Of a stretch of 64,000 bases of DNA, positions 1 to 64,000 are shown one piece after another (within the stretch, counting starts at the first letter, position 1; each line of letters opens with the position of its first letter). This DNA comes from Vreelandella nanhaiensis (GTDB taxonomy: Bacteria; Pseudomonadota; Gammaproteobacteria; Pseudomonadales; Halomonadaceae), in contig NZ_RZHF01000006.1 in the NCBI RefSeq assembly GCF_003990185.1, positions 155,027 through 219,026 on the forward strand. The letters run 5' to 3'. A program made the position numbers and the translations under genes. The notes below the pieces were generated by a model. It had not been told where the DNA came from and searched no databases. It was given only the letters and a program-made list of their open reading frames with translations.

Positions 1-2
1 AC

Positions 3-101
3 GGCGAAACGCTGCTCACCTATCATTCCCATGCACTGAAAGAGGGCCAGCAGGTGGCGCTAACGCTCTTGGAAGGCTGGTGTCTGGAGCCTGACCAATG
101 A
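3..101 (+). CDS. C-terminal end of an unidentified protein (partial)
   Basis: An open frame enters from the left edge and ends in TGA at 99-101. About 32 codons are visible, ending in residues GWCLEPDQ. The stop overlaps the ATG of the next gene (ATGA), so the two are probably translationally coupled. The short tail resembles the beta-rich C-terminal (TOBE-like) end of ABC transporter ATPases, but too little is present to be confident. The identity must come from the sequence to the left. Confidence 0.45.
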   Translation, partial: GETLLTYHSHALKEGQQVALTLLEGWCLEPDQ

Positions 102-1201
102 GCGCCAGCATCAACATTTTAAGCGGCCTGGGCGATAAAGGCCCGGCGGCCATTGTGGTGGAGGCCAACGGCAAGCGTCTGCTGCTTGACGCTGGCGGCG
201 CACTGCACCCAGGCGAGCCTACCACCTGGGCACGCGGGCTTGATATCGATGCGGTAATTATCAGCCATGATCATATCGATCATATTGGCGGCGTCAGCGA
301 GCTGCCCGCTACGCTGCCGCTTTACTGCACACCCCTGGTCGCTCAGGCACTTCCCAAAGGGCGAGCCTGGCAGTCGCTGCCTGAACGCAGTACCTGTCAG
401 GTTGCCGGCATTCCGGTGACTACCGGCCAGGCGGGCCATTCATTGGGCGGGGTATGGATTCACCTGGGTATTGAGGGCGGCATTTTCTACAGCGGCGACG
501 CCTGCTTTGAGTCTCGGCTGTTTCCGTTTGATGCACCGCCACCGGCGCGTATTGCGCTGTTGGACGCTTCTTATGGCACCTACGATCAGCCCCAACAGGC
601 ATGCGTGGATGCCATTAGCGAACACTTGAACCGCCCGCTGGTTTTCCCGGTTCCTGAATCGGGCCGGGCGCTTGAGATGGCGCTCTGGCTAGCCGAAGAG
701 GCGGACGCTCGTGGGCTTTCGCTCGCCATTGATCCGGTTATTCGAGCCAACCTGAAAACACTGTTGGCACTCCCCTCGACGCTGCGCCGCTCCCATGCGG
801 ATGACAACATTAAAACGCTTCTGACTCGCCCTGATGCCTCCCAGCCAACGCTCAAGCTGATCAGCGATCGTGACGATACCGCTGCCATGTGGCCCGGCTT
901 CCACCTGCTGCATACCGGTTATCTGACGCCTTCGCGCTGCGCCGAACTTGCCGCTGGCGACATCCTCTGGCAGCGCTGGAATGTGCACCTGCGCGCCTCG
1001 CACTTGGTCGAGCTTGCCGATCAGATACAGGCCGAACGTGTCGTGCCGCTATTTACCCACTTATCCGAACCCGCACTCGGCGCATGGCGAACGTTACTGG
1101 GTGCCCGCCTCGCCACGGAAAAGACCCTGTTCTTAAATACTTACGCCTTGAATACTCACACTTTAGATGCCAACGCCTTGAATAACAGGAGCCCTGCATG
1201 A
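98..1201 (+). CDS. metallo-beta-lactamase-fold hydrolase
   Basis: This 367-residue protein carries the zinc-binding HxHxDH motif (H57, H59, D61, H62), a third-ligand histidine in AGHSLGG (H114) and the bridging aspartate in YSGDACF (D134). The C-terminal half has a WNVHLRASHLVELAD segment followed by VPLFTHLSE near residue 322. This resembles the arrangement in RNase J/CPSF-type (beta-CASP-like) nucleases, although I cannot prove nuclease activity. It is probably cytoplasmic, as no signal peptide is visible. It overlaps the preceding gene by 4 bases and the following HAD phosphatase by 4 bases, so the three form one coupled unit. The fold is secure; the substrate is not. Confidence 0.85.
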   Translation: MSASINILSGLGDKGPAAIVVEANGKRLLLDAGGALHPGEPTTWARGLDIDAVIISHDHIDHIGGVSELPATLPLYCTPLVAQALPKGRAWQSLPERSTCQVAGIPVTTGQAGHSLGGVWIHLGIEGGIFYSGDACFESRLFPFDAPPPARIALLDASYGTYDQPQQACVDAISEHLNRPLVFPVPESGRALEMALWLAEEADARGLSLAIDPVIRANLKTLLALPSTLRRSHADDNIKTLLTRPDASQPTLKLISDRDDTAAMWPGFHLLHTGYLTPSRCAELAAGDILWQRWNVHLRASHLVELADQIQAERVVPLFTHLSEPALGAWRTLLGARLATEKTLFLNTYALNTHTLDANALNNRSPA

Positions 1202-1647
1202 CCCACGCTGTCATTGTCGATGTCGACGGTACCTTAGCTGAATTCCACCCCACGAAAGTACACGAATGGGTATTAGGCCCCGCAAAACAGTGGGACCCCT
1301 TCTTTGCGTATATGGCCGAAGCGCCGGTAATCGAACCGGTTGCCCGGCTGGTGAAATTATTGAAAGCCCAGGGCCAGCAGATCGTCATTTGCAGCGGCCG
1401 TCCGGATACCCACCGCGACCATACCCATGAGTGGTTGACGCGCAACGCCATACCGTTTGACGCCATGTACCTGCGCCCGGATGGCCATGATCATGTGGAT
1501 GACGAAGCGGTCAAAGAAGCCCTGCTCAACACCATGCGTGAAGATGGTTTCGAGCCCTGGCTGGTGCTGGACGACCGCGATGCAGTGGTTGCCCAGTGGC
1601 GCGCTCTAGGCCTTACCTGCCTGCAATGCGCCCCGGGTGATTTTTAA
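1198..1647 (+). CDS. HAD-family phosphatase, T4 PseT 3'-phosphatase-like
   Basis: This 149-residue HAD protein has the nucleophile motif VDVDGTL (D8, D10), motif II ICSGRPD (S66) and the acidic motif LVLDDRD (D125, D126). The C-terminal block VVAQWRALGLTC followed by a GDF ending closely resembles the 3'-phosphatase domain of phage T4 polynucleotide kinase (PseT/Pnkp), as I recall that sequence. PseT-type phosphatases remove 3' phosphates from nucleic-acid ends. Its ATG overlaps the TGA of the metallo-hydrolase gene, suggesting a two-step nucleic-acid or nucleotide processing pair. No kinase or ligase domain is present. Confidence 0.8.
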   Translation: MTHAVIVDVDGTLAEFHPTKVHEWVLGPAKQWDPFFAYMAEAPVIEPVARLVKLLKAQGQQIVICSGRPDTHRDHTHEWLTRNAIPFDAMYLRPDGHDHVDDEAVKEALLNTMREDGFEPWLVLDDRDAVVAQWRALGLTCLQCAPGDF

Positions 1648-1690
1648 TCGAGCGCCGGCCAGGCTGCACTTTTGCCAAGTAGTCTACGCG

Positions 1691-1864
1691 CTACTTATTG
1701 AGCTTCTTGAGCCGCTGTTCGGCCCGTTTGATGGTGGAAATTTTTTCGGGCCGCTTCATGGATTTCCAGTGGCGAATCTCTTCGATGCTCCGCCCACAGC
1801 CAGTGCACATGCCGCCTTTCAACTGACAGGCGGATATGCAGGGGCTATCGATTTTCTGAGCCAT
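1691..1864 (-). CDS. DUF1289 domain protein
   Basis: A 57-residue cysteine-containing protein with the DUF1289 pattern: SPCISACQL, then CTGCGRSIEEI, then a basic tail. The conserved cysteines suggest a small metal-binding protein of unknown role. I place the start at the ATG at 1864-1862, which overlaps the TGA of the upstream gene (TGATG), rather than at the longer in-frame extension. This implies translational coupling with the 121-residue gene before it. Confidence 0.75.
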   Translation of the reverse strand: MAQKIDSPCISACQLKGGMCTGCGRSIEEIRHWKSMKRPEKISTIKRAEQRLKKLNK

Positions 1865-2229
1865 CAATGCCTCGCTGTTCGTGAGCGCAATCGGCGCTGC
1901 CAATCACCGTCGTGGGCGCGCTTGCACGCCTGCTCACTATCGAAGTCGATATGATGTGTGACGCTATCAAGCGCCACGCCCGCCTCAGCCAGGGCGCTTG
2001 CCGTGAGTTCATACAGGCGCTGCTTGGCATCACCCTTAAGCGCTAAGGCTAGGTGGGCATCGGTATCAAATACCCAGATAACAACCAGGCTTTCGGGAAA
2101 GTGCTGGTAGTCCACACAGTGGGTTAGCCAGACGAACCCCGGCACGTCAGCCTTGGCCTGCTCGCAGGCATCGGTCAAAGAAGCCCCGAGCTGGCGCTCC
2201 ATCTTGCCACGTTCTCGTTTAGCGATCAT
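1864..2229 (-). CDS. conserved hypothetical protein
   Basis: A 121-residue soluble protein that I cannot assign to a named family. It has a basic N-terminus (IAKRERGK), a hydrophobic core (ESLVVIWVFDTDAH) and a basic C-terminus. Upstream of the ATG is an AGGTG ribosome-binding sequence. It is coupled to the DUF1289 gene by a TGATG overlap, and the pair forms a short minus-strand operon. Proteins of this type are sometimes labelled as Fis-family regulators in databases, but I see no clear helix-turn-helix. Confidence 0.6.
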   Translation of the reverse strand: MIAKRERGKMERQLGASLTDACEQAKADVPGFVWLTHCVDYQHFPESLVVIWVFDTDAHLALALKGDAKQRLYELTASALAEAGVALDSVTHHIDFDSEQACKRAHDGDWQRRLRSRTARH

Positions 2230-2351
2230 GCAAGCACCTGATTGAACAAAGAAATGAGTCTTTACAAAAACGCTATAACATTTTAAACATCAAGGCGTGC
2301 TTGGCTATTACTGGTAAGAATTAGCGAGAGACAACCCACCTCCCAAGGCAG

Positions 2352-3533
2352 CTACCCCTTCTGGCTGCGAGCCAGTGGATGGCTCGGCCAGCGCCGTTGC
2401 CATGCCAGTAGTAATACCGGCAGTAGCGAGACAGGAATCAGCAGCGCATTAAGCGTCGCCCAGCCTAGGGTATTGACCAACGGCCCCGCTAGCAGCGCCG
2501 TCAAGGCAACCGTACCGAACACGAGAAACTCGTTGGCCGCCTGGGTGCGTGCTTTATCCGCCGGTTGATAGCTTTGTGTCAACAAACCGGTGGCGGGCAG
2601 GAAGGTAAAATTCCAGCCAAGTCCCAGGAGTATCAGCGCAACGTTAAAGCCTGCAAACCCGGCATCGAACTGTGCGGCGACAGCGCTTGCGACCAGCAGC
2701 AAGCAGCCAGCACCAATCATGCCCGGGGCACCAAAGCGCGCCGTCAAATGGCCGGTAAAAAATGAGGGTAGGAACATGGCGACCACATGCCACTGAATGG
2801 TCGTGGCGACATGGTTAAAATCGTGCCCGGCCCCTGCCATCGCCAGCGGCGTCGCGGTCATTGCCAGATTCATCACTCCATAGCCAATCGCTGCTGAACT
2901 AACAGCGAGCAGGAAAATGGGCTGTCGCAGGATGACTGACAAGGGCTTCTTCTCACCTTCTACTGCTTCCACAAAGGCCACTGGCAACCGCGTACCTAGA
3001 AGTATGCCGAGTGCCAGTGCATAGAGTACGCCCAGCCCGACGAAACTGCCCAGAAACGGCGTCTCGCTTAGCTCGCGGCTAAAGCGGGCAAGCCAGGGGC
3101 CTGCAAACGCGGCCAGCACCCCGCCGCCCATCACTAAACCAATGGCTTTATCACGCAGGGCTTTAGGAGCTGCCTCGATGGCAGCAAAGCGGTAGAGCTG
3201 CCCAAAGCCGATGCCGATTCCAATCAGCCAGGTCGCCAACAAAAAAAGGCCAAAGCTCTGCTGGCGTAGCGCTAGAATGGCCACAGCTGTGCCTATTAAG
3301 CCAATAAGATTGCCCAGTACAAAGCCGCGTTTTCGACCCAGACGCCCCATGATCAGGGAGGCGGGAATGGTGGCACACATCAGCCCCAACCATTGGCTGG
3401 CCACCGGTGCGGTCGCCCAGTTGGCGGTAGGTGCCAGCGAGGCGCCGATCAGTGGCGATACAGCAATCAGCAGGATATTGCCGCTGACCAAGAGCGCCTG
3501 GCAAAGCGATAGCAGCGTGACGGTTAAGGGCAT
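2352..3533 (-). CDS. MFS transporter
   Basis: A 393-residue integral membrane protein with about twelve hydrophobic segments. The loop MGRLGRKRGFVLGN between helices 2 and 3 matches the major facilitator superfamily signature (GxLaDrxGrrrv). It probably exports a small molecule by proton antiport; the substrate is unknown. Its start overlaps the 3' end of the GlxA-type regulator gene by 10 bases, so regulator and exporter are co-transcribed. The regulator may respond to the transported compound. Confidence 0.85.
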   Translation of the reverse strand: MPLTVTLLSLCQALLVSGNILLIAVSPLIGASLAPTANWATAPVASQWLGLMCATIPASLIMGRLGRKRGFVLGNLIGLIGTAVAILALRQQSFGLFLLATWLIGIGIGFGQLYRFAAIEAAPKALRDKAIGLVMGGGVLAAFAGPWLARFSRELSETPFLGSFVGLGVLYALALGILLGTRLPVAFVEAVEGEKKPLSVILRQPIFLLAVSSAAIGYGVMNLAMTATPLAMAGAGHDFNHVATTIQWHVVAMFLPSFFTGHLTARFGAPGMIGAGCLLLVASAVAAQFDAGFAGFNVALILLGLGWNFTFLPATGLLTQSYQPADKARTQAANEFLVFGTVALTALLAGPLVNTLGWATLNALLIPVSLLPVLLLAWQRRWPSHPLARSQKG

Positions 3534-4528
3534 GATAATGGCTCCACAAGAGTAGGTATGGCTGCTGCGCCAAAGCGCTGACGATAAACGGAAGGAGAAA
3601 CGCCGTAGTAACGCTGAAACTGGCGCCGCAACTGCTCGGCGCCGCCTAAGCGCCAGCGCTCGGCTAACCGTTCAAGCGATATCGCCTGACGCTCATCCAG
3701 CAGCGCCAGACGCGCCTGCTCCAGCCGTAACTGAGTCAAGTAAGTACCCGGCGTAGTGGTTAAGTAACGCTTGAACAAGCGAGTAAGATGACGCGGTGAC
3801 ACGGCCATGAGTGCTGCCATACTTTCCAGCGAATGTTCCCCACCGGGGTCGCCATGCAGATGATCCAGCAGACGGCGCAGCGGACCGGCATCTTGCTGGC
3901 AGCGCAGAATTTCACTGAACTGCGATTGCCCTCCTGGACGATGCAAAAACATCACCAATTCACGCGCCACCCGCCCGGCAAGGGCTGCGCCGTGGTCGGC
4001 TTCTACCAGCGAAAGTGCCAGATCAATACCTGCCGTTATCCCAGCGCTGGTATAGCGATCGCCACTCTGTATATACATCGCATCAGACTCAACGCTAAGC
4101 GCCGGATACTCCTCGGCAAGCTGGCTGGCATGACGCCAATGGGTGGTCACCCGCTGGCCATCCAACAGCCCAGCGGCGGCGAGTAAAAAAGCCCCCGAAC
4201 AGATAGAGCCTAACCGGCGCACTTGAGGCGCTATCTCGCGCAAAAGCGCCAGTACGTGCTGGTCGTGGCGTTTATCCATAACGCCACTGCCGCCCGCAAC
4301 CAGTAGCGTATCCAACGGCAGTAATTGGGGCATATCGGCATACATGTGGCTTGCATACACTGCCAGCTCACCGTTGGTCATCACCGGTCCTGGCACATCT
4401 GCTATCAGAGTTAACCGGTACAACGGTTCCGGGCTTAGCGCATTGGCGCTGGCAAAGACCTGCCAGGGGCCACTGACATCCAGCAGCTGGCAATCAGGGT
4501 AAGCCAATAAAGCAATATGGCGCGTCAC
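3524..4528 (-). CDS. GlxA-type transcriptional regulator (DJ-1/PfpI + AraC)
   Basis: A 334-residue two-domain regulator. The N-terminal half (about residues 4-170) is a DJ-1/PfpI amidotransferase-like domain starting HIALLAYPDCQLLDVSGPWQ with the nucleophile-elbow region GSICSGAFLLAAAGLLDG. The C-terminal 100 residues form a double helix-turn-helix of the AraC family (SPRHLTRLFKRY; LRRQFQRYYGVSPSVYRQRF). I use the GTG at 4528 because GGAGAG lies just upstream, and the longer frame adds 29 residues without homology. It overlaps the MFS gene downstream, which is its likely target or partner. Confidence 0.85.
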   Translation of the reverse strand: MTRHIALLAYPDCQLLDVSGPWQVFASANALSPEPLYRLTLIADVPGPVMTNGELAVYASHMYADMPQLLPLDTLLVAGGSGVMDKRHDQHVLALLREIAPQVRRLGSICSGAFLLAAAGLLDGQRVTTHWRHASQLAEEYPALSVESDAMYIQSGDRYTSAGITAGIDLALSLVEADHGAALAGRVARELVMFLHRPGGQSQFSEILRCQQDAGPLRRLLDHLHGDPGGEHSLESMAALMAVSPRHLTRLFKRYLTTTPGTYLTQLRLEQARLALLDERQAISLERLAERWRLGGAEQLRRQFQRYYGVSPSVYRQRFGAAAIPTLVEPLSCP

Positions 4529-4638
4529 GTTCTCTCTCCATGTCTCTTCAGCCCTTTTCTTCAGAGCATCGACCTTGAGAGTGTCTGCCGAGAACGGCAG
4601 GTCGGCAAGGACCATTACCCCACCGATACGGACATTGC

Positions 4639-5322
4639 CTAACCCGTTTGGCTGATGGGCGCTTCCATGCGGCGTACGCTGGCCACGAAGTCACTGAATC
4701 GCTCGCCCTGTATCAACACATGATCACACAGCGCCTGTTGGGCCAGCGCGGCGTCCCCCTGGGTAATGGCATCGACAATGGTTTGATGTTCGTTAAGTGA
4801 GTTATGCATCCGCTGGCGGACCTGCAGCTGCAAACGCCGATAGGGCTTTAAGCGTTGCTTTAGCTGACGGGCTTCGCTGGCCAGAAAGGTATTGTGGCTT
4901 GCCGCATAGATGCAGTCATGGAAGGCTTCATTTTCGTAGTAATACTCATCGGTATCACCCGCGAGTGCTGCCGCTTCACAGCGCTGATGAGCCGCCTGAA
5001 GTTCTGCCAGTTCCGGCTCGCTAATTCGTCGGGCTGCCAGTCGCCCGCACATGCCTTCAAGCTCAGCCATCACCTCAAACATCTCGATCAGCTGGTCGAT
5101 GCCCACCTTGGCTACAAAGGTGCCCTTCTTTGGCGAAACGGTGACCAAGCCGCTGGCGACCAACTGCTGAAAGGCCTCGCGTACGGGCGTGCGTGAAACG
5201 TTGAATGTACGCCCCAACTCTTCGGGGTCCAGCCGCTCTCCCGGCAAGCGTCGTCCGTTGATAATATCGTCTTCAAGGGAGTCGCGAAGCTTCTGCGCGT
5301 TGGAACGTTTGGTATCGGCCAT
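4639..5322 (-). CDS. GntR/FadR-family transcriptional regulator
   Basis: A 227-residue regulator with an N-terminal winged helix (about residues 10-75, including LGRTFNVSRTPVREAFQQL and SPKKGTFVAKV) and a C-terminal all-alpha FCD domain. Acidic and histidine residues such as NEAFHDCIY, NEHQTIVDAI and DHVLIQGERF are placed as in metal/ligand-binding FCD domains. GGAGGTG precedes the ATG. It is divergent from the TRAP-malonate operon, which it most likely controls in response to the imported acid. The role is analogous to the GntR-type MatR of rhizobial malonate operons. Confidence 0.85.
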   Translation of the reverse strand: MADTKRSNAQKLRDSLEDDIINGRRLPGERLDPEELGRTFNVSRTPVREAFQQLVASGLVTVSPKKGTFVAKVGIDQLIEMFEVMAELEGMCGRLAARRISEPELAELQAAHQRCEAAALAGDTDEYYYENEAFHDCIYAASHNTFLASEARQLKQRLKPYRRLQLQVRQRMHNSLNEHQTIVDAITQGDAALAQQALCDHVLIQGERFSDFVASVRRMEAPISQTG

Positions 5323-5356
5323 GCTTCACCTCCAAAAAGGCTCGCCATTATACTTA

Positions 5357-5424
5357 TTGTTTGCTGCACTTATTTGACATTAGCACAGCAAACAACTATT
5401 GAAATATATATCAGATTTTCTGAT
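5357..5424. promoter_or_regulatory. inverted repeats between GntR and TRAP genes (candidate operator)
   Basis: The 154-base divergent promoter region holds two symmetric elements. TTGTTTGCTG at 5357-5366 is an exact inverted copy of CAGCAAACAA at 5386-5395, separated by 19 bases. Nearer the transporter, ATCAGA-N3-TCTGAT at 5410-5424 is a perfect palindrome. GntR regulators typically bind such sites next to their own gene, so these are the best candidates for its operators. Which one is used cannot be decided from sequence. Confidence 0.5.
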
Positions 5425-5476
5425 GCACATAAAACGCTCTTCCAAACACACAACAACAAAGAGTTGGAGACGCCAC

Positions 5477-6472
5477 ATGCAACGCTACCTGTGTACTACC
5501 CTGACCGCTCTGGGCTTGGCCATTGCCGTTTCTCATGCCAGTGCCAATACCGTGCTCCGCGCTTCTCATCAGTTCCCCGGTGGGCAGGGCGATGTGCGCG
5601 ACGAAATGGTACAAATGATGGCCCGCCACGTGGCTGAAGCGGATGTCGGCCTTACCATTGAAGTCTACCCTGGCCAGTCACTGTTCAAAGCCCGTGAGCA
5701 GTGGGGCGCGCTTACCCGTGGGCGCCTGGACATTACCTCGCTACCGCTGGATTACGCGAGCGGCCGCCACCCTGAGTTTTCAGCCACCCTGATGCCTGGC
5801 CTGGTACGTAACCAGGCGCACGCTCAGCGCCTTAACGACTCAGAATACATGGAGATGATTCATGCAGTGATTCTGGATGGGGGGGCCCGCGTTCTGGCCA
5901 ATGCCTGGCTTTCAGGCGGCTTCGCATCCAGCGAGCAGTGCATTACCTCACCCGACACCGTATCAGGGCAAAACATTCGCGCAGCGGGCCCGGCGTTTGA
6001 AGAGATGCTGGAAGCCGCCGGCGCTTCCATTGCCTCCATGCCCTCCTCTGAAATTTACACCGCCATGCAAACCGGCGTACTGGACGCCGCTAACACCTCT
6101 TCCATGTCGTTTATCTCGTTTCGGCTTTACGAACAGGTTGAGTGCATGACCCAGCCAGGCGACTTCGCGCTGTGGTTCATGTATGAGCCGATCCTGATCT
6201 CCGAGCAGGTGTGGCAAGGTCTGAATGAAGAGCAGCAGACTGCGCTGATGGAAGCGGGTGAAGCTGCCGAGAAGTTCTTTGCCGAAGAAGCGGCGGCCAT
6301 CGATCAGGAAATGGCCGATCTTTACCAAGAGAACGGCGTGGAGGTAGTCAGCATGAGCGAGGAGGATTACAACGCCTGGCTCGATATCGCGCGCGAAACC
6401 TCCTACAAGAACTTTGCCAATAACGTTCCCAATGGCCAGGCCATCATCGATGCGGCGCTAGCCGTCGAGTAA
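5477..6472 (+). CDS. TRAP transporter solute-binding protein (DctP family)
   Basis: A 331-residue periplasmic binding protein. I choose the ATG at 5477, after GGAG, because it yields a clean signal peptide (MQRYLCTTLTALGLAIAVSHASA). The mature part has DctP features: VLRASHQFPGGQG, AREQWGALTRGRLDITSLP, and the block PSSEIYTAMQTGVLDAANTS, which carries family ligand-binding and helix residues. It captures a carboxylate and delivers it to the Q and M subunits encoded next. The downstream malonyl-CoA genes point to malonate or a related dicarboxylate as substrate, which is inference from context. Confidence 0.88.
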   Translation: MQRYLCTTLTALGLAIAVSHASANTVLRASHQFPGGQGDVRDEMVQMMARHVAEADVGLTIEVYPGQSLFKAREQWGALTRGRLDITSLPLDYASGRHPEFSATLMPGLVRNQAHAQRLNDSEYMEMIHAVILDGGARVLANAWLSGGFASSEQCITSPDTVSGQNIRAAGPAFEEMLEAAGASIASMPSSEIYTAMQTGVLDAANTSSMSFISFRLYEQVECMTQPGDFALWFMYEPILISEQVWQGLNEEQQTALMEAGEAAEKFFAEEAAAIDQEMADLYQENGVEVVSMSEEDYNAWLDIARETSYKNFANNVPNGQAIIDAALAVE

Positions 6473-6486
6473 GCACTTACCCCAGC

Positions 6487-6527
6487 AACCTGTGGCCACT
6501 TGCCTGCATCAGGCGAGTGGCCAGGTT
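6487..6527 (+). other. intercistronic hairpin between dctP and dctQ
   Basis: The 88-base gap after the binding-protein gene can fold into a long stem: AACCTG-TGGCCACTTGCCTG pairs with CAGGCGAGTGGCCAGGTT with one bulge and one G-T pair. No run of T follows, so it is not a standard terminator. Such hairpins often protect the upstream binding-protein mRNA and lower downstream expression, which would match the excess of binding protein needed. Confidence 0.6.
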
Positions 6528-6560
6528 CGATTGACGTCTGCTTAGCTTGATGAGGGAACT

Positions 6561-7082
6561 ATGGTCACTTCAACCACGCACCACCCTGCCGCTCGCGGTG
6601 GGGTTATCGGCAGCTACATCCGGCTAATGGACAGGCTTTCACGCCTGTTTGCCTACCTGGCCTGTGCTCTGTTTGTCGCGGGCGTCCTGGTGATTTGCCA
6701 GATGGTCTTTATTCGCTACTTACTAGGCATGAGCACCAGCTGGCAAACCGAATTCACCGTTTTCTCAGTGACGGGCGCCATGTTGATGGGTAGCCCTTAC
6801 GTACTCATGACCGGCGGCCACGTCGCTATTACGATTGTTCCCGATGCGCTAGGCGGTATCGCTCGAAAAGCCATGCGCTTGGTGGCCTCGCTCTTTGGCC
6901 TGGGCTTCTGTGCGGTCCTCGCCTATGCCTCCTGGGTGTATGTACTTGAAGCCCTGCATGGCAACTGGACGACCGGCTCGGTATGGAACCCACCGCTTTG
7001 GCCCGCGCTTTTGCCCATGGCATTAGGTTCTTCGTTATTGGTACTGCAGTACGTGGCTGAAATCCTGCGCGGGGAGCACTGA
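6561..7082 (+). CDS. TRAP transporter small permease (DctQ family)
   Basis: A 173-residue membrane protein with four hydrophobic helices, the normal size for DctQ subunits. The segment VFIRYLLGMSTSWQTEFTVF between helices 1 and 2 is a typical DctQ signature (xRyxxxxxxxWxeE). AGGGAAC precedes the ATG. It lies two bases before the large permease gene and would pair with it in the inner membrane to form the sodium-driven transporter. Confidence 0.88.
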   Translation: MVTSTTHHPAARGGVIGSYIRLMDRLSRLFAYLACALFVAGVLVICQMVFIRYLLGMSTSWQTEFTVFSVTGAMLMGSPYVLMTGGHVAITIVPDALGGIARKAMRLVASLFGLGFCAVLAYASWVYVLEALHGNWTTGSVWNPPLWPALLPMALGSSLLVLQYVAEILRGEH

Positions 7083-7084
7083 AT

Positions 7085-8419
7085 ATGGACCCGATTACTT
7101 TAGGTATTATTGTCGCCATCGCACTGATTGCACTCATGGCTATCGGTACCCCTATCGCCTTTGCACTGGGGGGCGTATCACTTCTCGCGCTACTTTATGA
7201 TCGTGGGCTTTCCGAACTTACCTATTTTGGTGAAACGTTTTTTGACCGCATTGCGGAATTTGGCTTTGTGGCAATCCCCATGTTCATCCTCATGGGCGCG
7301 GCAGTGGCGTCATCTCCCACTGGGCGCGATCTTTATCGCTCACTCGATTTATGGATGGGCCGCTTACCAGGTGGCCTGGCGGTATCCAATATTGGCGCCT
7401 GCTCCATTTTTGCCGCACTTTCCGGGTCGTCTCCGGCTACCTGTGCGGCTATTGGTAAAATGGGTATTCCTGAAATGCGTACACGCGGCTACCCCGATGG
7501 CGTGGCGGCGGGGTGTATTGCTGCCGGAGGTACCCTAGGCATTCTTATCCCACCTTCAGTCACCATGATCATCTACGGCATTTCCACCGAGACCTCTATC
7601 GGCCGGCTATTCATTGCAGGCGTGGTGCCGGGTTTTATGCTCGCAGGGCTATTTATGATCTGGACGATGATTGCCTGCAAGATGGCCGGTGGCTATAACA
7701 ATCCGTTGGCAGAGTCTGCCGAGCGCCTAAAGCAGACGGTTAAACACAACGTAGATACCAATTTAAAGGCGTTAGTGCGCGTTCTGCCTTTTCTAGGCGT
7801 GGTGGCAGGTATTTTATTCGCGCTGTACGGCGGAGTGGCGACACCCTCGGAAGCGGCGGGCGTAGGCGCCTTCTTATGCTTGGCACTGGCCATTCTTATC
7901 TATAGCATGTGGCAGCTGGGCCCGATCAAACTGATCATGCGTGATTCATTGCGTGAAAGTGTGATGATCATGCTGGTTATCGCCACCGCTGAAGTGTTCG
8001 CCTACGCGCTCTCCTCCATGTTTATCACCCAAACCGTGGCCGCTGCCATTGCCGACCTGGAGGTAAACCGCTGGGTATTAATGGGGGTTATTAATCTCTT
8101 CTTGCTGGTGGCAGGCTTCTTCCTTCCGCCCGTTGCGGTCATCGTCATGACCGCACCAATTCTGCTGCCCATTATCATTGCTGCGGATTTTGACCCCTAC
8201 TGGTTCGCCGTGATCCTGACCATCAATCTGGAAATTGGTCTGATCACCCCGCCCGTGGGCCTAAACCTGTTCATTATCAAAGGTATCGCACCGGATATTT
8301 CGCTGCGCGACATCTTGATGGGCAGCCTGCCCTACGCGCTATGCATGGTGTTGGGTATCTTGCTGCTGTGTCTCTTCCCAGGTATCGCGCTGTGGTTACC
8401 TAACTTGATAATGGGTTAA
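7085..8419 (+). CDS. TRAP transporter large permease (DctM family)
   Basis: A 444-residue protein with about twelve hydrophobic segments. Family blocks include GSSPATCAAIGKMGIPEM, GGTLGILIPPSVTMIIYG and the C-terminal NLEIGLITPPVGLNLFIIKG. It forms the sodium/solute translocation pathway in the inner membrane with the DctQ subunit encoded upstream. It is followed after 11 bases by malonyl-CoA decarboxylase, making a transporter-catabolism operon. Confidence 0.9.
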   Translation: MDPITLGIIVAIALIALMAIGTPIAFALGGVSLLALLYDRGLSELTYFGETFFDRIAEFGFVAIPMFILMGAAVASSPTGRDLYRSLDLWMGRLPGGLAVSNIGACSIFAALSGSSPATCAAIGKMGIPEMRTRGYPDGVAAGCIAAGGTLGILIPPSVTMIIYGISTETSIGRLFIAGVVPGFMLAGLFMIWTMIACKMAGGYNNPLAESAERLKQTVKHNVDTNLKALVRVLPFLGVVAGILFALYGGVATPSEAAGVGAFLCLALAILIYSMWQLGPIKLIMRDSLRESVMIMLVIATAEVFAYALSSMFITQTVAAAIADLEVNRWVLMGVINLFLLVAGFFLPPVAVIVMTAPILLPIIIAADFDPYWFAVILTINLEIGLITPPVGLNLFIIKGIAPDISLRDILMGSLPYALCMVLGILLLCLFPGIALWLPNLIMG

Positions 8420-8430
8420 GGAGTGAGACC

Positions 8431-9783
8431 ATGAACATGATGTTTTTGCAGGAACTTTTTAACAATATCACCCAGCGTGATGCGTTATTAAGGCGCCGAA
8501 ACCCAGAGGCGCTTACCCCGGACCATGGTCATCTGGTGAGCGCCTGTCAGGCACTTTTGGCAAGCGACGGGGAAGCCTCTAGCATTGCCCTGGCAAGCCG
8601 GGCATTAGCTATCTACCAGCGCTTATCATCCGCTGAAAAGGCCAACTTTTTTGCGCGCCTGGCCAGCGACTTTGCCGCCGACGCCACGCAAATTGATGAA
8701 GCCTACGCGGCCTACTCTGAAGCCCGCGACAACTACACGTTACAAATCCTGTTTGATGCCTGCGAGCCGCGCCGCCAAGAGCTTTTTCGGCGTTTGAACC
8801 TGGCCCGCGATGGCACCTATGAGCTGGTCAAGATGCGTGAGGATCTGTTGGAATTACTCCGTGAGCAGCCTGAACTAGGGCCTATTGACGACGACTTTGC
8901 GCACCTTTTCAGCTCCTGGTTTAACCGCGGCTTTTTAATGCTTAAACGGATTGACTGGAACACTCCGGCCTCCGTGCTTGAGAAGATCATCCGCTATGAA
9001 GCGGTGCATGAAATTCAGGACTGGAACGATCTGCGCCGACGGCTTGATGCCCGCGACCGGCGCTGCTTTGCGTTCTTTCACCCGGCGATTGGCGATGAGC
9101 CGTTGATCTTTGTCGAAGTGGCCCTGCATAAAGGACTCCCGAGCCGTATTCAGCCTATTTTAGTGGGCGAAGAAAATGGTGATGATCCCGAAGATGACGA
9201 TACAGCTGCCTTCTTTGGGATCAGCAACTGCCAAACCGGCCTGCGCGGCATTTCATTTGGTAACTTTCTGATCAAGCAGGTGGTGCAGGAGCTTTCACAG
9301 GAACTCCCTCAGCTCAAATACTTCGTAACGTTGTCGCCGGTACCTGGGTTTGCCCAGTGGCTCACCGAGCAGCGCGAGGATGAGCAGTGGCCCGAGGCCC
9401 TGCGTAATACGCTTGGTGAACTTGAAACGCCTGACTGGCATCACGATGCGGTACGCGAAGAGCGTTTGAAGACGATTATTCGCCCTCTGGCCGCCCGCTA
9501 TCTGGTCGAAGCCAAAAATACTAAAGGCTTGCCTCTCAACCCCGTCGCCCGCTTTCACCTGGGCAACGGTGCTGAGCTGCATCGCATTAACTGGCTGGGC
9601 GATATCTCGTCGAAAGGCGTTAAGCAAGCGGCAGGACTGATGGTCAACTATCTGTATGTACTCGATGACATCGAACGCAATCACGAGAACTATACCGCCA
9701 AGGGCACCGTTGCCTGCTCAAATGAAGTGCGCGACCTTGCTCGTCGCGCCCGCAAGCTGGCCAAGGGAGAGACCGCTAAATGA
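8431..9783 (+). CDS. malonyl-CoA decarboxylase (copy 1)
   Basis: A 450-residue protein matching the malonyl-CoA decarboxylase family over its length. The N-terminal part is helical. The C-terminal GNAT-like catalytic part carries TLSPVPGF (about residues 301-308) and ARFHLGNGA (about 373-381), the blocks holding the conserved serine and histidine. It converts malonyl-CoA to acetyl-CoA and CO2. AAGGAG sits ahead of the ATG, and its stop overlaps the malonyl-CoA synthetase start (ATGA). A second copy, clearly similar throughout, lies at 62271-63620. No mitochondrial-type extension is present. Confidence 0.92.
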   Translation: MNMMFLQELFNNITQRDALLRRRNPEALTPDHGHLVSACQALLASDGEASSIALASRALAIYQRLSSAEKANFFARLASDFAADATQIDEAYAAYSEARDNYTLQILFDACEPRRQELFRRLNLARDGTYELVKMREDLLELLREQPELGPIDDDFAHLFSSWFNRGFLMLKRIDWNTPASVLEKIIRYEAVHEIQDWNDLRRRLDARDRRCFAFFHPAIGDEPLIFVEVALHKGLPSRIQPILVGEENGDDPEDDDTAAFFGISNCQTGLRGISFGNFLIKQVVQELSQELPQLKYFVTLSPVPGFAQWLTEQREDEQWPEALRNTLGELETPDWHHDAVREERLKTIIRPLAARYLVEAKNTKGLPLNPVARFHLGNGAELHRINWLGDISSKGVKQAAGLMVNYLYVLDDIERNHENYTAKGTVACSNEVRDLARRARKLAKGETAK

Positions 9784-11303
9784 ACCACAACCTGTTTGAA
9801 ACCTTTGCCGCCAAGATGCGCGAACGCGCTGACGCCAATTTTATCATTACCCGTGAGGGCCGCTATTACACATATCAGGATGCATTACGTATCAGCGCTG
9901 AACTGGCCGGCGCTCTTACCGAGCTGGGGGTGACCCAGGGCGCACGCGTCGCCGTACAGGTAAATAAAAGCCCTGAGGCTATCCTGCTTTATCTGGCCTG
10001 CTTACGCATTGGCGGCGTCTATCTGCCATTGAACACCGGCTATACCGGCGATGAAATCCGCTACTTTTTAAAAGACGCCGAGCCCGCGCTGTTTGTTTGC
10101 CAACCCAGGCTAGAAGATGAGGCGCAAGCACTTGCCGCTGAAACCGGCTGCCCGGCAGTGGCGACGCTCGGCACTGCCGATGACGGTAGCCTGATGGAAA
10201 AATCCCGCCGAGCGATACCTTGCGAGGGGATCGCCACTTTAGGTGAAAACGATCTGGCGGCTATTTTATATACCTCCGGCACTACCGGACGCTCTAAAGG
10301 CGCCATGCTGACCCACCGCAATCTAGCCTCCAATGCCGAAACGCTGGTGAAGGCGTGGCACTTCAGCGCCAATGATCGCTTGATTCACGCACTGCCTATT
10401 TTTCACACCCATGGGCTATTTGTTGCCTGCAATGTGATCTTGATGGCAGGTGCAAGCATGCTGTTTCTGCCCAAGTTTGATGTTGATGTGATCTTCTCGG
10501 AGCTGCCCAAGGGCAGCGTGCTGATGGGTGTGCCCACGTTCTATACCCGGCTGGTTCAGGATGAGCGTTTGACGCCGGAGGTGACGGCCCATATGCGTCT
10601 GTTCATCTCGGGTTCGGCTCCATTGACGTCTGAAACCCACGAAGCGTTTGAAGCCAAGACCGGCCATGCGATTCTTGAGCGCTACGGCATGACTGAAACC
10701 AATATGAATATCTCCAATCCCTATCAAGGGGAGCGTCGTGCAGGCACGGTGGGTATGCCGCTGCCCGGTGTGGATATCCGTATTACGGATCGTGAGTCAG
10801 GCCACGAAGTCGCCGAGGGTGACATCGGCATTCTTCAGGTTCGTGGACCTAACGTATTTATCGGCTATTGGCGGATGCCCGAGAAAACCCGTGAAGAGTT
10901 ACTCGAAGACGGTTTTTTCATCACCGGCGATTTAGCGATGCGCGACGCCCAAGGCTACGTGCACATCGTGGGGCGTGATAAGGATCTGGTGATTTCCGGA
11001 GGGTATAACGTCTATCCCAAAGAAGTGGAGCAAATTATCGACGAGCTTGAACAGGTTGAAGAGTCTGCAGTGGTTGGCCTGCCTCACCCGGACCTTGGCG
11101 AAGGCGTGACCGCTGTCGTTGTTCTAAAGCAGGGCTGTCATGTAGATGAAGCGGCTATTATCGGCCACTTGCAGCAGCGCTTAGCCAAGTATAAACAGCC
11201 CAAGCAGGTATTTTTTGTCGAGGAGCTTCCTCGCAACACCATGGGCAAGGTACAGAAAAACGAATTGCGTAAGCGCTTTGCTGACACATATCGTTCAGCT
11301 TAA
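9780..11303 (+). CDS. matB: malonyl-CoA synthetase (copy 1)
   Basis: A 507-residue adenylate-forming enzyme. The ATP loop YTSGTTGRSKGAMLTH lies at about 163-178, the ERYGMTET motif follows, GYNVYPKEVE is near 408, and the catalytic lysine lies in PRNTMGKVQK near 484-493. Family and context (directly coupled to malonyl-CoA decarboxylase, overlapping by ATGA) indicate malonate + ATP + CoA to malonyl-CoA. With the decarboxylase this turns imported malonate into acetyl-CoA. The alternative, another acyl-CoA ligase, is less likely given the neighbour. Confidence 0.88.
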   Translation: MNHNLFETFAAKMRERADANFIITREGRYYTYQDALRISAELAGALTELGVTQGARVAVQVNKSPEAILLYLACLRIGGVYLPLNTGYTGDEIRYFLKDAEPALFVCQPRLEDEAQALAAETGCPAVATLGTADDGSLMEKSRRAIPCEGIATLGENDLAAILYTSGTTGRSKGAMLTHRNLASNAETLVKAWHFSANDRLIHALPIFHTHGLFVACNVILMAGASMLFLPKFDVDVIFSELPKGSVLMGVPTFYTRLVQDERLTPEVTAHMRLFISGSAPLTSETHEAFEAKTGHAILERYGMTETNMNISNPYQGERRAGTVGMPLPGVDIRITDRESGHEVAEGDIGILQVRGPNVFIGYWRMPEKTREELLEDGFFITGDLAMRDAQGYVHIVGRDKDLVISGGYNVYPKEVEQIIDELEQVEESAVVGLPHPDLGEGVTAVVVLKQGCHVDEAAIIGHLQQRLAKYKQPKQVFFVEELPRNTMGKVQKNELRKRFADTYRSA

Positions 11304-11314
11304 ACTCGCCCCAC

Positions 11315-11935
11315 CTACTGTGATATTCGAGCCACTAACACCGCCGCCTGCTGTTTGAGCTCATCGTGAGCCTCTTGAGCGCGGCGTTTTTCTGCTTCGC
11401 TGCCGAGTGAATCAATATTGGCAACCACGTTGAGCAGCACGCTACGCAGCGCCGCAGCGAGCAGCTCACCTCCGGCCTGGGTATCGCTGTTAAACTGGTT
11501 TTCACTATAGGACCCGGCACGCTCACCCAGGTTTAACGCTGCCTGGCAAAGCCGTGCCGTTTGTAGCGGCACGTCCACCGCCGTGGTGGCCGCGGCTTGA
11601 ACCGCGGTGCGCCGGGCCGCTTTCTGTTTATCATTATGCTGGGGCATTTGTAACGCGGCCATCAGCTCTTCAAATGCCGCAACGTCTTTATCCGCCAGCG
11701 GGGCCAACTGGTGCTTTAGGCTTTCGCCCTCCGTGATCAATAAAGCCCGCGCCTCACTCGCCTCATGCTGCTGGCTTAAATGTAGACCTTTGAGTATCAA
11801 CGCCAACCCCATGCTTGCGACCACACTTGAAGCACTGCCACATCCCGGCATCGGCTGGTGGGCAAGCGAGTCGCGAAAGCAGGTAAGGTCTTGTTGCCAT
11901 ATCGGGGCTGAATGCGGTGCTTTAGTGTTTTTCAT
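11315..11935 (-). CDS. cyclodeaminase/cyclohydrolase family protein
   Basis: A 206-residue all-helical protein of the formiminotransferase-cyclodeaminase C-terminal family. Family features are the N-terminal PMPGCGSASSVVASMGLAL and the later VPLQTARLCQAALNL. Relatives act on formimino- or methenyl-tetrahydrofolate. Here it stands alone: no formiminotransferase, histidine-degradation or serine-cycle gene is nearby, so the substrate is uncertain. GGAGTGAG precedes the ATG. It converges on matB and is divergent from the yjf operon. Confidence 0.75.
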   Translation of the reverse strand: MKNTKAPHSAPIWQQDLTCFRDSLAHQPMPGCGSASSVVASMGLALILKGLHLSQQHEASEARALLITEGESLKHQLAPLADKDVAAFEELMAALQMPQHNDKQKAARRTAVQAAATTAVDVPLQTARLCQAALNLGERAGSYSENQFNSDTQAGGELLAAALRSVLLNVVANIDSLGSEAEKRRAQEAHDELKQQAAVLVARISQ

Positions 11936-12307
11936 GAAGGCTCACTCCGTTGATCCTGCTTCCCTGATATCGAACTCATGCTCGCCCAACGGGTCTTATG
12001 GCCGGGCATACCCTGCAATTAACGTCACATTGTGAAGGGCGCTGTCGCTAGTATGGCTTACGCTGGCCCGCTCTGCGTGATGACTATACGCGTTGAGACA
12101 GCATGTATCAGCAAAGCGCGTTAAGGCGGTACGTCGTGGTAGTGTATCTCCTGGGTTATTAAAACCATTACCGAGCGTAGGGTATTTCTCGTTATCTTTT
12201 ATTAAGCGTAGCCCACTGTTTTAAATGGCAATGAGTCGTACTTCGCTAGAAGGTTATTTAGCGTCAGTGCTAAACTAAACTTCACTTTGCATAAGGAGCT
12301 TGCTGCT
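11936..12307. other. divergent intergenic region, no gene seen
   Basis: This stretch separates the cyclodeaminase gene (minus) from yjfI (plus) and must contain promoters for both. The last 130 bases before yjfI are AT-richer than the rest. I looked for a sigma-54 site of the kind driving the E. coli psp operon and found only a poor partial match near 12225. No stem-loop or repeat stands out. Confidence 0.4.
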
Positions 12308-12763
12308 TTGACTACTCCACATGAAACGCGCGCCCTGTCTGCGTCCGAACTTTACCGCATTATTACCGATGCCCCGTCGCAACAGGATACCGACGGCCTT
12401 GAGTGGCCAGACGCCAATGTCAGCCTGGACGAAGCTAACCAGACGCTTATCTGGGAGCTTCACGATTACGGCAATTTAACCCTGACGCTATCCCGTAGCG
12501 ACAACGAGTGGATTGCCATGACCGCCATTACCGCCGTCGAGAGCGTTTCTAACCCGACGGAACTCAACGAGGTTCTGCTGCGCCAGGGGCTGGCGCTCCC
12601 CTTGGCCTCAGTGGGTATTGTGACGATTGATGAGCGCGATTTTTACGTTGCTTACGGGCAGCTGTTTGGTGATTCAAAATTAGCCTCCATCTGTGCCGAA
12701 CTGCATGCAACGGCAAGCGCCGCGATGGAAGTGGCAGGTCTAATTCAAGAACACTTTTCTTAA
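12308..12763 (+). CDS. yjfI: YjfI family protein (DUF2170)
   Basis: A 151-residue acidic soluble protein related to E. coli YjfI (DUF2170). I choose the TTG at 12308 because AAGGAG lies nine bases upstream; an earlier in-frame TTG at 12287 would place that sequence inside the gene. Its function is unknown. It opens an operon that runs YjfI, PspA-like YjfJ, potassium channel, YjfK, YjfL, YjfM and YjfC, the same order as in E. coli apart from the inserted channel. It may regulate or chaperone the PspA homologue encoded next. Confidence 0.78.
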   Translation: MTTPHETRALSASELYRIITDAPSQQDTDGLEWPDANVSLDEANQTLIWELHDYGNLTLTLSRSDNEWIAMTAITAVESVSNPTELNEVLLRQGLALPLASVGIVTIDERDFYVAYGQLFGDSKLASICAELHATASAAMEVAGLIQEHFS

Positions 12764-12786
12764 TACGCTTCTCAGGAGCAACACTT

Positions 12787-13482
12787 ATGCTAAGCAAAAT
12801 CATGACCGCGTTACGCGGTAAAGCCAATGAAACCGGCCAAGCGGTCGTTGATTCACAGGCACTGCGTATTCTGGATCAGGAAATTCGTGATTCCGAGCAT
12901 CACCTTAAACAGTCCAAGACAGAACTGGCGCGCTTGATGGGCCAGCGCCAGCTTAACAGCAATAAAGCCGATACCCTGGAAGGCAAGATCAGCGAGCTTG
13001 AGAAAAGCGCTGAAGCCGCGCTGGATAAAGGCGAAGAAGCCCTCGCCGTGGAAGTCGCTGAGCGCATGGTTGCCATGCAGGACGAACTTGACGCCGAGCG
13101 TAATATTGTCAGCGAATACGATGCCAGCATTGAAAACCTGCGTGGCGCCATTCGCAACACCGAAAACCAGCTGCGCCAGCTCAAGCAGCAGGTAAGCGTG
13201 GTGAAGGCGACGGAATCTGCTCAAAAGGCCCAGTCTGCCGTGGCAGCACGCCATTCCGGGCAAAATAGTGCCATGGGCAGTGCCATGGAGTCTCTTGAGC
13301 GCATTCGTGAGCGCCAGCAGCTCAACTCCGCTCAAATGCAGGCTGCAGAGCAAATGGCAGCCGAAGAGTCCGGTTCTTCCTTGGATGCACGTTTGAAAGC
13401 GGCCGGTATTGGCGCAAACGACCGCAAGGCTGAAGATGTGCTGGCCCGCCTGAAAGCCAAGAAGAACACCCCGCAAGCTTAA
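12787..13482 (+). CDS. yjfJ: PspA/IM30 family protein (YjfJ-like)
   Basis: A 231-residue protein made almost wholly of charged helices with long coiled-coil segments (about residues 20-190), typical of PspA/IM30/Vipp1. These proteins form ESCRT-III-like rods and rings that support damaged membranes. The sequence keeps the family start (LSKIMTALRGKANETGQAVVD) and has a C-terminal extension rich in Ala, Ser and Lys. AGGAGC precedes the ATG. A GC-rich hairpin follows the gene. Its position between YjfI and an ion channel points to a membrane-stress role. Confidence 0.85.
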   Translation: MLSKIMTALRGKANETGQAVVDSQALRILDQEIRDSEHHLKQSKTELARLMGQRQLNSNKADTLEGKISELEKSAEAALDKGEEALAVEVAERMVAMQDELDAERNIVSEYDASIENLRGAIRNTENQLRQLKQQVSVVKATESAQKAQSAVAARHSGQNSAMGSAMESLERIRERQQLNSAQMQAAEQMAAEESGSSLDARLKAAGIGANDRKAEDVLARLKAKKNTPQA

Positions 13483-13492
13483 ATAAAATAGT

Positions 13493-13510
13493 GCCCGCCG
13501 CCCGGCGGGC
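13493..13510 (+). other. GC-rich hairpin between yjfJ and the channel gene
   Basis: GCCCGCCG at 13493-13500 is followed after two bases by its perfect inverted copy CGGCGGGC. There is no T-run, so it is more likely an mRNA stabiliser or partial attenuator inside the operon than a full terminator. It could raise the level of the PspA-like protein relative to the genes behind it. Confidence 0.55.
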
Positions 13511-13530
13511 CTGTTCTCAAGGAGCGAGCA

Positions 13531-14610
13531 GTGCCTATTTTCTTGCGTCTTTTGAAGGCGCTTCAGGCCTCTACCATCAACGTTAGCTGGACCTTTCTGT
13601 TCTTGATGGTGATCGGGCATTCGGCGCTCTCCTGGGCGATCATGTCCTCTGCCGATGAAACGGTGGCTAGCTCCTTCAGGTTGTGGATGTATTTTTATGT
13701 CACCACGACCACCACGGTGGGCTATGGTGACTTTAGCCCTCAAACGCCGCTTGGCCAGTGGGTCGCCACACTTTGGGTAATCCCGGGCGGCATCATCTTG
13801 TTTGCGGCGTTTATCGGCAAGGCAACAGCCAATATCAGTTCAACATGGAGAACGCTGGTGCAGGGAAATGCGAACTACGACGGTCTTACCGGCCATACGC
13901 TCGTTATTGGTTGGCATGGAGAACCTACGGCCAATATCATTCGTATTCTTCAGGCAGACCCTAATCTGCCGGACGATATTGTGCTGTGCGTAGCGGCTGA
14001 TATCGACAATCCCTTGCCCGGCAGTATCAAGTTCGTCAAAGGTGAGAGCTTCTCGGATGCTGAACTGCTAACCCGCGCGGGTATCAAGGGCGCCAGCCGT
14101 ATCATTATCTACGATAAGGTGGATGAGCGCGTAGCAACCATCGCGCTGTCGGTATATGACCAAAAATCCCCGACTTGCCACATGGTCGCGCACTGCGATA
14201 ACCCTTCTACCGCCAGTATGCTGCGCCGCACGCTGCCAGGTATTGAGTGCACCCAGGGGCTTTCCATCGAAATGCTGGTGCGCTCGGCAACCGATGCCGG
14301 AATCAGCCGCGTAGTCAACGAGTTGCTAGCGATTGGCCAGGGCGCTACCCAGTTTCAGGCCTGCTTGCCTGATGCCCTACCAAACGATGAAAGCGTGCGT
14401 TATGGCGACCTGCTGATGCTGGCCAAAGATCACTATAACGTAACGTTACTGGGCGTTTGGCGGCCAGCAAGTGACGAACACCAGCTGTTGAATCCACCCT
14501 CTGATTTCGCCGTGACCAAAGGCGATACTCTTTACTACATGGGTAGCCAGCGGCTGAGTAATGAAGAGCTTATCGGCCTGTTTCAGTCTGCCCTTGGGAG
14601 AGTTACCTGA
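13531..14610 (+). CDS. potassium channel family protein
   Basis: A 359-residue channel. One hydrophobic segment (about 20-38) and a second (about 77-97) flank a selectivity filter TTVGYGD at residues 61-67, the two-helix potassium channel plan. The remaining about 250 residues form cytoplasmic regulatory domains: GLTGHTLVIGWHGEPTA begins a nucleotide-binding-like RCK fold, and the last 80 residues (YGDLLMLAKDHYNVTLLGVW, GDTLYYMGS) resemble a TrkA-C-like domain. The start is GTG after GGAGC. Its stop overlaps the next start (TGATG). This gene is not in the E. coli yjf operon and suggests that membrane potential or potassium flux is part of the system. Confidence 0.85.
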   Translation: MPIFLRLLKALQASTINVSWTFLFLMVIGHSALSWAIMSSADETVASSFRLWMYFYVTTTTTVGYGDFSPQTPLGQWVATLWVIPGGIILFAAFIGKATANISSTWRTLVQGNANYDGLTGHTLVIGWHGEPTANIIRILQADPNLPDDIVLCVAADIDNPLPGSIKFVKGESFSDAELLTRAGIKGASRIIIYDKVDERVATIALSVYDQKSPTCHMVAHCDNPSTASMLRRTLPGIECTQGLSIEMLVRSATDAGISRVVNELLAIGQGATQFQACLPDALPNDESVRYGDLLMLAKDHYNVTLLGVWRPASDEHQLLNPPSDFAVTKGDTLYYMGSQRLSNEELIGLFQSALGRVT

Positions 14611-15329
14611 TGTTCAAGACCTTAAAAAGCCTGTTTGGCAACTCAAATGAAGAAGCCCAGGCACAAAGCACGTCAGCCTTTAGCGCTGGACTGCCCAACG
14701 GGATGTCACAAGAAGATTTCGAAGGTCTACGACTTGATGGGCGTGTCAAAATACAGCTGTCTGAGTTAAGTGCTTTTCCTGATACGCTTTTTGGCTGGGA
14801 TAGTGAGACGTTTCATCACATTGCGGCCGTGGGGCATGTTGACCTGGGCCAGGGTGCTCATCTGGTGCGCTTTTATCTGGATAACGACACCTGGCTGCAG
14901 GCCAATGTCGAAAACCAGCGCGTGATTGAATACAAGCTGTTCGATTTTTATCGCGTCACCCATTTATCGGATGGGGAATTTGATGCACTGATCAACGCAG
15001 ACGACAAGAAATCGGGCCAGTTGGGGGCACAGACCATTACCGTTGAAGCCACTGATGCGAGCGGGCGCGAATGCCAGTATCAGCGCGTATGGGGTGATGA
15101 GGCGAGCCTCTGGTCGCCGCCTGTTTTGCTTGAAGAGCAGGTAATGACTACAGAAAGCGTCATGACCCGCAGCGTTATCCATCACGCCATGCTCTACGAG
15201 CGCGCTATTGGTGGCACTGAGCGTATGGAATACGTGCTGTTAAATGCAGAAAACGACGGCGAAGGCGGTTTCATGCTAGTCCAGAATCTGGGGGTTGATG
15301 TTACCTCCGTGGACATTGATGCTATTTAA
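14610..15329 (+). CDS. yjfK: DUF2491 family protein (YjfK-like)
   Basis: A 239-residue acidic soluble protein related to YjfK (DUF2491). It lacks signal peptide and membrane helices and is predicted to be beta-rich. The function is unknown; the gene occurs in yjf-type operons with PspA-like and ATP-grasp genes. Translation is coupled to the channel gene by a TGATG overlap, so the two proteins are probably made in proportion. Confidence 0.78.
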   Translation: MFKTLKSLFGNSNEEAQAQSTSAFSAGLPNGMSQEDFEGLRLDGRVKIQLSELSAFPDTLFGWDSETFHHIAAVGHVDLGQGAHLVRFYLDNDTWLQANVENQRVIEYKLFDFYRVTHLSDGEFDALINADDKKSGQLGAQTITVEATDASGRECQYQRVWGDEASLWSPPVLLEEQVMTTESVMTRSVIHHAMLYERAIGGTERMEYVLLNAENDGEGGFMLVQNLGVDVTSVDIDAI

Positions 15330-15454
15330 ACGGCGCCAGCCATCTACACTGTTTAACAAGCGTTTCAGGCACGGTTTTACTCACAGGCTCTAGGCAGCGC
15401 TTTAACTACCACATTAACTACAATGTTTATTCTCAACCAAGGAAGACTCCACAC

Positions 15455-15865
15455 ATGCAGTATTTACATGGCCTCCCTCACTTTTTGGGTTATCTGATTG
15501 GCGCGCTGGTACTCCTCGTTGCGTTTATGTACTGCTATAGCAGGATTACGCCCCACCATGAATGGACGCTGATTCGTGAAGGTAACGCAGCGGCCGCCAC
15601 CGCCTATGCAGGTTCGATCTTGGGTTTCACCCTGCCGCTTTACAGCGCCATGGCTAACTCGGTGAGTTTTATCGATTTTATCTTATGGGGCATCATCGCG
15701 TTTGGCGTACAGCTAGTAGCCTTCTTTGGGCTGAAAATGGTGCTGAAAAACCAGGGGGAAAGCCTGTCACTGCACATTACTGAGGGTCATGTGGCGTACG
15801 GTATTCTGGTCGGCAGCGTGTCCATTGCGGTAGGTCTGATTAACGCAGCCTCCATGACGTGGTAA
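15455..15865 (+). CDS. yjfL: DUF350 membrane protein (YjfL-like)
   Basis: A 136-residue integral membrane protein with four hydrophobic helices and short loops, the DUF350 pattern (YAGSILGFTLPLYSAMANS and a terminal GHVAYGILVGSVSIAVGLINAA). Its molecular role is unknown. It sits 125 bases after yjfK, the largest gap in the operon, with GGAAG before the ATG. That gap could hold an internal promoter, but I see no clear terminator. Confidence 0.8.
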   Translation: MQYLHGLPHFLGYLIGALVLLVAFMYCYSRITPHHEWTLIREGNAAAATAYAGSILGFTLPLYSAMANSVSFIDFILWGIIAFGVQLVAFFGLKMVLKNQGESLSLHITEGHVAYGILVGSVSIAVGLINAASMTW

Positions 15866-15876
15866 GGAGTTCATCA

Positions 15877-16491
15877 ATGGCAAATCACGATCAGACACCC
15901 CACCTCCCCCGCCGCAAGCGCAGCGCTCGCCTGTCGCTTGCGATGATGGGGGCTAGTGCCTTCGGTCTTACCGCCTGTGGTCAGCCGGAGCAGACCACTG
16001 ATGTGAGCTTCGACAGCCCGCGCAGCTACCAGAGCGTGGATGAGTGCGTGGCAGCGGATGTCTATACCCGGAGCGCGTGCGAAGAGGCCTACGAAGCATC
16101 CATCAAGGAAGTCCCGCGGTTCAGCACACTTGAAGCCTGTGAAGCGGAACATGGTGAAGGCGCTTGCGTGGCACCCAATGAAGAACAGGCCCAGGCCGCC
16201 ACCGGCAGCAGTAGCGGTAGCTGGTTCATGCCCGCCATGATGGGCTATATGGTGGGCAATATGATGTCGCGTTCAAGCGGCGGCGCCACTTCGCGTGGGC
16301 TCTACCAGGAGCCGGTGTATCGCAACCGTCAGAACCAGGGCAACTGGAACACGGCCACCAATCAGGCAAGCCAGCGTATCAATCAGCGTCAACAGAGCAT
16401 GCGTACCTCGGCGATGCAAAACCGCCAGGCGGCCACTCAGCGCCGCGGCTTCGGTTCACGTTCATCTGCCCGCGGTGGCTGGGGTTCGTGA
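15877..16491 (+). CDS. yjfM: DUF1190 lipoprotein (YjfM-like)
   Basis: A 204-residue protein with a basic N-terminus, a hydrophobic stretch and the lipobox LTAC (C34), so it is probably a lipoprotein. The mature part has a cysteine-containing region (about residues 48-100) resembling DUF1190, then a Gly/Ser segment, and ends in a low-complexity tail rich in Arg, Gln, Asn and Gly. I start at ATG 15877 after AAGGAG rather than at the longer frame. Related YjfM/YgiB proteins are encoded next to ATP-grasp ligases, suggesting that it is a substrate or partner of the following enzyme. Confidence 0.78.
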   Translation: MANHDQTPHLPRRKRSARLSLAMMGASAFGLTACGQPEQTTDVSFDSPRSYQSVDECVAADVYTRSACEEAYEASIKEVPRFSTLEACEAEHGEGACVAPNEEQAQAATGSSSGSWFMPAMMGYMVGNMMSRSSGGATSRGLYQEPVYRNRQNQGNWNTATNQASQRINQRQQSMRTSAMQNRQAATQRRGFGSRSSARGGWGS

Positions 16492-16509
16492 TCAGCCCTG
16501 GATATTCAC

Positions 16510-17676
16510 ATGCTTAGAATCGACGTTGCCGAGCGCCCCAACTGGAAAACCCTGGCTCACGAGCTAGGGTTTCATTTTCATACCATTGAAGGCGAGCCTT
16601 ACTGGAAGGAAAGCGCTTACTATCAGTTTACGCTTGATCAGATTGAACGGGATATCGAGGCGCCCACCGAAGAGCTTCATGAAATGTGCATGGAGCTTGT
16701 TGACCGGGTCTGCCACTCCAATGCGCTGATGCAACGCCTCGCGCTTCCTGAATTCATGTGGGACAGCATTCATGACTCGTGGGTGTCCGGCCAGCCACAC
16801 CTTTACGGGCGCATGGACTTTGCCTATTCAGGCCAGGGTCATGCCAAGCTGCTTGAGCTGAACTACGATACGCCTACCTCGCTTTACGAAGCGGGCTTCT
16901 TTCAGTGGGTATGGCTTGAGCAGGCAATTCAACAAGGCATCATCCCGCGCCATGCCGACCAATATAATTCCATTCAAGAGCGCCTGATCAACGCAATGGC
17001 GCATATCGACGACCGCCTGGATGGCGCCGCGCTCTATTTCTCCTGTATCAAGAATAACCAGGAGGAGCGGGCAACCGTCCACTATTTGCAGGATGTCGCC
17101 GTTCAGGCTGGTTTGAAAGCGCCGTTTATCTATATGGAAGATATCGGTTGTCGCGCGGACAGTGACTATTTTGTCGACCTGGATAATCAGCCGATCAAAG
17201 CGCTGTTTAAGCTCTACCCGTGGGAGGAGCTTGCCGACGATGGCTTTGGCGACAAGATCCCCATTCTTGGTACCCACTGGTTTGAGCCACCTTGGAAGGC
17301 GATCTTGTCCAACAAGGGTATTCTGCCGCTGCTCTGGGAGCACTTTAAAGACCACCCCAACCTGCTTCCGGCCTACTTTGAAGAGCGCAACCCCGCGCCG
17401 CTTACTCCAGGCTGGGTACGCAAGCCCTTCTTTTCGCGCGAAGGCAGTAATATCGAGCTGTTAACGCCGGATGGGCAGCACGAGGCGGTAGACGGCCCCT
17501 ATACCGATAGCCCTTGGATTCATCAGGCCTATCAGCCCATGCCTCGGTTTGGCCAGCACCATGCCCTGATTGGTAGCTGGGTGGTAGGTGATCGTGCATG
17601 CGGTATAGGCGTGCGCGAGGACGTAGGACGGATCACCAAGGACTCCTCCTGCTTTGTGCCTCACGCCATTGTTTAA
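16510..17676 (+). CDS. yjfC: glutathionylspermidine synthase-like ATP-grasp ligase (YjfC)
   Basis: A 388-residue protein matching the C-terminal ATP-grasp synthetase of glutathionylspermidine synthase: KLLELNYDTPTSLYEAGFFQW, KALFKLYPWEELADDGFG, and RKPFFSREGSNIELL with ATP-binding residues. It forms a C-N bond between a carboxylate and an amine at the cost of ATP. The N-terminal CHAP amidase found in full Gsp enzymes is absent, so the product cannot be hydrolysed by the same protein. It closes the operon 18 bases after the lipoprotein gene. The real substrate may be a protein tail, peptide or polyamine; none is proven here. Confidence 0.83.
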   Translation: MLRIDVAERPNWKTLAHELGFHFHTIEGEPYWKESAYYQFTLDQIERDIEAPTEELHEMCMELVDRVCHSNALMQRLALPEFMWDSIHDSWVSGQPHLYGRMDFAYSGQGHAKLLELNYDTPTSLYEAGFFQWVWLEQAIQQGIIPRHADQYNSIQERLINAMAHIDDRLDGAALYFSCIKNNQEERATVHYLQDVAVQAGLKAPFIYMEDIGCRADSDYFVDLDNQPIKALFKLYPWEELADDGFGDKIPILGTHWFEPPWKAILSNKGILPLLWEHFKDHPNLLPAYFEERNPAPLTPGWVRKPFFSREGSNIELLTPDGQHEAVDGPYTDSPWIHQAYQPMPRFGQHHALIGSWVVGDRACGIGVREDVGRITKDSSCFVPHAIV

Positions 17677-17700
17677 CGGTCAGGAAAACGCGGCAAGTAT

Positions 17701-18633
17701 TTATGCTGCGTCGGCATTTTCGGCGACAAACTGCCCCGGACGTTCAAACAGCTGCTGCATGAAAATGCCATGAGTGACATCTGGTTCATGGCCCGTTGTG
17801 AAGTGACGTGCACCTACCCAATGAAGAGGCGCCCCAAGCGACGTCTCCTCAGGTACGCCATTGGCGGTGAGCTGAAGCAGCACATCGTCGCTCTCGGTAG
17901 GGTGCCAGTGCGTTAATAGCTCAAAGGGTGTTTCTTGAGAGGTTCGCATCGCCAGGATGCCAGTACTGGGCTGCCCATAAAGCTCGATGATCTGGGCAAC
18001 GCCGTTAGCCAGCAACGCTTGATACGTTCGTTTATCCAGCGGGGTAGTCGTGACAGCGATAATATTGGCGGGTAACGATGGCAATCGCCCGGTCAGTTGG
18101 CCCCAGCGATCACTGCTGGTCACCACAATATCTCCCGCATTAAGCTCCCAAAGCGCATTGGCGTGATCAAACAGCGAACGCGTTTTAAAACCTGCTTCCT
18201 GGGGTAATAGCGCGCCTAGCATAAACCCAGATACGGTTTGCAGCGGCAGCCAACTTACCAGCGTACGGTTTGTCATTAGCGGCGAGTCAAATAGCGCCTT
18301 GAGTGCCGTAACTTCTTGGGCCAGCGTCTCGGCCCGGCGCCTATACGAGCGCTGCAACTGATGGTTAAAAGCCCCTGAAGAGACCGTATCGAACACGTTG
18401 AGGTGGCGAATGCAGGCCGCCTCACTCAACGCATTGGCCCACTCCTCCAACGTAATTGACTCATCAGTCAGAAGTGCGCCGTCGGTTAAACCGAAAAAAT
18501 GCTGAACAGCTTGTCTAAGGCCGCTACGCTCGGGTGTACCTGCCGAGGGCAGCATATCGGTATGGGCGGGACAATGGTGCGATGCGATATCACGTAGCAC
18601 ATTTAACAACGTAGTGGGGGTAAGAGATAACAT
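17701..18633 (-). CDS. AMP-dependent ligase-like protein, eroded ATP loop
   Basis: A 310-residue protein aligned by eye with the N-terminal domain of adenylate-forming enzymes: VSWLPLQTVSGFMLGALLP, then AVTTTPLDKRTYQALL, then IIELYGQPSTGILAMR, which corresponds to the ELYGSTETGG motif. Where the ATP loop (TSGSTGxPK) should be, it reads FDTVSSGAFNHQL, so ATP binding is doubtful. The C-terminal domain with the catalytic lysine is also missing. It could be a regulatory or degenerate relative. GAGGAAG precedes the ATG. An AT-rich stretch lies upstream, unlike the surrounding DNA. Confidence 0.5.
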   Translation of the reverse strand: MLSLTPTTLLNVLRDIASHHCPAHTDMLPSAGTPERSGLRQAVQHFFGLTDGALLTDESITLEEWANALSEAACIRHLNVFDTVSSGAFNHQLQRSYRRRAETLAQEVTALKALFDSPLMTNRTLVSWLPLQTVSGFMLGALLPQEAGFKTRSLFDHANALWELNAGDIVVTSSDRWGQLTGRLPSLPANIIAVTTTPLDKRTYQALLANGVAQIIELYGQPSTGILAMRTSQETPFELLTHWHPTESDDVLLQLTANGVPEETSLGAPLHWVGARHFTTGHEPDVTHGIFMQQLFERPGQFVAENADAA

Positions 18634-18894
18634 GCTGCTTCCTCAGCAAAAGATCGTCAGTTCCGTTGACGCTGAGGTTACGTTTATGTACTAGTTTTGT
18701 CAAAAAAAACATCGGCACTTACCGCCAAGCAATAATAATTATTTCAATTTAATTTCAATTAGTTATGAAAAAAAGAACCAATTTCTAGAAACCTCCCAAC
18801 AATTAATAAATATTAAAATTCATTTTTTATAAATATTTGTATAAAAACTGACATATATTTGGGATACAGCGTTAATACAAAAAACAGGCAGCGC

Positions 18895-20100
18895 TTATGA
18901 TGTTAGCCATAAACAGTTGATAACGTCGCCCTGGGCCACCTCATGGTAAGGGGGAATCACCGCTAACGCATCAGCCTTGATACACGATGAGAGCACACCG
19001 GAATTCTGGTCGGCAAAGGCGCTGGCTGTAACACCAGTTGGGGTAAAGCGAAGTGCCACGCGCATATAGTGCTGGCGCGGCCCGGTCGAGGTTGCAAACT
19101 CGGCCGTTGCCGCAAGCGCGGGTAGTGCCGCAAGCGTAGGACACCTCAAAAGGGCCCCCATCAGCGGGCGCAAAAAAAGCCACGCGCCGACAAACCCCGA
19201 GACGGGGTTACCCGGCAGACCGACAAAGCGTGCCTGGCTGCCATCAGCGCGAGGCAGACGGCCCAGCGCCAGAGGTTTGCCCGGACGAATCGCAAGCTTC
19301 CACATATCCAGTTGCCCAATTGCTTCCAAAGCCGCTTTGACATGGTCCTCTTCACCAACGCTTACCCCGCCGGTGCTCACTACCACATCGGCTTCGGCGG
19401 CCGCCTGGGTCAACAGTGCTAGCGTCTGGGCGAAGTCATCCGGCACGCTGATGACGCGAACCACCTCAGCGCCAAAATTCTCCAGCTGGCGCTTGAGCAT
19501 CGGACGGTTGGAATTGTACAGCTGGCCCGGTTTTAACGGGGTGCCCGGCTCAACAATCTCGTCGCCCGTGGAAAGCAGCGCCACACGTGGCCGACGCCGC
19601 ACACTGACATGCGTTATGCCCTGCCCCGCCAGATGGCCAAGCGCTGCAGCTTCCAAACGCTCGCCGGCCACCAGCAGCCGGTCCCCCTGACGGACATCGC
19701 GCCCCTTGCGCCGGACATTGTCGCCTTCGGGAATATCAGCGGGTATCAGCGCGCGCTCACCATCAGTATCGACACGCTCCTGCATCACCACGCAGTCGGC
19801 TCCGGGTGGAATCTCGCCACCCGTAAATATTCGCGCGCAGGTACCGCTTTCAAGCGGCTGGACCGAGTTGCCTGCGGCAATACGCTGGCTCACTGGCAAC
19901 CACTTCCCGGCATCAGCGGCGCAAAGCGCATAGCCATCCATGGCGCTGTTATCAAATGGCGGCACATTGCATGTCGCCAGCACGTCTTCGGCCAGCACAC
20001 GCCCTGCAGCTTCATTCAGCGTTGCTCGCTCGCTCTCTAGCGGTTTGACGCCCTCTAGTAGCGCGTCAAGCGCTGTTTCAATGGGTTGTAGATCAGCCAT
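18895..20100 (-). CDS. moeA: molybdopterin molybdenumtransferase MoeA (copy 1)
   Basis: A 401-residue MoeA. Visible family blocks are NVPPFDNSAMDGYAL, GEIPPGADCVVMQE, RPRVALLSTGDEIVEPGTPL, VVSTGGVSVGEEDHV and the LPGNPVSGFVGAWLF segment. It inserts molybdate into adenylylated molybdopterin in the cytoplasm. I start at ATG 20100 after GAGG, not at the 63-codon upstream extension, which lies inside moaB. It overlaps moaB by 8 bases. A diverged second MoeA is encoded at 21798-23045. Confidence 0.9.
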   Translation of the reverse strand: MADLQPIETALDALLEGVKPLESERATLNEAAGRVLAEDVLATCNVPPFDNSAMDGYALCAADAGKWLPVSQRIAAGNSVQPLESGTCARIFTGGEIPPGADCVVMQERVDTDGERALIPADIPEGDNVRRKGRDVRQGDRLLVAGERLEAAALGHLAGQGITHVSVRRRPRVALLSTGDEIVEPGTPLKPGQLYNSNRPMLKRQLENFGAEVVRVISVPDDFAQTLALLTQAAAEADVVVSTGGVSVGEEDHVKAALEAIGQLDMWKLAIRPGKPLALGRLPRADGSQARFVGLPGNPVSGFVGAWLFLRPLMGALLRCPTLAALPALAATAEFATSTGPRQHYMRVALRFTPTGVTASAFADQNSGVLSSCIKADALAVIPPYHEVAQGDVINCLWLTS

Positions 20101-20611
20101 GCTGACCTCGGCCAGGGATGACCAAATTGGCGAAGTTGCAGGGCTTGTGTCGGCTATCCAGCTGTTCGGCCAGGATACCGTCCCAACCGGTGCGGCAGGC
20201 CCCTTTCGAACCGGGCAGGCAGAACACCACCGTGGCGTTAGCAAGCCCGCCCAGGCAACGGCTCTGAATGGTAGAGCTGCCAATTTCATCGCCGCTCAGG
20301 CGGCGGAAGTGCTCGCCAAACCCTTCGATACGCTTGTCCAACAGCACCGAAATCGCTTCCGGCGTAGAATCGCGCCCGGTAAAGCCGGTGCCGCCGGTGG
20401 TGATGACGACCTGTACGGCCGGATCGGCAATCCACCCGGCCACGACCGCACGAATCTGGTAAACATCGTCGGGCACGATACGCTTTTCAGCCAGTACGTG
20501 GCCCGCCTTGGTCAGCCGCTCGACGAGGGCTTGGCCACTGCGGTCCGTCTCTTCCGTCCGGGTATCAGAAATAGTGAGTACCGCGATGTTCAAGGGCACC
20601 ATTGATTCCAT
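20093..20611 (-). CDS. moaB: molybdopterin adenylyltransferase-like MoaB
   Basis: A 172-residue protein of the MoaB/MogA fold. The MPT-binding signature VVITTGGTGFTGRDSTPEAI and the start NIAVLTISDTRTEETDRSGQ are both clear. It is believed to bind or adenylylate molybdopterin before MoeA acts. The start at 20611 follows AAGGG and lies four bases after the upstream DUF1244 gene stop. Its 3' end overlaps moeA, so both are co-expressed. Confidence 0.88.
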   Translation of the reverse strand: MESMVPLNIAVLTISDTRTEETDRSGQALVERLTKAGHVLAEKRIVPDDVYQIRAVVAGWIADPAVQVVITTGGTGFTGRDSTPEAISVLLDKRIEGFGEHFRRLSGDEIGSSTIQSRCLGGLANATVVFCLPGSKGACRTGWDGILAEQLDSRHKPCNFANLVIPGRGQHG

Positions 20612-20615
20612 GTCA

Positions 20616-20942
20616 TTACCCTTTGGCTTTTTTCTTGGCTTGGCGAGCTTCCAGCGCGGCCAGCTGCTCAGGCGTTGCTTTTCCCTGATAGTGCTCTTTC
20701 CACTCGCTGTAGGGCATGCCGTAAACGTACTCTCGGGCGGCCTCATAATCCAGCGACTTACCGCGCTCTTCCGCCGCGCTTACCATCCACTTTGACAGGC
20801 AGTTACGGCAAAAGTCCGCCAGGATCATCAGATCGATATTCTGCACGTCCTTGTTGTCGTCCAGGTGGCTCAGCAAGCGCCGAAAGGCGGCAGCCTCAAG
20901 CTCAGTGCGGGTAGCCTGATCAAACTCGTTAAAATCTGACAT
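20616..20942 (-). CDS. DUF1244 family protein
   Basis: A 108-residue helical protein of the DUF1244 family, recognisable by ILADFCRNCLSKW and the following EYVYGMPYSEWK. The two cysteines in CRNC could bind metal. Function is unknown. The ATG at 20942 follows AAAGGAA. It heads the operon DUF1244-moaB-moeA, but whether it has any part in cofactor synthesis is only suggested by position. Confidence 0.8.
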   Translation of the reverse strand: MSDFNEFDQATRTELEAAAFRRLLSHLDDNKDVQNIDLMILADFCRNCLSKWMVSAAEERGKSLDYEAAREYVYGMPYSEWKEHYQGKATPEQLAALEARQAKKKAKG

Positions 20943-21149
20943 TAGCGTTCCTTTCATTAAAAGTGACTGTAGTGCAGCATACCAAAAGACACCGCCTGCC
21001 GGCGCCGTCTACCTACATAGCGTAGCCAGTTGCATCGGCTGGTTAATGTCGGCCATGGCGTCCATCATCAATGATCTAACGCATAGACAAGTAAGGTACC
21101 TGGCCGCCATCATAGCGATAAGGGATCTACACTTAGAAGTGGAGAGGTT

Positions 21150-21161
21150 GATTGGCCAATC
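21150..21161. promoter_or_regulatory. 12-base palindrome upstream of mobA
   Basis: GATTGGCCAATC is a perfect palindrome 31 bases before the mobA start, in the 250-base region shared with the divergent DUF1244-moaB-moeA operon. Its position suits a regulator site controlling one or both molybdenum cofactor operons. It does not match the ModE operator that I know, so the binding protein is unknown. Confidence 0.3.
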
Positions 21162-21192
21162 TTGTTAATCCTCGTCCATTGTTACAGGAGAC

Positions 21193-21801
21193 ATGCCGAT
21201 GATCACGACCCAAGCGTTAACCGGCATGGTGCTTGCTGGCGGTGAAGGCCGCCGCATGGGCGGTCGCGATAAGGGCCTGGAGCCTTTTGCAGGACTACCC
21301 CTGTTTGCCCACACGGCGGCCAAACTGGAAGGGCAAGTGGCTGAACTGTTGATTAGCGCTAATCGTAATCTTGATGCCTACAGCATGTTTGGCCGTGTGA
21401 TCAGTGATGTGGAAGCGGGCTTTCAGGGTCCTTTAATGGGTATTTATAGCGGGCTGCAAGCGGCGAACACACCGTGGCTGCTAGTGGTTCCTTGTGATAC
21501 GCCACTTCTCCCAGACAACTTGGTTGCAAGGATGTGGGCAGGCATCCAAAACGCCGATATCGCAGTGGCTTTCGATGGTCAGCGCATTCATCCTACCGTA
21601 GCCTTGATACGCACGGCACTTGCCGATGATCTTCATGCGGCACTTAAAAGCGGTGAGCGCAAAATCCAGCGCTGGTACGAACGCCATTCACCCTGCCAAG
21701 TGGATATGTCCGATTGCCCTGATGCCTTTACCAACCTGAATACGCAAGAAGATAAGATCCGCCTGGAAGCGCAGCTCATGGCGCCCAAGGGGGCGCTGTG
21801 A
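21193..21801 (+). CDS. mobA: molybdenum cofactor guanylyltransferase MobA
   Basis: A 202-residue nucleotidyltransferase with the N-terminal GTP-binding signature GMVLAGGEGRRMGGRDKGL and the metal-binding VPCDTPLLP block. It attaches GMP to the molybdenum cofactor, giving MGD for DMSO-reductase-family enzymes. AGGAG stands close to the first ATG (21193); the second in-frame ATG at 21199 has more usual spacing and may be the true start. Its TGA overlaps the GTG of the next gene. Confidence 0.9.
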   Translation: MPMITTQALTGMVLAGGEGRRMGGRDKGLEPFAGLPLFAHTAAKLEGQVAELLISANRNLDAYSMFGRVISDVEAGFQGPLMGIYSGLQAANTPWLLVVPCDTPLLPDNLVARMWAGIQNADIAVAFDGQRIHPTVALIRTALADDLHAALKSGERKIQRWYERHSPCQVDMSDCPDAFTNLNTQEDKIRLEAQLMAPKGAL

Positions 21802-23045
21802 CGCTCTCCTGCTTTGAGCTTGGCGAACACATGCTAAGCGTGGAAGACGCTCGCCAGGCGTTATCCGCGCTGATTGAAAGGCCCTTGGCCAGTGAAGTTA
21901 TTGATTTAAGCCAAGCGCATGGCCGACGCTTGGCCCAGAACGTTGTAGCGCCAATTAATGTCCCCCAAAACACCAATGCCGCGATGGATGGCGTGGCGCT
22001 TGCCTGGCCTGATACGCCTCAGCACCAATGGTCGCTTATCGGCAACTCGCTCGCCGGACGTCCCTTTGATGCACACGTACCGCCTGGGGCCTGCGTGCGC
22101 ATCACCACCGGCGCCCCCCTACCGCCAGGTACCGATACGGTCATCATGCGCGAGCAGCTCACCGAGCATGCTCAGCATCTTTCAATCGACACACCTGAGG
22201 GGGTTAAGCGTGGCCAGAATGTGCGCAAGGCAGGGGAAGATATCGCCGCAGGCAGCCTGGCGCTGGCTAAGGGGAAACGTTTGGATGCCTCTGCCCTGGG
22301 TCTGCTCGCCTCACTAGGGGTGGCCAGCATCTCGGTCGTCAAGCAACCGACCGTCGCGCTGTTCTCCACGGGGGATGAAGTCACGGCCCCTGGCGAGCCC
22401 CTTGAAAGCGCCAGCATTTATGATGCCAATCGATTTACCCTGATGGGCTTATTAACCGAGCAGGGAGCGAAGTTTATCGACCTGGGCATTCTTCCGGATA
22501 ATCCACAGGCCATAGAAGCGGCGCTCTCAGAGGCCGCCCAAGTGAGTGACCTGGTATTGACCAGTGGCGGCGTATCGGCAGGCCAGGCTGACTTTACCCG
22601 TGTGGCGCTTGAACAGTTGGGCCAGCTGGCTTTCTGGCGGGTAGCGTTACGCCCAGGACGCCCCTTGGCCTGCGGCTGGCTGGGCGAAACGCGCACTCCC
22701 TTTATGGGCTTGCCCGGTAATCCGGTGGCCGTCATGGTAACCTTTTACCAGTTTGTAGTACCGTTATTACGCCACCTGCAGGCATTGGCGATTACCCCGC
22801 CACCCAGGCTATACGCTGTCGCTGATGAAGCACTTAAGAGCCGCTACCAGCGCACCGACTTTTTGCGCGGCATTTATCATAGCGATGCACAGGGTGTACT
22901 CCACGTACGTACGACCGGTGCTCAGGGGTCAGGCATTTTAAGTTCGATGGTCGCGGCTAACTGTCTGATCGAACTACCCGAGGATCAGAATGGTGCACAA
23001 GCTGGCGAGATAGTCTGCATTCAACCACTTTTGAGATGGCAATGA
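21798..23045 (+). CDS. MoeA-family protein (copy 2)
   Basis: A 415-residue MoeA homologue: [66 protein letters not shown] and [16 protein letters not shown]. The first block reads [11 protein letters not shown] where MoeA normally has FDNSAMDGYAL, a change near the active site also in contrast with copy 1. It starts with GTG overlapping mobA by 4 bases and ends overlapping moaA (ATGA). Copy 2 may serve a different metal (tungsten) or a different step from copy 1. Confidence 0.85.
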
Positions 23046-24034
23046 CCGAGCAACTGATAGATGACTTTGGTCGCCGTGTTAGCTACGTCCGCATCTCGGT
23101 GACCGACCGCTGTGATTTTCGCTGCGTGTACTGCATGAGCGAAGAGATGACCTTTCTTCCCCGTGCGCAGGTGCTCACGCTTGAAGAGATCAGCCAGATT
23201 GCCCGCGCGTTTACCGAGCTGGGCGTTGAAAAAATCCGCCTGACCGGTGGCGAGCCTCTGGTGCGCCGCGGCATAGAACAGCTGGTCGAGGAGATTGGCG
23301 CGCTGCCAGGGCTTGATGATTTCACCATGACCACCAATGGGGCAAACCTTCGCAAGCACGCTCAAAGGCTCTACAAAGGTGGACTGCGCCGGCTCAATAT
23401 CAGCCTGGATTCTCTTGATCCCGAACGTTTCAGGCAACTTACGCGGACTGGAGACCTGGCCAAGGTAATTGATGGTATTCACGCAGCCCAGGAAGCCGGT
23501 TTCAAACGTATCAAGCTTAACGCGGTCATTTTAAAAGGCCGTAATGACGATGAAGTGCTGGACCTGGTCGATTTTGCGCGTAACGAAGGCCTGGATATCA
23601 GCTTTATCGAAGAGATGCCGCTTGGCGATGTGTCTGACCACTCCAGGGCTGAGACATTTTACTCAAGCGATGACGTGCAGGCGTTGATCGAAAAGCGCTA
23701 CGCGCTAACAGCCACGAAGGAAACCACGCCAGGCCCATCACGCTATTTTAAAATGGCTGATAGTGACAGCCGGGTAGGCTTTATATCTCCCCATAGCCAC
23801 AACTTTTGCGATACCTGCAATCGCGTGCGCGTTACCGTAGAAGGTCGTTTGCTGCTCTGCCTGGGCAACGAGCACTCGGTGGATCTGCGTGCCGTGCTGC
23901 GCCGTTACCCCAGTGATATGCAGCGACTCAAGCAAGCCATCGTCAATGCGCTACCGCTCAAGCCCGAGCGGCATCATTTCACTACTGACGGTGATATTCA
24001 GGTAGTACGTTTTATGAACATGACAGGGGGTTAG
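23042..24034 (+). CDS. moaA: GTP 3',8-cyclase MoaA
   Basis: A 330-residue radical-SAM enzyme. The N-terminal cluster motif is CDFRCVYC (C24, C28, C31), with the SAM-binding TGGEPL block. The C-terminal cluster uses C256, C259 and C273 in [11 protein letters not shown] and LLLC. It converts GTP to the first molybdopterin precursor with MoaC, which is not in this window. I use ATG 23042, which overlaps the moeA stop; an ATG six bases earlier is possible. Confidence 0.92.
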
Positions 24035-24036
24035 GC

Positions 24037-25059
24037 GTGCAAGCCTTGGCAAAAGTGCCAGTTCATATCATTACCGGCTTTCTGGGTAGCGGTAAAACCA
24101 CGCTTATTCATAGCCTGATCAAGCAGAAGCCGGTGGATGAAAAATGGGCCGTGCTGGTCAACGAGTTTGGTCAGATCGGTATTGACCAGGCCATGTTCGA
24201 TCAGCGTGACGATGTCGTGGTCAAGGGCCTGCCCGGCGGCTGCCTGTGTTGTCAGCTTGCGTTTGTGCTGCAGGCAGCGCTTGTGAACCTGCTTGCGCGA
24301 AGCAAGCCTGACCGCGTAATTATCGAACCCTCAGGCTTGGGACATCCGGCGGGCCTTCTCGATCTTTTACGCGGTGAGGCCTTTCATGAGGTGGTCGAGG
24401 TCCGTGATATTATTGCCACGCTGGACCCACGCCGCCTTGACGATGAGCGCGCACGGACCCATGAAACGTTTCAAGATCAGCTAGCCATTGCAGATGCTGT
24501 TGCGCTAACCATGCTTGATCAATCAACACCCGAGCAGCAGCAGGCGGCCCAGCAGTTTGCCCAAACGCTATGGCCACCACGCAAATGGATCGAGCCGGTG
24601 ACTAACGGCGAGCTGGCCCTTGAACGCCTGACGGCCAGCGGCCATAGCCACGCCCGTGATCTGAACATGCCCAAAGCCCACCAGGCCCTGAGCACACTTC
24701 CCAGCATTGAAGGCAGCTTTTTCGATCTCCCACCGGCAAAAGGTACCCCACAAGAGGAAACCGGCACCTCGCTTGGCTACGTAAGTCTGGGGCTGCGCTG
24801 GCATCCTGAGGAGCGCTTTGACCTGGATAGTCTGGCGCATTATCTGGGTGGGCTTCCTGGCGATGCGCGTATTAAAGGTGTCTTTCATACCTCCAGTGGC
24901 TGGCAACGACTTAACCGTGCCGATGGGGCACTGGATATCGAAAGCAGCGCCTGGCGCCAGGATTCCCGCCTGGAAGTCATTATCCCAAACACACTGGCTG
25001 CTAACATGCCGGATACATCTACGCTGGCCGAACAGCTGGGGCATGCAGCGCTGCTGTAG
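24037..25059 (+). CDS. COG0523 (CobW/YjiA-type) GTPase metallochaperone
   Basis: A 340-residue G3E GTPase with a Walker A loop GFLGSGKTT (residues 14-22), the metal-binding GCLCC (C69, C71, C72) and a C-terminal CobW-like domain. These proteins use GTP to load zinc, cobalt or other metals into client proteins. It starts with GTG two bases after moaA, after a GGGGG sequence, so it belongs to the molybdenum cofactor operon. A link to metal delivery for cofactor enzymes is inference; zinc homeostasis is the common alternative. Confidence 0.82.
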   Translation: MQALAKVPVHIITGFLGSGKTTLIHSLIKQKPVDEKWAVLVNEFGQIGIDQAMFDQRDDVVVKGLPGGCLCCQLAFVLQAALVNLLARSKPDRVIIEPSGLGHPAGLLDLLRGEAFHEVVEVRDIIATLDPRRLDDERARTHETFQDQLAIADAVALTMLDQSTPEQQQAAQQFAQTLWPPRKWIEPVTNGELALERLTASGHSHARDLNMPKAHQALSTLPSIEGSFFDLPPAKGTPQEETGTSLGYVSLGLRWHPEERFDLDSLAHYLGGLPGDARIKGVFHTSSGWQRLNRADGALDIESSAWRQDSRLEVIIPNTLAANMPDTSTLAEQLGHAALL

Positions 25060-25064
25060 CGCCG

Positions 25065-28000
25065 CTAGTGCTGGACTGAGACAAGCTGCTCTTCAAGGGC
25101 ATCAACGGGAACCGGGCGGCCCGACAGATCCCCTTGATACGCGTGGCAACCATGTTCCAGGAGCCACGCTTTTTGGGCCTGCGTCTCCACCCCTTCGGCA
25201 ATCACATCCAGGCCAAGGCTTTCGGCCAGTACAATCGTGCTCTCGACAATGGCCGCATTCGCGCTGCTGGTCAGTACCCGCTGCACAAAGGATTGGTCAA
25301 TTTTGAGCTGATCCAGCGGCAACTGTGTCAGATACATCAGCGAAGAGTACCCGGTACCAAAGTCATCCAATGAAAAACGTACGCCCAACGCTTTCAGTTC
25401 AAGCATCTTGTCGCGTGCGTTATCTCGCGCCTCGACAAAAAGTGACTCTGTCACTTCAAGCTTCAGACGCTGAAGGGGCGCCTTTGTACGCTCGAAGATC
25501 GCCTTAATGCGCGTCACGAAATCGGCATCCTGAAACTGCAGCGGGCTTATGTTGACCGATACGGTCAGGTGGCAAAATTCTGGGTACTGGGCCCAGCGAG
25601 CTAGCTGATAACAGGCTTTTTCCAGCACCCATTCACCTACTTCGCTAATAAGGCCGGTACTTTCAAGCAGAGGTATAAACTCCCCAGGCGATACCAGCCC
25701 ACGCTCAGGGTGCTGCCAACGCAATAGCGCTTCCACCCCCGTGGTTTTGCCGTCTACGTTCACTTGGGGCTGGTAGTAAAGCTGCCACTGTTTAAGCGCC
25801 AGCGCCTGGCGTAATTCGCGCTCCAAATGTATCGACGTTAACAGGGCTGCCTGGATGGCAGGATCAAAAAAGCAGAGCGTGTCCCGCCCTTTCACTTTGG
25901 CTTGAGAAAGGGCCATATCGGCTTGCTGCAGGTACCCTTCCTGATCAATATTTGAATCGCTTAGCAGTGTAATCCCGATACTGGCGCTGATGTTGATCGA
26001 ATGGTTTATCAGCGCACTGGTACGTCGTATAACGGTCATCAGCTTGTGGGCAATACGTTCAGCCAATTGAGCGGCTTTTACCGGATCAGCGTTAAGTGAG
26101 GGCACCAGTACCGCAAACTCATCTCCACCCAAGCAGGCCAACGTATCACTTTCTCTTAACTGCTGAGCAAGCTGACTCGCGACACATTTCAACAAACGAT
26201 CACCAAGCGGGTGACCATAGACATCATTGATCTGCTTAAAGTGATCAATATCGATAAACAACAGCGCGCCGTAGCTGCGGTAGCGTATAACCTCCTTGAG
26301 CGCTACTTCCAGGCGATCCATAAATAAACGGCGGTTAGCCAGCCCCGTTAAGGAATCATAAAACGCCAGTTGATGGATCTCTTGTTCGGCCGATTTCCGC
26401 TCGCTGATATCAATGACGGTGGCCACATAGTGGGTTAACTGATCATCGGCATTGGTAATCGAGCTAACTGCCACCCACCCTGGAAACGCTTCGCCATTTT
26501 TTCGCTGATTCCATACCTCGCCCTCCCACCGCCCATGTTTTTTTAAGCTGCGCCATAAATGACGGTAGAAACTAGCCCCCTGTTGTTCTGAGCTGAACAT
26601 GTGCGGGTCATGGCCAATGACTTCCTCCTCGGTATAGCCGGTAATTAGAGTAAACATGGGATTGGCCTTGAGAATAAGACCATGGGCATCGGTGATGATG
26701 ATACCCAAATGCGCTTGAAAGGCCGCGGCGGCAATATTCAGTTCCACTTCGTTCTGTTTGGCTTCGGTAATATCCCGCGCAACCAACAGCGTTCCCGAGA
26801 AACTGCCATCGGTATTTTCAAGGGGGCTAACAACTGCCTGAAAAAACAACTCTCCGCGGCGCACATTAAGCGGATATTCGATAGTGACGGCTTGCCGATA
26901 CCACCTTACCTGTTCAAAAACAGCATCAAAGCGCTTGGCCAAAGCGTCGGGAAAAATTTCTGTATAATGCTTGCCTATCAGGCTCTCCTCGCCTTCCAGC
27001 ATCATTTCTTTATGCAGTACATGCATATAGGTAATCTGATCTTGCGTATTAAAAACAAAGATCAAATCCTGGATGGAGTGAATAAGCGCCTGGAGATAGG
27101 CCTCGCCTGCCTGAGCCTGGGCACGCGCCTGTTCACGCTCGTCAAGACGTTTTTGCAATAACAGCTCTAGCTTTAAACGCTTGACGTAATGACGTACTCC
27201 CCAGCCGCCCAGTAAGACAATAGCGATTAACATCCCCAGCAAAATGGCGGCTCGCTGACGCCATTCTGCCAGCAGTTGCTCCATTTCCATGCCCGCCACG
27301 ACCCATATCGGAAAATTATCAACGCGTTGGAGCCAAAAAAGTCGTTTGCGATGGTCCAGAAATGAACCCATCACGTTTGACCATGGACTCTGGCCATTAT
27401 CCAAAATGCCCTGCGTAATAGGGTCAACCAATTGAGTGCCTGTTTGTGTGCGACCACCCAATTGGGAAATTCGGGCAATCAGCCTGAGCGTTGGATCAAT
27501 CAGGGCAATACTTTCACCGTCTTGAACCTGCATTCGGTTAATCGTATCGACAAATACTTGCGGTGCTATGCGCACCAGCGCTACGCCTGTAAAATTCCCC
27601 TCTTGATCGTCTAAACGTAGCGCATGGTGCAGAAAATACGCCTGATCCTCGTCGGACCAGTAAAGCGGCGTTACGATTTCTTGCTGCTGGTTACTGCTAA
27701 GGGCGGTAAAAAAATCTGTATTGCTTAAATCTCTACCCTGGTAGCTGCTATTACCACTGCTGACCAAGACATTGCCCTGACTATCCAGCAGGCTAATTTC
27801 CTGGATCAACGGTGCATAGCGATGGCGATCACTCAGCTCCACTGCCACGGACATCGCCGTCTCCTCGTCAGGCATGCCTTGAATATCAATAAGCTCAGAA
27901 ATACTTAGAAGTACCTGATTACTTTGTGAGAAAACGCTTTTCGCCCACTCAACGATAGTACTTGCCCGTGCGGCACTATAGGATTTGGCAGATCTCATTT

Positions 28001-28169
28001 CCTGTTGATGCTGTTCATAGAGAAACCAGCCGAAAAGGCTACAGAGCAGGAAAGAAGTGATAATATAAAGAAAGTAAACATTACGCCGCTGGCGGCGGAA
28101 GGAAGCATACACATATCTTTCATTCTTTTTATCCCTATTATACTTAACCAATACATTGGCGGCGGGCAT
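25065..28169 (-). CDS. membrane sensor diguanylate cyclase/phosphodiesterase (PAS-GGDEF-EAL)
   Basis: A 1034-residue protein. A first membrane helix (about 31-50), a periplasmic Cache-like sensor (about 55-300) and a second helix (about 307-325) are followed by two PAS-type domains (about 345-600), a GGDEF domain and an EAL domain. The cyclase site GGDEF is intact at 681-685, and an RxxD inhibitory site (RESD) sits five residues before it. The EAL site is intact at 813-815 (VEALLRW), with DDFGTGYSS later. It can therefore make or degrade cyclic di-GMP, controlling motility or biofilm. The periplasmic ligand is unknown. Confidence 0.9.
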   Translation of the reverse strand: MPAANVLVKYNRDKKNERYVYASFRRQRRNVYFLYIITSFLLCSLFGWFLYEQHQQEMRSAKSYSAARASTIVEWAKSVFSQSNQVLLSISELIDIQGMPDEETAMSVAVELSDRHRYAPLIQEISLLDSQGNVLVSSGNSSYQGRDLSNTDFFTALSSNQQQEIVTPLYWSDEDQAYFLHHALRLDDQEGNFTGVALVRIAPQVFVDTINRMQVQDGESIALIDPTLRLIARISQLGGRTQTGTQLVDPITQGILDNGQSPWSNVMGSFLDHRKRLFWLQRVDNFPIWVVAGMEMEQLLAEWRQRAAILLGMLIAIVLLGGWGVRHYVKRLKLELLLQKRLDEREQARAQAQAGEAYLQALIHSIQDLIFVFNTQDQITYMHVLHKEMMLEGEESLIGKHYTEIFPDALAKRFDAVFEQVRWYRQAVTIEYPLNVRRGELFFQAVVSPLENTDGSFSGTLLVARDITEAKQNEVELNIAAAAFQAHLGIIITDAHGLILKANPMFTLITGYTEEEVIGHDPHMFSSEQQGASFYRHLWRSLKKHGRWEGEVWNQRKNGEAFPGWVAVSSITNADDQLTHYVATVIDISERKSAEQEIHQLAFYDSLTGLANRRLFMDRLEVALKEVIRYRSYGALLFIDIDHFKQINDVYGHPLGDRLLKCVASQLAQQLRESDTLACLGGDEFAVLVPSLNADPVKAAQLAERIAHKLMTVIRRTSALINHSINISASIGITLLSDSNIDQEGYLQQADMALSQAKVKGRDTLCFFDPAIQAALLTSIHLERELRQALALKQWQLYYQPQVNVDGKTTGVEALLRWQHPERGLVSPGEFIPLLESTGLISEVGEWVLEKACYQLARWAQYPEFCHLTVSVNISPLQFQDADFVTRIKAIFERTKAPLQRLKLEVTESLFVEARDNARDKMLELKALGVRFSLDDFGTGYSSLMYLTQLPLDQLKIDQSFVQRVLTSSANAAIVESTIVLAESLGLDVIAEGVETQAQKAWLLEHGCHAYQGDLSGRPVPVDALEEQLVSVQH

Positions 28170-28591
28170 AGTGCATTGACCTTAAATAAAAAATAAAAAA
28201 AGAAACCAATTAAACCGGCGCAATACGCTTCTAAGCAACAGCTGTCTGAGCTACTTTAACAATCTGGCGGGTAAGATAACGGCAATTTCTTTTTGTTCCG
28301 TGAATTTATAACGATCAGGCTGGATATTTATTTTTATCATTTCAAGGCTAACCTTTATAATGACCTTATTAATAAAAAATATATCTCATTCATATGCTTA
28401 ATATCCATAACAAATATTTACGATACACTATAAAGCTGGCTGTTCAATAATATTCCATGCCCGGCTTTATAAGATTCATGTTAAATACTATTTAAATAAA
28501 ACTTAGTCTACGCATTAAAAACCTCACCTAATTAAGTTACGAAAAAGATGGTTTTATAAAACTTCGCCTGATGGCAAACAACCATACCAGG

Positions 28592-28615
28592 AAGTTCATC
28601 AAGATGAACTTTTTA
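28592..28615 (+). terminator. orphan terminator-like stem-loop
   Basis: AAGTTCAT at 28592-28599 is followed after the loop CAAG by its exact inverted copy ATGAACTT and a T-run. On the plus strand this has the shape of a Rho-independent terminator, although the stem is AT-rich. No plus-strand gene ends here, so it may close a small untranslated RNA made from the AT-rich gap. Confidence 0.45.
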
Positions 28616-28738
28616 ATACAGATACGCTAGATATCCTCTTGAAAACCTATTTAAAGAGCCAACTCGTAGGTCACATGGGGCATAGCGTTTTTCGCAACAC
28701 TCTGTTCCACATACGCTTAGTGACAACACTTTTGTTCC

Positions 28739-28767
28739 TTGAGAATATGAGAAAAAATCTCATATAC
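28739..28767 (+). promoter_or_regulatory. promoter with overlapping Fur-like palindrome
   Basis: TATGAGA-N5-TCTCATA at 28746-28764 is a perfect 19-base inverted repeat. Its core matches the 15-base Fur consensus (TGATAATnATTATCA) at most positions. It lies between a possible -35 (TTGAGA, 28739-28744) and -10 (ATATAC, 28762-28767), so a bound repressor would block RNA polymerase. The next gene encodes a siderophore-type binding protein, which supports iron control. Confidence 0.6.
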
Positions 28768-28793
28768 AAATATTTCTCATGAACGGAGTCGCT

Positions 28794-29642
28794 ATGAAAA
28801 CTAAGGTATTGGCCACCTCCCTGCTGCTATCTGTTGCAAGTGCTGCCGCCTATGGCGAAGATCGCGTTGCCACTTTTGATCTCGGCAGCCTGGACACGCT
28901 GGACGAGTTGGGATTAAGCGAGCAGGTAGTGGGCGTTCCTCAGCAGAACCTTCCCGAATATCTTTCCCAGTATGAAGATGAGCGCTATACCGACATCGGC
29001 GGCTTACGTTCGCCTGATATCGAAGCGCTCAATGCTAGCAAGCCGCAACTGATTCTCTTCACCGGCCGCCAAGGTGAATGGCAACAAGAAATGGAAGTGA
29101 TCGCCCCTATGCTGAATACCAGCGTTCAAGGCGACGACTACCTGACGGCGTTTGACGATAATGTTCACCAGATCGCCAACCGGCTACACGCCGAAGCGCG
29201 CGCTGAACAAGCGCTTGAAGAACTGCATGCCCACATCGAGAAACAGCGTCAGGCACTGGCCGACGCGCCGCGTGTACTGGCCGCTACCCACAATCAGGGC
29301 GGCCTGACACTTAATACGCACCCGGTAATACACGATGTGCTGGGCCTTGGAACCCTCGACATGCCTGACAGCGTTACCAGCGAAACGCGTAGCAGCCGCA
29401 CGTTTACGCCGCTGTCCCCGGAAGCTATCGCCGAGATTAAGCCCGACGTAATACTGATTGTTGATCGTAGCGCGGCAATTGGTGATGAGCCTGCGGATAT
29501 GGAAGCCCTGGAACACATATTGGAGGAGGCAGGCGCCTCAGATGTACGCCTGGTTAGCCTGACCCCAGCGCTTTGGTATCTCTCAGGTGGCGGCCTGCAA
29601 AGCTTGAAAATGCAAATCGATGAGGTTGTCGACGCTCTGTAA
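28794..29642 (+). CDS. siderophore ABC transporter substrate-binding protein
   Basis: A 282-residue periplasmic protein of the FatB/CeuE/YclQ type that captures catecholate-type ferric siderophores. A signal peptide (MKTKVLATSLLLSVASAAAYG) is followed by DRVATFDLGSLDTLDELGL and a typical helix-linked two-lobe fold (RYTDIGGLRSPDIEALNASKPQLILFTGR). I start at ATG 28794 after CGGAG, five codons inside the longest frame. The usual permease and ATPase genes are absent next to it, so it must work with a transporter encoded elsewhere or act as a scavenging protein. Confidence 0.85.
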   Translation: MKTKVLATSLLLSVASAAAYGEDRVATFDLGSLDTLDELGLSEQVVGVPQQNLPEYLSQYEDERYTDIGGLRSPDIEALNASKPQLILFTGRQGEWQQEMEVIAPMLNTSVQGDDYLTAFDDNVHQIANRLHAEARAEQALEELHAHIEKQRQALADAPRVLAATHNQGGLTLNTHPVIHDVLGLGTLDMPDSVTSETRSSRTFTPLSPEAIAEIKPDVILIVDRSAAIGDEPADMEALEHILEEAGASDVRLVSLTPALWYLSGGGLQSLKMQIDEVVDAL

Positions 29643-29668
29643 GCCAATGCAGCTTATGAGTGATCAAG

Positions 29669-29696
29669 CCCCTGGACTGTTTTTGGCAGCCAGGGG
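29669..29696. terminator. possible bidirectional hairpin between convergent genes
   Basis: CCCCTGG at 29669-29675 pairs with CCAGGGG at 29690-29696, with a further CTG/CAG pairing inside. It lies between the 3' ends of the binding-protein gene and the convergent peroxidase-related gene. No clear T-run follows on either strand, so termination efficiency is uncertain. Confidence 0.4.
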
Positions 29697-29709
29697 GTTG
29701 CAATCAATA

Positions 29710-30336
29710 TCATCGTCCCAGCATATAGAACTCATCGTTTGCCCGCATGTTGGCGACATTGGCCAAGCGGTTGGACATACCGAAAAAAGCCGTGATCGAC
29801 ACAATATCCCACATATCCTCTTCGCTGAAGCCATGTGCTGCCAGGGTAGCAAAATCCTCCTCTCCTATTGCATAGGCCTGTTGGGTTACCTTCAAGGCGA
29901 AACCTAGCATTGCCTTTTGCCGCGCTGAAATATCCGCTTTTCGGTAGTTAAGTGCCACCTGATCCGCTACCAGTGGGTTTTTAGCGCGAATACGTAAAAT
30001 AGCCCCATGTGCAATCACACAGTACTGGCACTGGTTGGCGGCACTGGTTGCCACGACAATCATTTCCCGCTCAGCAAGTGATAGGTTGCCCGGCTTCTCC
30101 ATCAGCGCATCGTGATACGCGAAGAAAGCTCGGAACTCATCAGGACGGTGTGCCAGGGCAAGAAATACGTTGGGAATAAACCCGGCTTTTTCATGTACTG
30201 CCTCAATGCGTTCGCGAATATCAGCGGGCAACTCACCCAAGGGAGGAACGGGAAAGCGGCTGATCGGCTGACTCACCTGACGGCTTTCATGCTGTTCTTT
30301 ATTCGACTCACTCATCTCTTTATTCGGCCCATTCAT
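29710..30336 (-). CDS. peroxidase-related enzyme (carboxymuconolactone decarboxylase/AhpD family)
   Basis: A 208-residue protein with the AhpD-like signature ATSAANQCQYCVIAHGAILR, which contains the redox pair CxxC and the following histidine. The remainder (RQKAMLGFALKVTQ, DMWDIVSITAFFGMSNRLAN) matches the peroxidase-related CMD subfamily. It probably reduces peroxides or acts as a thiol oxidoreductase in the cytoplasm. The ATG at 30336 follows GAGG; a second ATG at 30315 is possible. It ends close to the convergent iron-transport gene. Confidence 0.82.
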   Translation of the reverse strand: MNGPNKEMSESNKEQHESRQVSQPISRFPVPPLGELPADIRERIEAVHEKAGFIPNVFLALAHRPDEFRAFFAYHDALMEKPGNLSLAEREMIVVATSAANQCQYCVIAHGAILRIRAKNPLVADQVALNYRKADISARQKAMLGFALKVTQQAYAIGEEDFATLAAHGFSEEDMWDIVSITAFFGMSNRLANVANMRANDEFYMLGR

Positions 30337-30517
30337 CAGGGCCGCCTCATTGTTGTTATTGGGGTGACTACATGCTTAACACTAGGGCGGAAGCTCAAAA
30401 GACACAATACGGCATGGGAGCGTAACGTAACGCTCACTTCCCCCCTCATGCCCGTCTGGATTGGCTGACTTGGACAAAGCACGTTAACCTGAAACTAAAC
30501 TGTTCAAGGAGCCATCT

Positions 30518-30991
30518 ATGAGTTTACTAACCGCTCGCAGTTTTCTGGCAGAGTACGCCCCTGATCTCAAGATTATCGAGCTGGAAAACAGCGTCCCAAA
30601 CGTACAACAGGCTGCCGACGCCCACGGCATAGTGCCCGGCCAGATAGCCAAGACGCTGGCATTCAAGATCGGTGAGAACCCTTTGCTGGTTGTGGTCAGC
30701 GGCGATGTCCAGATTGATAGCGCCAAGTTTCAAGATACCTTTGGCGGCGAGGCGACGCTGCTCGATGACGAAACAGTCATGGAGCTTACCAGCCATCCGG
30801 CTGGTGGCGTTTGCCCGTTTGGGTTAGTCACCGACCTACCGATATACTGCGATAAATCGCTTCAGCACTTTGATGAAGTGCTGTCTGCCGCTGGCTCACC
30901 TGACAGCGCTGTTCGCATATGCCCTTCGCGGCTGGCTGAGCTGGTCAATGCTGAATGGGTAGACGTGTGCTCTCCCGCTGATGCTCCCTAG
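30518..30991 (+). CDS. YbaK/EbsC family aminoacyl-tRNA deacylase
   Basis: A 157-residue protein of the YbaK/ProX editing family. The conserved pattern QAADAHGIVPGQIAKTLAFK near the N-terminus and the GGVCPFGL segment near residue 95 are characteristic. These proteins clear mischarged tRNAs such as Cys- or Ala-tRNA(Pro). It is a single gene with AAGGAG before the ATG. The exact tRNA substrate cannot be told from sequence alone. Confidence 0.85.
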   Translation: MSLLTARSFLAEYAPDLKIIELENSVPNVQQAADAHGIVPGQIAKTLAFKIGENPLLVVVSGDVQIDSAKFQDTFGGEATLLDDETVMELTSHPAGGVCPFGLVTDLPIYCDKSLQHFDEVLSAAGSPDSAVRICPSRLAELVNAEWVDVCSPADAP

Positions 30992-31102
30992 ACCGGCTTT
31001 ACGTTTTAGCTTTCAGAGACTCAACGGCCCTCTGGCTGAGCCTTTACAATCAGCGTAAGATAGACAGGTTGATATCCAGCCATAGTGCAGATACAGCAAC
31101 AC

Positions 31103-31263
31103 GTTCTCAGGGCGGGGTGAAAGTCCCCACCGGCGGTGATGGTGCCTTTCGCTTACGAAAGCGGCCTAAGCCCGCGAGCGCTCAAGGAGTCTACCTCCTC
31201 GAGGTCAGCAGATTCGGTGAGAACCCGAAGCCGACGGTGATAGTCCGGATGAAAGAGAACGGC
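31103..31263 (+). ncRNA. FMN riboswitch (RFN element)
   Basis: The stretch has the conserved RFN core in order: GGGCGGGGTGAAAGTCCCC, then ACCGGCGGTGAT, a variable arm with CTTTCGCTTACGAAAG, AGCCCGCGAGCG, then TCGGTGAGAACCCGAAGCCG, ACGGTGATAGTCCGGATG and AAAGAGAACG. It binds flavin mononucleotide and represses riboflavin genes. It is followed about 108 bases later by ribH. I see no T-run terminator between, so control may be by translation initiation. Confidence 0.95.
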
Positions 31264-31371
31264 ATCGATTAAACGACGCCCTCACGGTGAAAGCCGCCGG
31301 GAGCGTGCGTTATGCCTTATGACAGATGCCGCATGCCCTGATTCTGGTACCACTTACCCAAGAGAATGACC

Positions 31372-31869
31372 ATGAATCAGACCTTTCCCTTAGCACTTTC
31401 CTCGCATACCACGTCCCAGCGCATCGCGTTTATTCAGGGCCATTGGCACAACGATATCGTTGGTCAAGCCTACCAGGCGTTTATCGAGGAAGTGGAGCGC
31501 AACGGCTTAAATGCTGATCAAGTGGATACGTTTACCGTTTCAGGCGCGTATGAAATTCCGCTGCAAGCCAAGGTGCTCGCCGAGAGCGGCCGCTATGGTG
31601 CCATCGTAGGAGCCGGCTTTGTGGTAGATGGCGGCATCTATCGCCACGACTTCGTCGCCCACGCGGTGATCGATGGCATGATGCGCGTTCAACTCGATAC
31701 CCAAGTGCCGGTCATTTCGGTGGTACTCACGCCGCACCACTTCCATGAGCACGGCACCCATCACGACTTCTACTTCCAGCACTTCCTGGCAAAAGGCAAA
31801 GAAGCCGCCCAGGCGTGTCTGAACACCATGGAAAACCTGCACCGCGCGCGCAAGCTAAGCGACGCGTGA
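31372..31869 (+). CDS. ribH: 6,7-dimethyl-8-ribityllumazine synthase
   Basis: A 165-residue lumazine synthase, the penultimate step of riboflavin synthesis. It has the FIQGHWHNDI start typical of type II (RibH2-like) enzymes rather than the RFN of the common type, followed by TVSGAYEIPLQAKVLAESG and GIYRHDFVAHAVIDGMMRVQL. The ATG at 31372 fits AAGAGA better than the ATG at 31366. It is the only gene under the FMN riboswitch here, ahead of a hairpin. Another ribH copy is expected elsewhere if this is a secondary enzyme. Confidence 0.9.
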   Translation: MNQTFPLALSSHTTSQRIAFIQGHWHNDIVGQAYQAFIEEVERNGLNADQVDTFTVSGAYEIPLQAKVLAESGRYGAIVGAGFVVDGGIYRHDFVAHAVIDGMMRVQLDTQVPVISVVLTPHHFHEHGTHHDFYFQHFLAKGKEAAQACLNTMENLHRARKLSDA

Positions 31870-31875
31870 GTGGCT

Positions 31876-31899
31876 CGAGCCCGGCAAGCGCCGGGCTCG
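31876..31899. terminator. hairpin after ribH
   Basis: CGAGCCCGGC is followed after four bases by the exact inverted copy GCCGGGCTCG, a 10-pair GC-rich stem. It lies between the 3' ends of ribH and the convergent rhodanese gene and may serve both. The lack of a T-run makes it an imperfect intrinsic terminator. Confidence 0.6.
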
Positions 31900-31920
31900 T
31901 CAGACCTTCTGCCGTATGTA

Positions 31921-32376
31921 CTAACAGCCACACTCGGTGAGAGACGCTTTCAACAGCGTACCGCGCGAATCACCTGCTTGCACCGGATGCCCATCGCGAC
32001 GCCAGAAATCCAAACCGCCTAGCAGCTCTTTTACTTTGAAGCCTGCGCTGGCAAGCTTCCAAGCCCCTTTGGTGGAGCCATTGCAGCCAATTCCATCGCA
32101 GTAAGTAATATACACTCGAGAGGCATCAAGCGTTGTTAGCCGTTCAGGTGCCATCTCTCGATGTGGGAAGCTGACCGCCCCGGGAATATGCCCAGCACAA
32201 TAGTTTTCGAAGCTGCGAGTATCGATTACCACAATTTCGTCAATGCCATTGGCCAGATCCTGCGCTACATCCCAAGCATCCGCGTGGTAGCAGAGCTTGT
32301 CGTACATCGCCTGTGCCATACGGACAGGCGTAGCAGGAGGAAAAGCCAATACTGAAGACTTCATTTGCTCGGTCAT
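31921..32376 (-). CDS. rhodanese-like domain protein
   Basis: A 151-residue single-domain rhodanese. EIVVIDTRSFENYCAGHIPGAVSFPHRE is the family N-terminal block, and the active-site loop begins at the cysteine in YCDGIGCNGS. The loop is a typical six-residue length, fitting a sulfurtransferase, and extra cysteines end the protein (TECGC). The ATG at 32376 follows AAGGGG. It starts just after the GNAT gene stop, so both are co-transcribed. Confidence 0.85.
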   Translation of the reverse strand: MTEQMKSSVLAFPPATPVRMAQAMYDKLCYHADAWDVAQDLANGIDEIVVIDTRSFENYCAGHIPGAVSFPHREMAPERLTTLDASRVYITYCDGIGCNGSTKGAWKLASAGFKVKELLGGLDFWRRDGHPVQAGDSRGTLLKASLTECGC

Positions 32377-32378
32377 AC

Positions 32379-32834
32379 TCACCCCTTATTCACATCCAGC
32401 AGATAGCTATGAAACGCGGTATTACGCTGCCAGCCAAGTGACTCATACAGGCGTTGCGCGCGTTCATTCTCCACCTGTGTCATCAGCACCAACCGTGCGA
32501 CGCCATGTTCGCGAGCAAGCGTTGCGGCAGCGTCCATCAGCGCCCGGCCCGCCCCTTGGCCACGGCTTCCAGACGATACGTAAAGATCGTTCAGCGTCCA
32601 CCGCGCATTGAGACCTACCGTGGATAGGCCGGGATAGAGTTGCACGAAACCACTAACATTCCCCTCCACGTCTTCGCTGACCAAAATAAACGAATCTCCC
32701 AACCCGAAACGCTGACTTAAGAAATGGCGAACGCCATTCAGATCGCTTTCCTGCTGATAAAATTGACGATAGTCATCCAGCAGTGCACTAAGCGCATCTA
32801 AGTCATCCAGCACAGCAGCCCGAACGTTATGCAT
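32379..32834 (-). CDS. GNAT-family N-acetyltransferase
   Basis: A 151-residue acetyltransferase. The acetyl-CoA-binding motif A is seen in LNDLYVSSGSRGQGAGRALMDAA, with LVLMTQVENERAQRLYESLGW following. The acceptor (small amine, peptide or protein) is unknown. GGAGTG precedes the ATG. It is divergent from a MocR-type regulator gene, which is a common arrangement for a regulator and its target. Confidence 0.85.
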   Translation of the reverse strand: MHNVRAAVLDDLDALSALLDDYRQFYQQESDLNGVRHFLSQRFGLGDSFILVSEDVEGNVSGFVQLYPGLSTVGLNARWTLNDLYVSSGSRGQGAGRALMDAAATLAREHGVARLVLMTQVENERAQRLYESLGWQRNTAFHSYLLDVNKG

Positions 32835-32926
32835 GGTGGCACTCCTTAAAAAGATGTTGGTATAGACAGTCTCTCGTTATAGTGGCCCTTATAGAAGAAC
32901 CACTTTATTCAATAGCGAGGGAACCA

Positions 32927-34405
32927 GTGAAGCAGCGAACGCCGTCTAGTGAATGGCTCATTGATGCCTTGGCGCTGCGTGTAGATGCCGGAGGAGCAAC
33001 CTCTTTGGTACACCAGCTTTACAGCACGCTGCGCCGCTGGATTCAGCATGGCGAGCTGGCCGCCGGAAGCGATTTACCTTCCTCACGGCACTTGGCTCGC
33101 GGCCTGGGTATTAGCCGTAATACCGTGCTGTCGGCGATGGATCGTCTGTTAGCTGAGGGTTTGGTTGTCTCCCGGCGGGGCGCAGGGATGTACGTGGCCA
33201 ATCTGCCTACCCTACCGGCTCCTGCCAAGCCGCTTTCTGAAGCCGCGTTTAGCTACTCAGCCCGCGGGCAGGCGTTAATTGATCGTTGCGGTACGCTAAG
33301 CCAACACTACCAAGCCTTTGCGCCGGGCGTGCCGGGGCTGGATCTATTTCCCCACGCTCAGTGGCAGCGCCTTTTAAGGCGCCACTATCGCCAGGCCGAT
33401 ACCGCGTGGCTTTCGTATCAAACCGATGGCGGCTTGCCCGCGCTTAAAGAGGCATTGTGCGATTACCTGACGCTTTCCCGCGCGGTGCGCTGTATTCCTG
33501 AGCAGATCGTGATCACCCAAGGTGCGCAGCAGGCATTCGAGCTGGTGGCCCAACTGCTGACCGATAGCGGCGATACAGTATGGATGGAAGAACCTGGCTA
33601 CGGCGGCGCGCAAGCCTGCTTTTTAGCAGCGGGTTTGAATATCGTCCCCGTTCCGGTCGATGAAGAAGGGCTGAACCCTTCACGCTGCCCAGCCAACACA
33701 CCTTCGCCGCGCTTGATCTACGTGACGCCTTCTCACCAATACCCCAGCGGCGTCACCATGCCGGTTCCCCGGCGCCTGGTGTTACTGGAGCATGCGGCAA
33801 GGCACGGCGCCTGGGTAGTTGAGGATGACTACGACAGCGAGTTTCGCTACGACACGCCGCCCACACCGTCGCTTCAGGGCTTATCGGAACAGGCATCCGT
33901 CATCTATATCGGCACATTCAGCAAGGTGCTCTACCCGGGGCTTAGGCTGGGTTATATCGTCCTGCCCGCAACATTGGCGAATACGTTCCGACTGGCCCAC
34001 GCCCGCCTACACCGCGAAGGCAATTACCCGATGCAATCTGCACTGGCGGAGTTTGTTGGCAAAGGTGGGTTTTCACGCCATATCGCCCGGATGCGCATTT
34101 GCTATCGCCAGCGCCAAGCCTGCCTGCGTCGCGCGCTGGCCCCCGCCATTGAGGCTGGGCTGAAACTCTCCTCAGGTCATGCCGGCATACATCTGGTCGC
34201 TGAGCTTGAGAGTGTGAACCAAGAAGCTCAGCTGGTTGGATTGGCCCAACAGGCCAACATTACCCTCTCCCCGCTATCCCGCTACTATCTGGGGCATCCC
34301 CAACGCGCAGGCCTTGTGCTGGGCTATGCGGGAGCGACGGAGGCTGAGCTAATGCGCGCGGGCCGCTGGCTCAGCCACGCATGGCTAAACCTGCAATCTA
34401 CGTGA
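32927..34405 (+). CDS. MocR-family PLP-dependent transcriptional regulator
   Basis: A 492-residue chimera of a GntR winged helix (about residues 25-95, LPSSRHLARGLGISRNTVLS) and a fold-type I aminotransferase domain. The PLP-binding lysine lies in IGTFSKVLYPGLRLGY, and VVEDDYDSEFRY holds the cofactor-facing aspartate. These proteins sense PLP or an amino compound and usually control a divergent gene. The divergent GNAT-rhodanese pair is the natural target; pdxST, the targets of PdxR, are absent. I choose GTG 32927 after GAGGG; the longer frame would begin inside a -10-like sequence. Confidence 0.85.
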   Translation: MKQRTPSSEWLIDALALRVDAGGATSLVHQLYSTLRRWIQHGELAAGSDLPSSRHLARGLGISRNTVLSAMDRLLAEGLVVSRRGAGMYVANLPTLPAPAKPLSEAAFSYSARGQALIDRCGTLSQHYQAFAPGVPGLDLFPHAQWQRLLRRHYRQADTAWLSYQTDGGLPALKEALCDYLTLSRAVRCIPEQIVITQGAQQAFELVAQLLTDSGDTVWMEEPGYGGAQACFLAAGLNIVPVPVDEEGLNPSRCPANTPSPRLIYVTPSHQYPSGVTMPVPRRLVLLEHAARHGAWVVEDDYDSEFRYDTPPTPSLQGLSEQASVIYIGTFSKVLYPGLRLGYIVLPATLANTFRLAHARLHREGNYPMQSALAEFVGKGGFSRHIARMRICYRQRQACLRRALAPAIEAGLKLSSGHAGIHLVAELESVNQEAQLVGLAQQANITLSPLSRYYLGHPQRAGLVLGYAGATEAELMRAGRWLSHAWLNLQST

Positions 34406-34423
34406 ACGAATGAAGGAGCCGCT

Positions 34424-35032
34424 ATGCCGAGCGAATATATTGCCCCCGATGGCCAATCACGCTGCTACTGGTGCGGCGGTGCACCGGAGTTTCTGCCTTA
34501 CCACGATAACGAATGGGGCTTTCCCATTGATAACGACCAGCGCCTGTTCGAAAAGCTTTGCCTGGAGAGCTTCCAGTCGGGCTTAAGCTGGCGGACGATT
34601 CTCAACAAACGTGAAAACTTGCGCGCCGCCTTTCATCACTTCGATTTTCATCAGGTAGCACGTTTTGGTGAGCGCGACGTAGAGCGCCTACTGCAAGACG
34701 CGGGCATTATTCGTCATCGCGGCAAGATCGAAGCGGCGATCAACAATGCACAGCGAGCGCAGGACCTAGTCGCACAGGAAGGTTCGCTGGCCGCCTTTTT
34801 CTGGCGCTTCGAGCCCGCGCCTGATGCGTTAAAAGAGCCGCAGACCCAAACCGTCTCGCCTGAATCCATCGCCCTTTCCAAAGCGTTAAAGAAACGCGGC
34901 TGGAAGTTTATTGGCCCCACCACGGCTTTTGCATTGATGCAGGCGATGGGGCTTCTCAATGACCACTCGTACACCTGCATAACGCGTAAACGCGCAGAGC
35001 AGGCGCGGCAACAGTTCAAGCGCCCGGTATAA
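34424..35032 (+). CDS. tag: DNA-3-methyladenine glycosylase I
   Basis: A 202-residue Tag glycosylase. RCYWCGGAPEFLPYHDNEWG at the N-terminus, SGLSWRTILNKRENLRAAF, and the C-terminal GLLNDHSYTC are the family landmarks, including zinc-ligand cysteine and histidine residues. It excises 3-methyladenine from alkylated DNA. GGAGCC precedes the ATG. It lies 18 bases after the MocR regulator and may share its transcript, which is an odd pairing. Confidence 0.9.
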   Translation: MPSEYIAPDGQSRCYWCGGAPEFLPYHDNEWGFPIDNDQRLFEKLCLESFQSGLSWRTILNKRENLRAAFHHFDFHQVARFGERDVERLLQDAGIIRHRGKIEAAINNAQRAQDLVAQEGSLAAFFWRFEPAPDALKEPQTQTVSPESIALSKALKKRGWKFIGPTTAFALMQAMGLLNDHSYTCITRKRAEQARQQFKRPV

Positions 35033-35138
35033 AAATCAGGAAAGCCACCCATTAACGGCTAACCTACCGGCGCATTTTCTGGAAGCATTCCTGTAGTAGT
35101 GTATCGTTCTTTAAGGCTTACCAATAAATTCAAAGGAA

Positions 35139-35157
35139 AGAGAACAACGCGTTCTCT
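35139..35157. promoter_or_regulatory. inverted repeat upstream of pcs
   Basis: AGAGAAC-N5-GTTCTCT is a perfect 19-base inverted repeat ending 12 bases before the GTG of the phosphatidylcholine synthase gene. It could be a repressor operator or, in mRNA, a hairpin close to the ribosome-binding site. Its exact symmetry is unlikely to be chance, but I know no regulator with this site. Confidence 0.4.
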
Positions 35158-35168
35158 ATGGGGTTAAT

Positions 35169-35894
35169 GTGGCTCAACCGATCTCTTCGCACACAGAATC
35201 CCGCGCTTCAATATGCAAGGCATGGAGCGTGCATATATTGACGGCCAGCGGGGTACTGCTGGGTACCATGGCACTGCTTGCCCTGATCGACAACAACCCG
35301 GTTGCCTGCCTGCTCTGGCTGGGGGCGGCAATGATGGTGGATGGTTTCGATGGCACCCTGGCTCGCAAGTACGAAGTGAAAGCTGTACTGCCCAATTTCG
35401 ATGGCTCAACGCTGGATATGGTCATCGATTATCTTACCTGGGCATTTATTCCTGCCCTTTTCATCTACTACTTCATTGAATTGCCGCCCAATTCTTCATT
35501 GCTTGCAGTGTTCATCATCCTGCTGTCCTCCATGTTCTGCTTCTGCAACACCAATATGAAAAGCCAGGATAATTATTTTGTCGGCTTTCCGGCTGCCTGG
35601 AATATCGTCGCTGCCTATTTCTATATTCTCGATTTTCCGCCCTTACTGACATTTGCCACTATCATCTTTCTGGCTATCCTCACCGTGACGCGCATGAAGT
35701 TTCTTCACCCTTTCCGGGTGCGCTTGTTCATGCCACTCAACATCGCCGTCACGCTAGTGTGGTGTGTTTGCGCGACGTCGCTAATACTCTCAAGCCCCGA
35801 GCACGCCGCCTGGGCACTATGGGGATGGGGGCTTGCATCGGTTTATTTTATCGGTATGTGCCTGTGGCGGACGGCCCAGGAGTGGTTCGATTGA
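35169..35894 (+). CDS. pcs: phosphatidylcholine synthase
   Basis: A 241-residue membrane enzyme with about eight hydrophobic segments. It carries exactly the modified CDP-alcohol phosphotransferase motif of bacterial Pcs: DGx2AR at 61-66, then twelve residues, G79, three residues, D83, three residues, D87. It joins choline to CDP-diacylglycerol to give phosphatidylcholine in the inner membrane. It starts with GTG. Choline is a precursor of the osmolyte betaine in halophiles, so the lipid and osmolyte pools may be connected. Confidence 0.9.
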   Translation: MAQPISSHTESRASICKAWSVHILTASGVLLGTMALLALIDNNPVACLLWLGAAMMVDGFDGTLARKYEVKAVLPNFDGSTLDMVIDYLTWAFIPALFIYYFIELPPNSSLLAVFIILLSSMFCFCNTNMKSQDNYFVGFPAAWNIVAAYFYILDFPPLLTFATIIFLAILTVTRMKFLHPFRVRLFMPLNIAVTLVWCVCATSLILSSPEHAAWALWGWGLASVYFIGMCLWRTAQEWFD

Positions 35895-35928
35895 ACCAGA
35901 CGCCCGGTTGCAACAAGGAGTATGCAAA

Positions 35929-36621
35929 ATGCCACTTACCCCACGTCAGCAGGAGAGATTCAAGGCCCTGGCAGCAGAGATCGAGGGAATCGATGTTGAA
36001 GTCTACGAGCGCTTCGAGCGCGATCCGCTGGAGCCGATCATCGGGCTTGGCAAGCCGAACCTGCGCATCGGCTTTTTCGGGCGCGACCCGGGTCGCGATG
36101 AAGTGCGCCATGGCGAACCCTTTATCGGTGCTGGCGGACAATTGGTCAGAAAGGCGCTTTACGAGCAGCTCTACGGCGAGACGATGCCGGATTTCGAGGC
36201 ATCAAAAGCGGTGGGCGAGCACTTTTTCTGGATCAATACCGTTCCTTACAAGCCTGTTGGCAACAAGGCGTGGTCAATGAAGATCAAGCGCCACTTTCAC
36301 GGCCTGATGAACGAGGTGCTGATCTCACGCTGGGAAGGACGAACGTTGATTACGCTAGGACGCGAAGCCTTCCTGTGGTTCGGGATCAATCGCCCAAAAG
36401 AGGAGCGCGACAGGCTGGAAGCCTTCTGGAAGCAAGAGGATCGCTTTGAAAGTAGCATCGAGGTGACGCTAGAGGATGATCAGGGTGAAGCGCAAACCTT
36501 TACGCTCTATCCGCTGCCGCACCCCTCCCCTCTCAATCAAACCTGGTATGCGCGCTTTCCGGGGCTCTTGAAGCAGCGCCTGGAACAGCTAGATGTTCGT
36601 CAGGACAATCTCACCCTGTGA
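35929..36621 (+). CDS. uracil-DNA glycosylase superfamily protein
   Basis: A 230-residue protein with the motif GRDPGRDE (51-58), corresponding to the GExPGxxE motif 1 of family 4/5-type uracil-DNA glycosylases, and the C-terminal HPSPLNQ (198-204), equal to motif 2. It probably removes uracil or another damaged base from DNA. The catalytic acid position in motif 1 is not standard, so substrate range is unsure. I use ATG 35929 after AAGGAG and drop the 32-codon extension into pcs. Confidence 0.8.
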   Translation: MPLTPRQQERFKALAAEIEGIDVEVYERFERDPLEPIIGLGKPNLRIGFFGRDPGRDEVRHGEPFIGAGGQLVRKALYEQLYGETMPDFEASKAVGEHFFWINTVPYKPVGNKAWSMKIKRHFHGLMNEVLISRWEGRTLITLGREAFLWFGINRPKEERDRLEAFWKQEDRFESSIEVTLEDDQGEAQTFTLYPLPHPSPLNQTWYARFPGLLKQRLEQLDVRQDNLTL

Positions 36622-36690
36622 CGACAACGCAGAGCAGACACGGCAACCGTTTCAGCGACCAGTTTAAGACAATCAATAAAGGGCACCGCC

Positions 36691-37095
36691 ATGAAACCCA
36701 AGATCAGCCTGATTACTCTCGGTGTGCATGACTTAAAGCGTGCCATCCAGTTCTATCGGGATGGCCTGGGGCTACCAGAACATGAGACAGACAGCGACGA
36801 AGTAGCCTTTTTCAAGATGGAAGGCGCCTGGTTATCGCTCTTTCCCAGAACGTCATTGGCTAAGGATATCGGCATTGCCGACGACTCAAAAGGTGGTTTT
36901 AGTGGTATCACGCTGGCCCACAACGTCGCTAGCCAAGACGCTGTTGATCAGGTGCTCGAACAAGCGATTGCCGCAGGCGCCGAGCTGATCAAACCAGCCG
37001 AAAAGGTATTTTGGGGCGGTTATTCCGGTTATTTCCGCGACCCTGAAGGCCACTACTGGGAAGTCGCCTACAACCCCTTTATGGATCTGACGTAA
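36691..37095 (+). CDS. VOC-family (glyoxalase-like) protein
   Basis: A 134-residue protein with paired beta-alpha-beta-beta-beta modules: ISLITLGVHDLKRAIQFYRD GLGLP at the start and GGYSGYFRDPEGHYWEVAYN near the end, the latter holding a conserved metal-ligand glutamate. VOC proteins include glyoxalases, dioxygenases and antibiotic resistance proteins; substrate is unknown. Its 3' end overlaps the convergent MocR gene by 17 bases. Confidence 0.82.
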   Translation: MKPKISLITLGVHDLKRAIQFYRDGLGLPEHETDSDEVAFFKMEGAWLSLFPRTSLAKDIGIADDSKGGFSGITLAHNVASQDAVDQVLEQAIAAGAELIKPAEKVFWGGYSGYFRDPEGHYWEVAYNPFMDLT

Positions 37096-38539
37096 GTCTG
37101 CCCAGGCTCACTTCATGCTCCAACGCCTCGTTCACCATCGCCGTGGCAAGCTCGCCCACGCTGCGCACGGCGTCCTCCAAGGCGGGCGTCAGTGTAAAGG
37201 CGTAGTTCAAACGCAGACATTGGCGAAACTTGCCCGAAGCGGAAAACAGCGAGCCAGGGGCCACGTGGAGTCTCTTTTGTGCCAGCCGCTCATTAAGGCG
37301 CACACAATCCACCGCTGCAGGCAACTCCACCCATAGCAAAAAACTCCCTTGCGGGTAGCTAATCCCCGAGCCTTCAGGGAAATAGCGCTGCACCCAACTG
37401 ATCATGATGTCCCGTTGGCGCTGGTACTGGCGGGCGGCATAGCGAAGATGGCGCTCGTAGTACCCTTTGGCCACGAACTCCGCCACCGCCAGCTGTGGCA
37501 GCGTGGCCGACGCCCCGGTGGAGACGTACTTCATGTGCAGCGCTTGATCACGATAGCGCCCCGGCGCCAGCCAGCCTACCCGCAAGCCTGGCCCCACCGT
37601 TTTGGAAAAGCCGCTGCACAGCAGTACGCGCCCGTCGTCATCAAAGGATTTAATGGTGCGTGGTCTGGGCTGGGCGAACGCTAGGTCGCCGTAGATATCA
37701 TCTTCGATGATCGCGACATCAAAGCGCTGGGCAAGCTGAAACAGCGCCCTCTTACGCGCCTCAGGCATCGTATATCCCAGTGGATTATTGAACGTAGGCG
37801 TCACCTGTATCGCGCGAATGGGCCACTGTTCAAGCGCCAGCTCTAACGCCTCCAGGCTGATACCGGTTTGCGGATCAGTAGGTATTTCCAGCGCCTTGAG
37901 CCCGTTGGCCTTGAGAATCTGCATGGTGCCGTAGAAGCTGGGTGAATCCACCGCCACCACATCGCCGGGCTGGGTGAGCGTGCGCAGCGAGATCGCAAGC
38001 GCCTCCTGACAGCCGGTAGTGACCATGATGTCATCGGGATGGAGTAAACAGCCAGAAGCCACCGCCAGCCGTACCACCTGTTGGCGAAGCTCGGGGCTGC
38101 CGCTCAGCTTATCGTAATTAAAGCCATTGAAATCAATACTGCGATGCAGGCCAGCAAGAATCTTCGACAGCGGTTTTAGCGTTTCATAATCAAGGTTTGG
38201 CACGCCACGACCCAACAAAAGCCGGTCGTCGTCACGCTGTGTGGCGACAAGCTCCAGCACCTGATCCCATTGAGAAATATCCAACGGCCGCTGGGCGGGG
38301 CGAGACACTGACGGCAGTACGTTAGGCACCCGGCTTGGCAGTACGAAATAGCCTGACTTAGGCCGCGACTCGATCAGGGCAGTATCTATTAACTGACGGT
38401 AGGCTTCCTGGGCGGTGGAAATACCGACGTCCATCTCCTCACAAACAGCACGAATAGAAGGAAGGCGGTCACCCACACGATAAATGCCGTGTTCGATGCG
38501 ATCACGCAATACAGCGGCGACCTCCTCATAGCGCGTCAT
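37079..38539 (-). CDS. MocR-family PLP-dependent transcriptional regulator
   Basis: A 486-residue regulator with a GntR winged helix (residues 1-75, YRVGDRLPSIRAVCEEMDVG) and an aminotransferase-like domain with VAIIEDDIYGDLAF and the PLP lysine in LLCSGFSKTVGPGLRVGW. I start at ATG 38539 after GAGGAAG; the longer frame adds 64 residues lying in the promoter region. It is divergent from the DUF1127 and PhzF genes, its likely targets. An in vivo aminotransferase role cannot be excluded. Confidence 0.85.
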   Translation of the reverse strand: MTRYEEVAAVLRDRIEHGIYRVGDRLPSIRAVCEEMDVGISTAQEAYRQLIDTALIESRPKSGYFVLPSRVPNVLPSVSRPAQRPLDISQWDQVLELVATQRDDDRLLLGRGVPNLDYETLKPLSKILAGLHRSIDFNGFNYDKLSGSPELRQQVVRLAVASGCLLHPDDIMVTTGCQEALAISLRTLTQPGDVVAVDSPSFYGTMQILKANGLKALEIPTDPQTGISLEALELALEQWPIRAIQVTPTFNNPLGYTMPEARKRALFQLAQRFDVAIIEDDIYGDLAFAQPRPRTIKSFDDDGRVLLCSGFSKTVGPGLRVGWLAPGRYRDQALHMKYVSTGASATLPQLAVAEFVAKGYYERHLRYAARQYQRQRDIMISWVQRYFPEGSGISYPQGSFLLWVELPAAVDCVRLNERLAQKRLHVAPGSLFSASGKFRQCLRLNYAFTLTPALEDAVRSVGELATAMVNEALEHEVSLGRLTSDP

Positions 38540-38606
38540 GATACTTCCTCTTTCCAAGCAATACAGTTGATCGTTAAAGCAGGCATACACCGGTATAACA
38601 TAGGCC

Positions 38607-38643
38607 ATCTGTATCTTTAAAATACATAACTCTATATCTGTAT
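38607..38643. promoter_or_regulatory. direct repeats between MocR and DUF1127-phzF genes
   Basis: ATCTGTAT occurs twice in the same orientation, at 38607-38614 and 38636-38643, 29 bases apart (start to start). MocR dimers commonly bind widely spaced direct repeats, so these are candidate operator halves. An inverted AAAATACAT lies between them. The site is 53 bases before DUF1127. Confidence 0.5.
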
Positions 38644-38695
38644 TGCAAATAGCGTACTGAGTACCCTGAACAGGCAAACCACTGGAGGAACCACT

Positions 38696-38878
38696 ATGCC
38701 TCGCTTCAGCCTCACTCGGCTTCGCTATCAACTACGTCGCTATCGTGAAGATCGCCGCAGCCGCCGCCAATTGCTAGCACTCGATGACCGGCTACTAAAC
38801 GATATTGGTGTTACTCGTGCACAGGCGCAAAAAGAGAGCCGAAAAGCGTTTTGGAAACGCGCACCTTTAGAGAGATAG
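38696..38878 (+). CDS. DUF1127 small basic protein
   Basis: A 60-residue arginine-rich protein. The C-terminal half LLALDDRLLNDIGVTRAQAQKES is the DUF1127 (YjiS-like) motif. Family members bind RNA or act as post-transcriptional regulators in some alphaproteobacteria. GGAGGAA precedes the ATG. It is followed after 4 bases by the phzF-like gene and is probably co-regulated by the divergent MocR protein. Confidence 0.85.
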   Translation: MPRFSLTRLRYQLRRYREDRRSRRQLLALDDRLLNDIGVTRAQAQKESRKAFWKRAPLER

Positions 38879-38882
38879 TTAA

Positions 38883-39755
38883 ATGAAAACCACAGAATAT
38901 TACCTACTGGATGTATTTACCGATCAACCTTTCTCGGGCAATCAGCTGGCCGTCTTTTTAAATGCTGACGGGCTGCCAGCCGCAACCATGCAATCGATTG
39001 CCCATGAGCTTAATCTTGCCGAGACGGTGTTCTTAAGTGCGCCCATTGAGCCAAACCACTACCCGATGCGGATATTTACACCCACCTCAGAGTTGCCGTT
39101 TGCCGGGCACCCCACGGTCGGTACCGCCCAGCTTCTTGCCAAGCTTGGCTTGGTAAATCGTGAGCAGACGCTGGTGCTCCATCCGCCCGTGGGTGAGCTA
39201 CCCATTCGTTATTCAGGTGAGAAAGCCGCTTTCACCACCGCCCGACCCGCCAGCATTACACCTAGCCCATTGGATCAGAAAGCGGCGGCCGCATTGCTAG
39301 GTCTGCAAAGCCACCAAGTCATCGACAAGCCAGTTATCTCATCCTGTGGGCTGGCTTTCCATCTTATTCAGTTGAGCGACCCAGCGGCCCTAAAAAACAT
39401 ACAAATATCAGCAGCCATATGGGCAGACACCGTTGCTCCGAGCGGTATTGAGCAGATATACCTCTATGTAACGGAGACGTCTGACAGCTCAGAAACAACG
39501 CTTCGCAGCCGTATGTTCTCCAGAGAGCATGGCCTGTGTGAAGATCCTGCCACCGGCAGCGCCGCAGCAGCGTTGACTGGGTACTTGGCCTCGACCCAGA
39601 CAAGCCCCTTATGCTTACAAATCCATCAAGGAGTAGAGATGGGGCGACCCAGTGTTATTTATACTGCGGCCAATGGCGACATCAAGCCTGGTTTTGTTCA
39701 CGTAGGCGGTAACGCGGTGATAGTGGGTAAGGGTGAGTTTTACGTAGAACAGTAG
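38883..39755 (+). CDS. PhzF-family isomerase/epimerase-like protein
   Basis: A 290-residue PhzF-fold protein. Signatures are LLDVFTDQPFSGNQLAVF, LNLAETVFL with the family's catalytic glutamate (E48), PTSELPFAGHPTVGTA and EDPATGSAAAALTGYL. The relatives include PhzF of phenazine synthesis and diaminopimelate-epimerase-like enzymes. No other phenazine genes are nearby, so it is probably a general isomerase of amino-acid-like compounds. It follows DUF1127 by 4 bases. Confidence 0.85.
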   Translation: MKTTEYYLLDVFTDQPFSGNQLAVFLNADGLPAATMQSIAHELNLAETVFLSAPIEPNHYPMRIFTPTSELPFAGHPTVGTAQLLAKLGLVNREQTLVLHPPVGELPIRYSGEKAAFTTARPASITPSPLDQKAAAALLGLQSHQVIDKPVISSCGLAFHLIQLSDPAALKNIQISAAIWADTVAPSGIEQIYLYVTETSDSSETTLRSRMFSREHGLCEDPATGSAAAALTGYLASTQTSPLCLQIHQGVEMGRPSVIYTAANGDIKPGFVHVGGNAVIVGKGEFYVEQ

Positions 39756-39767
39756 CCAATAAGGGCA

Positions 39768-39801
39768 TAAAAAAGAGTGCCTACGGAATCGCAAGCACTC
39801 T
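39768..39801 (-). terminator. terminator of the hsp20 operon
   Basis: Read on the minus strand, AGAGTGC is followed by a 14-base loop and GCACTCT, then a run of T. It lies 22 bases after the stop of the distal Hsp20 gene and has the shape of a Rho-independent terminator. The convergent phzF-like gene ends close by on the other strand. Confidence 0.7.
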
Positions 39802-39823
39802 GCTGTTACTCAGGCGCCAATTT

Positions 39824-40222
39824 TTATGCCGCCTGGACTTCAATACGCCGCGTGCGATGGCTATCCTTTTTGGGCAGCGTTAGCGTCAGCACACCATTGA
39901 CGATAGTGGCGGTAATAGCATCACTGTCCACTTCGTGACTAAGGCTAAAACGCCGTGCGAAACGCTGGCCCCGTACCTCGGCGTGGAGCGCACTTAGCCC
40001 TTCGGTCATATCTAACGCTATCCTTCCTTCCACACTCAGTATGTTGTTGTCGAGCTCTACCTTAAGCGTTTCGTGAGTAACGCCGGGCATATCAGCCACC
40101 AGCTTGAGGGCATTGGATTCCTCAACAATATCCACTGCTGGCAGTAGGGCTTCCTGCTCGCGCTTCTCATCACCACGTGGTTGAAGCGAAGAACGGTTAG
40201 ATGAAAGAACAACGTTATTCAT
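39824..40222 (-). CDS. Hsp20/alpha-crystallin small heat-shock protein
   Basis: A 132-residue small heat-shock protein. The alpha-crystallin domain runs from about residue 35 (KLVADMPGVTHETLKVELDNN) to LTLPKKD, followed by a short tail ending RRIEVQAA with an IxV oligomerisation motif. It holds unfolding proteins for refolding. AAGGAGGA precedes the ATG. It is the second of two tandem paralogues sharing the same last eight residues and nearly the same 3' DNA. Confidence 0.9.
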   Translation of the reverse strand: MNNVVLSSNRSSLQPRGDEKREQEALLPAVDIVEESNALKLVADMPGVTHETLKVELDNNILSVEGRIALDMTEGLSALHAEVRGQRFARRFSLSHEVDSDAITATIVNGVLTLTLPKKDSHRTRRIEVQAA

Positions 40223-40258
40223 GATTTATTCCTCCTTATCAAGGTTAATAAACATGAT

Positions 40259-40720
40259 TTACGCCGCCTGGACTTCAATACGGCGCGGTTTGAGCTCCTC
40301 CCGTTTAGGCAGAACGATCTCGAACACGCCATGCGCATGGCGCGCCTCTGCACGCTCGGCATCCAATCCGTCTGGTAGGGCTATAGACCGTACGAACTCA
40401 CCACTGGCACGTTCGCGGCGAAACACCGGGCGCGAGCTTCCATCCTCATTGCTACCCATTACGGAGTCGCGCTTGCCACGCAAAGTGAGCACATTGTCCT
40501 GGACATCGATGGTCAGATCCGATGGTGCCAAACCCGCAGCAAATACGTATACCCGCACGGTATCGTCGCTACGCGCTACGTTGATCATTGGAAAACTGCC
40601 CCGTGGCACCGCGCGAATATCCATCGCATTGCCGTCGGAAAAAAAGCCGTCCAGCAACTGGCGGAGCCAGTCAAACTGCTGGGCAGAGCCAGTTTCAAAA
40701 CGCTTGAGATCATCGAACAT
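40259..40720 (-). CDS. Hsp20/alpha-crystallin small heat-shock protein
   Basis: A 153-residue small heat-shock protein with a longer N-terminal arm (FDDLKRFETGSAQQFDWLRQ), an alpha-crystallin domain starting near INVARSDDTVRVYVFAAGL, the AxxxxGVL-like AHGVFEIVLP and an RRIEVQAA tail. It resembles IbpA/IbpB-type chaperones. AGGAGGT stands seven bases from the ATG. It is first in the operon, under a sigma-32-like promoter with a leader that can pair with the ribosome-binding site. Confidence 0.9.
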   Translation of the reverse strand: MFDDLKRFETGSAQQFDWLRQLLDGFFSDGNAMDIRAVPRGSFPMINVARSDDTVRVYVFAAGLAPSDLTIDVQDNVLTLRGKRDSVMGSNEDGSSRPVFRRERASGEFVRSIALPDGLDAERAEARHAHGVFEIVLPKREELKPRRIEVQAA

Positions 40721-40727
40721 ATCGAAT

Positions 40728-40788
40728 ACCTCCTACGCTAGGCAGATTATAAGAGGAGGCCGTTACGCCAGAGACGCAGCGCCTCCGC
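40728..40788 (-). promoter_or_regulatory. possible RNA thermometer in the hsp20 leader
   Basis: In the leader RNA (minus strand), CCTCCT at 40759-40754 is complementary to the ribosome-binding AGGAGG at 40734-40729, leaving an 18-base loop. A second upstream GGAGGC (within 40788-40781) can pair instead with the same GCCTCC. The layout allows a closed state hiding the ribosome site and an alternative open state. Small heat-shock genes often use such thermometers, but stability was not computed. Confidence 0.45.
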
Positions 40789-40796
40789 AATTCTCG

Positions 40797-40824
40797 AAAT
40801 AGGAGCATTCAACTGACTTTCAAG
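40797..40824 (-). promoter_or_regulatory. sigma-32-type heat-shock promoter
   Basis: On the minus strand, CTTGAAA at 40824-40818 equals the sigma-32 -35 consensus. CTCCTATTT at 40805-40797 is close to the -10 consensus (CCCCATnT) at suitable spacing. It lies about 77 bases before the first Hsp20 start. Confidence 0.65.
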
Positions 40825-41193
40825 GGCTCGAATAGCAATTTTTTTGTTTTTTTTAACTGCCTTGCTTGACTGATTAATAGTGTGTCAAAGAGCAGTTTGA
40901 GCCGGGTATGTATAGCTTGGTACTAGATTTTTTGAGGGTAAGGAAGCTTGGCGCTAAAGTTGAGCGGTTGGATGGGCAGTCATAGCCGATAATTGACCCA
41001 GGCTTTCAAAATATTATTCAACGTAGGCAAGATACCTCGCTTTCTGACTACCTCGCAGCCTGACACAAGCGCAGCGAGCTAGTCACACAGATGGCGGGCT
41101 TTCAACAGCGTTTTAATCTTTTGGTACGCCCAGCTGTTGGAGCGCTATTTGCCACCGCCAACGATAGCATCAAACTCAGAATAACCGCCGCGG
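40825..41193. other. gene-free stretch between hsp20 promoter and monooxygenase gene
   Basis: This 369-base stretch begins with A/T-rich DNA including a long T-run near 40840-40856. Both flanking genes are on the minus strand. I see no credible reading frame, intact repeat or recognisable RNA. A short plus-strand frame at 41091 has no homologous look. Confidence 0.4.
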
Positions 41194-41496
41194 TTACAGC
41201 ACCACCTCATAGCCTTCAAACTTGGGCGGGCCAAGGTAGATGCCTTCCGGTGACTTGGCACCAGCGTGGGCTTTGCGGAAAGCTTCCGACTGGGTCCACG
41301 CCCGAAAGGCGTCTTCTGACTCCCATACGCTATGGGAAATGAACACCGTGTGATCTTCTTGAGTGGCACCTTGCAGCATCTTGAACTGTTTAAAGCCCGG
41401 AACTTCATCAAGGTGGGAGTCGCGGTTACGCCATACTTCCAGAAAGTCCTCTTCGCGGCCTGGAGCAATCCGGAAACGGTTCATCGCGATATACAT
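41194..41496 (-). CDS. antibiotic biosynthesis monooxygenase domain protein (HmoA-like)
   Basis: A 100-residue ABM-fold protein: MYIAMNRFRIAPGREEDFLEVW at the start, VPGFKQFKMLQG, and HSVWESEDAFRAWTQSEAF. Such small dimeric ferredoxin-like proteins include heme-degrading monooxygenases (HmoA, IsdG) and quinone-type monooxygenases. The ATG at 41496 follows AGGAGAG, inside a slightly longer frame. Heme degradation would fit a role in iron supply, but the decisive residues are not certain. Confidence 0.8.
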   Translation of the reverse strand: MYIAMNRFRIAPGREEDFLEVWRNRDSHLDEVPGFKQFKMLQGATQEDHTVFISHSVWESEDAFRAWTQSEAFRKAHAGAKSPEGIYLGPPKFEGYEVVL

Positions 41497-41595
41497 TATG
41501 ACTCTCCTGTTAAGTTGGTTATGAAGCGACAACTTGATAATAACGTCACGGTTTAGCGACGCATAGCCCTCAACCGCTATGGTACGGTATGGCTA

Positions 41596-41669
41596 AGGCA
41601 CCCATTCAGTTCGTTTGGTTCAAACGAAATTTATCTACGCGTACTTGCATTGCCTAGCGAAGGGTGCCT
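41596..41669. repeat. nested inverted repeats
   Basis: An outer pair AGGCACCC (41596-41603) and GGGTGCCT (41662-41669) encloses a perfect inner palindrome TTCGTTTG-N3-CAAACGAA (41610-41628). The element lies in the 248-base gap between gabT and the ABM gene, both on the minus strand. It may be an operator for the ABM gene or a folded leader RNA. Confidence 0.45.
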
Positions 41670-41678
41670 AAACCAGAA

Positions 41679-41721
41679 GCCCGCCAGTCGCCAGCACTTT
41701 CGCTGTTTGACGATGGCGGGC
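41679..41721 (-). terminator. possible terminator after gabT
   Basis: On the minus strand GCCCGCCA (41721-41714) pairs with TGGCGGGC (41686-41679), followed by a T-rich stretch (TTCTGGTTT). It lies 24 bases after the gabT stop. The loop of 27 bases is long and the T-run interrupted, so it is a weak or moderate terminator. Confidence 0.5.
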
Positions 41722-41744
41722 TTGTTGAGGCCTGGTAGGCAGTA

Positions 41745-43016
41745 TTAACCAAGCGCTTCCAGGGACTGCTCAATAATGTTTAAGCCCTCTTCCAGCACCT
41801 CTGAAGATACGGTCAGCGGCACTAGAATGCGGATGCTGTTGCCGTAGAAGCCGCAGGAAAGCAGGATCAGTCCCTTTTCACGTGCCTTGGCACACACTTG
41901 TTGGGTTAACTCGGGAGAAGGCTTGCCCTCCCCATCAAGCAGCTCAAAGGCCGCCATGGCACCCAGCTGGCGGCCATGAGCAACCGCGGGGAAGCGCTCT
42001 TCCCATACGCCAAAACGTTCAGCCAAGAGGCGACCCATCTGCTCGCTGCGCTCAAGGATACTTTCTTCCTCGATCACTTCAATGACCGCCAGCGCCGCCG
42101 CACAGGAGAGCGGGTTACCGCTGTAGGTGCCGCCCAGCGAGTTGGGGCCGGAGGCGTCCATCACGCAGGCACTGCCCACCACCGCGGAAAGCGGCATACC
42201 GTTGGCCAGGCTCTTGGCGGTGGTCAGAATATCCGCCTCGATGCCGCTATGTTCCAGCGCAAACAGCTTGCCAGTGCGCGCAAAGCCCGACTGCACTTCA
42301 TCGGCGATCAACAGAATGCCGTGCTCATCACACAACGCGCGCAGCGCTTTCAGGTAATCCGGTGAGGCGATGTAGAAACCGCCTTCGCCCTGAACCGGCT
42401 CAATCACAATCGCCGCCGTGCGGTGTGGGGCGATGTCGGTCTTAAATAGCGTGCGAATGGCATTGAGTGAGGCTTCTTCACTGATGCCGTGCAAGGGGTT
42501 CGGGAATGGCGCGCGGAACACATCACCCGGCATCGGGCCGAAGTCATTCTTGTAGGGCAGCACCTTGCCAGTCATGGCGAGTGTCATCATGGTGCGGCCG
42601 TGGAAGGCGCCGTCAAAGGTGATGATGCCAGAGCGGCCAGTGGCGGCGCGCGCGATTTTCACGGCGTTTTCCAGCGCCTCAGCACCGGTGTTGACCAGCA
42701 TGGCTTTACGCTCGGGTCCACGCACTGGGGTCAGTTCACAAAGCTTCTGGCACAGCTGAACATAAGGCGCGTAGGAAATTACCGCCGCACTGGTGTGCAT
42801 AACCTTTTGCAGCTGAGCTTCGACCGCCGCGACGATTTTCGGATGACGGTGGCCCAGGTTGAGTACGCCGATACCGCCGGCGAAGTCGATCCAGCGGTTG
42901 CCATCGGCATCCCACAGCTCGGCGTTTTCAGCGCGCTCGGCAAAGGCGGTGTTGGAAGTTGCCGCGCCGTTGGCCACATAACGGTTTTTCAATTCGTTCA
43001 ATTCGTGATTAGTCAT
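41745..43016 (-). CDS. gabT: 4-aminobutyrate aminotransferase
   Basis: A 423-residue class III aminotransferase. The PLP lysine is K268 in TAKSLANGMPL, the same number as in E. coli GabT; other landmarks are NTGAEALENAVKIAR, TFDGAFHGRTMM and LIADEVQSGFARTGK. It transfers the amino group of GABA to 2-oxoglutarate, giving succinate semialdehyde. GGAGAAG precedes the ATG. It follows gabD by 11 bases in a minus-strand operon divergent from a GabR-type regulator. Confidence 0.93.
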   Translation of the reverse strand: MTNHELNELKNRYVANGAATSNTAFAERAENAELWDADGNRWIDFAGGIGVLNLGHRHPKIVAAVEAQLQKVMHTSAAVISYAPYVQLCQKLCELTPVRGPERKAMLVNTGAEALENAVKIARAATGRSGIITFDGAFHGRTMMTLAMTGKVLPYKNDFGPMPGDVFRAPFPNPLHGISEEASLNAIRTLFKTDIAPHRTAAIVIEPVQGEGGFYIASPDYLKALRALCDEHGILLIADEVQSGFARTGKLFALEHSGIEADILTTAKSLANGMPLSAVVGSACVMDASGPNSLGGTYSGNPLSCAAALAVIEVIEEESILERSEQMGRLLAERFGVWEERFPAVAHGRQLGAMAAFELLDGEGKPSPELTQQVCAKAREKGLILLSCGFYGNSIRILVPLTVSSEVLEEGLNIIEQSLEALG

Positions 43017-43027
43017 GCCACTTCTCC

Positions 43028-44479
43028 TTATAGACCGCCGACGCAGACATATTTCAATTCAGTAAATTCATCAAGACCGTGGTGGGAGCCTTCGCGGCCA
43101 AGGCCGGACTCCTTCACGCCGCCGAACGGAGCCAGCTCAGTGGAAATCAGTCCTTCATTCACGCCGACCATGCCGTACTCAAGCGCTTCCATGGTGCGCC
43201 AGATGCGGCGATAGTCGGTGGCGTAGAAGTAGGCCGCCAAACCAAACGGCGTATCGTTGGCCATCTGGATGGCCTCTTCGTCCTGCTTGAAACGGAACAC
43301 AGGCGCAACTGGGCCGAAGGTCTCTTCATCTGCCACGGCCATGGCGGTAGTGACATCAGCAAGTACGGTGGGCGTGAAGAAGCGTTCACCGGCGGCGTGG
43401 GGCTTGCCACCACACACAAGACGAGCACCGTGGCTCATGGCGTCATCCACATGGCGTTGTACTTTATCGACCGCAGCCTGATTGATCAGCGGGCCAATCA
43501 CGCTACCGTCCGCCAGGCCATCACCCACCTTCAGTGCTTTCACCCGCTCGGTGAGCTTACTGACAAACGCATCGTAAATGCCGTCCTGTACCAGAAAGCG
43601 GTTGGTACATACACAGGTTTGCCCGGCGTTGCGGAATTTGGAGGCAATTGCGCCATCCACGGCAGCGTCCACATCGGCATCATCAAACACGATGAACGGC
43701 GCGTTGCCACCCAGCTCCATGGCAGTTTTCTTGACGGTGCTCGCACACTGGGCAAGCAGGCGCTTGCCCACCGGCGTGGAGCCGGTAAACGACACCTTGC
43801 GTACGCGTGGATCAGTAGTCAGCACCTCGCCCACGTCCGCCGGTTTCGAGGCGGTCACCACGTTGATAGTACCCGCCGGCAGGCCCGCTTCCAGCGCCAG
43901 GTAAGCAGCAGCTAATGCGGTAAGCGGCGTGGCTTCGGCGGGTTTGATGACCACAGTGCAGCCTGCGGCAAGTGCCGGAGCGCACTTGCGGGTAATCATC
44001 GCCAACGGGAAGTTCCACGGCGTAATAGCGGCGACTACCCCTACCGGCTCGCGCAGCACTAAAAGGCGCTTGTCGGCGCCGTGGCTAGGCAGGGTTTCCC
44101 CCGCCATGCGCTTGGCTTCTTCAGCAAAAAATTCGATAAACGAGGCACCGTAGGTGACTTCGCCTTTGGCTTCCGCCAGCGGCTTGCCCTGCTCCAAGGT
44201 CATCAGTCGGGCAAGGTCGTCGGCGTGCTCAATGATTAGTTCAAACCAGCGGCGCAGCAGAGCCGAGCGTTGTTTGACCGGCGTGGCGCGCCAGGCAACG
44301 CCAGCGTTGTAGGCAGCGGTCACGGCATCGCGGGTATCTTCTGCGCCAAGCTCTGCCACGCGGGCAATAGTTTCGCCGGTTGCGGGGTTGTCCACGGCAA
44401 AGGTTTGCTGACCGGTACGCCATTCGCTGCCGATCAGTGCGGGGACGGCTTCGTACAACCACTGTTCGATAAAGCTCAT
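43028..44479 (-). CDS. gabD: succinate-semialdehyde dehydrogenase
   Basis: A 483-residue aldehyde dehydrogenase. The catalytic cysteine is C289 in NAGQTCVCTNR, and the general-base glutamate lies in MELGGNAPFIVFDDAD. Substrate-binding and NAD(P) motifs (PWNFPLAMITRKCAPAL, SFTGSTPVGKRL) are intact. It oxidises succinate semialdehyde to succinate. GABA context supports GabD over other family members. AGGAGC precedes the ATG. Confidence 0.92.
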   Translation of the reverse strand: MSFIEQWLYEAVPALIGSEWRTGQQTFAVDNPATGETIARVAELGAEDTRDAVTAAYNAGVAWRATPVKQRSALLRRWFELIIEHADDLARLMTLEQGKPLAEAKGEVTYGASFIEFFAEEAKRMAGETLPSHGADKRLLVLREPVGVVAAITPWNFPLAMITRKCAPALAAGCTVVIKPAEATPLTALAAAYLALEAGLPAGTINVVTASKPADVGEVLTTDPRVRKVSFTGSTPVGKRLLAQCASTVKKTAMELGGNAPFIVFDDADVDAAVDGAIASKFRNAGQTCVCTNRFLVQDGIYDAFVSKLTERVKALKVGDGLADGSVIGPLINQAAVDKVQRHVDDAMSHGARLVCGGKPHAAGERFFTPTVLADVTTAMAVADEETFGPVAPVFRFKQDEEAIQMANDTPFGLAAYFYATDYRRIWRTMEALEYGMVGVNEGLISTELAPFGGVKESGLGREGSHHGLDEFTELKYVCVGGL

Positions 44480-44521
44480 ACAATGCTCCTCTATCTCAGG
44501 CTCATAGGCTCGTAGGATGGC

Positions 44522-45937
44522 TTACAGATCCGCCATCATGTGCTGGTCGCTATAGGCGCGGCCGTAGGTGCGCAGTGCGTGGATATAAAGTGCAATGCCC
44601 AGCACCGACCAACCGGCAAAGATGCTCCATTCCGCGGTACTTAGTGCTGCGGGGCTTCCCGGCAGGTAAAGGCAGGCCATACCAAAAGAGAGAACGATCG
44701 CCAGGGTGCCGCACAGCTTGCCGTGGCGAATGCGGAACGGACGGGGCATATCCGGTTCGCGCACGCGTAGCACCACAAATGAGATCGCTACAAACAGGTA
44801 GGCAATCACGATACCCAGACCACCGGCGTTAACGATCCACACCAACGCCGGGCGCCCAAAGAATGGCGCGATGCAGGAAAGAAAGCCCATCAGGAAGATA
44901 GCGTTGGTGGGCGTTTTATAGCGCGGATGCAGCTTGCCAAACGGGGCAGGTAACATGCCGGCTTTAGCCAAGGCATAAATGGCCCGCGAACCGCCAATGT
45001 AGAACGCATTCCAGCTGGTAATAATGCCTGCGATACCCGCCATGACCATCAGATTGCTGGCCCAGGAAGCGTTGAACAGCGCGCCCATGGCGTCCGGCAC
45101 GCTCAAGGAACTCGCAGCAAGCTCGGTGCTGTTAAGTGCCAAGCTGGTGGCCAGAATGATCAGCGCGTACCACACTACCGCCAGAATGACCGAGAGCATC
45201 AACACCTTACCAATGGCCTTATAAGGCAGATTGATCTCTTCTGCGGCCTGGGGAATAACGTCAAAGCCCACAAACAGGAAAGGTACCATGACCAACACCG
45301 CAATGATCCCAGCCATGGTGCCGTTATCGCCATGGGCAAAAAGCGGCATCATGTTGATAGCTTCACCCTCAAACAGGGAACCTGTCACAAACATAACGCC
45401 GACCAGCAGAATCAGGCCGGTTACCACCTTTTGCAGCAGTGCCGCGGTGGTCACCCCAAAATAGTTGATCAGCATCATGACCAACGAGCCGCCTACACCT
45501 ACGGCCACCCAGGTAGCTTTTACTTCCCAGCCGGCGATGGTCCACAGGTGCCCGACGGCGTAGTTAGGTGCCAAGTGTTCGATAACCGTAGGCAGTGCAA
45601 CGGCTTCAAAAGCAACCACGCTCAAGTAGCCGAGAATGATCGCCCAGGTACATAAAAAGGAGGGTAAATGGCCCAGCGCGCGGTAGCTGTAGACGTGCTC
45701 ACCGCCTACCTTGGGCATGGCGGAGGCGAGTTCGGCGTAAGTAAGGCCCACCATTACAATGGCTAAACCGCCCACAATAAAGGCTAGAATAGCGCCCAGG
45801 CTGCCAGCGGATTGGATGGCAGTTCCGGTAAGTACGATCCAGCCCCAGCCGATCATGGCCCCAAACGCGAGGGCGAGTACATCGCCACGGGCCAGTACCC
45901 GGACGAGTTTATCTTGTTCAGAGGAGGGAGTGCTCAT
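44522..45937 (-). CDS. APC-family amino acid permease
   Basis: A 471-residue permease with about twelve hydrophobic segments. The first helix contains LALAFGAMIGWGWIVLTG, the unwound substrate-binding motif of the family, followed by LTYAELASAMPKVGGEHVYSY. As first gene of the GABA operon (42 bases before gabD) it most likely imports GABA or a related amine such as putrescine. The ATG has AGGA upstream. Confidence 0.88.
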   Translation of the reverse strand: MSTPSSEQDKLVRVLARGDVLALAFGAMIGWGWIVLTGTAIQSAGSLGAILAFIVGGLAIVMVGLTYAELASAMPKVGGEHVYSYRALGHLPSFLCTWAIILGYLSVVAFEAVALPTVIEHLAPNYAVGHLWTIAGWEVKATWVAVGVGGSLVMMLINYFGVTTAALLQKVVTGLILLVGVMFVTGSLFEGEAINMMPLFAHGDNGTMAGIIAVLVMVPFLFVGFDVIPQAAEEINLPYKAIGKVLMLSVILAVVWYALIILATSLALNSTELAASSLSVPDAMGALFNASWASNLMVMAGIAGIITSWNAFYIGGSRAIYALAKAGMLPAPFGKLHPRYKTPTNAIFLMGFLSCIAPFFGRPALVWIVNAGGLGIVIAYLFVAISFVVLRVREPDMPRPFRIRHGKLCGTLAIVLSFGMACLYLPGSPAALSTAEWSIFAGWSVLGIALYIHALRTYGRAYSDQHMMADL

Positions 45938-46048
45938 GGCAAAGTATCCTGCAGGTTATTGGATGTTGTCATTGGCGCTCTATGGCGCAGTATCCTTATC
46001 CCTTTATAGGGCATTTAGACACGCTAGCAGGCTGAAGGTAGAACGCGT

Positions 46049-46093
46049 ATGCACCACTTTCCTGTTTAACTAGACCACTTTTTCAATGCACCA
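46049..46093. promoter_or_regulatory. direct repeats in the gab/gabR promoter region
   Basis: ATGCACCA occurs at 46049-46056 and again in the same orientation at 46086-46093, 37 bases apart start to start. GabR of Bacillus subtilis binds two direct ATACCA repeats separated by 34 bases, so sequence (GCACCA) and spacing are reminiscent. They lie in the 236-base region between the permease and the GabR-type gene. Confidence 0.55.
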
Positions 46094-46173
46094 ATGTTGT
46101 GCGAACAATGTATTGATAATTGCCTGACAGTTCGCGCTGTTAGCACCTTCAGTTAAGTAAAAGGGAGCTTTGC

Positions 46174-47589
46174 ATGAACCGTGAGCTGGTTTTGCACCAA
46201 CTTGGACATCTTTATGCACTCCAACCTGAACGGCTAAGCAAGCAGGTCCGTATTGAACAAGCACTGCGTTCTGCCATTACTCAGCAGTGGCCCGTCGGGC
46301 TACGCTTGCCTTCTCATCGAGTATTGGCACAAGCACTAGGAGTAGCACGCCAGACCTTGGCGCTGGCGATTAGCACACTGCTTGAAGAAGGCTTGCTTAA
46401 AACGGCGCATGGCCAAGGCACCTGGACCAGCAAACCTTCCATCACCCCCGCCCCACCTTATAACCGTCCGCTTTCCAAACGCGCACAGAAAGTATTGCAA
46501 GGGCCAGGTGCCAGCCTGATTCAGAGCGGGGCCTTTGTACCGGGCATTCCAGATATCGCCCAGTTTCCGATGCGTAAATGGCGACAGCTTTATGCCAGCG
46601 TGACAGTGCCGCAAAACGCGCTGCTGCTCTCCTACTCGACCGGCGGCTATGGGCCATTAAAGCGAGCCATACGCGATTTTCTTGAGCGTTGGCGCAATAT
46701 CCGCTGCGATACCGAGCAGATCATCATTACCGATGGCACCCATAACGGCCTTGAGCTTTGCGCCATGGCACTTGCGGATGTAGGCGATACGGTTGCCATG
46801 GAGTCGCCCTGCTACTGGGGCGCGCGCAATGTATTTACCGCCACGGGGATGAACATTGAGATGTTGCCTTGGCACCCCGATCACGGCCATACCTTGCCCG
46901 CCTCATCAGCCCCCGTTCAGTTGGCGTATCTGACCGGCTCCCACCACTACCCGCTCAGCGTACCCACCCGCCTTCATGATAAGCAGCGCCTGTGCGATGC
47001 CCTGGCGCCTGCCTACATTGTTGAAGATGACTACGAGTTCAACCGCAATGACCATTCGAATCTGCTGTTTGATCCAGAATCCGGACATCACTTACTGGTC
47101 GGCTCTTTTTCCAAGATGATGTTCCCCGGACTGCGATTGGGGTACCTGGTGGTGCCCCGCCAACTATCCGGGCCCATCAACCGACTGCGCAGCGAGCTGT
47201 TTCGTGAGGGGCGCATGCTGGACCAGGCCGTGCTTGCACAATTTATTTTCGACGGTGACCTTGATGCCTGGTGCCGACGTATTCAGCGAGACTACCTAGG
47301 CCGTCAACAGGTGATGCATGACCAGCTGCGTGCCCTTCCCTTTGTAAAGCGCATCTCGCCGCCAAGCAGTGCCATTAGCCTGTGCATCGAATTTGCGCCA
47401 CACATCAACGATGTTCAACTTGCCCAGGCGCTACTTAAAGAGCACTTGATCGTACGCCCGCTAAGTCCGGTATGTGCAGAACATGACCCGCGCTCGGGCC
47501 TGGTAATGGGGGTAGGTATGCTTTCCGGTGAGACGCTGGCCCGTGAGGCTCAGCGGCTACGCCGCTGCCTTGAAAACCTGTTACGCTAG
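46174..47589 (+). CDS. gabR: GabR-type MocR transcriptional regulator
   Basis: A 471-residue MocR protein: winged helix in the first 90 residues (WPVGLRLPSHRVLAQALGV) and an aminotransferase-like domain with YIVEDDYEFNRND and the PLP lysine in LVGSFSKMMFPGLRLGYL. In GabR, PLP and GABA form an adduct that switches on the gab genes. The divergent gabT-gabD-permease operon makes GabR the natural assignment. GGGAGC precedes the ATG. Confidence 0.85.
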   Translation: MNRELVLHQLGHLYALQPERLSKQVRIEQALRSAITQQWPVGLRLPSHRVLAQALGVARQTLALAISTLLEEGLLKTAHGQGTWTSKPSITPAPPYNRPLSKRAQKVLQGPGASLIQSGAFVPGIPDIAQFPMRKWRQLYASVTVPQNALLLSYSTGGYGPLKRAIRDFLERWRNIRCDTEQIIITDGTHNGLELCAMALADVGDTVAMESPCYWGARNVFTATGMNIEMLPWHPDHGHTLPASSAPVQLAYLTGSHHYPLSVPTRLHDKQRLCDALAPAYIVEDDYEFNRNDHSNLLFDPESGHHLLVGSFSKMMFPGLRLGYLVVPRQLSGPINRLRSELFREGRMLDQAVLAQFIFDGDLDAWCRRIQRDYLGRQQVMHDQLRALPFVKRISPPSSAISLCIEFAPHINDVQLAQALLKEHLIVRPLSPVCAEHDPRSGLVMGVGMLSGETLAREAQRLRRCLENLLR

Positions 47590-47661
47590 CGGTCAACAAG
47601 AAACTGATTTTACTCGGTATAAAATATCGGTGACGGCACTTTTATCCACAAGGAACTCGTC

Positions 47662-48342
47662 ATGCTTTGCCCTGTTGATAGTTTTCCCACGAGATACTTG
47701 TCGTGGTTTATGACACTGCGTACGTGGGGGTTAATCAGCGCTGTCCTATTACTCTCAGGGTGCGCCACTTTTGCCCCTAACCCACCTCAGGATCAAAGCA
47801 ATATTTGCGAAATTTTCCGTGAACAGCCCACCTGGTACGACTACGCACGGGATTCTCAAAAAAAGTGGGGTACGCCGATTGCCACGCAAATGGCGTTTAT
47901 TCAGCAGGAATCCTCCTTTAGAAGCCATATCCGCCCGGATCGTAAGTACTATCTAGGCTTTATCCCTGGCCCCCGCCCCTCTTCGGCAAAAGGTTATGCC
48001 CAGGCGCAGGACCCCGTATGGGGAGAATATCGTGATCAGGCGGGCAGTTTTTTTGCCAGGCGCACCAGCATGAAACACGCCACCGATTTTATCGGCTGGT
48101 ATAACTCTCGCTCCCAGCAGCAGGCCGGCATTTCGTTAACCAACCCCGAGCATCTCTACTACGCCTACCACGAAGGCGCTGGCGGATACCGGCGCGGCAC
48201 GTACCGGAATAAGCCCCATGTGATAAACGCAGCGAGACAAATAGCCGCTCGCTCGAACCGCTATCAAGCCCAGCTCAATGCCTGTGAAGCCGAATTTCAA
48301 TGCCGCCGTTTCTATCAGGTATGGCCCTTTTGTCGTAGCTAA
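47662..48342 (+). CDS. transglycosylase SLT-like lipoprotein
   Basis: A 226-residue protein with a long N-terminus, a hydrophobic stretch and the lipobox LSGC (C33), so it is probably a lipoprotein. The mature part has lytic-transglycosylase features: MAFIQQESSFRSH with the catalytic glutamate, SSAKGYAQAQDPVWGEY, and YYAYHEGAGGYRRGTY. It would cleave peptidoglycan glycan strands. AAGGAAC supports ATG 47662; an internal ATG at 47710 gives a shorter signal peptide. It is followed by a TauE gene 11 bases on. Confidence 0.83.
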   Translation: MLCPVDSFPTRYLSWFMTLRTWGLISAVLLLSGCATFAPNPPQDQSNICEIFREQPTWYDYARDSQKKWGTPIATQMAFIQQESSFRSHIRPDRKYYLGFIPGPRPSSAKGYAQAQDPVWGEYRDQAGSFFARRTSMKHATDFIGWYNSRSQQQAGISLTNPEHLYYAYHEGAGGYRRGTYRNKPHVINAARQIAARSNRYQAQLNACEAEFQCRRFYQVWPFCRS

Positions 48343-48353
48343 GAAGTCCTAAC

Positions 48354-49094
48354 ATGTCACTACTCATCGGTTCAGCGTTTGTCTTTATTGTCTTTTTGAC
48401 TTCTATGCTTTCAGGCATCTTTGGGATGGCAGGCGGTCTGGTGCTGCTGTGGTTTCTGCTTCTGCTATTTCCGGCAGGCACTGCCATGGCCGTGCATGGG
48501 GTTATCCAGCTCACCGCCAACGGGTCGCGCGCGTGGCTGTCGCGGCGGTTTATTGTCTGGCGGATCGTTGCATTTATGACGTTGGGCGTGCTGAGTGCGG
48601 CAGGGCTACTACTACTGTTCAATTACAGCCCCAATGCGGCCACCGTCTCGATCCTGATTGGCCTGATGCCGATTTTGGTGTGGATGCCCAAGCGCTGGTT
48701 TCATCTTGATGCTAATCGCAAAAGCCACGCGCTGTGCTGCGGTATGGCTTCTGGCGGGCTAACCATTGCCGCTGGTGTATCCGGACCACTGATCGATATC
48801 TTTTTTGTACGCTCGCAAATGGACCGCCGGCAGGTCGTGGCCACCAAGGCGATGATCCAAGTGGTTGCCCATAGCATTAAAATTCTTTTCTACCTGGGCG
48901 CAGCACTTTCGCTTAGCACTGGAGAGTGGGGCATGGTACTGCTGGCAGCCCCCTTTGCCATTTTGGGTACCCAAACCGGTACGCGTATTTTACACCGCCT
49001 GACCGATGCCAATTTTCGTACCTGGACGCGCTGGATCGTTACGGGCATTGGGGTTTTCTATTTCATACAAGGGATAGTACTGCTTATCTATTGA
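48354..49094 (+). CDS. TauE/SafE-family membrane exporter
   Basis: A 246-residue membrane protein with about eight hydrophobic segments. The pattern SGIFGMAGGLVLLWFLLLLFP in helix 1-2 and GVSGPLIDIFFVRSQMDRR are typical of the TauE/SafE (sulfite exporter) family. It may export sulfite, sulfonates or another anion; substrate is unknown. It appears co-transcribed with the upstream lipoprotein gene. Confidence 0.82.
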   Translation: MSLLIGSAFVFIVFLTSMLSGIFGMAGGLVLLWFLLLLFPAGTAMAVHGVIQLTANGSRAWLSRRFIVWRIVAFMTLGVLSAAGLLLLFNYSPNAATVSILIGLMPILVWMPKRWFHLDANRKSHALCCGMASGGLTIAAGVSGPLIDIFFVRSQMDRRQVVATKAMIQVVAHSIKILFYLGAALSLSTGEWGMVLLAAPFAILGTQTGTRILHRLTDANFRTWTRWIVTGIGVFYFIQGIVLLIY

Positions 49095-49227
49095 GGGTTG
49101 CTTTCTTGGCTTTTGATGTGCGTAAACATCCATAGCTTTTCTATTGACACTGCGATTGGCCGAGGCTATCGTCACAAAGATGGTAATGAGAACCAATTTC
49201 TTTTAGTGACAATCAGCAGGATAGCCA

Positions 49228-49599
49228 ATGACCAGTGAGCAGCGGCAGCTTCGCCAGACTCTTGTGTTTCTGCGAACCTCGTTTGAAGCGGTTCAGCACT
49301 CCATTGCTGTCCGCCGGGACGACCCGCTGCCCTGCTGGCTGGATACCACGATGCTTTCAATGCTTGCGCGCGAGTTAAACCGTTGCAGCCAAGAGGCCAA
49401 GCCGCTGTTAACCCCTCAGGCAGCTGAGCAGATATTCCTGGCTTCCCAACAATGCGAGCTGCTCCTTAAACAGTGCCCTGGCGTTCTCAGCAGCGCTGTC
49501 TGCTATCGCCAGCTAGCCGCTATCATGTTGCCGCTTACCAGCGCCATTGGACAAGTCGATACCCCTGCCAGACGGCGCTGGCCCTGGCAACGTGAATAA
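49228..49599 (+). CDS. hypothetical protein
   Basis: A 123-residue soluble, mostly helical protein that I do not recognise. It has four cysteines, none in an obvious metal motif, and a basic tail (ARRRWPWQRE). AGGATAG precedes the ATG. It stands alone, 133 bases after the TauE gene and 198 before nemA. Confidence 0.55.
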   Translation: MTSEQRQLRQTLVFLRTSFEAVQHSIAVRRDDPLPCWLDTTMLSMLARELNRCSQEAKPLLTPQAAEQIFLASQQCELLLKQCPGVLSSAVCYRQLAAIMLPLTSAIGQVDTPARRRWPWQRE

Positions 49600-49797
49600 A
49601 TGGTCTTCCATGCACTACCTGCCCCCGCCTTGTTTTCCAGGTGGGGTTTTAGTTTGCGCCTAGCGGTCTCATAGAAACCGATAAAGAGAAACACTGCTTA
49701 TACTGTGACGGTTGATACTCAGTTGGTTGGCGCATAGTAGTAAACTGGTCTATTCTCCACTTCATCGTGATCCAATCGCATAAGAGGAGTTAGCTGA

Positions 49798-50916
49798 ATG
49801 GCATTTGAAACGCTTTTTCAATCGCTGGAACTGGGCAGCCTGTCTATTCCTAACCGCATTATCATGGCGCCGCTGACCCGCTCGCGCACCCCGGACAGCG
49901 TGCCAGGTAAAATGCAAGAGGCCTACTATGGGCAACGCGCAGGTGCTGGGCTGATCATCAGCGAAGCGACCAATATTTCACCCACCGCTCGCGGTTATGT
50001 GTATACACCAGGTATCTGGACCGATGAGCAGGAAGCTGGCTGGCAAGGCGTCGTGAATGCGGTTCACGCCAAGGGCGGGCGTATTGCCCTGCAGCTATGG
50101 CACGTTGGGCGCGTTTCCCATGAAATGGTTCAACCCAATGGTGAACAGCCGGTCGCACCCAGCGCGCTGAAGGGCGAAGGTGCCCAATGTTTTGTCGAGT
50201 TTGAAGACGGCACGGCAGGCCAGCACCCTACCAGCACGCCCCGCGCGCTTGAAACCGATGAGATTCCCGGCATCGTGGACGACTATCGCCAGGCCGCCAT
50301 CCGCGCCAAGCGTGCCGGTTTCGATATGGTGGAAGTGCACGCTGCCAACGCTTATCTGCTCAACCAGTTTTTGGCAACGGGCACCAACCAGCGCACCGAC
50401 CAATACGGTGGGTCAATCGAGAATCGTGCCCGCTTCCCGCTGGAAGTAGTTGATGCCGTTATCGAGGTATTTGGCGCCGACCGCGTGGGTATTCGCATGA
50501 CGCCCTTTATCGAACTGTTCGGCTTGACCGATGATGAGCCGAAAGAGATGGCCTTCTACATGGCGGAGCAGCTTTCCAAGCGCGGCCTTGCCTACCTGCA
50601 TCTGAACGAGCCCAATTGGGCCGGTGGCGACATTCAATTCCCCAACGGTTTCCGCGAGCAGATGCGCGAGCGCTTTAACGGCTGCCTGATCTACTGCGGT
50701 AACTACGATGCCGAGCATGCCGAGGCCCGTATCAAGGATAAGACAGCGGACGTTATCGCCTTTGGCCGCCCGTATATCGCTAATCCGGACCTGGCCGAGC
50801 GTTTTCGCGTCAACGCGTCGCTCAACGAACCCAACCATGACACCTTCTACGGCGGTGATGAAAAGGGCTACACCGACTATCCGTTCATGGATAACGGGTA
50901 TGACCGCATGGGCTAA
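49798..50916 (+). CDS. nemA: NemA-type flavin alkene reductase (Old Yellow Enzyme family)
   Basis: A 372-residue flavoprotein of the OYE family. Landmarks are NRIIMAPLTRSRTPDSVPG, LQLWHVGRVSH, FDMVEVHAANAYLLNQFL (His and Asn of the active site), TDQYGGSIENRARF and the C-terminal DVIAFGRPYIANPDL. It reduces activated C=C bonds and N-ethylmaleimide using NADPH and FMN. GGAGTTAG precedes the ATG, and a strong terminator follows 34 bases after the stop. It is a single-gene unit. Confidence 0.92.
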   Translation: MAFETLFQSLELGSLSIPNRIIMAPLTRSRTPDSVPGKMQEAYYGQRAGAGLIISEATNISPTARGYVYTPGIWTDEQEAGWQGVVNAVHAKGGRIALQLWHVGRVSHEMVQPNGEQPVAPSALKGEGAQCFVEFEDGTAGQHPTSTPRALETDEIPGIVDDYRQAAIRAKRAGFDMVEVHAANAYLLNQFLATGTNQRTDQYGGSIENRARFPLEVVDAVIEVFGADRVGIRMTPFIELFGLTDDEPKEMAFYMAEQLSKRGLAYLHLNEPNWAGGDIQFPNGFREQMRERFNGCLIYCGNYDAEHAEARIKDKTADVIAFGRPYIANPDLAERFRVNASLNEPNHDTFYGGDEKGYTDYPFMDNGYDRMG

Positions 50917-50950
50917 GCCTAGCTGCCGTTTGGCAGTTTACTGATCGAAA

Positions 50951-50977
50951 AGCACTACTCCGGTAGTGCTTTTTTTG
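50951..50977 (+). terminator. Rho-independent terminator after nemA
   Basis: AGCACTAC, a TCCG loop, its exact inverted copy GTAGTGCT and a run of T form a textbook intrinsic terminator. Confidence 0.92.
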
Positions 50978-51036
50978 TGCTTTGATAAAAGTAAAGACTG
51001 GTAGCCTAGTACGTTGCAAAATGCAGAGATGGTAGG

Positions 51037-51225
51037 TTGCATTCACCAGTAGCGTTTTTAATTTCGCTGGGCCTTATCGGGCTTGCAGCCAGCACGGGCA
51101 TGAAATTTCGCCCGAAAAAAAGGTACTGCAACCTATAAAAGCCTTTTTGGACTCCATCAGATATCGCGTTTCCCATCGCCTGGAGCTTATTGTATCTGCT
51201 GATGGCAATAGCGGCATGCTCCTAG
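51037..51225 (+). pseudogene. tspO: decayed tspO gene (N-terminal part)
   Basis: Read from 51037 in one frame, the translation gives ISLGLIGLAASTGMKFRPKK, then a TAA stop (51136-51138), then KPFWTPSDIAFPIAWSLLYL and LMAIAA, then a TAG stop (51223-51225). This matches the first two helices and the WTPPxWxFPxxWxxLY signature of TspO/MBR porphyrin-binding proteins. Downstream sequence lacks the remaining helices and holds a further stop (51247-51249). It lies in the gap after the nemA terminator. The gene is inactivated by at least two nonsense codons and probably lost its 3' part. Confidence 0.7.
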
Positions 51226-51388
51226 CTATTCTCGGCCGTCGGCAGATAGGCATTACGTTGGCCGATATCGTGCCAGGTAAACGCTCTCGCTGTTGGTGCC
51301 TTACTGGCTGTGGGTGCCGCTGGCATCGAAAGCGGTAGCTCTACGGTAAAGTAACACTGAGTCAAGAATTAAAAAGGATTTTAAGAAT

Positions 51389-51979
51389 ATGGATCGTACG
51401 ACTGCCATTTTAATGTTGGCATTAATATCGTTGGTATTCGGGGGATTAGCGACAGCAATATTCGTCTACATCATTATTCCATGGCGACGGCGGCGAGCAA
51501 AAAATAGAGCGGCTAAATTAGCGCCGCTATCTGCCAGTGTTGTTGAGCCACCCATCGAGACGCCTGTAACAACCCCACCTGCCGCCAAGGTTTCCCAGCA
51601 CTCTTTATTTATCATTTTTGCTGAACCGGGGCAGGCCACCGAGCAAACGCTTACTCAGTGGCTTCAAAAGATCAAGGCCGACTACGATCCGCTTAAAAAA
51701 GTGTTTCTGGTGGCGGGCCAACAGCCTGCTAACCCGATTACGATTGCCAACGCTTTCCTGCCTGGCGAGCTCCCCGATCTGTACAGAAACGAAAGCGCCG
51801 ATGAAGAAATCAAAGGCATCAGCCTGATCGTCAAACCGCCCCTACACAAACGCCGCAATCAACAGATGATTGCCTTTGTGGCACTTGCCAAAGAGGCGGC
51901 AACGCTATTTAACGCCGACGTGCTGGATACCCAGCATCAAAATGCCACGGAAGACACCTACACCCAGATTATCGGCTGA
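51389..51979 (+). CDS. membrane-anchored hypothetical protein, ZipA-like layout
   Basis: A 196-residue protein with one N-terminal membrane helix (about 9-30), a basic juxtamembrane patch (RRRRAKNRAAK), a Pro/Thr-rich linker and a C-terminal domain of about 130 residues. The C-terminal part (IVKPPLHKRRNQQMIAFVALAK, LFNADVLDTQ) has the feel of the ZipA FtsZ-binding fold, and ZipA has the same anchor-linker-domain order. The similarity is faint. A role in division or envelope is a guess. AAGGAT precedes the ATG. Confidence 0.5.
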   Translation: MDRTTAILMLALISLVFGGLATAIFVYIIIPWRRRRAKNRAAKLAPLSASVVEPPIETPVTTPPAAKVSQHSLFIIFAEPGQATEQTLTQWLQKIKADYDPLKKVFLVAGQQPANPITIANAFLPGELPDLYRNESADEEIKGISLIVKPPLHKRRNQQMIAFVALAKEAATLFNADVLDTQHQNATEDTYTQIIG

Positions 51980-51982
51980 GTG

Positions 51983-53569
51983 TTACGCCACCCCTTGGCT
52001 GCGCAGATAGTCATCGTAACTGCCGCTGAAATCGACAATGCCGTCAGGCTGCATATCAATGATGCGTGTGGCCAGACTGGAGACAAACTCGCGGTCGTGG
52101 CTGACAAACAGCAGCGTGCCCGGGTAATTTTCCAGCGCCAGGTTAAGCGCCTCAATGGATTCCATATCCAAGTGGTTAGTTGGCTCGTCCATCAGCAGCA
52201 CGTTGGGGTTAGTGAGCGTTAACTTACCGAATAACATACGCCCCTGCTCGCCTCCGGAAATCACTTTGACTGATTTACCGATGTCGTCACTTGAGAACAG
52301 CATTCGGCCAAGCGCTCCACGCACCACCTGCTCGCCTCCCTGGGTCCACTGCGCCATCCACTCGAACAGCGTGGCATCAACGGCAAAGTCGTCGGCATGA
52401 TCCTGGGCAAACACGCCAAGCTCGGCCGCGTCGGTCCATTTCACTTCGCCTTTATCCGGGCGTAGATCACCCGCCAGCGTTTTCAGCAGGGTCGTCTTGC
52501 CGATGCCGTTGGGGCCGATGATGGCGATACGCTCACCGGCTTCAACCGTCATGGAAAACCGCTCGAACAGCGGCGCGCCGTCGTAGCCCTTGGTAATGGC
52601 ATCAACATTCACCGCGTTACGGTGAATCTTCTTGTTTTGATCAAAGCGGATAAACGGGCTAACACGACTTGAGGGCTTAATGTCTTCAAGCTTGATCTTG
52701 TCGATCTGGCGCGCACGCGAAGTCGCCTGCTTGGCTTTCGAGGCGTTTGCCGAGAAACGGCTGACAAATTGCTGGAGCTCGGCAATCTGGGCTTTTTTCT
52801 TGGCGTTATCGGCATGCTGACGCTCACGTGCAGCGGTAGCCGCCGTCATGTAGTCGTCATAGTTACCCGGGAACAGAGTAATCTCGCCGTAGTCCAGATC
52901 CGCCATGTGGGTGCACACGCTGTTCAGGAAGTGGCGGTCGTGGGAAATGATGATCATGGTGCTGCTGCGCGCGGTCAGGATATCTTCAAGCCAGCGGATG
53001 GTGTTGATATCCAGGTGGTTGGTCGGCTCGTCGAGCAGCAGTACATCAGGGTCGGAAAACAGCGCCTGGGCCAAGAGCACACGCAGTTTCCAGCCTGGGG
53101 CCACTTCACTCATCGGCCCGGTATGCTGCTCGATGGGAATGCCCAGACCCAGCAGAAGCTCACCCGCGCGGGATTCGGCGGTATAGCCATCGAGTTCGGC
53201 AAAGCGTACTTCAAGGTCAGCGACCGCCATGCCGTCCTCTTCGCTCATTTCCGGCAAGCTATAGATGCGTTCGCGCTCAGCGGCCACCTTCCAAAGCTCG
53301 GTATTGCCCATGATCACAGTGTCGATTACTCGCTCATTTTCATAAGCGAACTGATCCTGACGCAGCTTCCCCAGCCGCGTGCTACTATCCAGCATGACCT
53401 GACCCGATGACGGCTCAAGCTCGCCGCCCAGAATCTTCATAAAGGTCGATTTGCCGCAACCGTTGGCGCCAATCAGACCGTAGCGATTGCCGTTATTGAA
53501 TTTGACGGAAACGTTTTCAAACAGGGGCTTGGCCCCGAACTGCATGGTGATATTGGCGGTTGCGATCAA
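51983..53569 (-). CDS. ybiT: ABC-F family ATPase YbiT
   Basis: A 528-residue protein with two ABC ATPase domains and no membrane segments. Walker A loops are [10 protein letters not shown] and [10 protein letters not shown]. Walker B motifs are [11 protein letters not shown] and [11 protein letters not shown]. The first signature motif is the unusual [11 protein letters not shown], which is also seen in E. coli YbiT, and the start [12 protein letters not shown] aligns with E. coli YbiT. ABC-F proteins act on ribosomes in translation. The start codon is TTG at 53569, after AGGG. Confidence 0.9.
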
Positions 53570-53652
53570 GATGTGGGCCCTGGTTAGCGTATAAAGTGCG
53601 CGTGCAAAGGCCCGCGATTCTACGCGCTCTTGAGCGTTGTTACACCTATCGC

Positions 53653-54516
53653 CTAGCGTTGCGCATCGCCGGATGCTGGCAGGTCGAGTAGAAAGCGTTC
53701 GTCATCAATCGCTTGGCGTAGCCGGGAATGCAAGATATCAACGACCCCGTCGTGTTCGCCGACGAGTTTCGTGGTTATTACTTTAAGAGTTGAATGGCGC
53801 TTTTCCGCCGCGCGGCAAATCCCATCGATATCACCGCCTTCGCCTGCGTGGCGGCCTGGTGAGAGAAACAGCATGGCCAACACCACCGGCCCAGCATAAA
53901 ACTCTGGATTACCCAGCAGATTTTCCAACAGCGGCTCGTTAAAGCGGTATTCATCGCCCTCACGACGCTCCATGGATGCCGCTGCTACACAGACGACCTC
54001 CTCTTCCAGCAGAACACTCAACTGCCCGGCCAGCCGATTGCGAACGGCCGTTACTTCGGGGATGGGGCTGCCGTGGTCCACCAGGGCAACGCGAGGCCGC
54101 TCACCGGTGAGCTGCTCGCGTACATTATCGGCCAACAGGCGGGCAAGGCGCAGGTCGTTCCCCCCCAGCTCGTCTACCAGGGGCTGAGCTACACGCACGT
54201 TAACGCCTGGAAATTTTGCCTGCAGTGCAACCATCCGTTCGGGTAGGTAGCCGGTCAAGGCTTTGCTCGGGCCAAAAAAGAATGGCACCACGATAATCTC
54301 GGTGGCCCCTTGCTCAGCGCTGCGCTCAGCAGCAGGGCCAAAGGTCAGCGCGGGTGTACCCTCAAGCTGGTCAGCGGGGATTTTATTGGAGTGGAGTAGT
54401 GACGCAGCCTGTACCATTTCACCTGTTTGCTGGCTGAGCGCGGCCGCCACTCGACGTAAATTTAGCGTGGCCGCCGGACGTAATGAGCCGTTATCGACGA
54501 GAAAAATAGCGCGCAT
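53653..54516 (-). CDS. CbiX/SirB-like chelatase family protein
   Basis: A 287-residue protein made of two CbiX-like halves. The first half starts [18 protein letters not shown] and contains [20 protein letters not shown]. The second starts [19 protein letters not shown] with [14 protein letters not shown] near residue 220. Family members insert cobalt, iron or nickel into sirohydrochlorin. The histidine pair (HGS and GRHAGEGGD) that holds the metal occurs in the second half, while the first half reads DNGS in place of DHGS. GGAGCG precedes the ATG. Confidence 0.75.
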
Positions 54517-54581
54517 GATCGCTCCAGAAGAGTATGCCTTAGCATGTTACCATGGCCTTTTAAGCCACATTTGCCTTGCCC

Positions 54582-55142
54582 ATGTTGATTGATACCACGG
54601 CCATTAACCAGCAGCGTAACCACTTCGATGATAGCGCCGATATCTGGGTCTTCGGGTACGGATCACTGATCTGGAAAGCGGATTTTGCGTATCTGGAAAG
54701 GCGCAGCGCCTACATTACCGGCTGGGAGCGCCGTTTTTGGCAGGGCTCTCACGACCATCGCGGCACGCTAAGCGCCCCAGGCCGGGTGGTCACGCTTACG
54801 CCCGTGGAGGGCGCCATTTGCCACGGCATGGCCTACCGCATTACCCCCGATACTCTCGCCCCGCTGGACCATCGCGAGAAAAATGGCTACCTGCGTGAAA
54901 TCACACCCATGCACTTTGCCGACGGCAGCCAAGCGCAAGGGCTTGTCTATATGGCAACCGAAGATAACCCAGCCTTTTTAGGCCCGGCTCCCCTTGACGC
55001 TATGGCTCTCCAGATTGCCAGTGCCGTTGGGCCTAGCGGCCCGAACCGCGATTATCTGACCAATCTGGCGAGCGCGCTGCGTGATCTGCAGGTCGACGAT
55101 GCGCATATCTTTGCTTTGGAACAGCAGCTACATCGCCTTTAA
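54582..55142 (+). CDS. glutathione-specific gamma-glutamylcyclotransferase (ChaC-like)
   Basis: A 186-residue ChaC-type enzyme. The substrate loop WVFGYGSLIWKADF and the catalytic glutamate in LDHREKNGYLRE are present. It splits glutathione (Cys-Gly plus 5-oxoproline). I use ATG 54582 rather than a TTG two codons earlier; the ribosome-binding sequence is weak. It is divergent from the CbiX-like gene. Confidence 0.85.
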   Translation: MLIDTTAINQQRNHFDDSADIWVFGYGSLIWKADFAYLERRSAYITGWERRFWQGSHDHRGTLSAPGRVVTLTPVEGAICHGMAYRITPDTLAPLDHREKNGYLREITPMHFADGSQAQGLVYMATEDNPAFLGPAPLDAMALQIASAVGPSGPNRDYLTNLASALRDLQVDDAHIFALEQQLHRL

Positions 55143-55158
55143 ACATGCTGGCGGAGTG

Positions 55159-55686
55159 TCACCAGTAGCGTGGGTAGCGACGGTGCCGTGCCAGGTTGTT
55201 GACCAGAATGGCGATTATCAGCATGACCACGCAGCCCATGCCAATAGGCAATAGCGGATACCACCATCCCAATTGATGCACGCTAGTCCCGCCGCCTACA
55301 GCAATCAAGGCTGCCGCCGCGCCCGGTGGGTGTACTGTATGCGTGAGCTGCATCACCAGAATTGACAGAGAAACCGAAAGCGCCATGGAAATCGGTGTTG
55401 CCCCCAAAAGCTGGTAGCAGCCTACGCCTATGCAAGCCGACAGCACGCTGCCAAACAGTACATGGCTGGGTTGGGCAAATGGGCTTTCAGGGGCGGCATA
55501 AATAAGGACGGACGTTGCCCCAAATGAGCCCACAATCAGTAGCTGCTGGGAAAGCCAGAAGGCGCTTAACCAGCAGATGACCGCCATGCCGGTAAAAGCA
55601 CCCACCCAGGACCACACGGCATCTTGCCAGCCTACCCTGTTACGCTGGATCGACTCGCCACGCATTTTGCCAAGATAAGTCTTCAT
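55159..55686 (-). CDS. HPP-family membrane protein
   Basis: A 175-residue protein with four to five hydrophobic segments. The HTVHPPGAAAALIAVGGG block contains the HPP motif that names the family; plant and cyanobacterial relatives transport nitrite. Here the substrate is unknown. I use ATG 55686 rather than a GTG three codons earlier. Confidence 0.8.
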   Translation of the reverse strand: MKTYLGKMRGESIQRNRVGWQDAVWSWVGAFTGMAVICWLSAFWLSQQLLIVGSFGATSVLIYAAPESPFAQPSHVLFGSVLSACIGVGCYQLLGATPISMALSVSLSILVMQLTHTVHPPGAAAALIAVGGGTSVHQLGWWYPLLPIGMGCVVMLIIAILVNNLARHRRYPRYW

Positions 55687-55860
55687 CTCGTTCACTTTGC
55701 ACTAAAGAAGTGCAAAAGAATGGCAAATTGCACCAAATAGGCAAATGATAAATGGTCATAGCGTTATGAATTGGGTTCACGCCTCAGCTACAGGCGTGAA
55801 TTAACACTATAAATACAATTACTTAGCACGCTTAATTATATGCCGCTATTGATAGACTGA

Positions 55861-56154
55861 TTACATAATTAGCCAGGAAAGGATAAATAGCGCCAGCACA
55901 ATTCGGAAAATAGCCCCGAACAGCGCCCCACGTAGTAGTGCTTTTACACCTCCCCACAACAAGCAAAGCCCGATAACCAGCACCAAGATACTGAAAAAAG
56001 AAGCATTGATCCCCAGCGAGCGGCTTAACCCATCGACAAATTCCTCCAATGCGCCGAAGAAGTTGGTAAAAATGGCCAGCAGAAACTCGACCATCGTACG
56101 AATTACATCGCCAATAGTGGCCCCTACCGTGTCAAAAAATCCATTTGTCTGCAT
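55861..56154 (-). CDS. small membrane protein of unknown function
   Basis: A 97-residue protein with an N-terminal amphipathic region and two hydrophobic segments (about residues 52-70 and 75-95). I recognise no family. GAGGGC precedes the ATG. It is divergent from the LysR gene with about 190 bases between. Confidence 0.5.
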   Translation of the reverse strand: MQTNGFFDTVGATIGDVIRTMVEFLLAIFTNFFGALEEFVDGLSRSLGINASFFSILVLVIGLCLLWGGVKALLRGALFGAIFRIVLALFILSWLIM

Positions 56155-56348
56155 GCAAGGCCCTCAGCTCGACAGTCGTGTGGTTTTGCATTGTCGGCTA
56201 AAACACAGCGGTGGGCAAAGCAAATGCTCGGTGCTCTCTTTGCCTACTGGCATCACGTTTTTCTACGCTGTTTGCGCTTTTGACTTGCGTGGTATTTGAT
56301 AAGCTGCTTGGCATATCATTAAATATTTTCCTTTATGGCCATCAGCTT

Positions 56349-57275
56349 ATGCTCAACCAGCGCGCTTTGACGTATCTTAACGAAGTGCTCCGGCGTGGAT
56401 CGCTGCGTCGGGCGGCGGCACATCTGGATGTCGATGCTTCAGCCCTTAGCCGCCAGATCAAAGCGCTGGAGGAGGAACTGAACATAAAGTTGTGTGAGCG
56501 CCACGGGGGTGGCATGCGCGCCACTCAGGCCGGGCAGCTTCTGGTCCACCACTTTCATACCCAGCGGGCTCAGGAAGAGGCCGTGCTGTCGCAGTTGATG
56601 GAGCTTCAGGGGCTGGCGCGCGGAGATGTGCGGATCGCCGTGGGCGAAGGGTTTATCGCCGACTTGATCGCCAAACCTTTAGGCGATTTCATGTCGACGT
56701 TCAGTGGTATCAACGTTGAGATTCGCATGGCCGGCGTTAACGAAGCCATATCCTTGCTGAAAGACCGTGAGGTAGAACTGGGGCTACTTTATGCGCCGCC
56801 CGTTGATCCCGCGCTCGTTTGCCACGTTGAGACCTGCCAGCCGCTGGATCTGATTGTTCCTCCCGGTCATCCCTTATGTGCGCTACACCGTCCCATCAAC
56901 TTGAACGATTTACGCATCTGGCCGCTCGGCCTGATGGATAACCCCTTTGGCATGCGTCAAATGGTCAATATGGTGGCTCAACACGAGCGCATTCATCTTG
57001 AGGCGCGCCTTCATACCAACTCAGTGGCCGTGCTGAAGAATTTTGTGCGCTCAGGGATTGGCGTCACCTTTATGCCCGAGCTCACTATCATCGATGAAAT
57101 CGAACGCCAGGAAATTACCACGCTACCGATGAAGTATTCGCTAATGAATAGCGCACGGGCGCAAATTGTCAGCCTTAAAAGCCAGGAGCTTACCGTAGCT
57201 GCCCACGCCTGCGTTGAGTACTTGCACCAAGGGATGCGTTTCTTTTCTGCCAACGCGCCACGCCTGTTGTCGTAA
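56349..57275 (+). CDS. LysR-family transcriptional regulator
   Basis: A 308-residue regulator with an N-terminal helix-turn-helix (LRRGSLRRAAAHLDVDASALSRQIKALEEEL over about residues 12-45) and a two-lobe effector domain beginning GDVRIAVGEGFIADLI. I drop a 46-codon upstream extension. The ribosome-binding sequence is weak. It sits 122 bases before a TRAP transporter operon on the same strand, which is probably its target. The effector may be the transported solute. Confidence 0.85.
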   Translation: MLNQRALTYLNEVLRRGSLRRAAAHLDVDASALSRQIKALEEELNIKLCERHGGGMRATQAGQLLVHHFHTQRAQEEAVLSQLMELQGLARGDVRIAVGEGFIADLIAKPLGDFMSTFSGINVEIRMAGVNEAISLLKDREVELGLLYAPPVDPALVCHVETCQPLDLIVPPGHPLCALHRPINLNDLRIWPLGLMDNPFGMRQMVNMVAQHERIHLEARLHTNSVAVLKNFVRSGIGVTFMPELTIIDEIERQEITTLPMKYSLMNSARAQIVSLKSQELTVAAHACVEYLHQGMRFFSANAPRLLS

Positions 57276-57397
57276 ATGCAATGCTTTAGGTATTGCATAG
57301 TCAACACCTCAATGCATAGTCTCCTAATGTAATGATAAAAACCATGAGCAGGTGTGCCTTAAAACTGCCCTTTAGAAAAATAAGTCAGGAGATCTTC

Positions 57398-58432
57398 ATG
57401 TTATCGTCTCGTTTTATGCCCAAATTACTTACCGGTGCCTGTCTGGTTGGTTCTGCCCTGGTGGCGGGCAGCGCCTTCGCTGCAACCACCATCAATTTGA
57501 GCTACAACGGTGCACCGGACGCAGAAAAGAACGCAGTCCACGTGTTTGCCACGAACTTAAAAGAGCTGGTTGCCGAAAAGACGGATAACGAAATCGAGTT
57601 ACGTCTTTTCCCCAACAGCATGCTGGGCAGCGAAGAAGACCGCATGGAACAGACCATGAACACGCCCATGCTCAATGTGGCCTCGTTCGCGGGCGTTTCT
57701 CCACTGGTTGCAGAGCTGTTCGTAAGCGCCATTCCGTTTCTGTTTGAAGACTTCGATACAGCGCGCACCTTCTTTGATGAAGGCAAGTACTGGCAGGAAC
57801 TGAGTAATACGCTAAAAGAGCGTGCCGGTGTTGAGATGTTGGCGGTCGTTGAAGAAGGCGGCTTTTTAGCCTTTACCAATAATGAGCGCCCCATCAGCCA
57901 TCCCGATGATTTTGAAGGCCTGCGCTTTCGGGCGATGGACCCAAGCCAGGTAGCGCTATATGAATCCTTCGGTGCGTCCGGCACGCCCATTCCTTGGACC
58001 GAAACCTACATGGCTCTACGTACCGGCGTTGCCAACGGCCAGATGAACCCGCCGATGTATATCGTTCTGGGCAGCCTATATGAAGTGCAGAAGTACCTCA
58101 CGCTTGCCAATATCCAATACTCCAACCAGTTCCTGGTAGGCAATAGCGAGATGATTGCAAGCTGGGATGATGAGCTTCGCGACGCGTTTATGGAAGCGGT
58201 TGCCGAGGCCAACCAAAATGCCCGTGAAACCAACGAATCTCAGGTAGAGTCGCGTATTGACTACCTGGAAGCGCAGGGTATGGAAGTTATTCGCCCCTCC
58301 CACGATGAGCTGGAAGCGTTTCGCAGCATTGGTCAACCCGCCTACCTTGAGTGGCTGGCCGAGCGCGGTATCGAGCAGAAATGGATTGATATGGCGCTTG
58401 ACGATGCTGGCGTGGAAGAGCTGGCTCACTAA
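57398..58432 (+). CDS. TRAP transporter solute-binding protein (DctP family)
   Basis: A 344-residue periplasmic protein with signal peptide MPKLLTGACLVGSALVAGSAFA after a short start. The DctP pattern includes EIELRLFPNSMLGSEEDRMEQ, PDDFEGLRFRAMDPSQVALY and TPIPWTETYMALRTGVANGQ with the binding arginine region. I start at ATG 57398 after AGGAG. It is not closely similar to the first TRAP binding protein. The operon's last gene, a VanX-type dipeptidase, hints at a D-amino-acid or dipeptide substrate. Confidence 0.88.
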   Translation: MLSSRFMPKLLTGACLVGSALVAGSAFAATTINLSYNGAPDAEKNAVHVFATNLKELVAEKTDNEIELRLFPNSMLGSEEDRMEQTMNTPMLNVASFAGVSPLVAELFVSAIPFLFEDFDTARTFFDEGKYWQELSNTLKERAGVEMLAVVEEGGFLAFTNNERPISHPDDFEGLRFRAMDPSQVALYESFGASGTPIPWTETYMALRTGVANGQMNPPMYIVLGSLYEVQKYLTLANIQYSNQFLVGNSEMIASWDDELRDAFMEAVAEANQNARETNESQVESRIDYLEAQGMEVIRPSHDELEAFRSIGQPAYLEWLAERGIEQKWIDMALDDAGVEELAH

Positions 58433-58460
58433 TCAGCCCCTGATTGATGCGCCATCATTA

Positions 58461-58480
58461 GGGCCGATTAACGTCGGCCC
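58461..58480 (+). other. intercistronic hairpin between dctP and dctQ (copy 2)
   Basis: GGGCCGA, a six-base loop and TCGGCCC form a stable stem 28 bases after the binding-protein stop. A TT follows but no true T-run. Position matches that of the hairpin at 6487-6527 in the other TRAP operon. Confidence 0.6.
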
Positions 58481-58509
58481 TTGCCATTCGTGCTTTCGGG
58501 AATACGATC

Positions 58510-59001
58510 ATGCTGACCACCCTTCGCCACCGTCTGCTGGCGATCAGTCGTCCGGTAACCCTTACTCTTGCAGGCCTTTTACTGTCCGTTAATGCGCTCG
58601 CTATTCTTTACGGCGTATTTATGCGCTATATCGCTGGCGGCGCACCTATCTGGACCGATGAGCTGTCACGCTTTTTAATTATTGGCACCGTCATGCTGGC
58701 AGCGGGTGCCGTGTGGTCTGAAGGAGGGCATATGCGCATTGGCCTGCTGGAGCGGCTTTTGCCTGTGCCACTGGCCCGCCTGTTAAACCTATATCAGTGG
58801 CTGCTTACGCTGTTTCTGGCCCTGGGCGGCGCCTGGGTCAGCTATCGCTATGCGCTGTCAGTCAGTATGTTCACCACATCAGGTCTGGGCATCAGCCGCT
58901 CGGTGCCGTTACTTTCACTGCCACTAGGGTTTGCCCTGCTCACCTGGCATGTCCTGCTGTACGGGCCAGCTCCGCTTAAAACCGTGGAGGAAGTCGCATG
59001 A
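58510..59001 (+). CDS. TRAP transporter small permease (DctQ family)
   Basis: A 163-residue protein with four hydrophobic segments and the DctQ signature GVFMRYIAGGAPIWTDELSRF. Later GLGISRSVPLLSLPLGFALL matches the family's final helices. It is coupled to the large permease gene by an ATGA overlap. Confidence 0.87.
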   Translation: MLTTLRHRLLAISRPVTLTLAGLLLSVNALAILYGVFMRYIAGGAPIWTDELSRFLIIGTVMLAAGAVWSEGGHMRIGLLERLLPVPLARLLNLYQWLLTLFLALGGAWVSYRYALSVSMFTTSGLGISRSVPLLSLPLGFALLTWHVLLYGPAPLKTVEEVA

Positions 59002-60275
59002 TTCTCACCATGCTGGGCGTTTTTCTAGCACATGTGCTGCTCGGTTTGCCGCTATTTATCTCGCTTTTGGTTACGGCGCTAGTCGGCTTTATGTTTGTCG
59101 ACCCGGCGATGATCGCTCGCATGATACCGCAGCAGTTCTTTGGTGGTATCAACGTGTTTTCCCTAATGGCCATTCCGCTGTTTATTCTGGCGGGCAACCT
59201 GATGAATGCAAGTGGTCTCACCGAGCGCTTAATGGGCTTTGCGCGCCTTATTGTCGGTCACCTTCGCGGCGGCATGGGGCATGTCAACGTGGTATCCAGC
59301 GTTTTTTTTGCCGGCGTTAACGGTTCGGCCGTGGCCGATACATCCGCACTTGGCTCGCTGTTGGTACCAGCCATGGAAAAAGAGGGTTATTCACGGGCGT
59401 TTGCGGCAGGCTTGACCGCAGGCAGTTCGCTGATTGGGCCTATCATTCCGCCCAGTATTTTCATGATTCTGTATGCCTCACTGACTAATACCTCGGTCGG
59501 CGACCTGTTCCTTGCCGGCATTATCCCCGGCCTGTTGCTGGGCGTCGCCTTTATGGGCATGAATGCCTGGTACGCCTGGCGCCATCAACTGCCCAAAAGT
59601 GGACAACTGCCCACCCTAAAACAACTAGCCGTTGCGTTTGTGGCCGCCACGCCCGCGCTGGTCGCGCCGTTTATTATTGTGGCTGGGATTGTACTGGGGT
59701 TTGTAACACCCACCGAGTCGGGCGCTCTCACGGCGTTGTATGTGGCGCTATGCGGTGTAGTGTTAGGTGGTCTACGCCTACGTCATTGCTGGAAGGCGAT
59801 TGTGGATACTGCTCGACTCACGTGCGCTATTTTCCTGATCATGGCGGCATCAGCGACTATCAGCTGGCTGCTCTCCTACGCCCAAGTGCCGGCGCAGTTT
59901 GTCTCGCTGCTCTCACCGCATATCGACAACGCTATTATTATTTTACTGTTACTCAGCGCCATTACTTTCCTGACCGGCATGTTCATGGAAGAAGTATCGG
60001 CACTGATGCTGCTCACACCGATCTTTGCCCCGGTGGCCATGATGGCGGGTATCGACCCGGTGCATCTAGGCGTGATTATCACGCTCAATATTACGATCGC
60101 CTTGATTACGCCGCCCTTGGGCGCCTGTGTGTTCGTGGCGGCCGCCGTAAGTCGGCTCGAGATCGTCTCGCTGTTCAAAACCATCTGGCCATTCGTACTG
60201 ACCGCCATTGCGGTGCTGTTACTGATTATTTTCTTCCCGGCACTAGCGCTCTGGTTGCCCTCTATTTTTGGATAA
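58998..60275 (+). CDS. TRAP transporter large permease (DctM family)
   Basis: A 425-residue protein with about twelve hydrophobic segments. The blocks GVNGSAVADTSALGSLLVPAM, GSSLIGPIIPPSIFMILYASLT and NITIALITPPLGACVFVAA are typical of DctM. It forms the translocation channel with the Q subunit. The next gene starts four bases after its stop, tying the dipeptidase to this transporter. Confidence 0.9.
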   Translation: MILTMLGVFLAHVLLGLPLFISLLVTALVGFMFVDPAMIARMIPQQFFGGINVFSLMAIPLFILAGNLMNASGLTERLMGFARLIVGHLRGGMGHVNVVSSVFFAGVNGSAVADTSALGSLLVPAMEKEGYSRAFAAGLTAGSSLIGPIIPPSIFMILYASLTNTSVGDLFLAGIIPGLLLGVAFMGMNAWYAWRHQLPKSGQLPTLKQLAVAFVAATPALVAPFIIVAGIVLGFVTPTESGALTALYVALCGVVLGGLRLRHCWKAIVDTARLTCAIFLIMAASATISWLLSYAQVPAQFVSLLSPHIDNAIIILLLLSAITFLTGMFMEEVSALMLLTPIFAPVAMMAGIDPVHLGVIITLNITIALITPPLGACVFVAAAVSRLEIVSLFKTIWPFVLTAIAVLLLIIFFPALALWLPSIFG

Positions 60276-60279
60276 GACA

Positions 60280-61044
60280 ATGCCTGCATGTTCGACGTCT
60301 GATAAGGCCTTGTCGCCTATACCCAGCCACCCAGCTCCACAATGGGACAGCGTCAGTCGCCTGCCCATTATCGACAATGGAGAACGGCTGCTACCCATGA
60401 GTCTGGCACCGGCACCTATTCGGGTGTTTCCGGCCTATTCCCGGCTGGGAATCCCTGGCGCCGTTAACGAATGCTTCGTACGCGAAGGCGTTTACCGGGC
60501 GCTGGTGGCCGCAGCATGCAGCCTGCCTGACGATATTGGGCTGATTGTGCTGGACGGCTGGCGCCCATGGCGGGTCCAGCAATATCTGTTTGAGACCCTT
60601 CAGGCAGCCATTCAGCACCGCCAGCCCGAACTGACGGAGAGCGACCTTTTAGCACGTACCCGCGAGTTTGTGTCGGTACCCAGCCAAGACCCTAGCGCCC
60701 CAAGCCCTCATCTGACGGGCGGCGCGGTGGATGTCACCCTATGTGACCGTGATGGCGTGCCACTTGATATGGGCACCCTGTTCGATGAAACGCTGCCCGC
60801 CTCGCATACAGATCACTTTGAGCAACTGGATAGCCTGACAACGGCCCAGCGCCAGGCTCGTGACCATCGCCGTTTGCTCTACCACACCATGTGCGAGCAA
60901 GGATTCACCAATCTCCCCAGCGAATGGTGGCATTACGATTTGGGCGATCAGCTTTGGGGACATTACGCAGGCAAGAGCAGCGTACATTATGGCCCAGCAG
61001 AGCTCGATACCATTGAGAACCGCTGGCGGCGTCAGCTGGGATAG
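60280..61044 (+). CDS. D-alanyl-D-alanine dipeptidase (VanX/DdpX family, M15)
   Basis: A 254-residue zinc peptidase of family M15D. The zinc and catalytic motif SxHxxGxAxD reads SPHLTGGAVD (S142, H144, D151), and the ExWH motif is EWWH at 215-218, so the active site is complete. VanX-type enzymes cut free D-Ala-D-Ala. No signal peptide is seen, so it is cytoplasmic. It starts four bases after the TRAP large permease gene. Together these suggest uptake and hydrolysis of a D-amino-acid dipeptide as nutrient, not vancomycin resistance, as no vanH/vanA is near. Confidence 0.88.
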   Translation: MPACSTSDKALSPIPSHPAPQWDSVSRLPIIDNGERLLPMSLAPAPIRVFPAYSRLGIPGAVNECFVREGVYRALVAAACSLPDDIGLIVLDGWRPWRVQQYLFETLQAAIQHRQPELTESDLLARTREFVSVPSQDPSAPSPHLTGGAVDVTLCDRDGVPLDMGTLFDETLPASHTDHFEQLDSLTTAQRQARDHRRLLYHTMCEQGFTNLPSEWWHYDLGDQLWGHYAGKSSVHYGPAELDTIENRWRRQLG

Positions 61045-61075
61045 CCACCAGCCGTGCCGGGCAAATAGTCACTAA

Positions 61076-61909
<834 letters not shown>

Positions 61910-61943
61910 TAACTGAACGTCGGTAAACCACTTAAGTCTTTTG

Positions 61944-62006
61944 AGCTGCTGCATGCAAACCCGTCATCGACACCCGTTTGCATCACCGCCTGAGCGTGCA
62001 GCAGCT
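61944..62006. other. long bulged hairpin downstream of the SDR gene
   Basis: AGCTGCTGCA (61944-61953) is an exact inverted copy of TGCAGCAGCT (61997-62006), and just inside it ATGCAAAC (61953-61960) pairs with GTTTGCAT (61976-61983). Together they give about 17 pairs with a 13-base bulge on one side. It lies 35 bases after the SDR stop. It may end the SDR transcript, although no T-run follows. Confidence 0.55.
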
Positions 62007-62038
62007 TCAATGCCCGCCTAAAACGCCTAAACTTTATT

Positions 62039-62064
62039 CTATACCGCCCTTCTATACCGCCCTT
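62039..62064. repeat. tandem 13-base direct repeat
   Basis: CTATACCGCCCTT occurs twice without a gap (62039-62051 and 62052-62064). It sits about 207 bases before the second malonyl-CoA decarboxylase gene. It may be a slipped duplication or paired regulator site. Confidence 0.6.
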
Positions 62065-62181
62065 TTTATCTGTCCTTGCATTCAATCTTATTGACGTAGC
62101 CCCACCCGATTGCCGCCTTCAGCGCCGTCTTCACCCTATGTCTAACCCGCATCTATTGACCTATATATCGTAAACCTCTAT

Positions 62182-62197
62182 TTGTTATATATAACAA
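62182..62197. promoter_or_regulatory. 16-base palindrome upstream of malonyl-CoA decarboxylase copy 2
   Basis: TTGTTATATATAACAA is a perfect palindrome 73 bases before the decarboxylase start. The TTGT...ACAA ends fit the general form of GntR-family operators and also appear at the ends of the inverted repeat before the first TRAP-malonate operon (TTGTT/AACAA). The GntR protein of copy 1 could control both modules. Confidence 0.5.
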
Positions 62198-62270
62198 CGC
62201 ATCTGATAAATCTCTCTAGCATCATAAAGCGTGCGCTGCTAGGGAACCGTCCATCCAGAGGTCGATGTGC

Positions 62271-63620
62271 ATGAATATGAACATGACGTTTCTTCAAGGA
62301 CTACTCTCCAGCATCAGCACACGTACTCGCCTATTGGGCAACGCCTCGAACGCCGTGCAAGGGAGCGATGCGCATCTGCATGCTCTCGCCTCCGCCTGCG
62401 AAACACTGATGCAACGTGGAGGGGAAGCCTCTCAGATAATGACCGCACAGCGCGCCCTGACCCATTATCAGCAGTTGGAACCAGAAGAGCGCCAAGCCTT
62501 TTTCAAACTGCTCGCCGATGAGTATGCCGCCGAGCCGCAAGCCATTCACGCCGCCTATCAGGCCTACTGCGAGTCTGAAGATAACGCGGCGCTTGAGAAA
62601 CTGTTCAATGCCTGTGAACCACGCCGCCAGGATTTATTGCGTCGCTTGAATCTTTGCCCAGGCGGTACCTTCGAGCTGGTAAAAATGCGCGCCGACTTGC
62701 TCAAGCAGCTGCGTCATGCTCCTGATCTTGCCGCACTGAATAGCGATTTTTCTCATTTATTCAACTCCTGGTTCAATCGGGGCTTTCTGGTGCTGGAAAG
62801 CATTGACTGGAACACACCCGCTGCCGTGCTGGAAAAGCTGATCCAATACGAAGCAGTGCATGCCATCAGCGACTGGCGCGACCTGCGTCGTCGGCTGGAC
62901 CCCGAAGATCGTCGCTGCTATGCCTTTTTCCACCCGGCGACCGGAGATGAACCGCTTATCTTTGTGGAAGTGGCGCTATGCAAAGGCATCCCCGACAACG
63001 TTCAGCGCATTCTGGAGCACGGTGAAGAAGTGCCCATGGATGAGGCCGATACCGCAGTGTTTTACAGCATCAGCAACTGCCAGGCGGGACTCAAGGGCGT
63101 GTCGTTCGGCAACTTTCTGATCAAGCAGGTGGTGCAGGAGCTAAGCCGCGAGCTTCCCCAGCTCAAGAACTTCGTCACGCTTTCACCGGTACCGGGCTTT
63201 GCCGACTGGCTTGCCGAGCAGCGCACCTCTCAGTCAGTAACCCTTTCCCAACCGCTGCAGACCTTTCTCGAGTCAGGCGAAAGCAGTGGCCTTCCGGCCG
63301 CCGTGCACAAGGAATTCATGCGCCTGGCGGCTCACTACCTGGTGGAGGCCAAGCACCGCAGCGGTCAGCCGCTCAATCCTGTTGCGCGTTTTCATCTAGG
63401 CAACGGCGCCAGCCTCCACCGGCTCAACTGGCTGGGGGATATCTCATCCAAAGGCATGCAGCAAGCGCACGGACTGATGGTCAACTATCTCTATCAACTT
63501 GATCGTATTGAACAAAACCATGAAGCCTACACCCGCAATTACAGCGTGGTATGTGCCAATGATATTCGCCGCCTGGCAGGCCAGGCCGACCAGTACTTTA
63601 GTACCGAAGCGAACGCTTAG
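62271..63620 (+). CDS. malonyl-CoA decarboxylase (copy 2)
   Basis: A 449-residue malonyl-CoA decarboxylase, similar to copy 1 throughout (for example NSWFNRGFLVLESIDWNTPA here against SSWFNRGFLMLKRIDWNTPA there). TLSPVPGF (about 303-310) and ARFHLGNGA (about 371-379) hold the catalytic residues. I use ATG 62271, two codons inside the longest frame, because AGAGGT is then at normal distance. It has its own promoter region, unlike copy 1, which is inside the TRAP operon. The next gene is a second malonyl-CoA synthetase. Confidence 0.92.
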   Translation: MNMNMTFLQGLLSSISTRTRLLGNASNAVQGSDAHLHALASACETLMQRGGEASQIMTAQRALTHYQQLEPEERQAFFKLLADEYAAEPQAIHAAYQAYCESEDNAALEKLFNACEPRRQDLLRRLNLCPGGTFELVKMRADLLKQLRHAPDLAALNSDFSHLFNSWFNRGFLVLESIDWNTPAAVLEKLIQYEAVHAISDWRDLRRRLDPEDRRCYAFFHPATGDEPLIFVEVALCKGIPDNVQRILEHGEEVPMDEADTAVFYSISNCQAGLKGVSFGNFLIKQVVQELSRELPQLKNFVTLSPVPGFADWLAEQRTSQSVTLSQPLQTFLESGESSGLPAAVHKEFMRLAAHYLVEAKHRSGQPLNPVARFHLGNGASLHRLNWLGDISSKGMQQAHGLMVNYLYQLDRIEQNHEAYTRNYSVVCANDIRRLAGQADQYFSTEANA

Positions 63621-63655
63621 TCGTTACTGCGTTTGTAAAATAATAAGGAATTGTT

Positions 63656-64000
63656 ATGAACCATAATCTCTATCTGCAGTTCTACCCGCATTTTGAACGC
63701 CAGCCCAACAAGGTATTGATGGATACCCTGGACGGTCAACGCTACCGGTATGCCGACGTGCTCGCTACCAGCCGCAAAATGGCCAGTGTTTTGCTTGAAT
63801 TGGGCGTTTCCCCCGGCGACCGGGTTGCCGTGCAAGTTGATAAGAGTCCTGAAATTGTCATGCTGTATCTTGCCTGCCTACAGGTAGGCGCGGTCTATCT
63901 GCCGCTCAATACGGCATATACAGACAGCGAAATTGGCTATTTTCTACAAGATGCCGAGCCTCACCTTTACGTCTGTCGGCCACAGGTACTTACAGAGGCC
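63656..64000 (+). CDS. matB: malonyl-CoA synthetase (copy 2, partial)
   Basis: The first 115 codons of an adenylate-forming enzyme, cut by the window end. The start MNHNLYLQFYPHF matches MNHNLFETFAAKM of copy 1, and VAVQVDKSPEIVMLYLACLQ matches the same region there. The ATP loop is beyond the edge. AAGGAA precedes the ATG. The order decarboxylase-synthetase repeats that at 8431-11303, but here the genes are separated by 35 bases instead of overlapping. Confidence 0.85.
   Translation, partial: MNHNLYLQFYPHFERQPNKVLMDTLDGQRYRYADVLATSRKMASVLLELGVSPGDRVAVQVDKSPEIVMLYLACLQVGAVYLPLNTAYTDSEIGYFLQDAEPHLYVCRPQVLTEA

Follow-up and report, generated by a model that had tools for sequence, protein, structure and literature searches.

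What does the yjfI–yjfC gene cluster of the halophile Vreelandella nanhaiensis do, and which of its genes belong to a common function? It places a PspA-family membrane-coat gene and a potassium channel gene in line with genes for a lipoprotein and an ATP-grasp ligase. An earlier note on this DNA proposed a membrane-stress system that senses ion leakage and attaches an amine or peptide to a cell-envelope target. We analyzed the cluster in a 64,000-nucleotide stretch of the genome (the window) and compared it with related loci, asking whether the channel is a constant part of the system and which molecule the ligase could modify.

Gene organization of the cluster

The cluster comprised seven genes at positions 12308–17676, all on the + strand, as the earlier note had described, and Pfam profiles recovered every family it had named: DUF2170, PspA, K+ channel, DUF2491, DUF350, a lipoprotein (DUF1190) and a ligase (Table 1). 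The intergenic gaps were, in order, 23, 48, −1, 125, 11 and 18 bp; the yjfK start and the channel stop have one base in common (14610), and the 125-bp yjfK–yjfL gap was the sole long one. Both flanking genes (11315–11935 and 17701–18633) were on the opposite strand. The channel gene started with GTG and yjfI with TTG, with AAGGAG at 12293–12298. A second possible yjfI start, an in-frame TTG, lay at 12287.

Table 1 Features of the yjfI–yjfC cluster in the window.
Feature	Position	Strand	Basis
yjfI: DUF2170, CesT/Tir-like chaperone-fold protein	12308..12763	+	PF09938, 3.6e-21
yjfJ/pspA: PspA/IM30 membrane-coat protein	12787..13482	+	PF04012 (PspA_IM30), 1.1e-42
GC hairpin in the pspA–channel gap	13493..13510		Comparison of junction sequences
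2TM potassium channel with TTVGYGD filter, RCK-N and RCK-C	13531..14610	+	PF07885 (Ion_trans_2), 4.6e-11
yjfK: DUF2491, beta-rich protein	14610..15329	+	PF10679, 5.7e-29
yjfL: DUF350 inner-membrane protein	15455..15865	+	PF03994, 2.4e-39; membrane location after the name that RefSeq gives to E. coli YjfL
yjfM: DUF1190 lipoprotein, proposed ligase substrate	15877..16491	+	PF06693, 2.6e-29
yjfC: GSP_synth ATP-grasp ligase	16510..17676	+	PF03738, 1e-146

Conservation of gene order

Gene neighborhoods were surveyed at 80 loci, a non-random sample consisting of the best matches to the query ligase in titled genome records. The exact seven-gene order was found in 26 of these 80 best ligase-anchored loci, and one further locus had the same order with two channel matches. 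The survey confirmed a conserved cluster, and the recurrence of its order is far above chance. Among the same 80, the channel was present in 32 loci, pspA in 43 and both in 27; wherever pspA, channel and yjfK were all present (27/27), the channel stood between the other two. A same-strand DUF1190 gene lay upstream of the ligase gene in 76/80 loci (73 under a stricter distance rule), the four exceptions being L168, L175, L186 and L187.

Shorter arrangements were also frequent: yjfM and yjfC only were found in 22/80 loci, yjfL-M-C only in 7/80, channel-L-M-C without pspA in five (L148, L159, L165, L176 and L181) and channel-K-L-M-C without PspA in two (L066 and L068). Most of these, together with 13 DUF1190 loci of the genus that had neither PspA nor channel, favor the view that the ligase–lipoprotein pair forms one module and the PspA dyad another, the two sharing an envelope-stress regulon and no common pathway. 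A promoter could sit in the 125-bp yjfK–yjfL gap, and the iModulon described in heat-evolved E. coli consists of yjfIJKL (PMC12492005), both of which would suit such a division. We nevertheless consider it somewhat unlikely: the full order is kept in several Gammaproteobacteria families, and a DUF1190 gene was nearby for all but one of the 55 PspA rows of the genus (54/55); the remaining row (G609) comes from a 3.8-kb contig.

Accessory nature of the potassium channel

Residues 47–339 of the channel matched MthK (E 5e-12), and the match to TrkA_N (E 0.0032) fell under that profile's cut-off. Its AF2 model (pLDDT 83.6, pTM 0.54) was used in a structure search, which returned the DMI1 gating ring, MthK and GsuK with Z of about 15–16; Ca2+ structures of MthK D184N/E212Q were also listed among the matches. 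The 2TM pore, TVGYGD filter, RCK-N and RCK-C of MthK are all shared by the window channel. The MthK residues D184, E210 and E212, which we take to be its Ca2+ site, are replaced by Tyr, His and Asp. Asp stands at the first position in many relatives, but the three residues are not conserved together, and we therefore do not expect Ca2+ to gate the window channel.

Ligand responses are a known property of RCK channels. Because the protein combines a 2TM pore with RCK ligand sensing, it more plausibly conducts K+ upon binding of a cytoplasmic ligand than detects leakage.

We then compared 68 DUF1190 loci within the genus. PspA and channel were adjacent in 21, the channel or a remnant was elsewhere in the genome in 18, and 15 PspA operons were without a channel. 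All 18 genomes with an unlinked channel or remnant had a PspA operon, and co-occurrence of channel and PspA, linked or not, was significant by Fisher's test (p 1e-6, uncorrected for phylogeny). The tree included only nine of the relocated channels of the genus, and the L093 channel was linked to the operon. Genomes with the channel but without the ligase numbered at least four (G139, G185, G163 and G069), which rules out strict dependence of the channel on the operon; G185 and G163 were without PspA as well. Outside the genus survey, 16 of the 43 PspA-holding loci among the best 80 had no channel. The close relative L108 is also channel-less, and its pspA-side junction is the same as that of the window up to the hairpin, the sequence of which likewise lies 3' of its pspA.

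These distributions do not bear out the earlier note's claim that the cluster senses ion leakage, read here as a model in which the channel does the sensing and drives PspA and ligase. The constant position of the channel between pspA and yjfK, and its co-occurrence with PspA even when unlinked, would suit that model; the channel-free PspA operons, the L108 junction, the channel-less E. coli yjf cluster, the channels without ligase or PspA and the ligand response of RCK channels all speak against it, and we regard it as improbable. Since 15 PspA operons of the genus were without a channel and 18 loci had it unlinked or as a remnant, the channel is an optional part, an accessory cassette and not an obligatory leak sensor. 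The question thus moves from leak sensing to the ligand of the channel, and to why certain lineages have it.

YjfC is a peptide-spermidine ligase homolog

YjfC (388 aa) covered the GSP_synth profile from 1 to 371 of 371. Its PDB matches included 7uk8 (YgiC; 4.6e-126) and 7uk6 (YjfC; 6.4e-124), with identities of 51% to E. coli YjfC and 48% to E. coli YgiC. GspS, the glutathionylspermidine synthetase/amidase, belongs to the same ATP-grasp family (27% identity) and has an amidase domain that is missing from YjfC. In a 12-row alignment including GspS, residues R101, D103, E116, N118, K305, R310 and N314 of YjfC were invariant; the catalytic ATP/Mg residues of GspS are thereby retained. The first four aligned with GspS R316, D318, E330 and N332 (GspS numbers counted on the aligned row), and GspS S335 and S337 correspond to T121 and T123.

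On sequence grounds, YjfC is an orthologue of the E. coli peptide-spermidine ligases YjfC and YgiC. The RefSeq product of both, "peptide--spermidine ligase", supports the earlier claim that the ligase attaches an amine and makes its statement of "no settled function" too strong for this gene. Pederick 2023, by its title, reportedly bears on the same point. A spermidine synthase gene was found elsewhere in the same genome (E 3e-51). In the literature found, some of it available in part, no natural acceptor of the two E. coli ligases was named and no modified YjfM was described.

The DUF1190 tail as a candidate acceptor

The window YjfM has a lipobox (LTAC, within GLTAC), an acidic Cys-containing part, an MPAMMGYM segment and an Arg/Ser/Gly tail ending RRGFGSRSSARGGWGS. 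The corresponding ends in E. coli are RGGYGRSSSARGHWGG in YjfM and SRSMGG in YgiB. A signal peptide and lipobox were present in the window protein and, by a simple pattern, in 117/130 DUF1190 sequences. At least five Pseudomonas members were without the lipobox cysteine, so lipidation is not essential.

Of 130 non-redundant sequences, 128 ended in G or S, as did 59/61 tail clusters, against a G+S share of 0.447 at positions −30 to −2 and a G/S end in 131/619 other neighboring ORFs (≥150 codons; predicted frames, not confirmed genes). The terminal pairs were GG (75), GS (36) and SS (16). These varied terminal residues contrast with GspS, which uses glycine. An RGGFG-type box was found in 127/130 tails; Halomonas L050, L051 and L112 had a degenerate box (RRGLGT) yet kept a ...WGS end. 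Within the 30 final residues D/E accounted for 0.9%, against 9.9% in the remainder, which includes the upstream frame of stop-to-stop ORFs; 103/130 tails contained neither. In all 79 sequences in which both lipobox and middle segment were found, the tail was net basic.

Given the G/S end, the RGGFG-type box and a tail nearly free of Asp and Glu, the C-terminal carboxylate is the likeliest acceptor. The claim of a cell-envelope target thus fits the tail statistics as far as the YjfM C-terminus is concerned, and attachment to it is what the sequences suggest. Alternatively, drift of a low-complexity sequence could account for the terminal G/S, or these residues could have a role in export or binding.

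YjfC could instead make a small-molecule peptide–polyamine conjugate, in the manner of GspS in redox or polyamine storage, with the DUF1190 tail acting as a polycationic membrane binder and not as a substrate. GspS joins glutathione, through its glycine, to spermidine, and as the characterized relative by enzyme names it lends weight to a small-molecule product; the RGGFG box and basic G/S tail could be a lipid- or protein-binding low-complexity sequence. The tight pairing of ligase and DUF1190 genes (76/80), including the loci with yjfM and yjfC only, and the strong conservation at the exact C-terminus argue otherwise, as does YgiC, which is described as without GspS activity (Sui 2012, as cited in PMC12506659). 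We therefore hold this alternative to be unlikely.

Modification of the YjfM tail would call for an explanation of timing or topology, as YjfC has no export signal and YjfM, in contrast, is exported. A bitopic YjfM with a cytoplasmic tail was considered in view of the acidic middle and basic tail (79/79) and was set aside: the MPxxxGYM segment is short and too weakly hydrophobic (mean KD 0.43 over 19 residues) to be a clear transmembrane helix.

YjfI, PspA and YjfK

YjfJ was the lone PspA-family match in its own genome. YjfI matched the NCBIfam BacA model partially, under its cut-off; a CesT/Tir fold has been described for DUF2170 proteins (PMC11237479), and a crystal structure for BacA (PMC10948618).

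For YjfK, the AF2 model (pLDDT 85.9) gave no confident fold relative of DUF2491 by Foldseek (best E 0.027) or VIA-align (best Z 3.5). Kinship with START/Bet v1 and CYTH-like proteins was set aside, the rows reaching a Z of only about 3, and a comparison with DUF4178 of the sister operon showed no link (hhalign probability 0.4%, single sequence used). By eye, the YjfK translation has no signal-like hydrophobic N-terminus, which speaks against its reading as an "outer-membrane porin" in PMC12492005; according to that paper's own account, neither predictor confirmed a membrane location.

Regulation and link to stress

Sigma-54 control upstream of yjfI, as in psp and bac, was rejected: the motif was missing from 89 of 90 regions of 350 bp, including that of the window, and the single match compares with 6/1800 for the consensus pattern in shuffled yjfI upstream regions. 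A loose first scan of the window showed no enrichment (324 matches vs 372 expected), and the seven genes of the cluster do not include pspF, pspB or pspC. Upstream of yjfM the pattern occurred in 12/138 regions (again 12 in a rerun), above the shuffled yjfI rate. Eight were in Halomonas, 50–69 bp upstream and by position inside the yjfL end, and four lay 223–307 bp upstream; we judged these matches a probable coding coincidence.

The earlier proposal of a membrane-stress system is supported by the PspA-based envelope system of PMC11237479 and by the strong up-regulation of yjfIJKL in heat-evolved E. coli (PMC12492005). The cluster is a known cell-envelope stress gene group.

Proposed model

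The best explanation, to which we give an even chance, is that YjfC caps the YjfM C-terminus with spermidine, and that the resulting polycationic lipoprotein acts together with the PspA coat under envelope stress; the link to the tail is drawn from sequence. Before or during YjfM export, YjfC with ATP would activate the C-terminal carboxylate of the tail and join it to spermidine, the reaction that GspS performs on glutathione at its glycine. With its signal peptide and lipobox, YjfM would be placed in the envelope, where its basic tail, with the added charges, may bind anionic lipid or LPS. YjfJ and the chaperone-like YjfI would coat the stressed inner membrane, with YjfL and YjfK serving the PspA membrane complex. 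Where present, the channel may release or admit K+ once its RCK domain binds a cytoplasmic ligand and may in this way adjust turgor or membrane potential while that stress lasts.

A broader form, which we rate slightly short of an even chance, makes YjfC and YgiC dedicated C-terminal spermidinylases of the YjfM and YgiB Gly/Ser tails, the product being a polyamine-tipped envelope lipoprotein acting with the PspA coat and the RCK-gated K+ channel an accessory effector in some lineages. With a conserved Gly/Ser end nearly without acidic residues on the next-door protein, whether bacteria polyamine-tip lipoproteins is directly testable; if they do, polyamines would be tied to PspA envelope defense.

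Comparison with known systems

The P. aeruginosa bacABCDEF operon also begins with DUF2170 and PspA genes (PMC10948618). It differs in the sigma-54 promoter proposed before bacA, a motif that was not found in the window, and the available text of that paper does not report the ligase of the window operon there. E. coli K-12 has yjfI-J-K-L-M-C in the order and families of the window and without the channel, as the earlier note had stated, and the YjfM tails are nearly identical; E. coli ygiBC comprises the DUF1190 protein and the ligase only.

The closest counterpart is the operon already described, channel included, by Ravi et al. 2024 (PMC11237479), whose third group contains CesT/Tir-PspA, ATP-grasp ligase, K+ channel, DUF350, DUF1190 and DUF2491 (e.g. 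AMJ95269.1 and AMJ95273.1). Every listed component, including the DUF2170 (CesT/Tir-like)–PspA dyad, was found in the window run and nothing essential differs; the window cluster is an ordinary Halomonas/Vreelandella member of this published operon. The section on that group is silent on gain or loss of the channel inside a genus and on the DUF1190 C-terminus. New here are the optional status of the channel in the genus, the statistics of the DUF1190 tail and the missing sigma-54 motif before yjfI.

Organization of the operon

The seven genes of the yjf operon lie on one strand and are flanked at both ends by opposite-strand genes. By Pfam their order is DUF2170 (yjfI), PspA_IM30 (pspA/yjfJ), Ion_trans_2 (channel), DUF2491 (yjfK), DUF350 (yjfL), DUF1190 (yjfM), and GSP_synth (yjfC), with each match passing the curated cut-off. 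The observation in the earlier note is correct. The TrkA_N match of the channel was under the Pfam cut-off. The source genome comprises 4.03 Mb, and the PspA of the window is its sole PspA-family match. The predicted DUF2491 model was confident (pLDDT 85.9), and its comparison with solved structures gave no clear relative (best Foldseek E 0.027; best Z 3.5). A sigma-54 pattern was absent upstream of yjfI in 89 of 90 regions.

Coordinates of the operon, its surroundings, and channel-related features in two other surveyed genomes (G073 and G058)
Position	Strand	Feature
11315-11935	-	Just upstream of operon; FTCD_C / methenyltetrahydrofolate cyclohydrolase-like protein, under NCBIfam cut-off
12308-17676	+	Seven-gene yjf operon
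13493-13510		GC-rich hairpin after pspA
17701-18633	-	No Pfam match; weak NCBIfam 4-coumarate-CoA ligase match (74 of 335 bits)
G073:C1:2413355-2413726		Remains of a channel gene, interrupted by stop codons, at the relocated position (in locus L043)
G058:C40:32909-35533		RCK channel, distantly related (26% identity); a PspA gene lies ~1.2 kb away

Neighborhood architectures were surveyed at the best 80 ligase-anchored loci among genome contigs, which are not a random sample. The closest titled loci to the window ligase in this survey were from Halomonas colorata and Vreelandella species. The channel was found in 32 loci, pspA in 43, and both in 27; wherever pspA, channel, and yjfK occurred together, the channel lay between the other two (27/27). 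In Pseudomonas-type operons, pspA and the channel can be separated by an extra predicted ORF of about 200-235 codons (L133, L137, L142, L144, L146, and, from family f42 with 231 codons, L067).

Architectures of the 80 ligase-anchored loci
Architecture	Loci	Remarks
Full seven-gene order	26/80
Seven-gene order with two channel matches	1/80	L128
Six-gene order without channel	15/80
yjfM-yjfC only	22/80
yjfL-yjfM-yjfC	7/80
channel-yjfL-yjfM-yjfC, without PspA and DUF2491 matches	5/80	L148, L159, L165, L176, L181; Glaciecola, Vibrio, Veronia
Ligase only		L168, L175
Single cases		L186, L187

The ligase and its candidate acceptor

The window YjfC shares 51% identity with E. coli YjfC and 48% with E. 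coli YgiC, and matched the solved structures of both (7uk6, E. coli YjfC, E 6e-124; 7uk8, YgiC, E 5e-126). Its residues R101, D103, E116, and N118 were invariant in a 12-row alignment including GspS, in which they align on R316, D318, E330, and N332 (numbers counted on the aligned row), which we take to be the ATP/Mg residues of GspS. The RefSeq product of both E. coli proteins is "peptide--spermidine ligase", a name to which Pederick et al. 2023 reportedly gave rise. A spermidine synthase gene is encoded elsewhere in the window's genome (E 3e-51).

A same-strand DUF1190 gene was located upstream of the ligase in 76 of the 80 loci (73 under a stricter distance rule); in L187 it is on the opposite strand, and near the ligases of L168, L175, and L186 no DUF1190 match was found. 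Since this survey was anchored on the ligase, its DUF1190 proteins were not picked by their tails. The tail set of 130 non-redundant DUF1190 sequences (140 before removal of copies) pools these loci with loci from earlier surveyed genomes, some found via DUF1190 itself, and E. coli. The final residue was G or S in 128/130 sequences (last two residues GG in 75, GS in 36, and SS in 16) and in 59 of 61 tail clusters, compared with 131 of 619 other predicted ORFs; G or S occupied position -1 in 98%, and the G+S share over positions -30 to -2 was 0.447. An RGGFG-type box was present in 127/130, most commonly 11 residues before the end, and D/E accounted for 0.9% of the final 30 residues versus 9.9% of the rest, being absent from those 30 in 103 of the 130 tails. 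The strictly ligase-anchored tails alone gave a G/S end in 71/73 and the box in 72/73. In E. coli, the last two residues are GG in YjfM as well as in YgiB. The two sequences without a G/S end were L155 and L160, of which L160 seems to carry a frameshift, and in three Halomonas loci the box was degenerate with the WGS end retained.

Enzymes of this class require a carboxylate, and the C-terminal one is nearly the only one in the tail; we therefore infer that the YjfM C-terminus is the best candidate spermidine acceptor of the ligase. The weak points of this proposal are that the terminal residues vary (GG/GS/SS) and that YjfM is exported while the ligase carries no export signal.

In five Pseudomonas loci (L130, L135, L138, L140, and L143), the DUF1190 protein has no lipobox cysteine and its signal peptide resembles those of signal peptidase I type, while the RGGFG box and a Ser-rich end are retained. 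A yjfM-yjfC pair with a tail like those of Stenotrophomonas loci was present on a contig titled Bacillus subtilis SK7B5 (L161), a title that probably reflects contamination or mislabelling.

The channel as an accessory component

Channel residues 47-339 align with MthK (E 5e-12), and the AF2 model (pLDDT 83.6, pTM 0.54) resembles the DMI1 gating ring, MthK, and GsuK with Z of about 15-16. The Ca2+ positions of MthK are not conserved.

Among 82 Halomonas/Vreelandella genomes, matches to the channel occurred in 39, to DUF1190 in 67, and to PspA in 53. Channel and PspA were both present in 38, channel only in 1, PspA only in 15, and neither in 28 (p 8e-10, ignoring phylogeny). The 68 DUF1190 loci of the genus comprised 21 with PspA and an adjoining channel, 18 with PspA and the channel elsewhere (broken pieces in G073, G586, and G629), 15 with PspA and without a channel, 13 with neither, and one (G575) with an adjoining channel and no Pfam PspA match, in which a custom profile does detect PspA. 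In a tree that took in nine of the relocated channels, these nine clustered together next to the linked channel of G595 (clade support 88/91, join 100/100), a pattern compatible with a single relocation. A further standalone clade consisted of four channels from a different family (f8, taken as Endozoicomonas from the contig common to L154/G007).

The hairpin sequence after pspA also follows pspA in the channel-less relative L108, whose pspA-side junction is the same as in the window; the channel was therefore probably lost (or gained) immediately downstream of it. The G073 remnant, in a genome retaining the six-gene operon (L045), shows that the channel is dispensable.

At order level, channel and DUF1190 were both present in 19 genomes, channel only in 10, DUF1190 only in 3, and neither in 162 (p 3e-16, ignoring phylogeny); of the ten channel-only genomes, G034 and G100 do carry the ligase, and several are weak or partial matches. 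G139, G185, G163, and G069 encode the channel without the ligase, and G185 and G163 lack PspA as well, which counts against dependence on the operon. The channel thus belongs to the system as an accessory component, usually though not invariably accompanying it. The channel in G058, a genome without a GSP_synth match, is perhaps another PspA-channel pairing.

Comparison with known systems

The earlier note had read the operon as a membrane-stress system that senses ion leakage and attaches an amine or peptide to a cell-envelope target; its envelope and amine-ligation components are plausible and find partial support in published work, and leak sensing is unsupported. A ligase capping a lipoprotein C-terminus with spermidine was not found stated in the literature searched, a coverage outside which the text of Pederick et al. 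2023 falls, and this testable proposal for the neighboring lipoprotein is the most useful new point. The operon itself is a system of known kind, described with its channel by Ravi et al. 2024 (PMC11237479). According to published reports, yjfIJKL are strongly up-regulated in heat-evolved E. coli strains (PMC12492005), the DUF2170 protein of the P. aeruginosa bac operon has a CesT/Tir-like crystal structure (PMC10948618), and YjfC/YgiC enzymes are termed bacterial peptidylpolyamine synthetases (PMC12568646). Spermidine has also been conjugated to ubiquitin-like proteins in vitro (PMC12270671), a remote parallel for the joining of spermidine to a protein.
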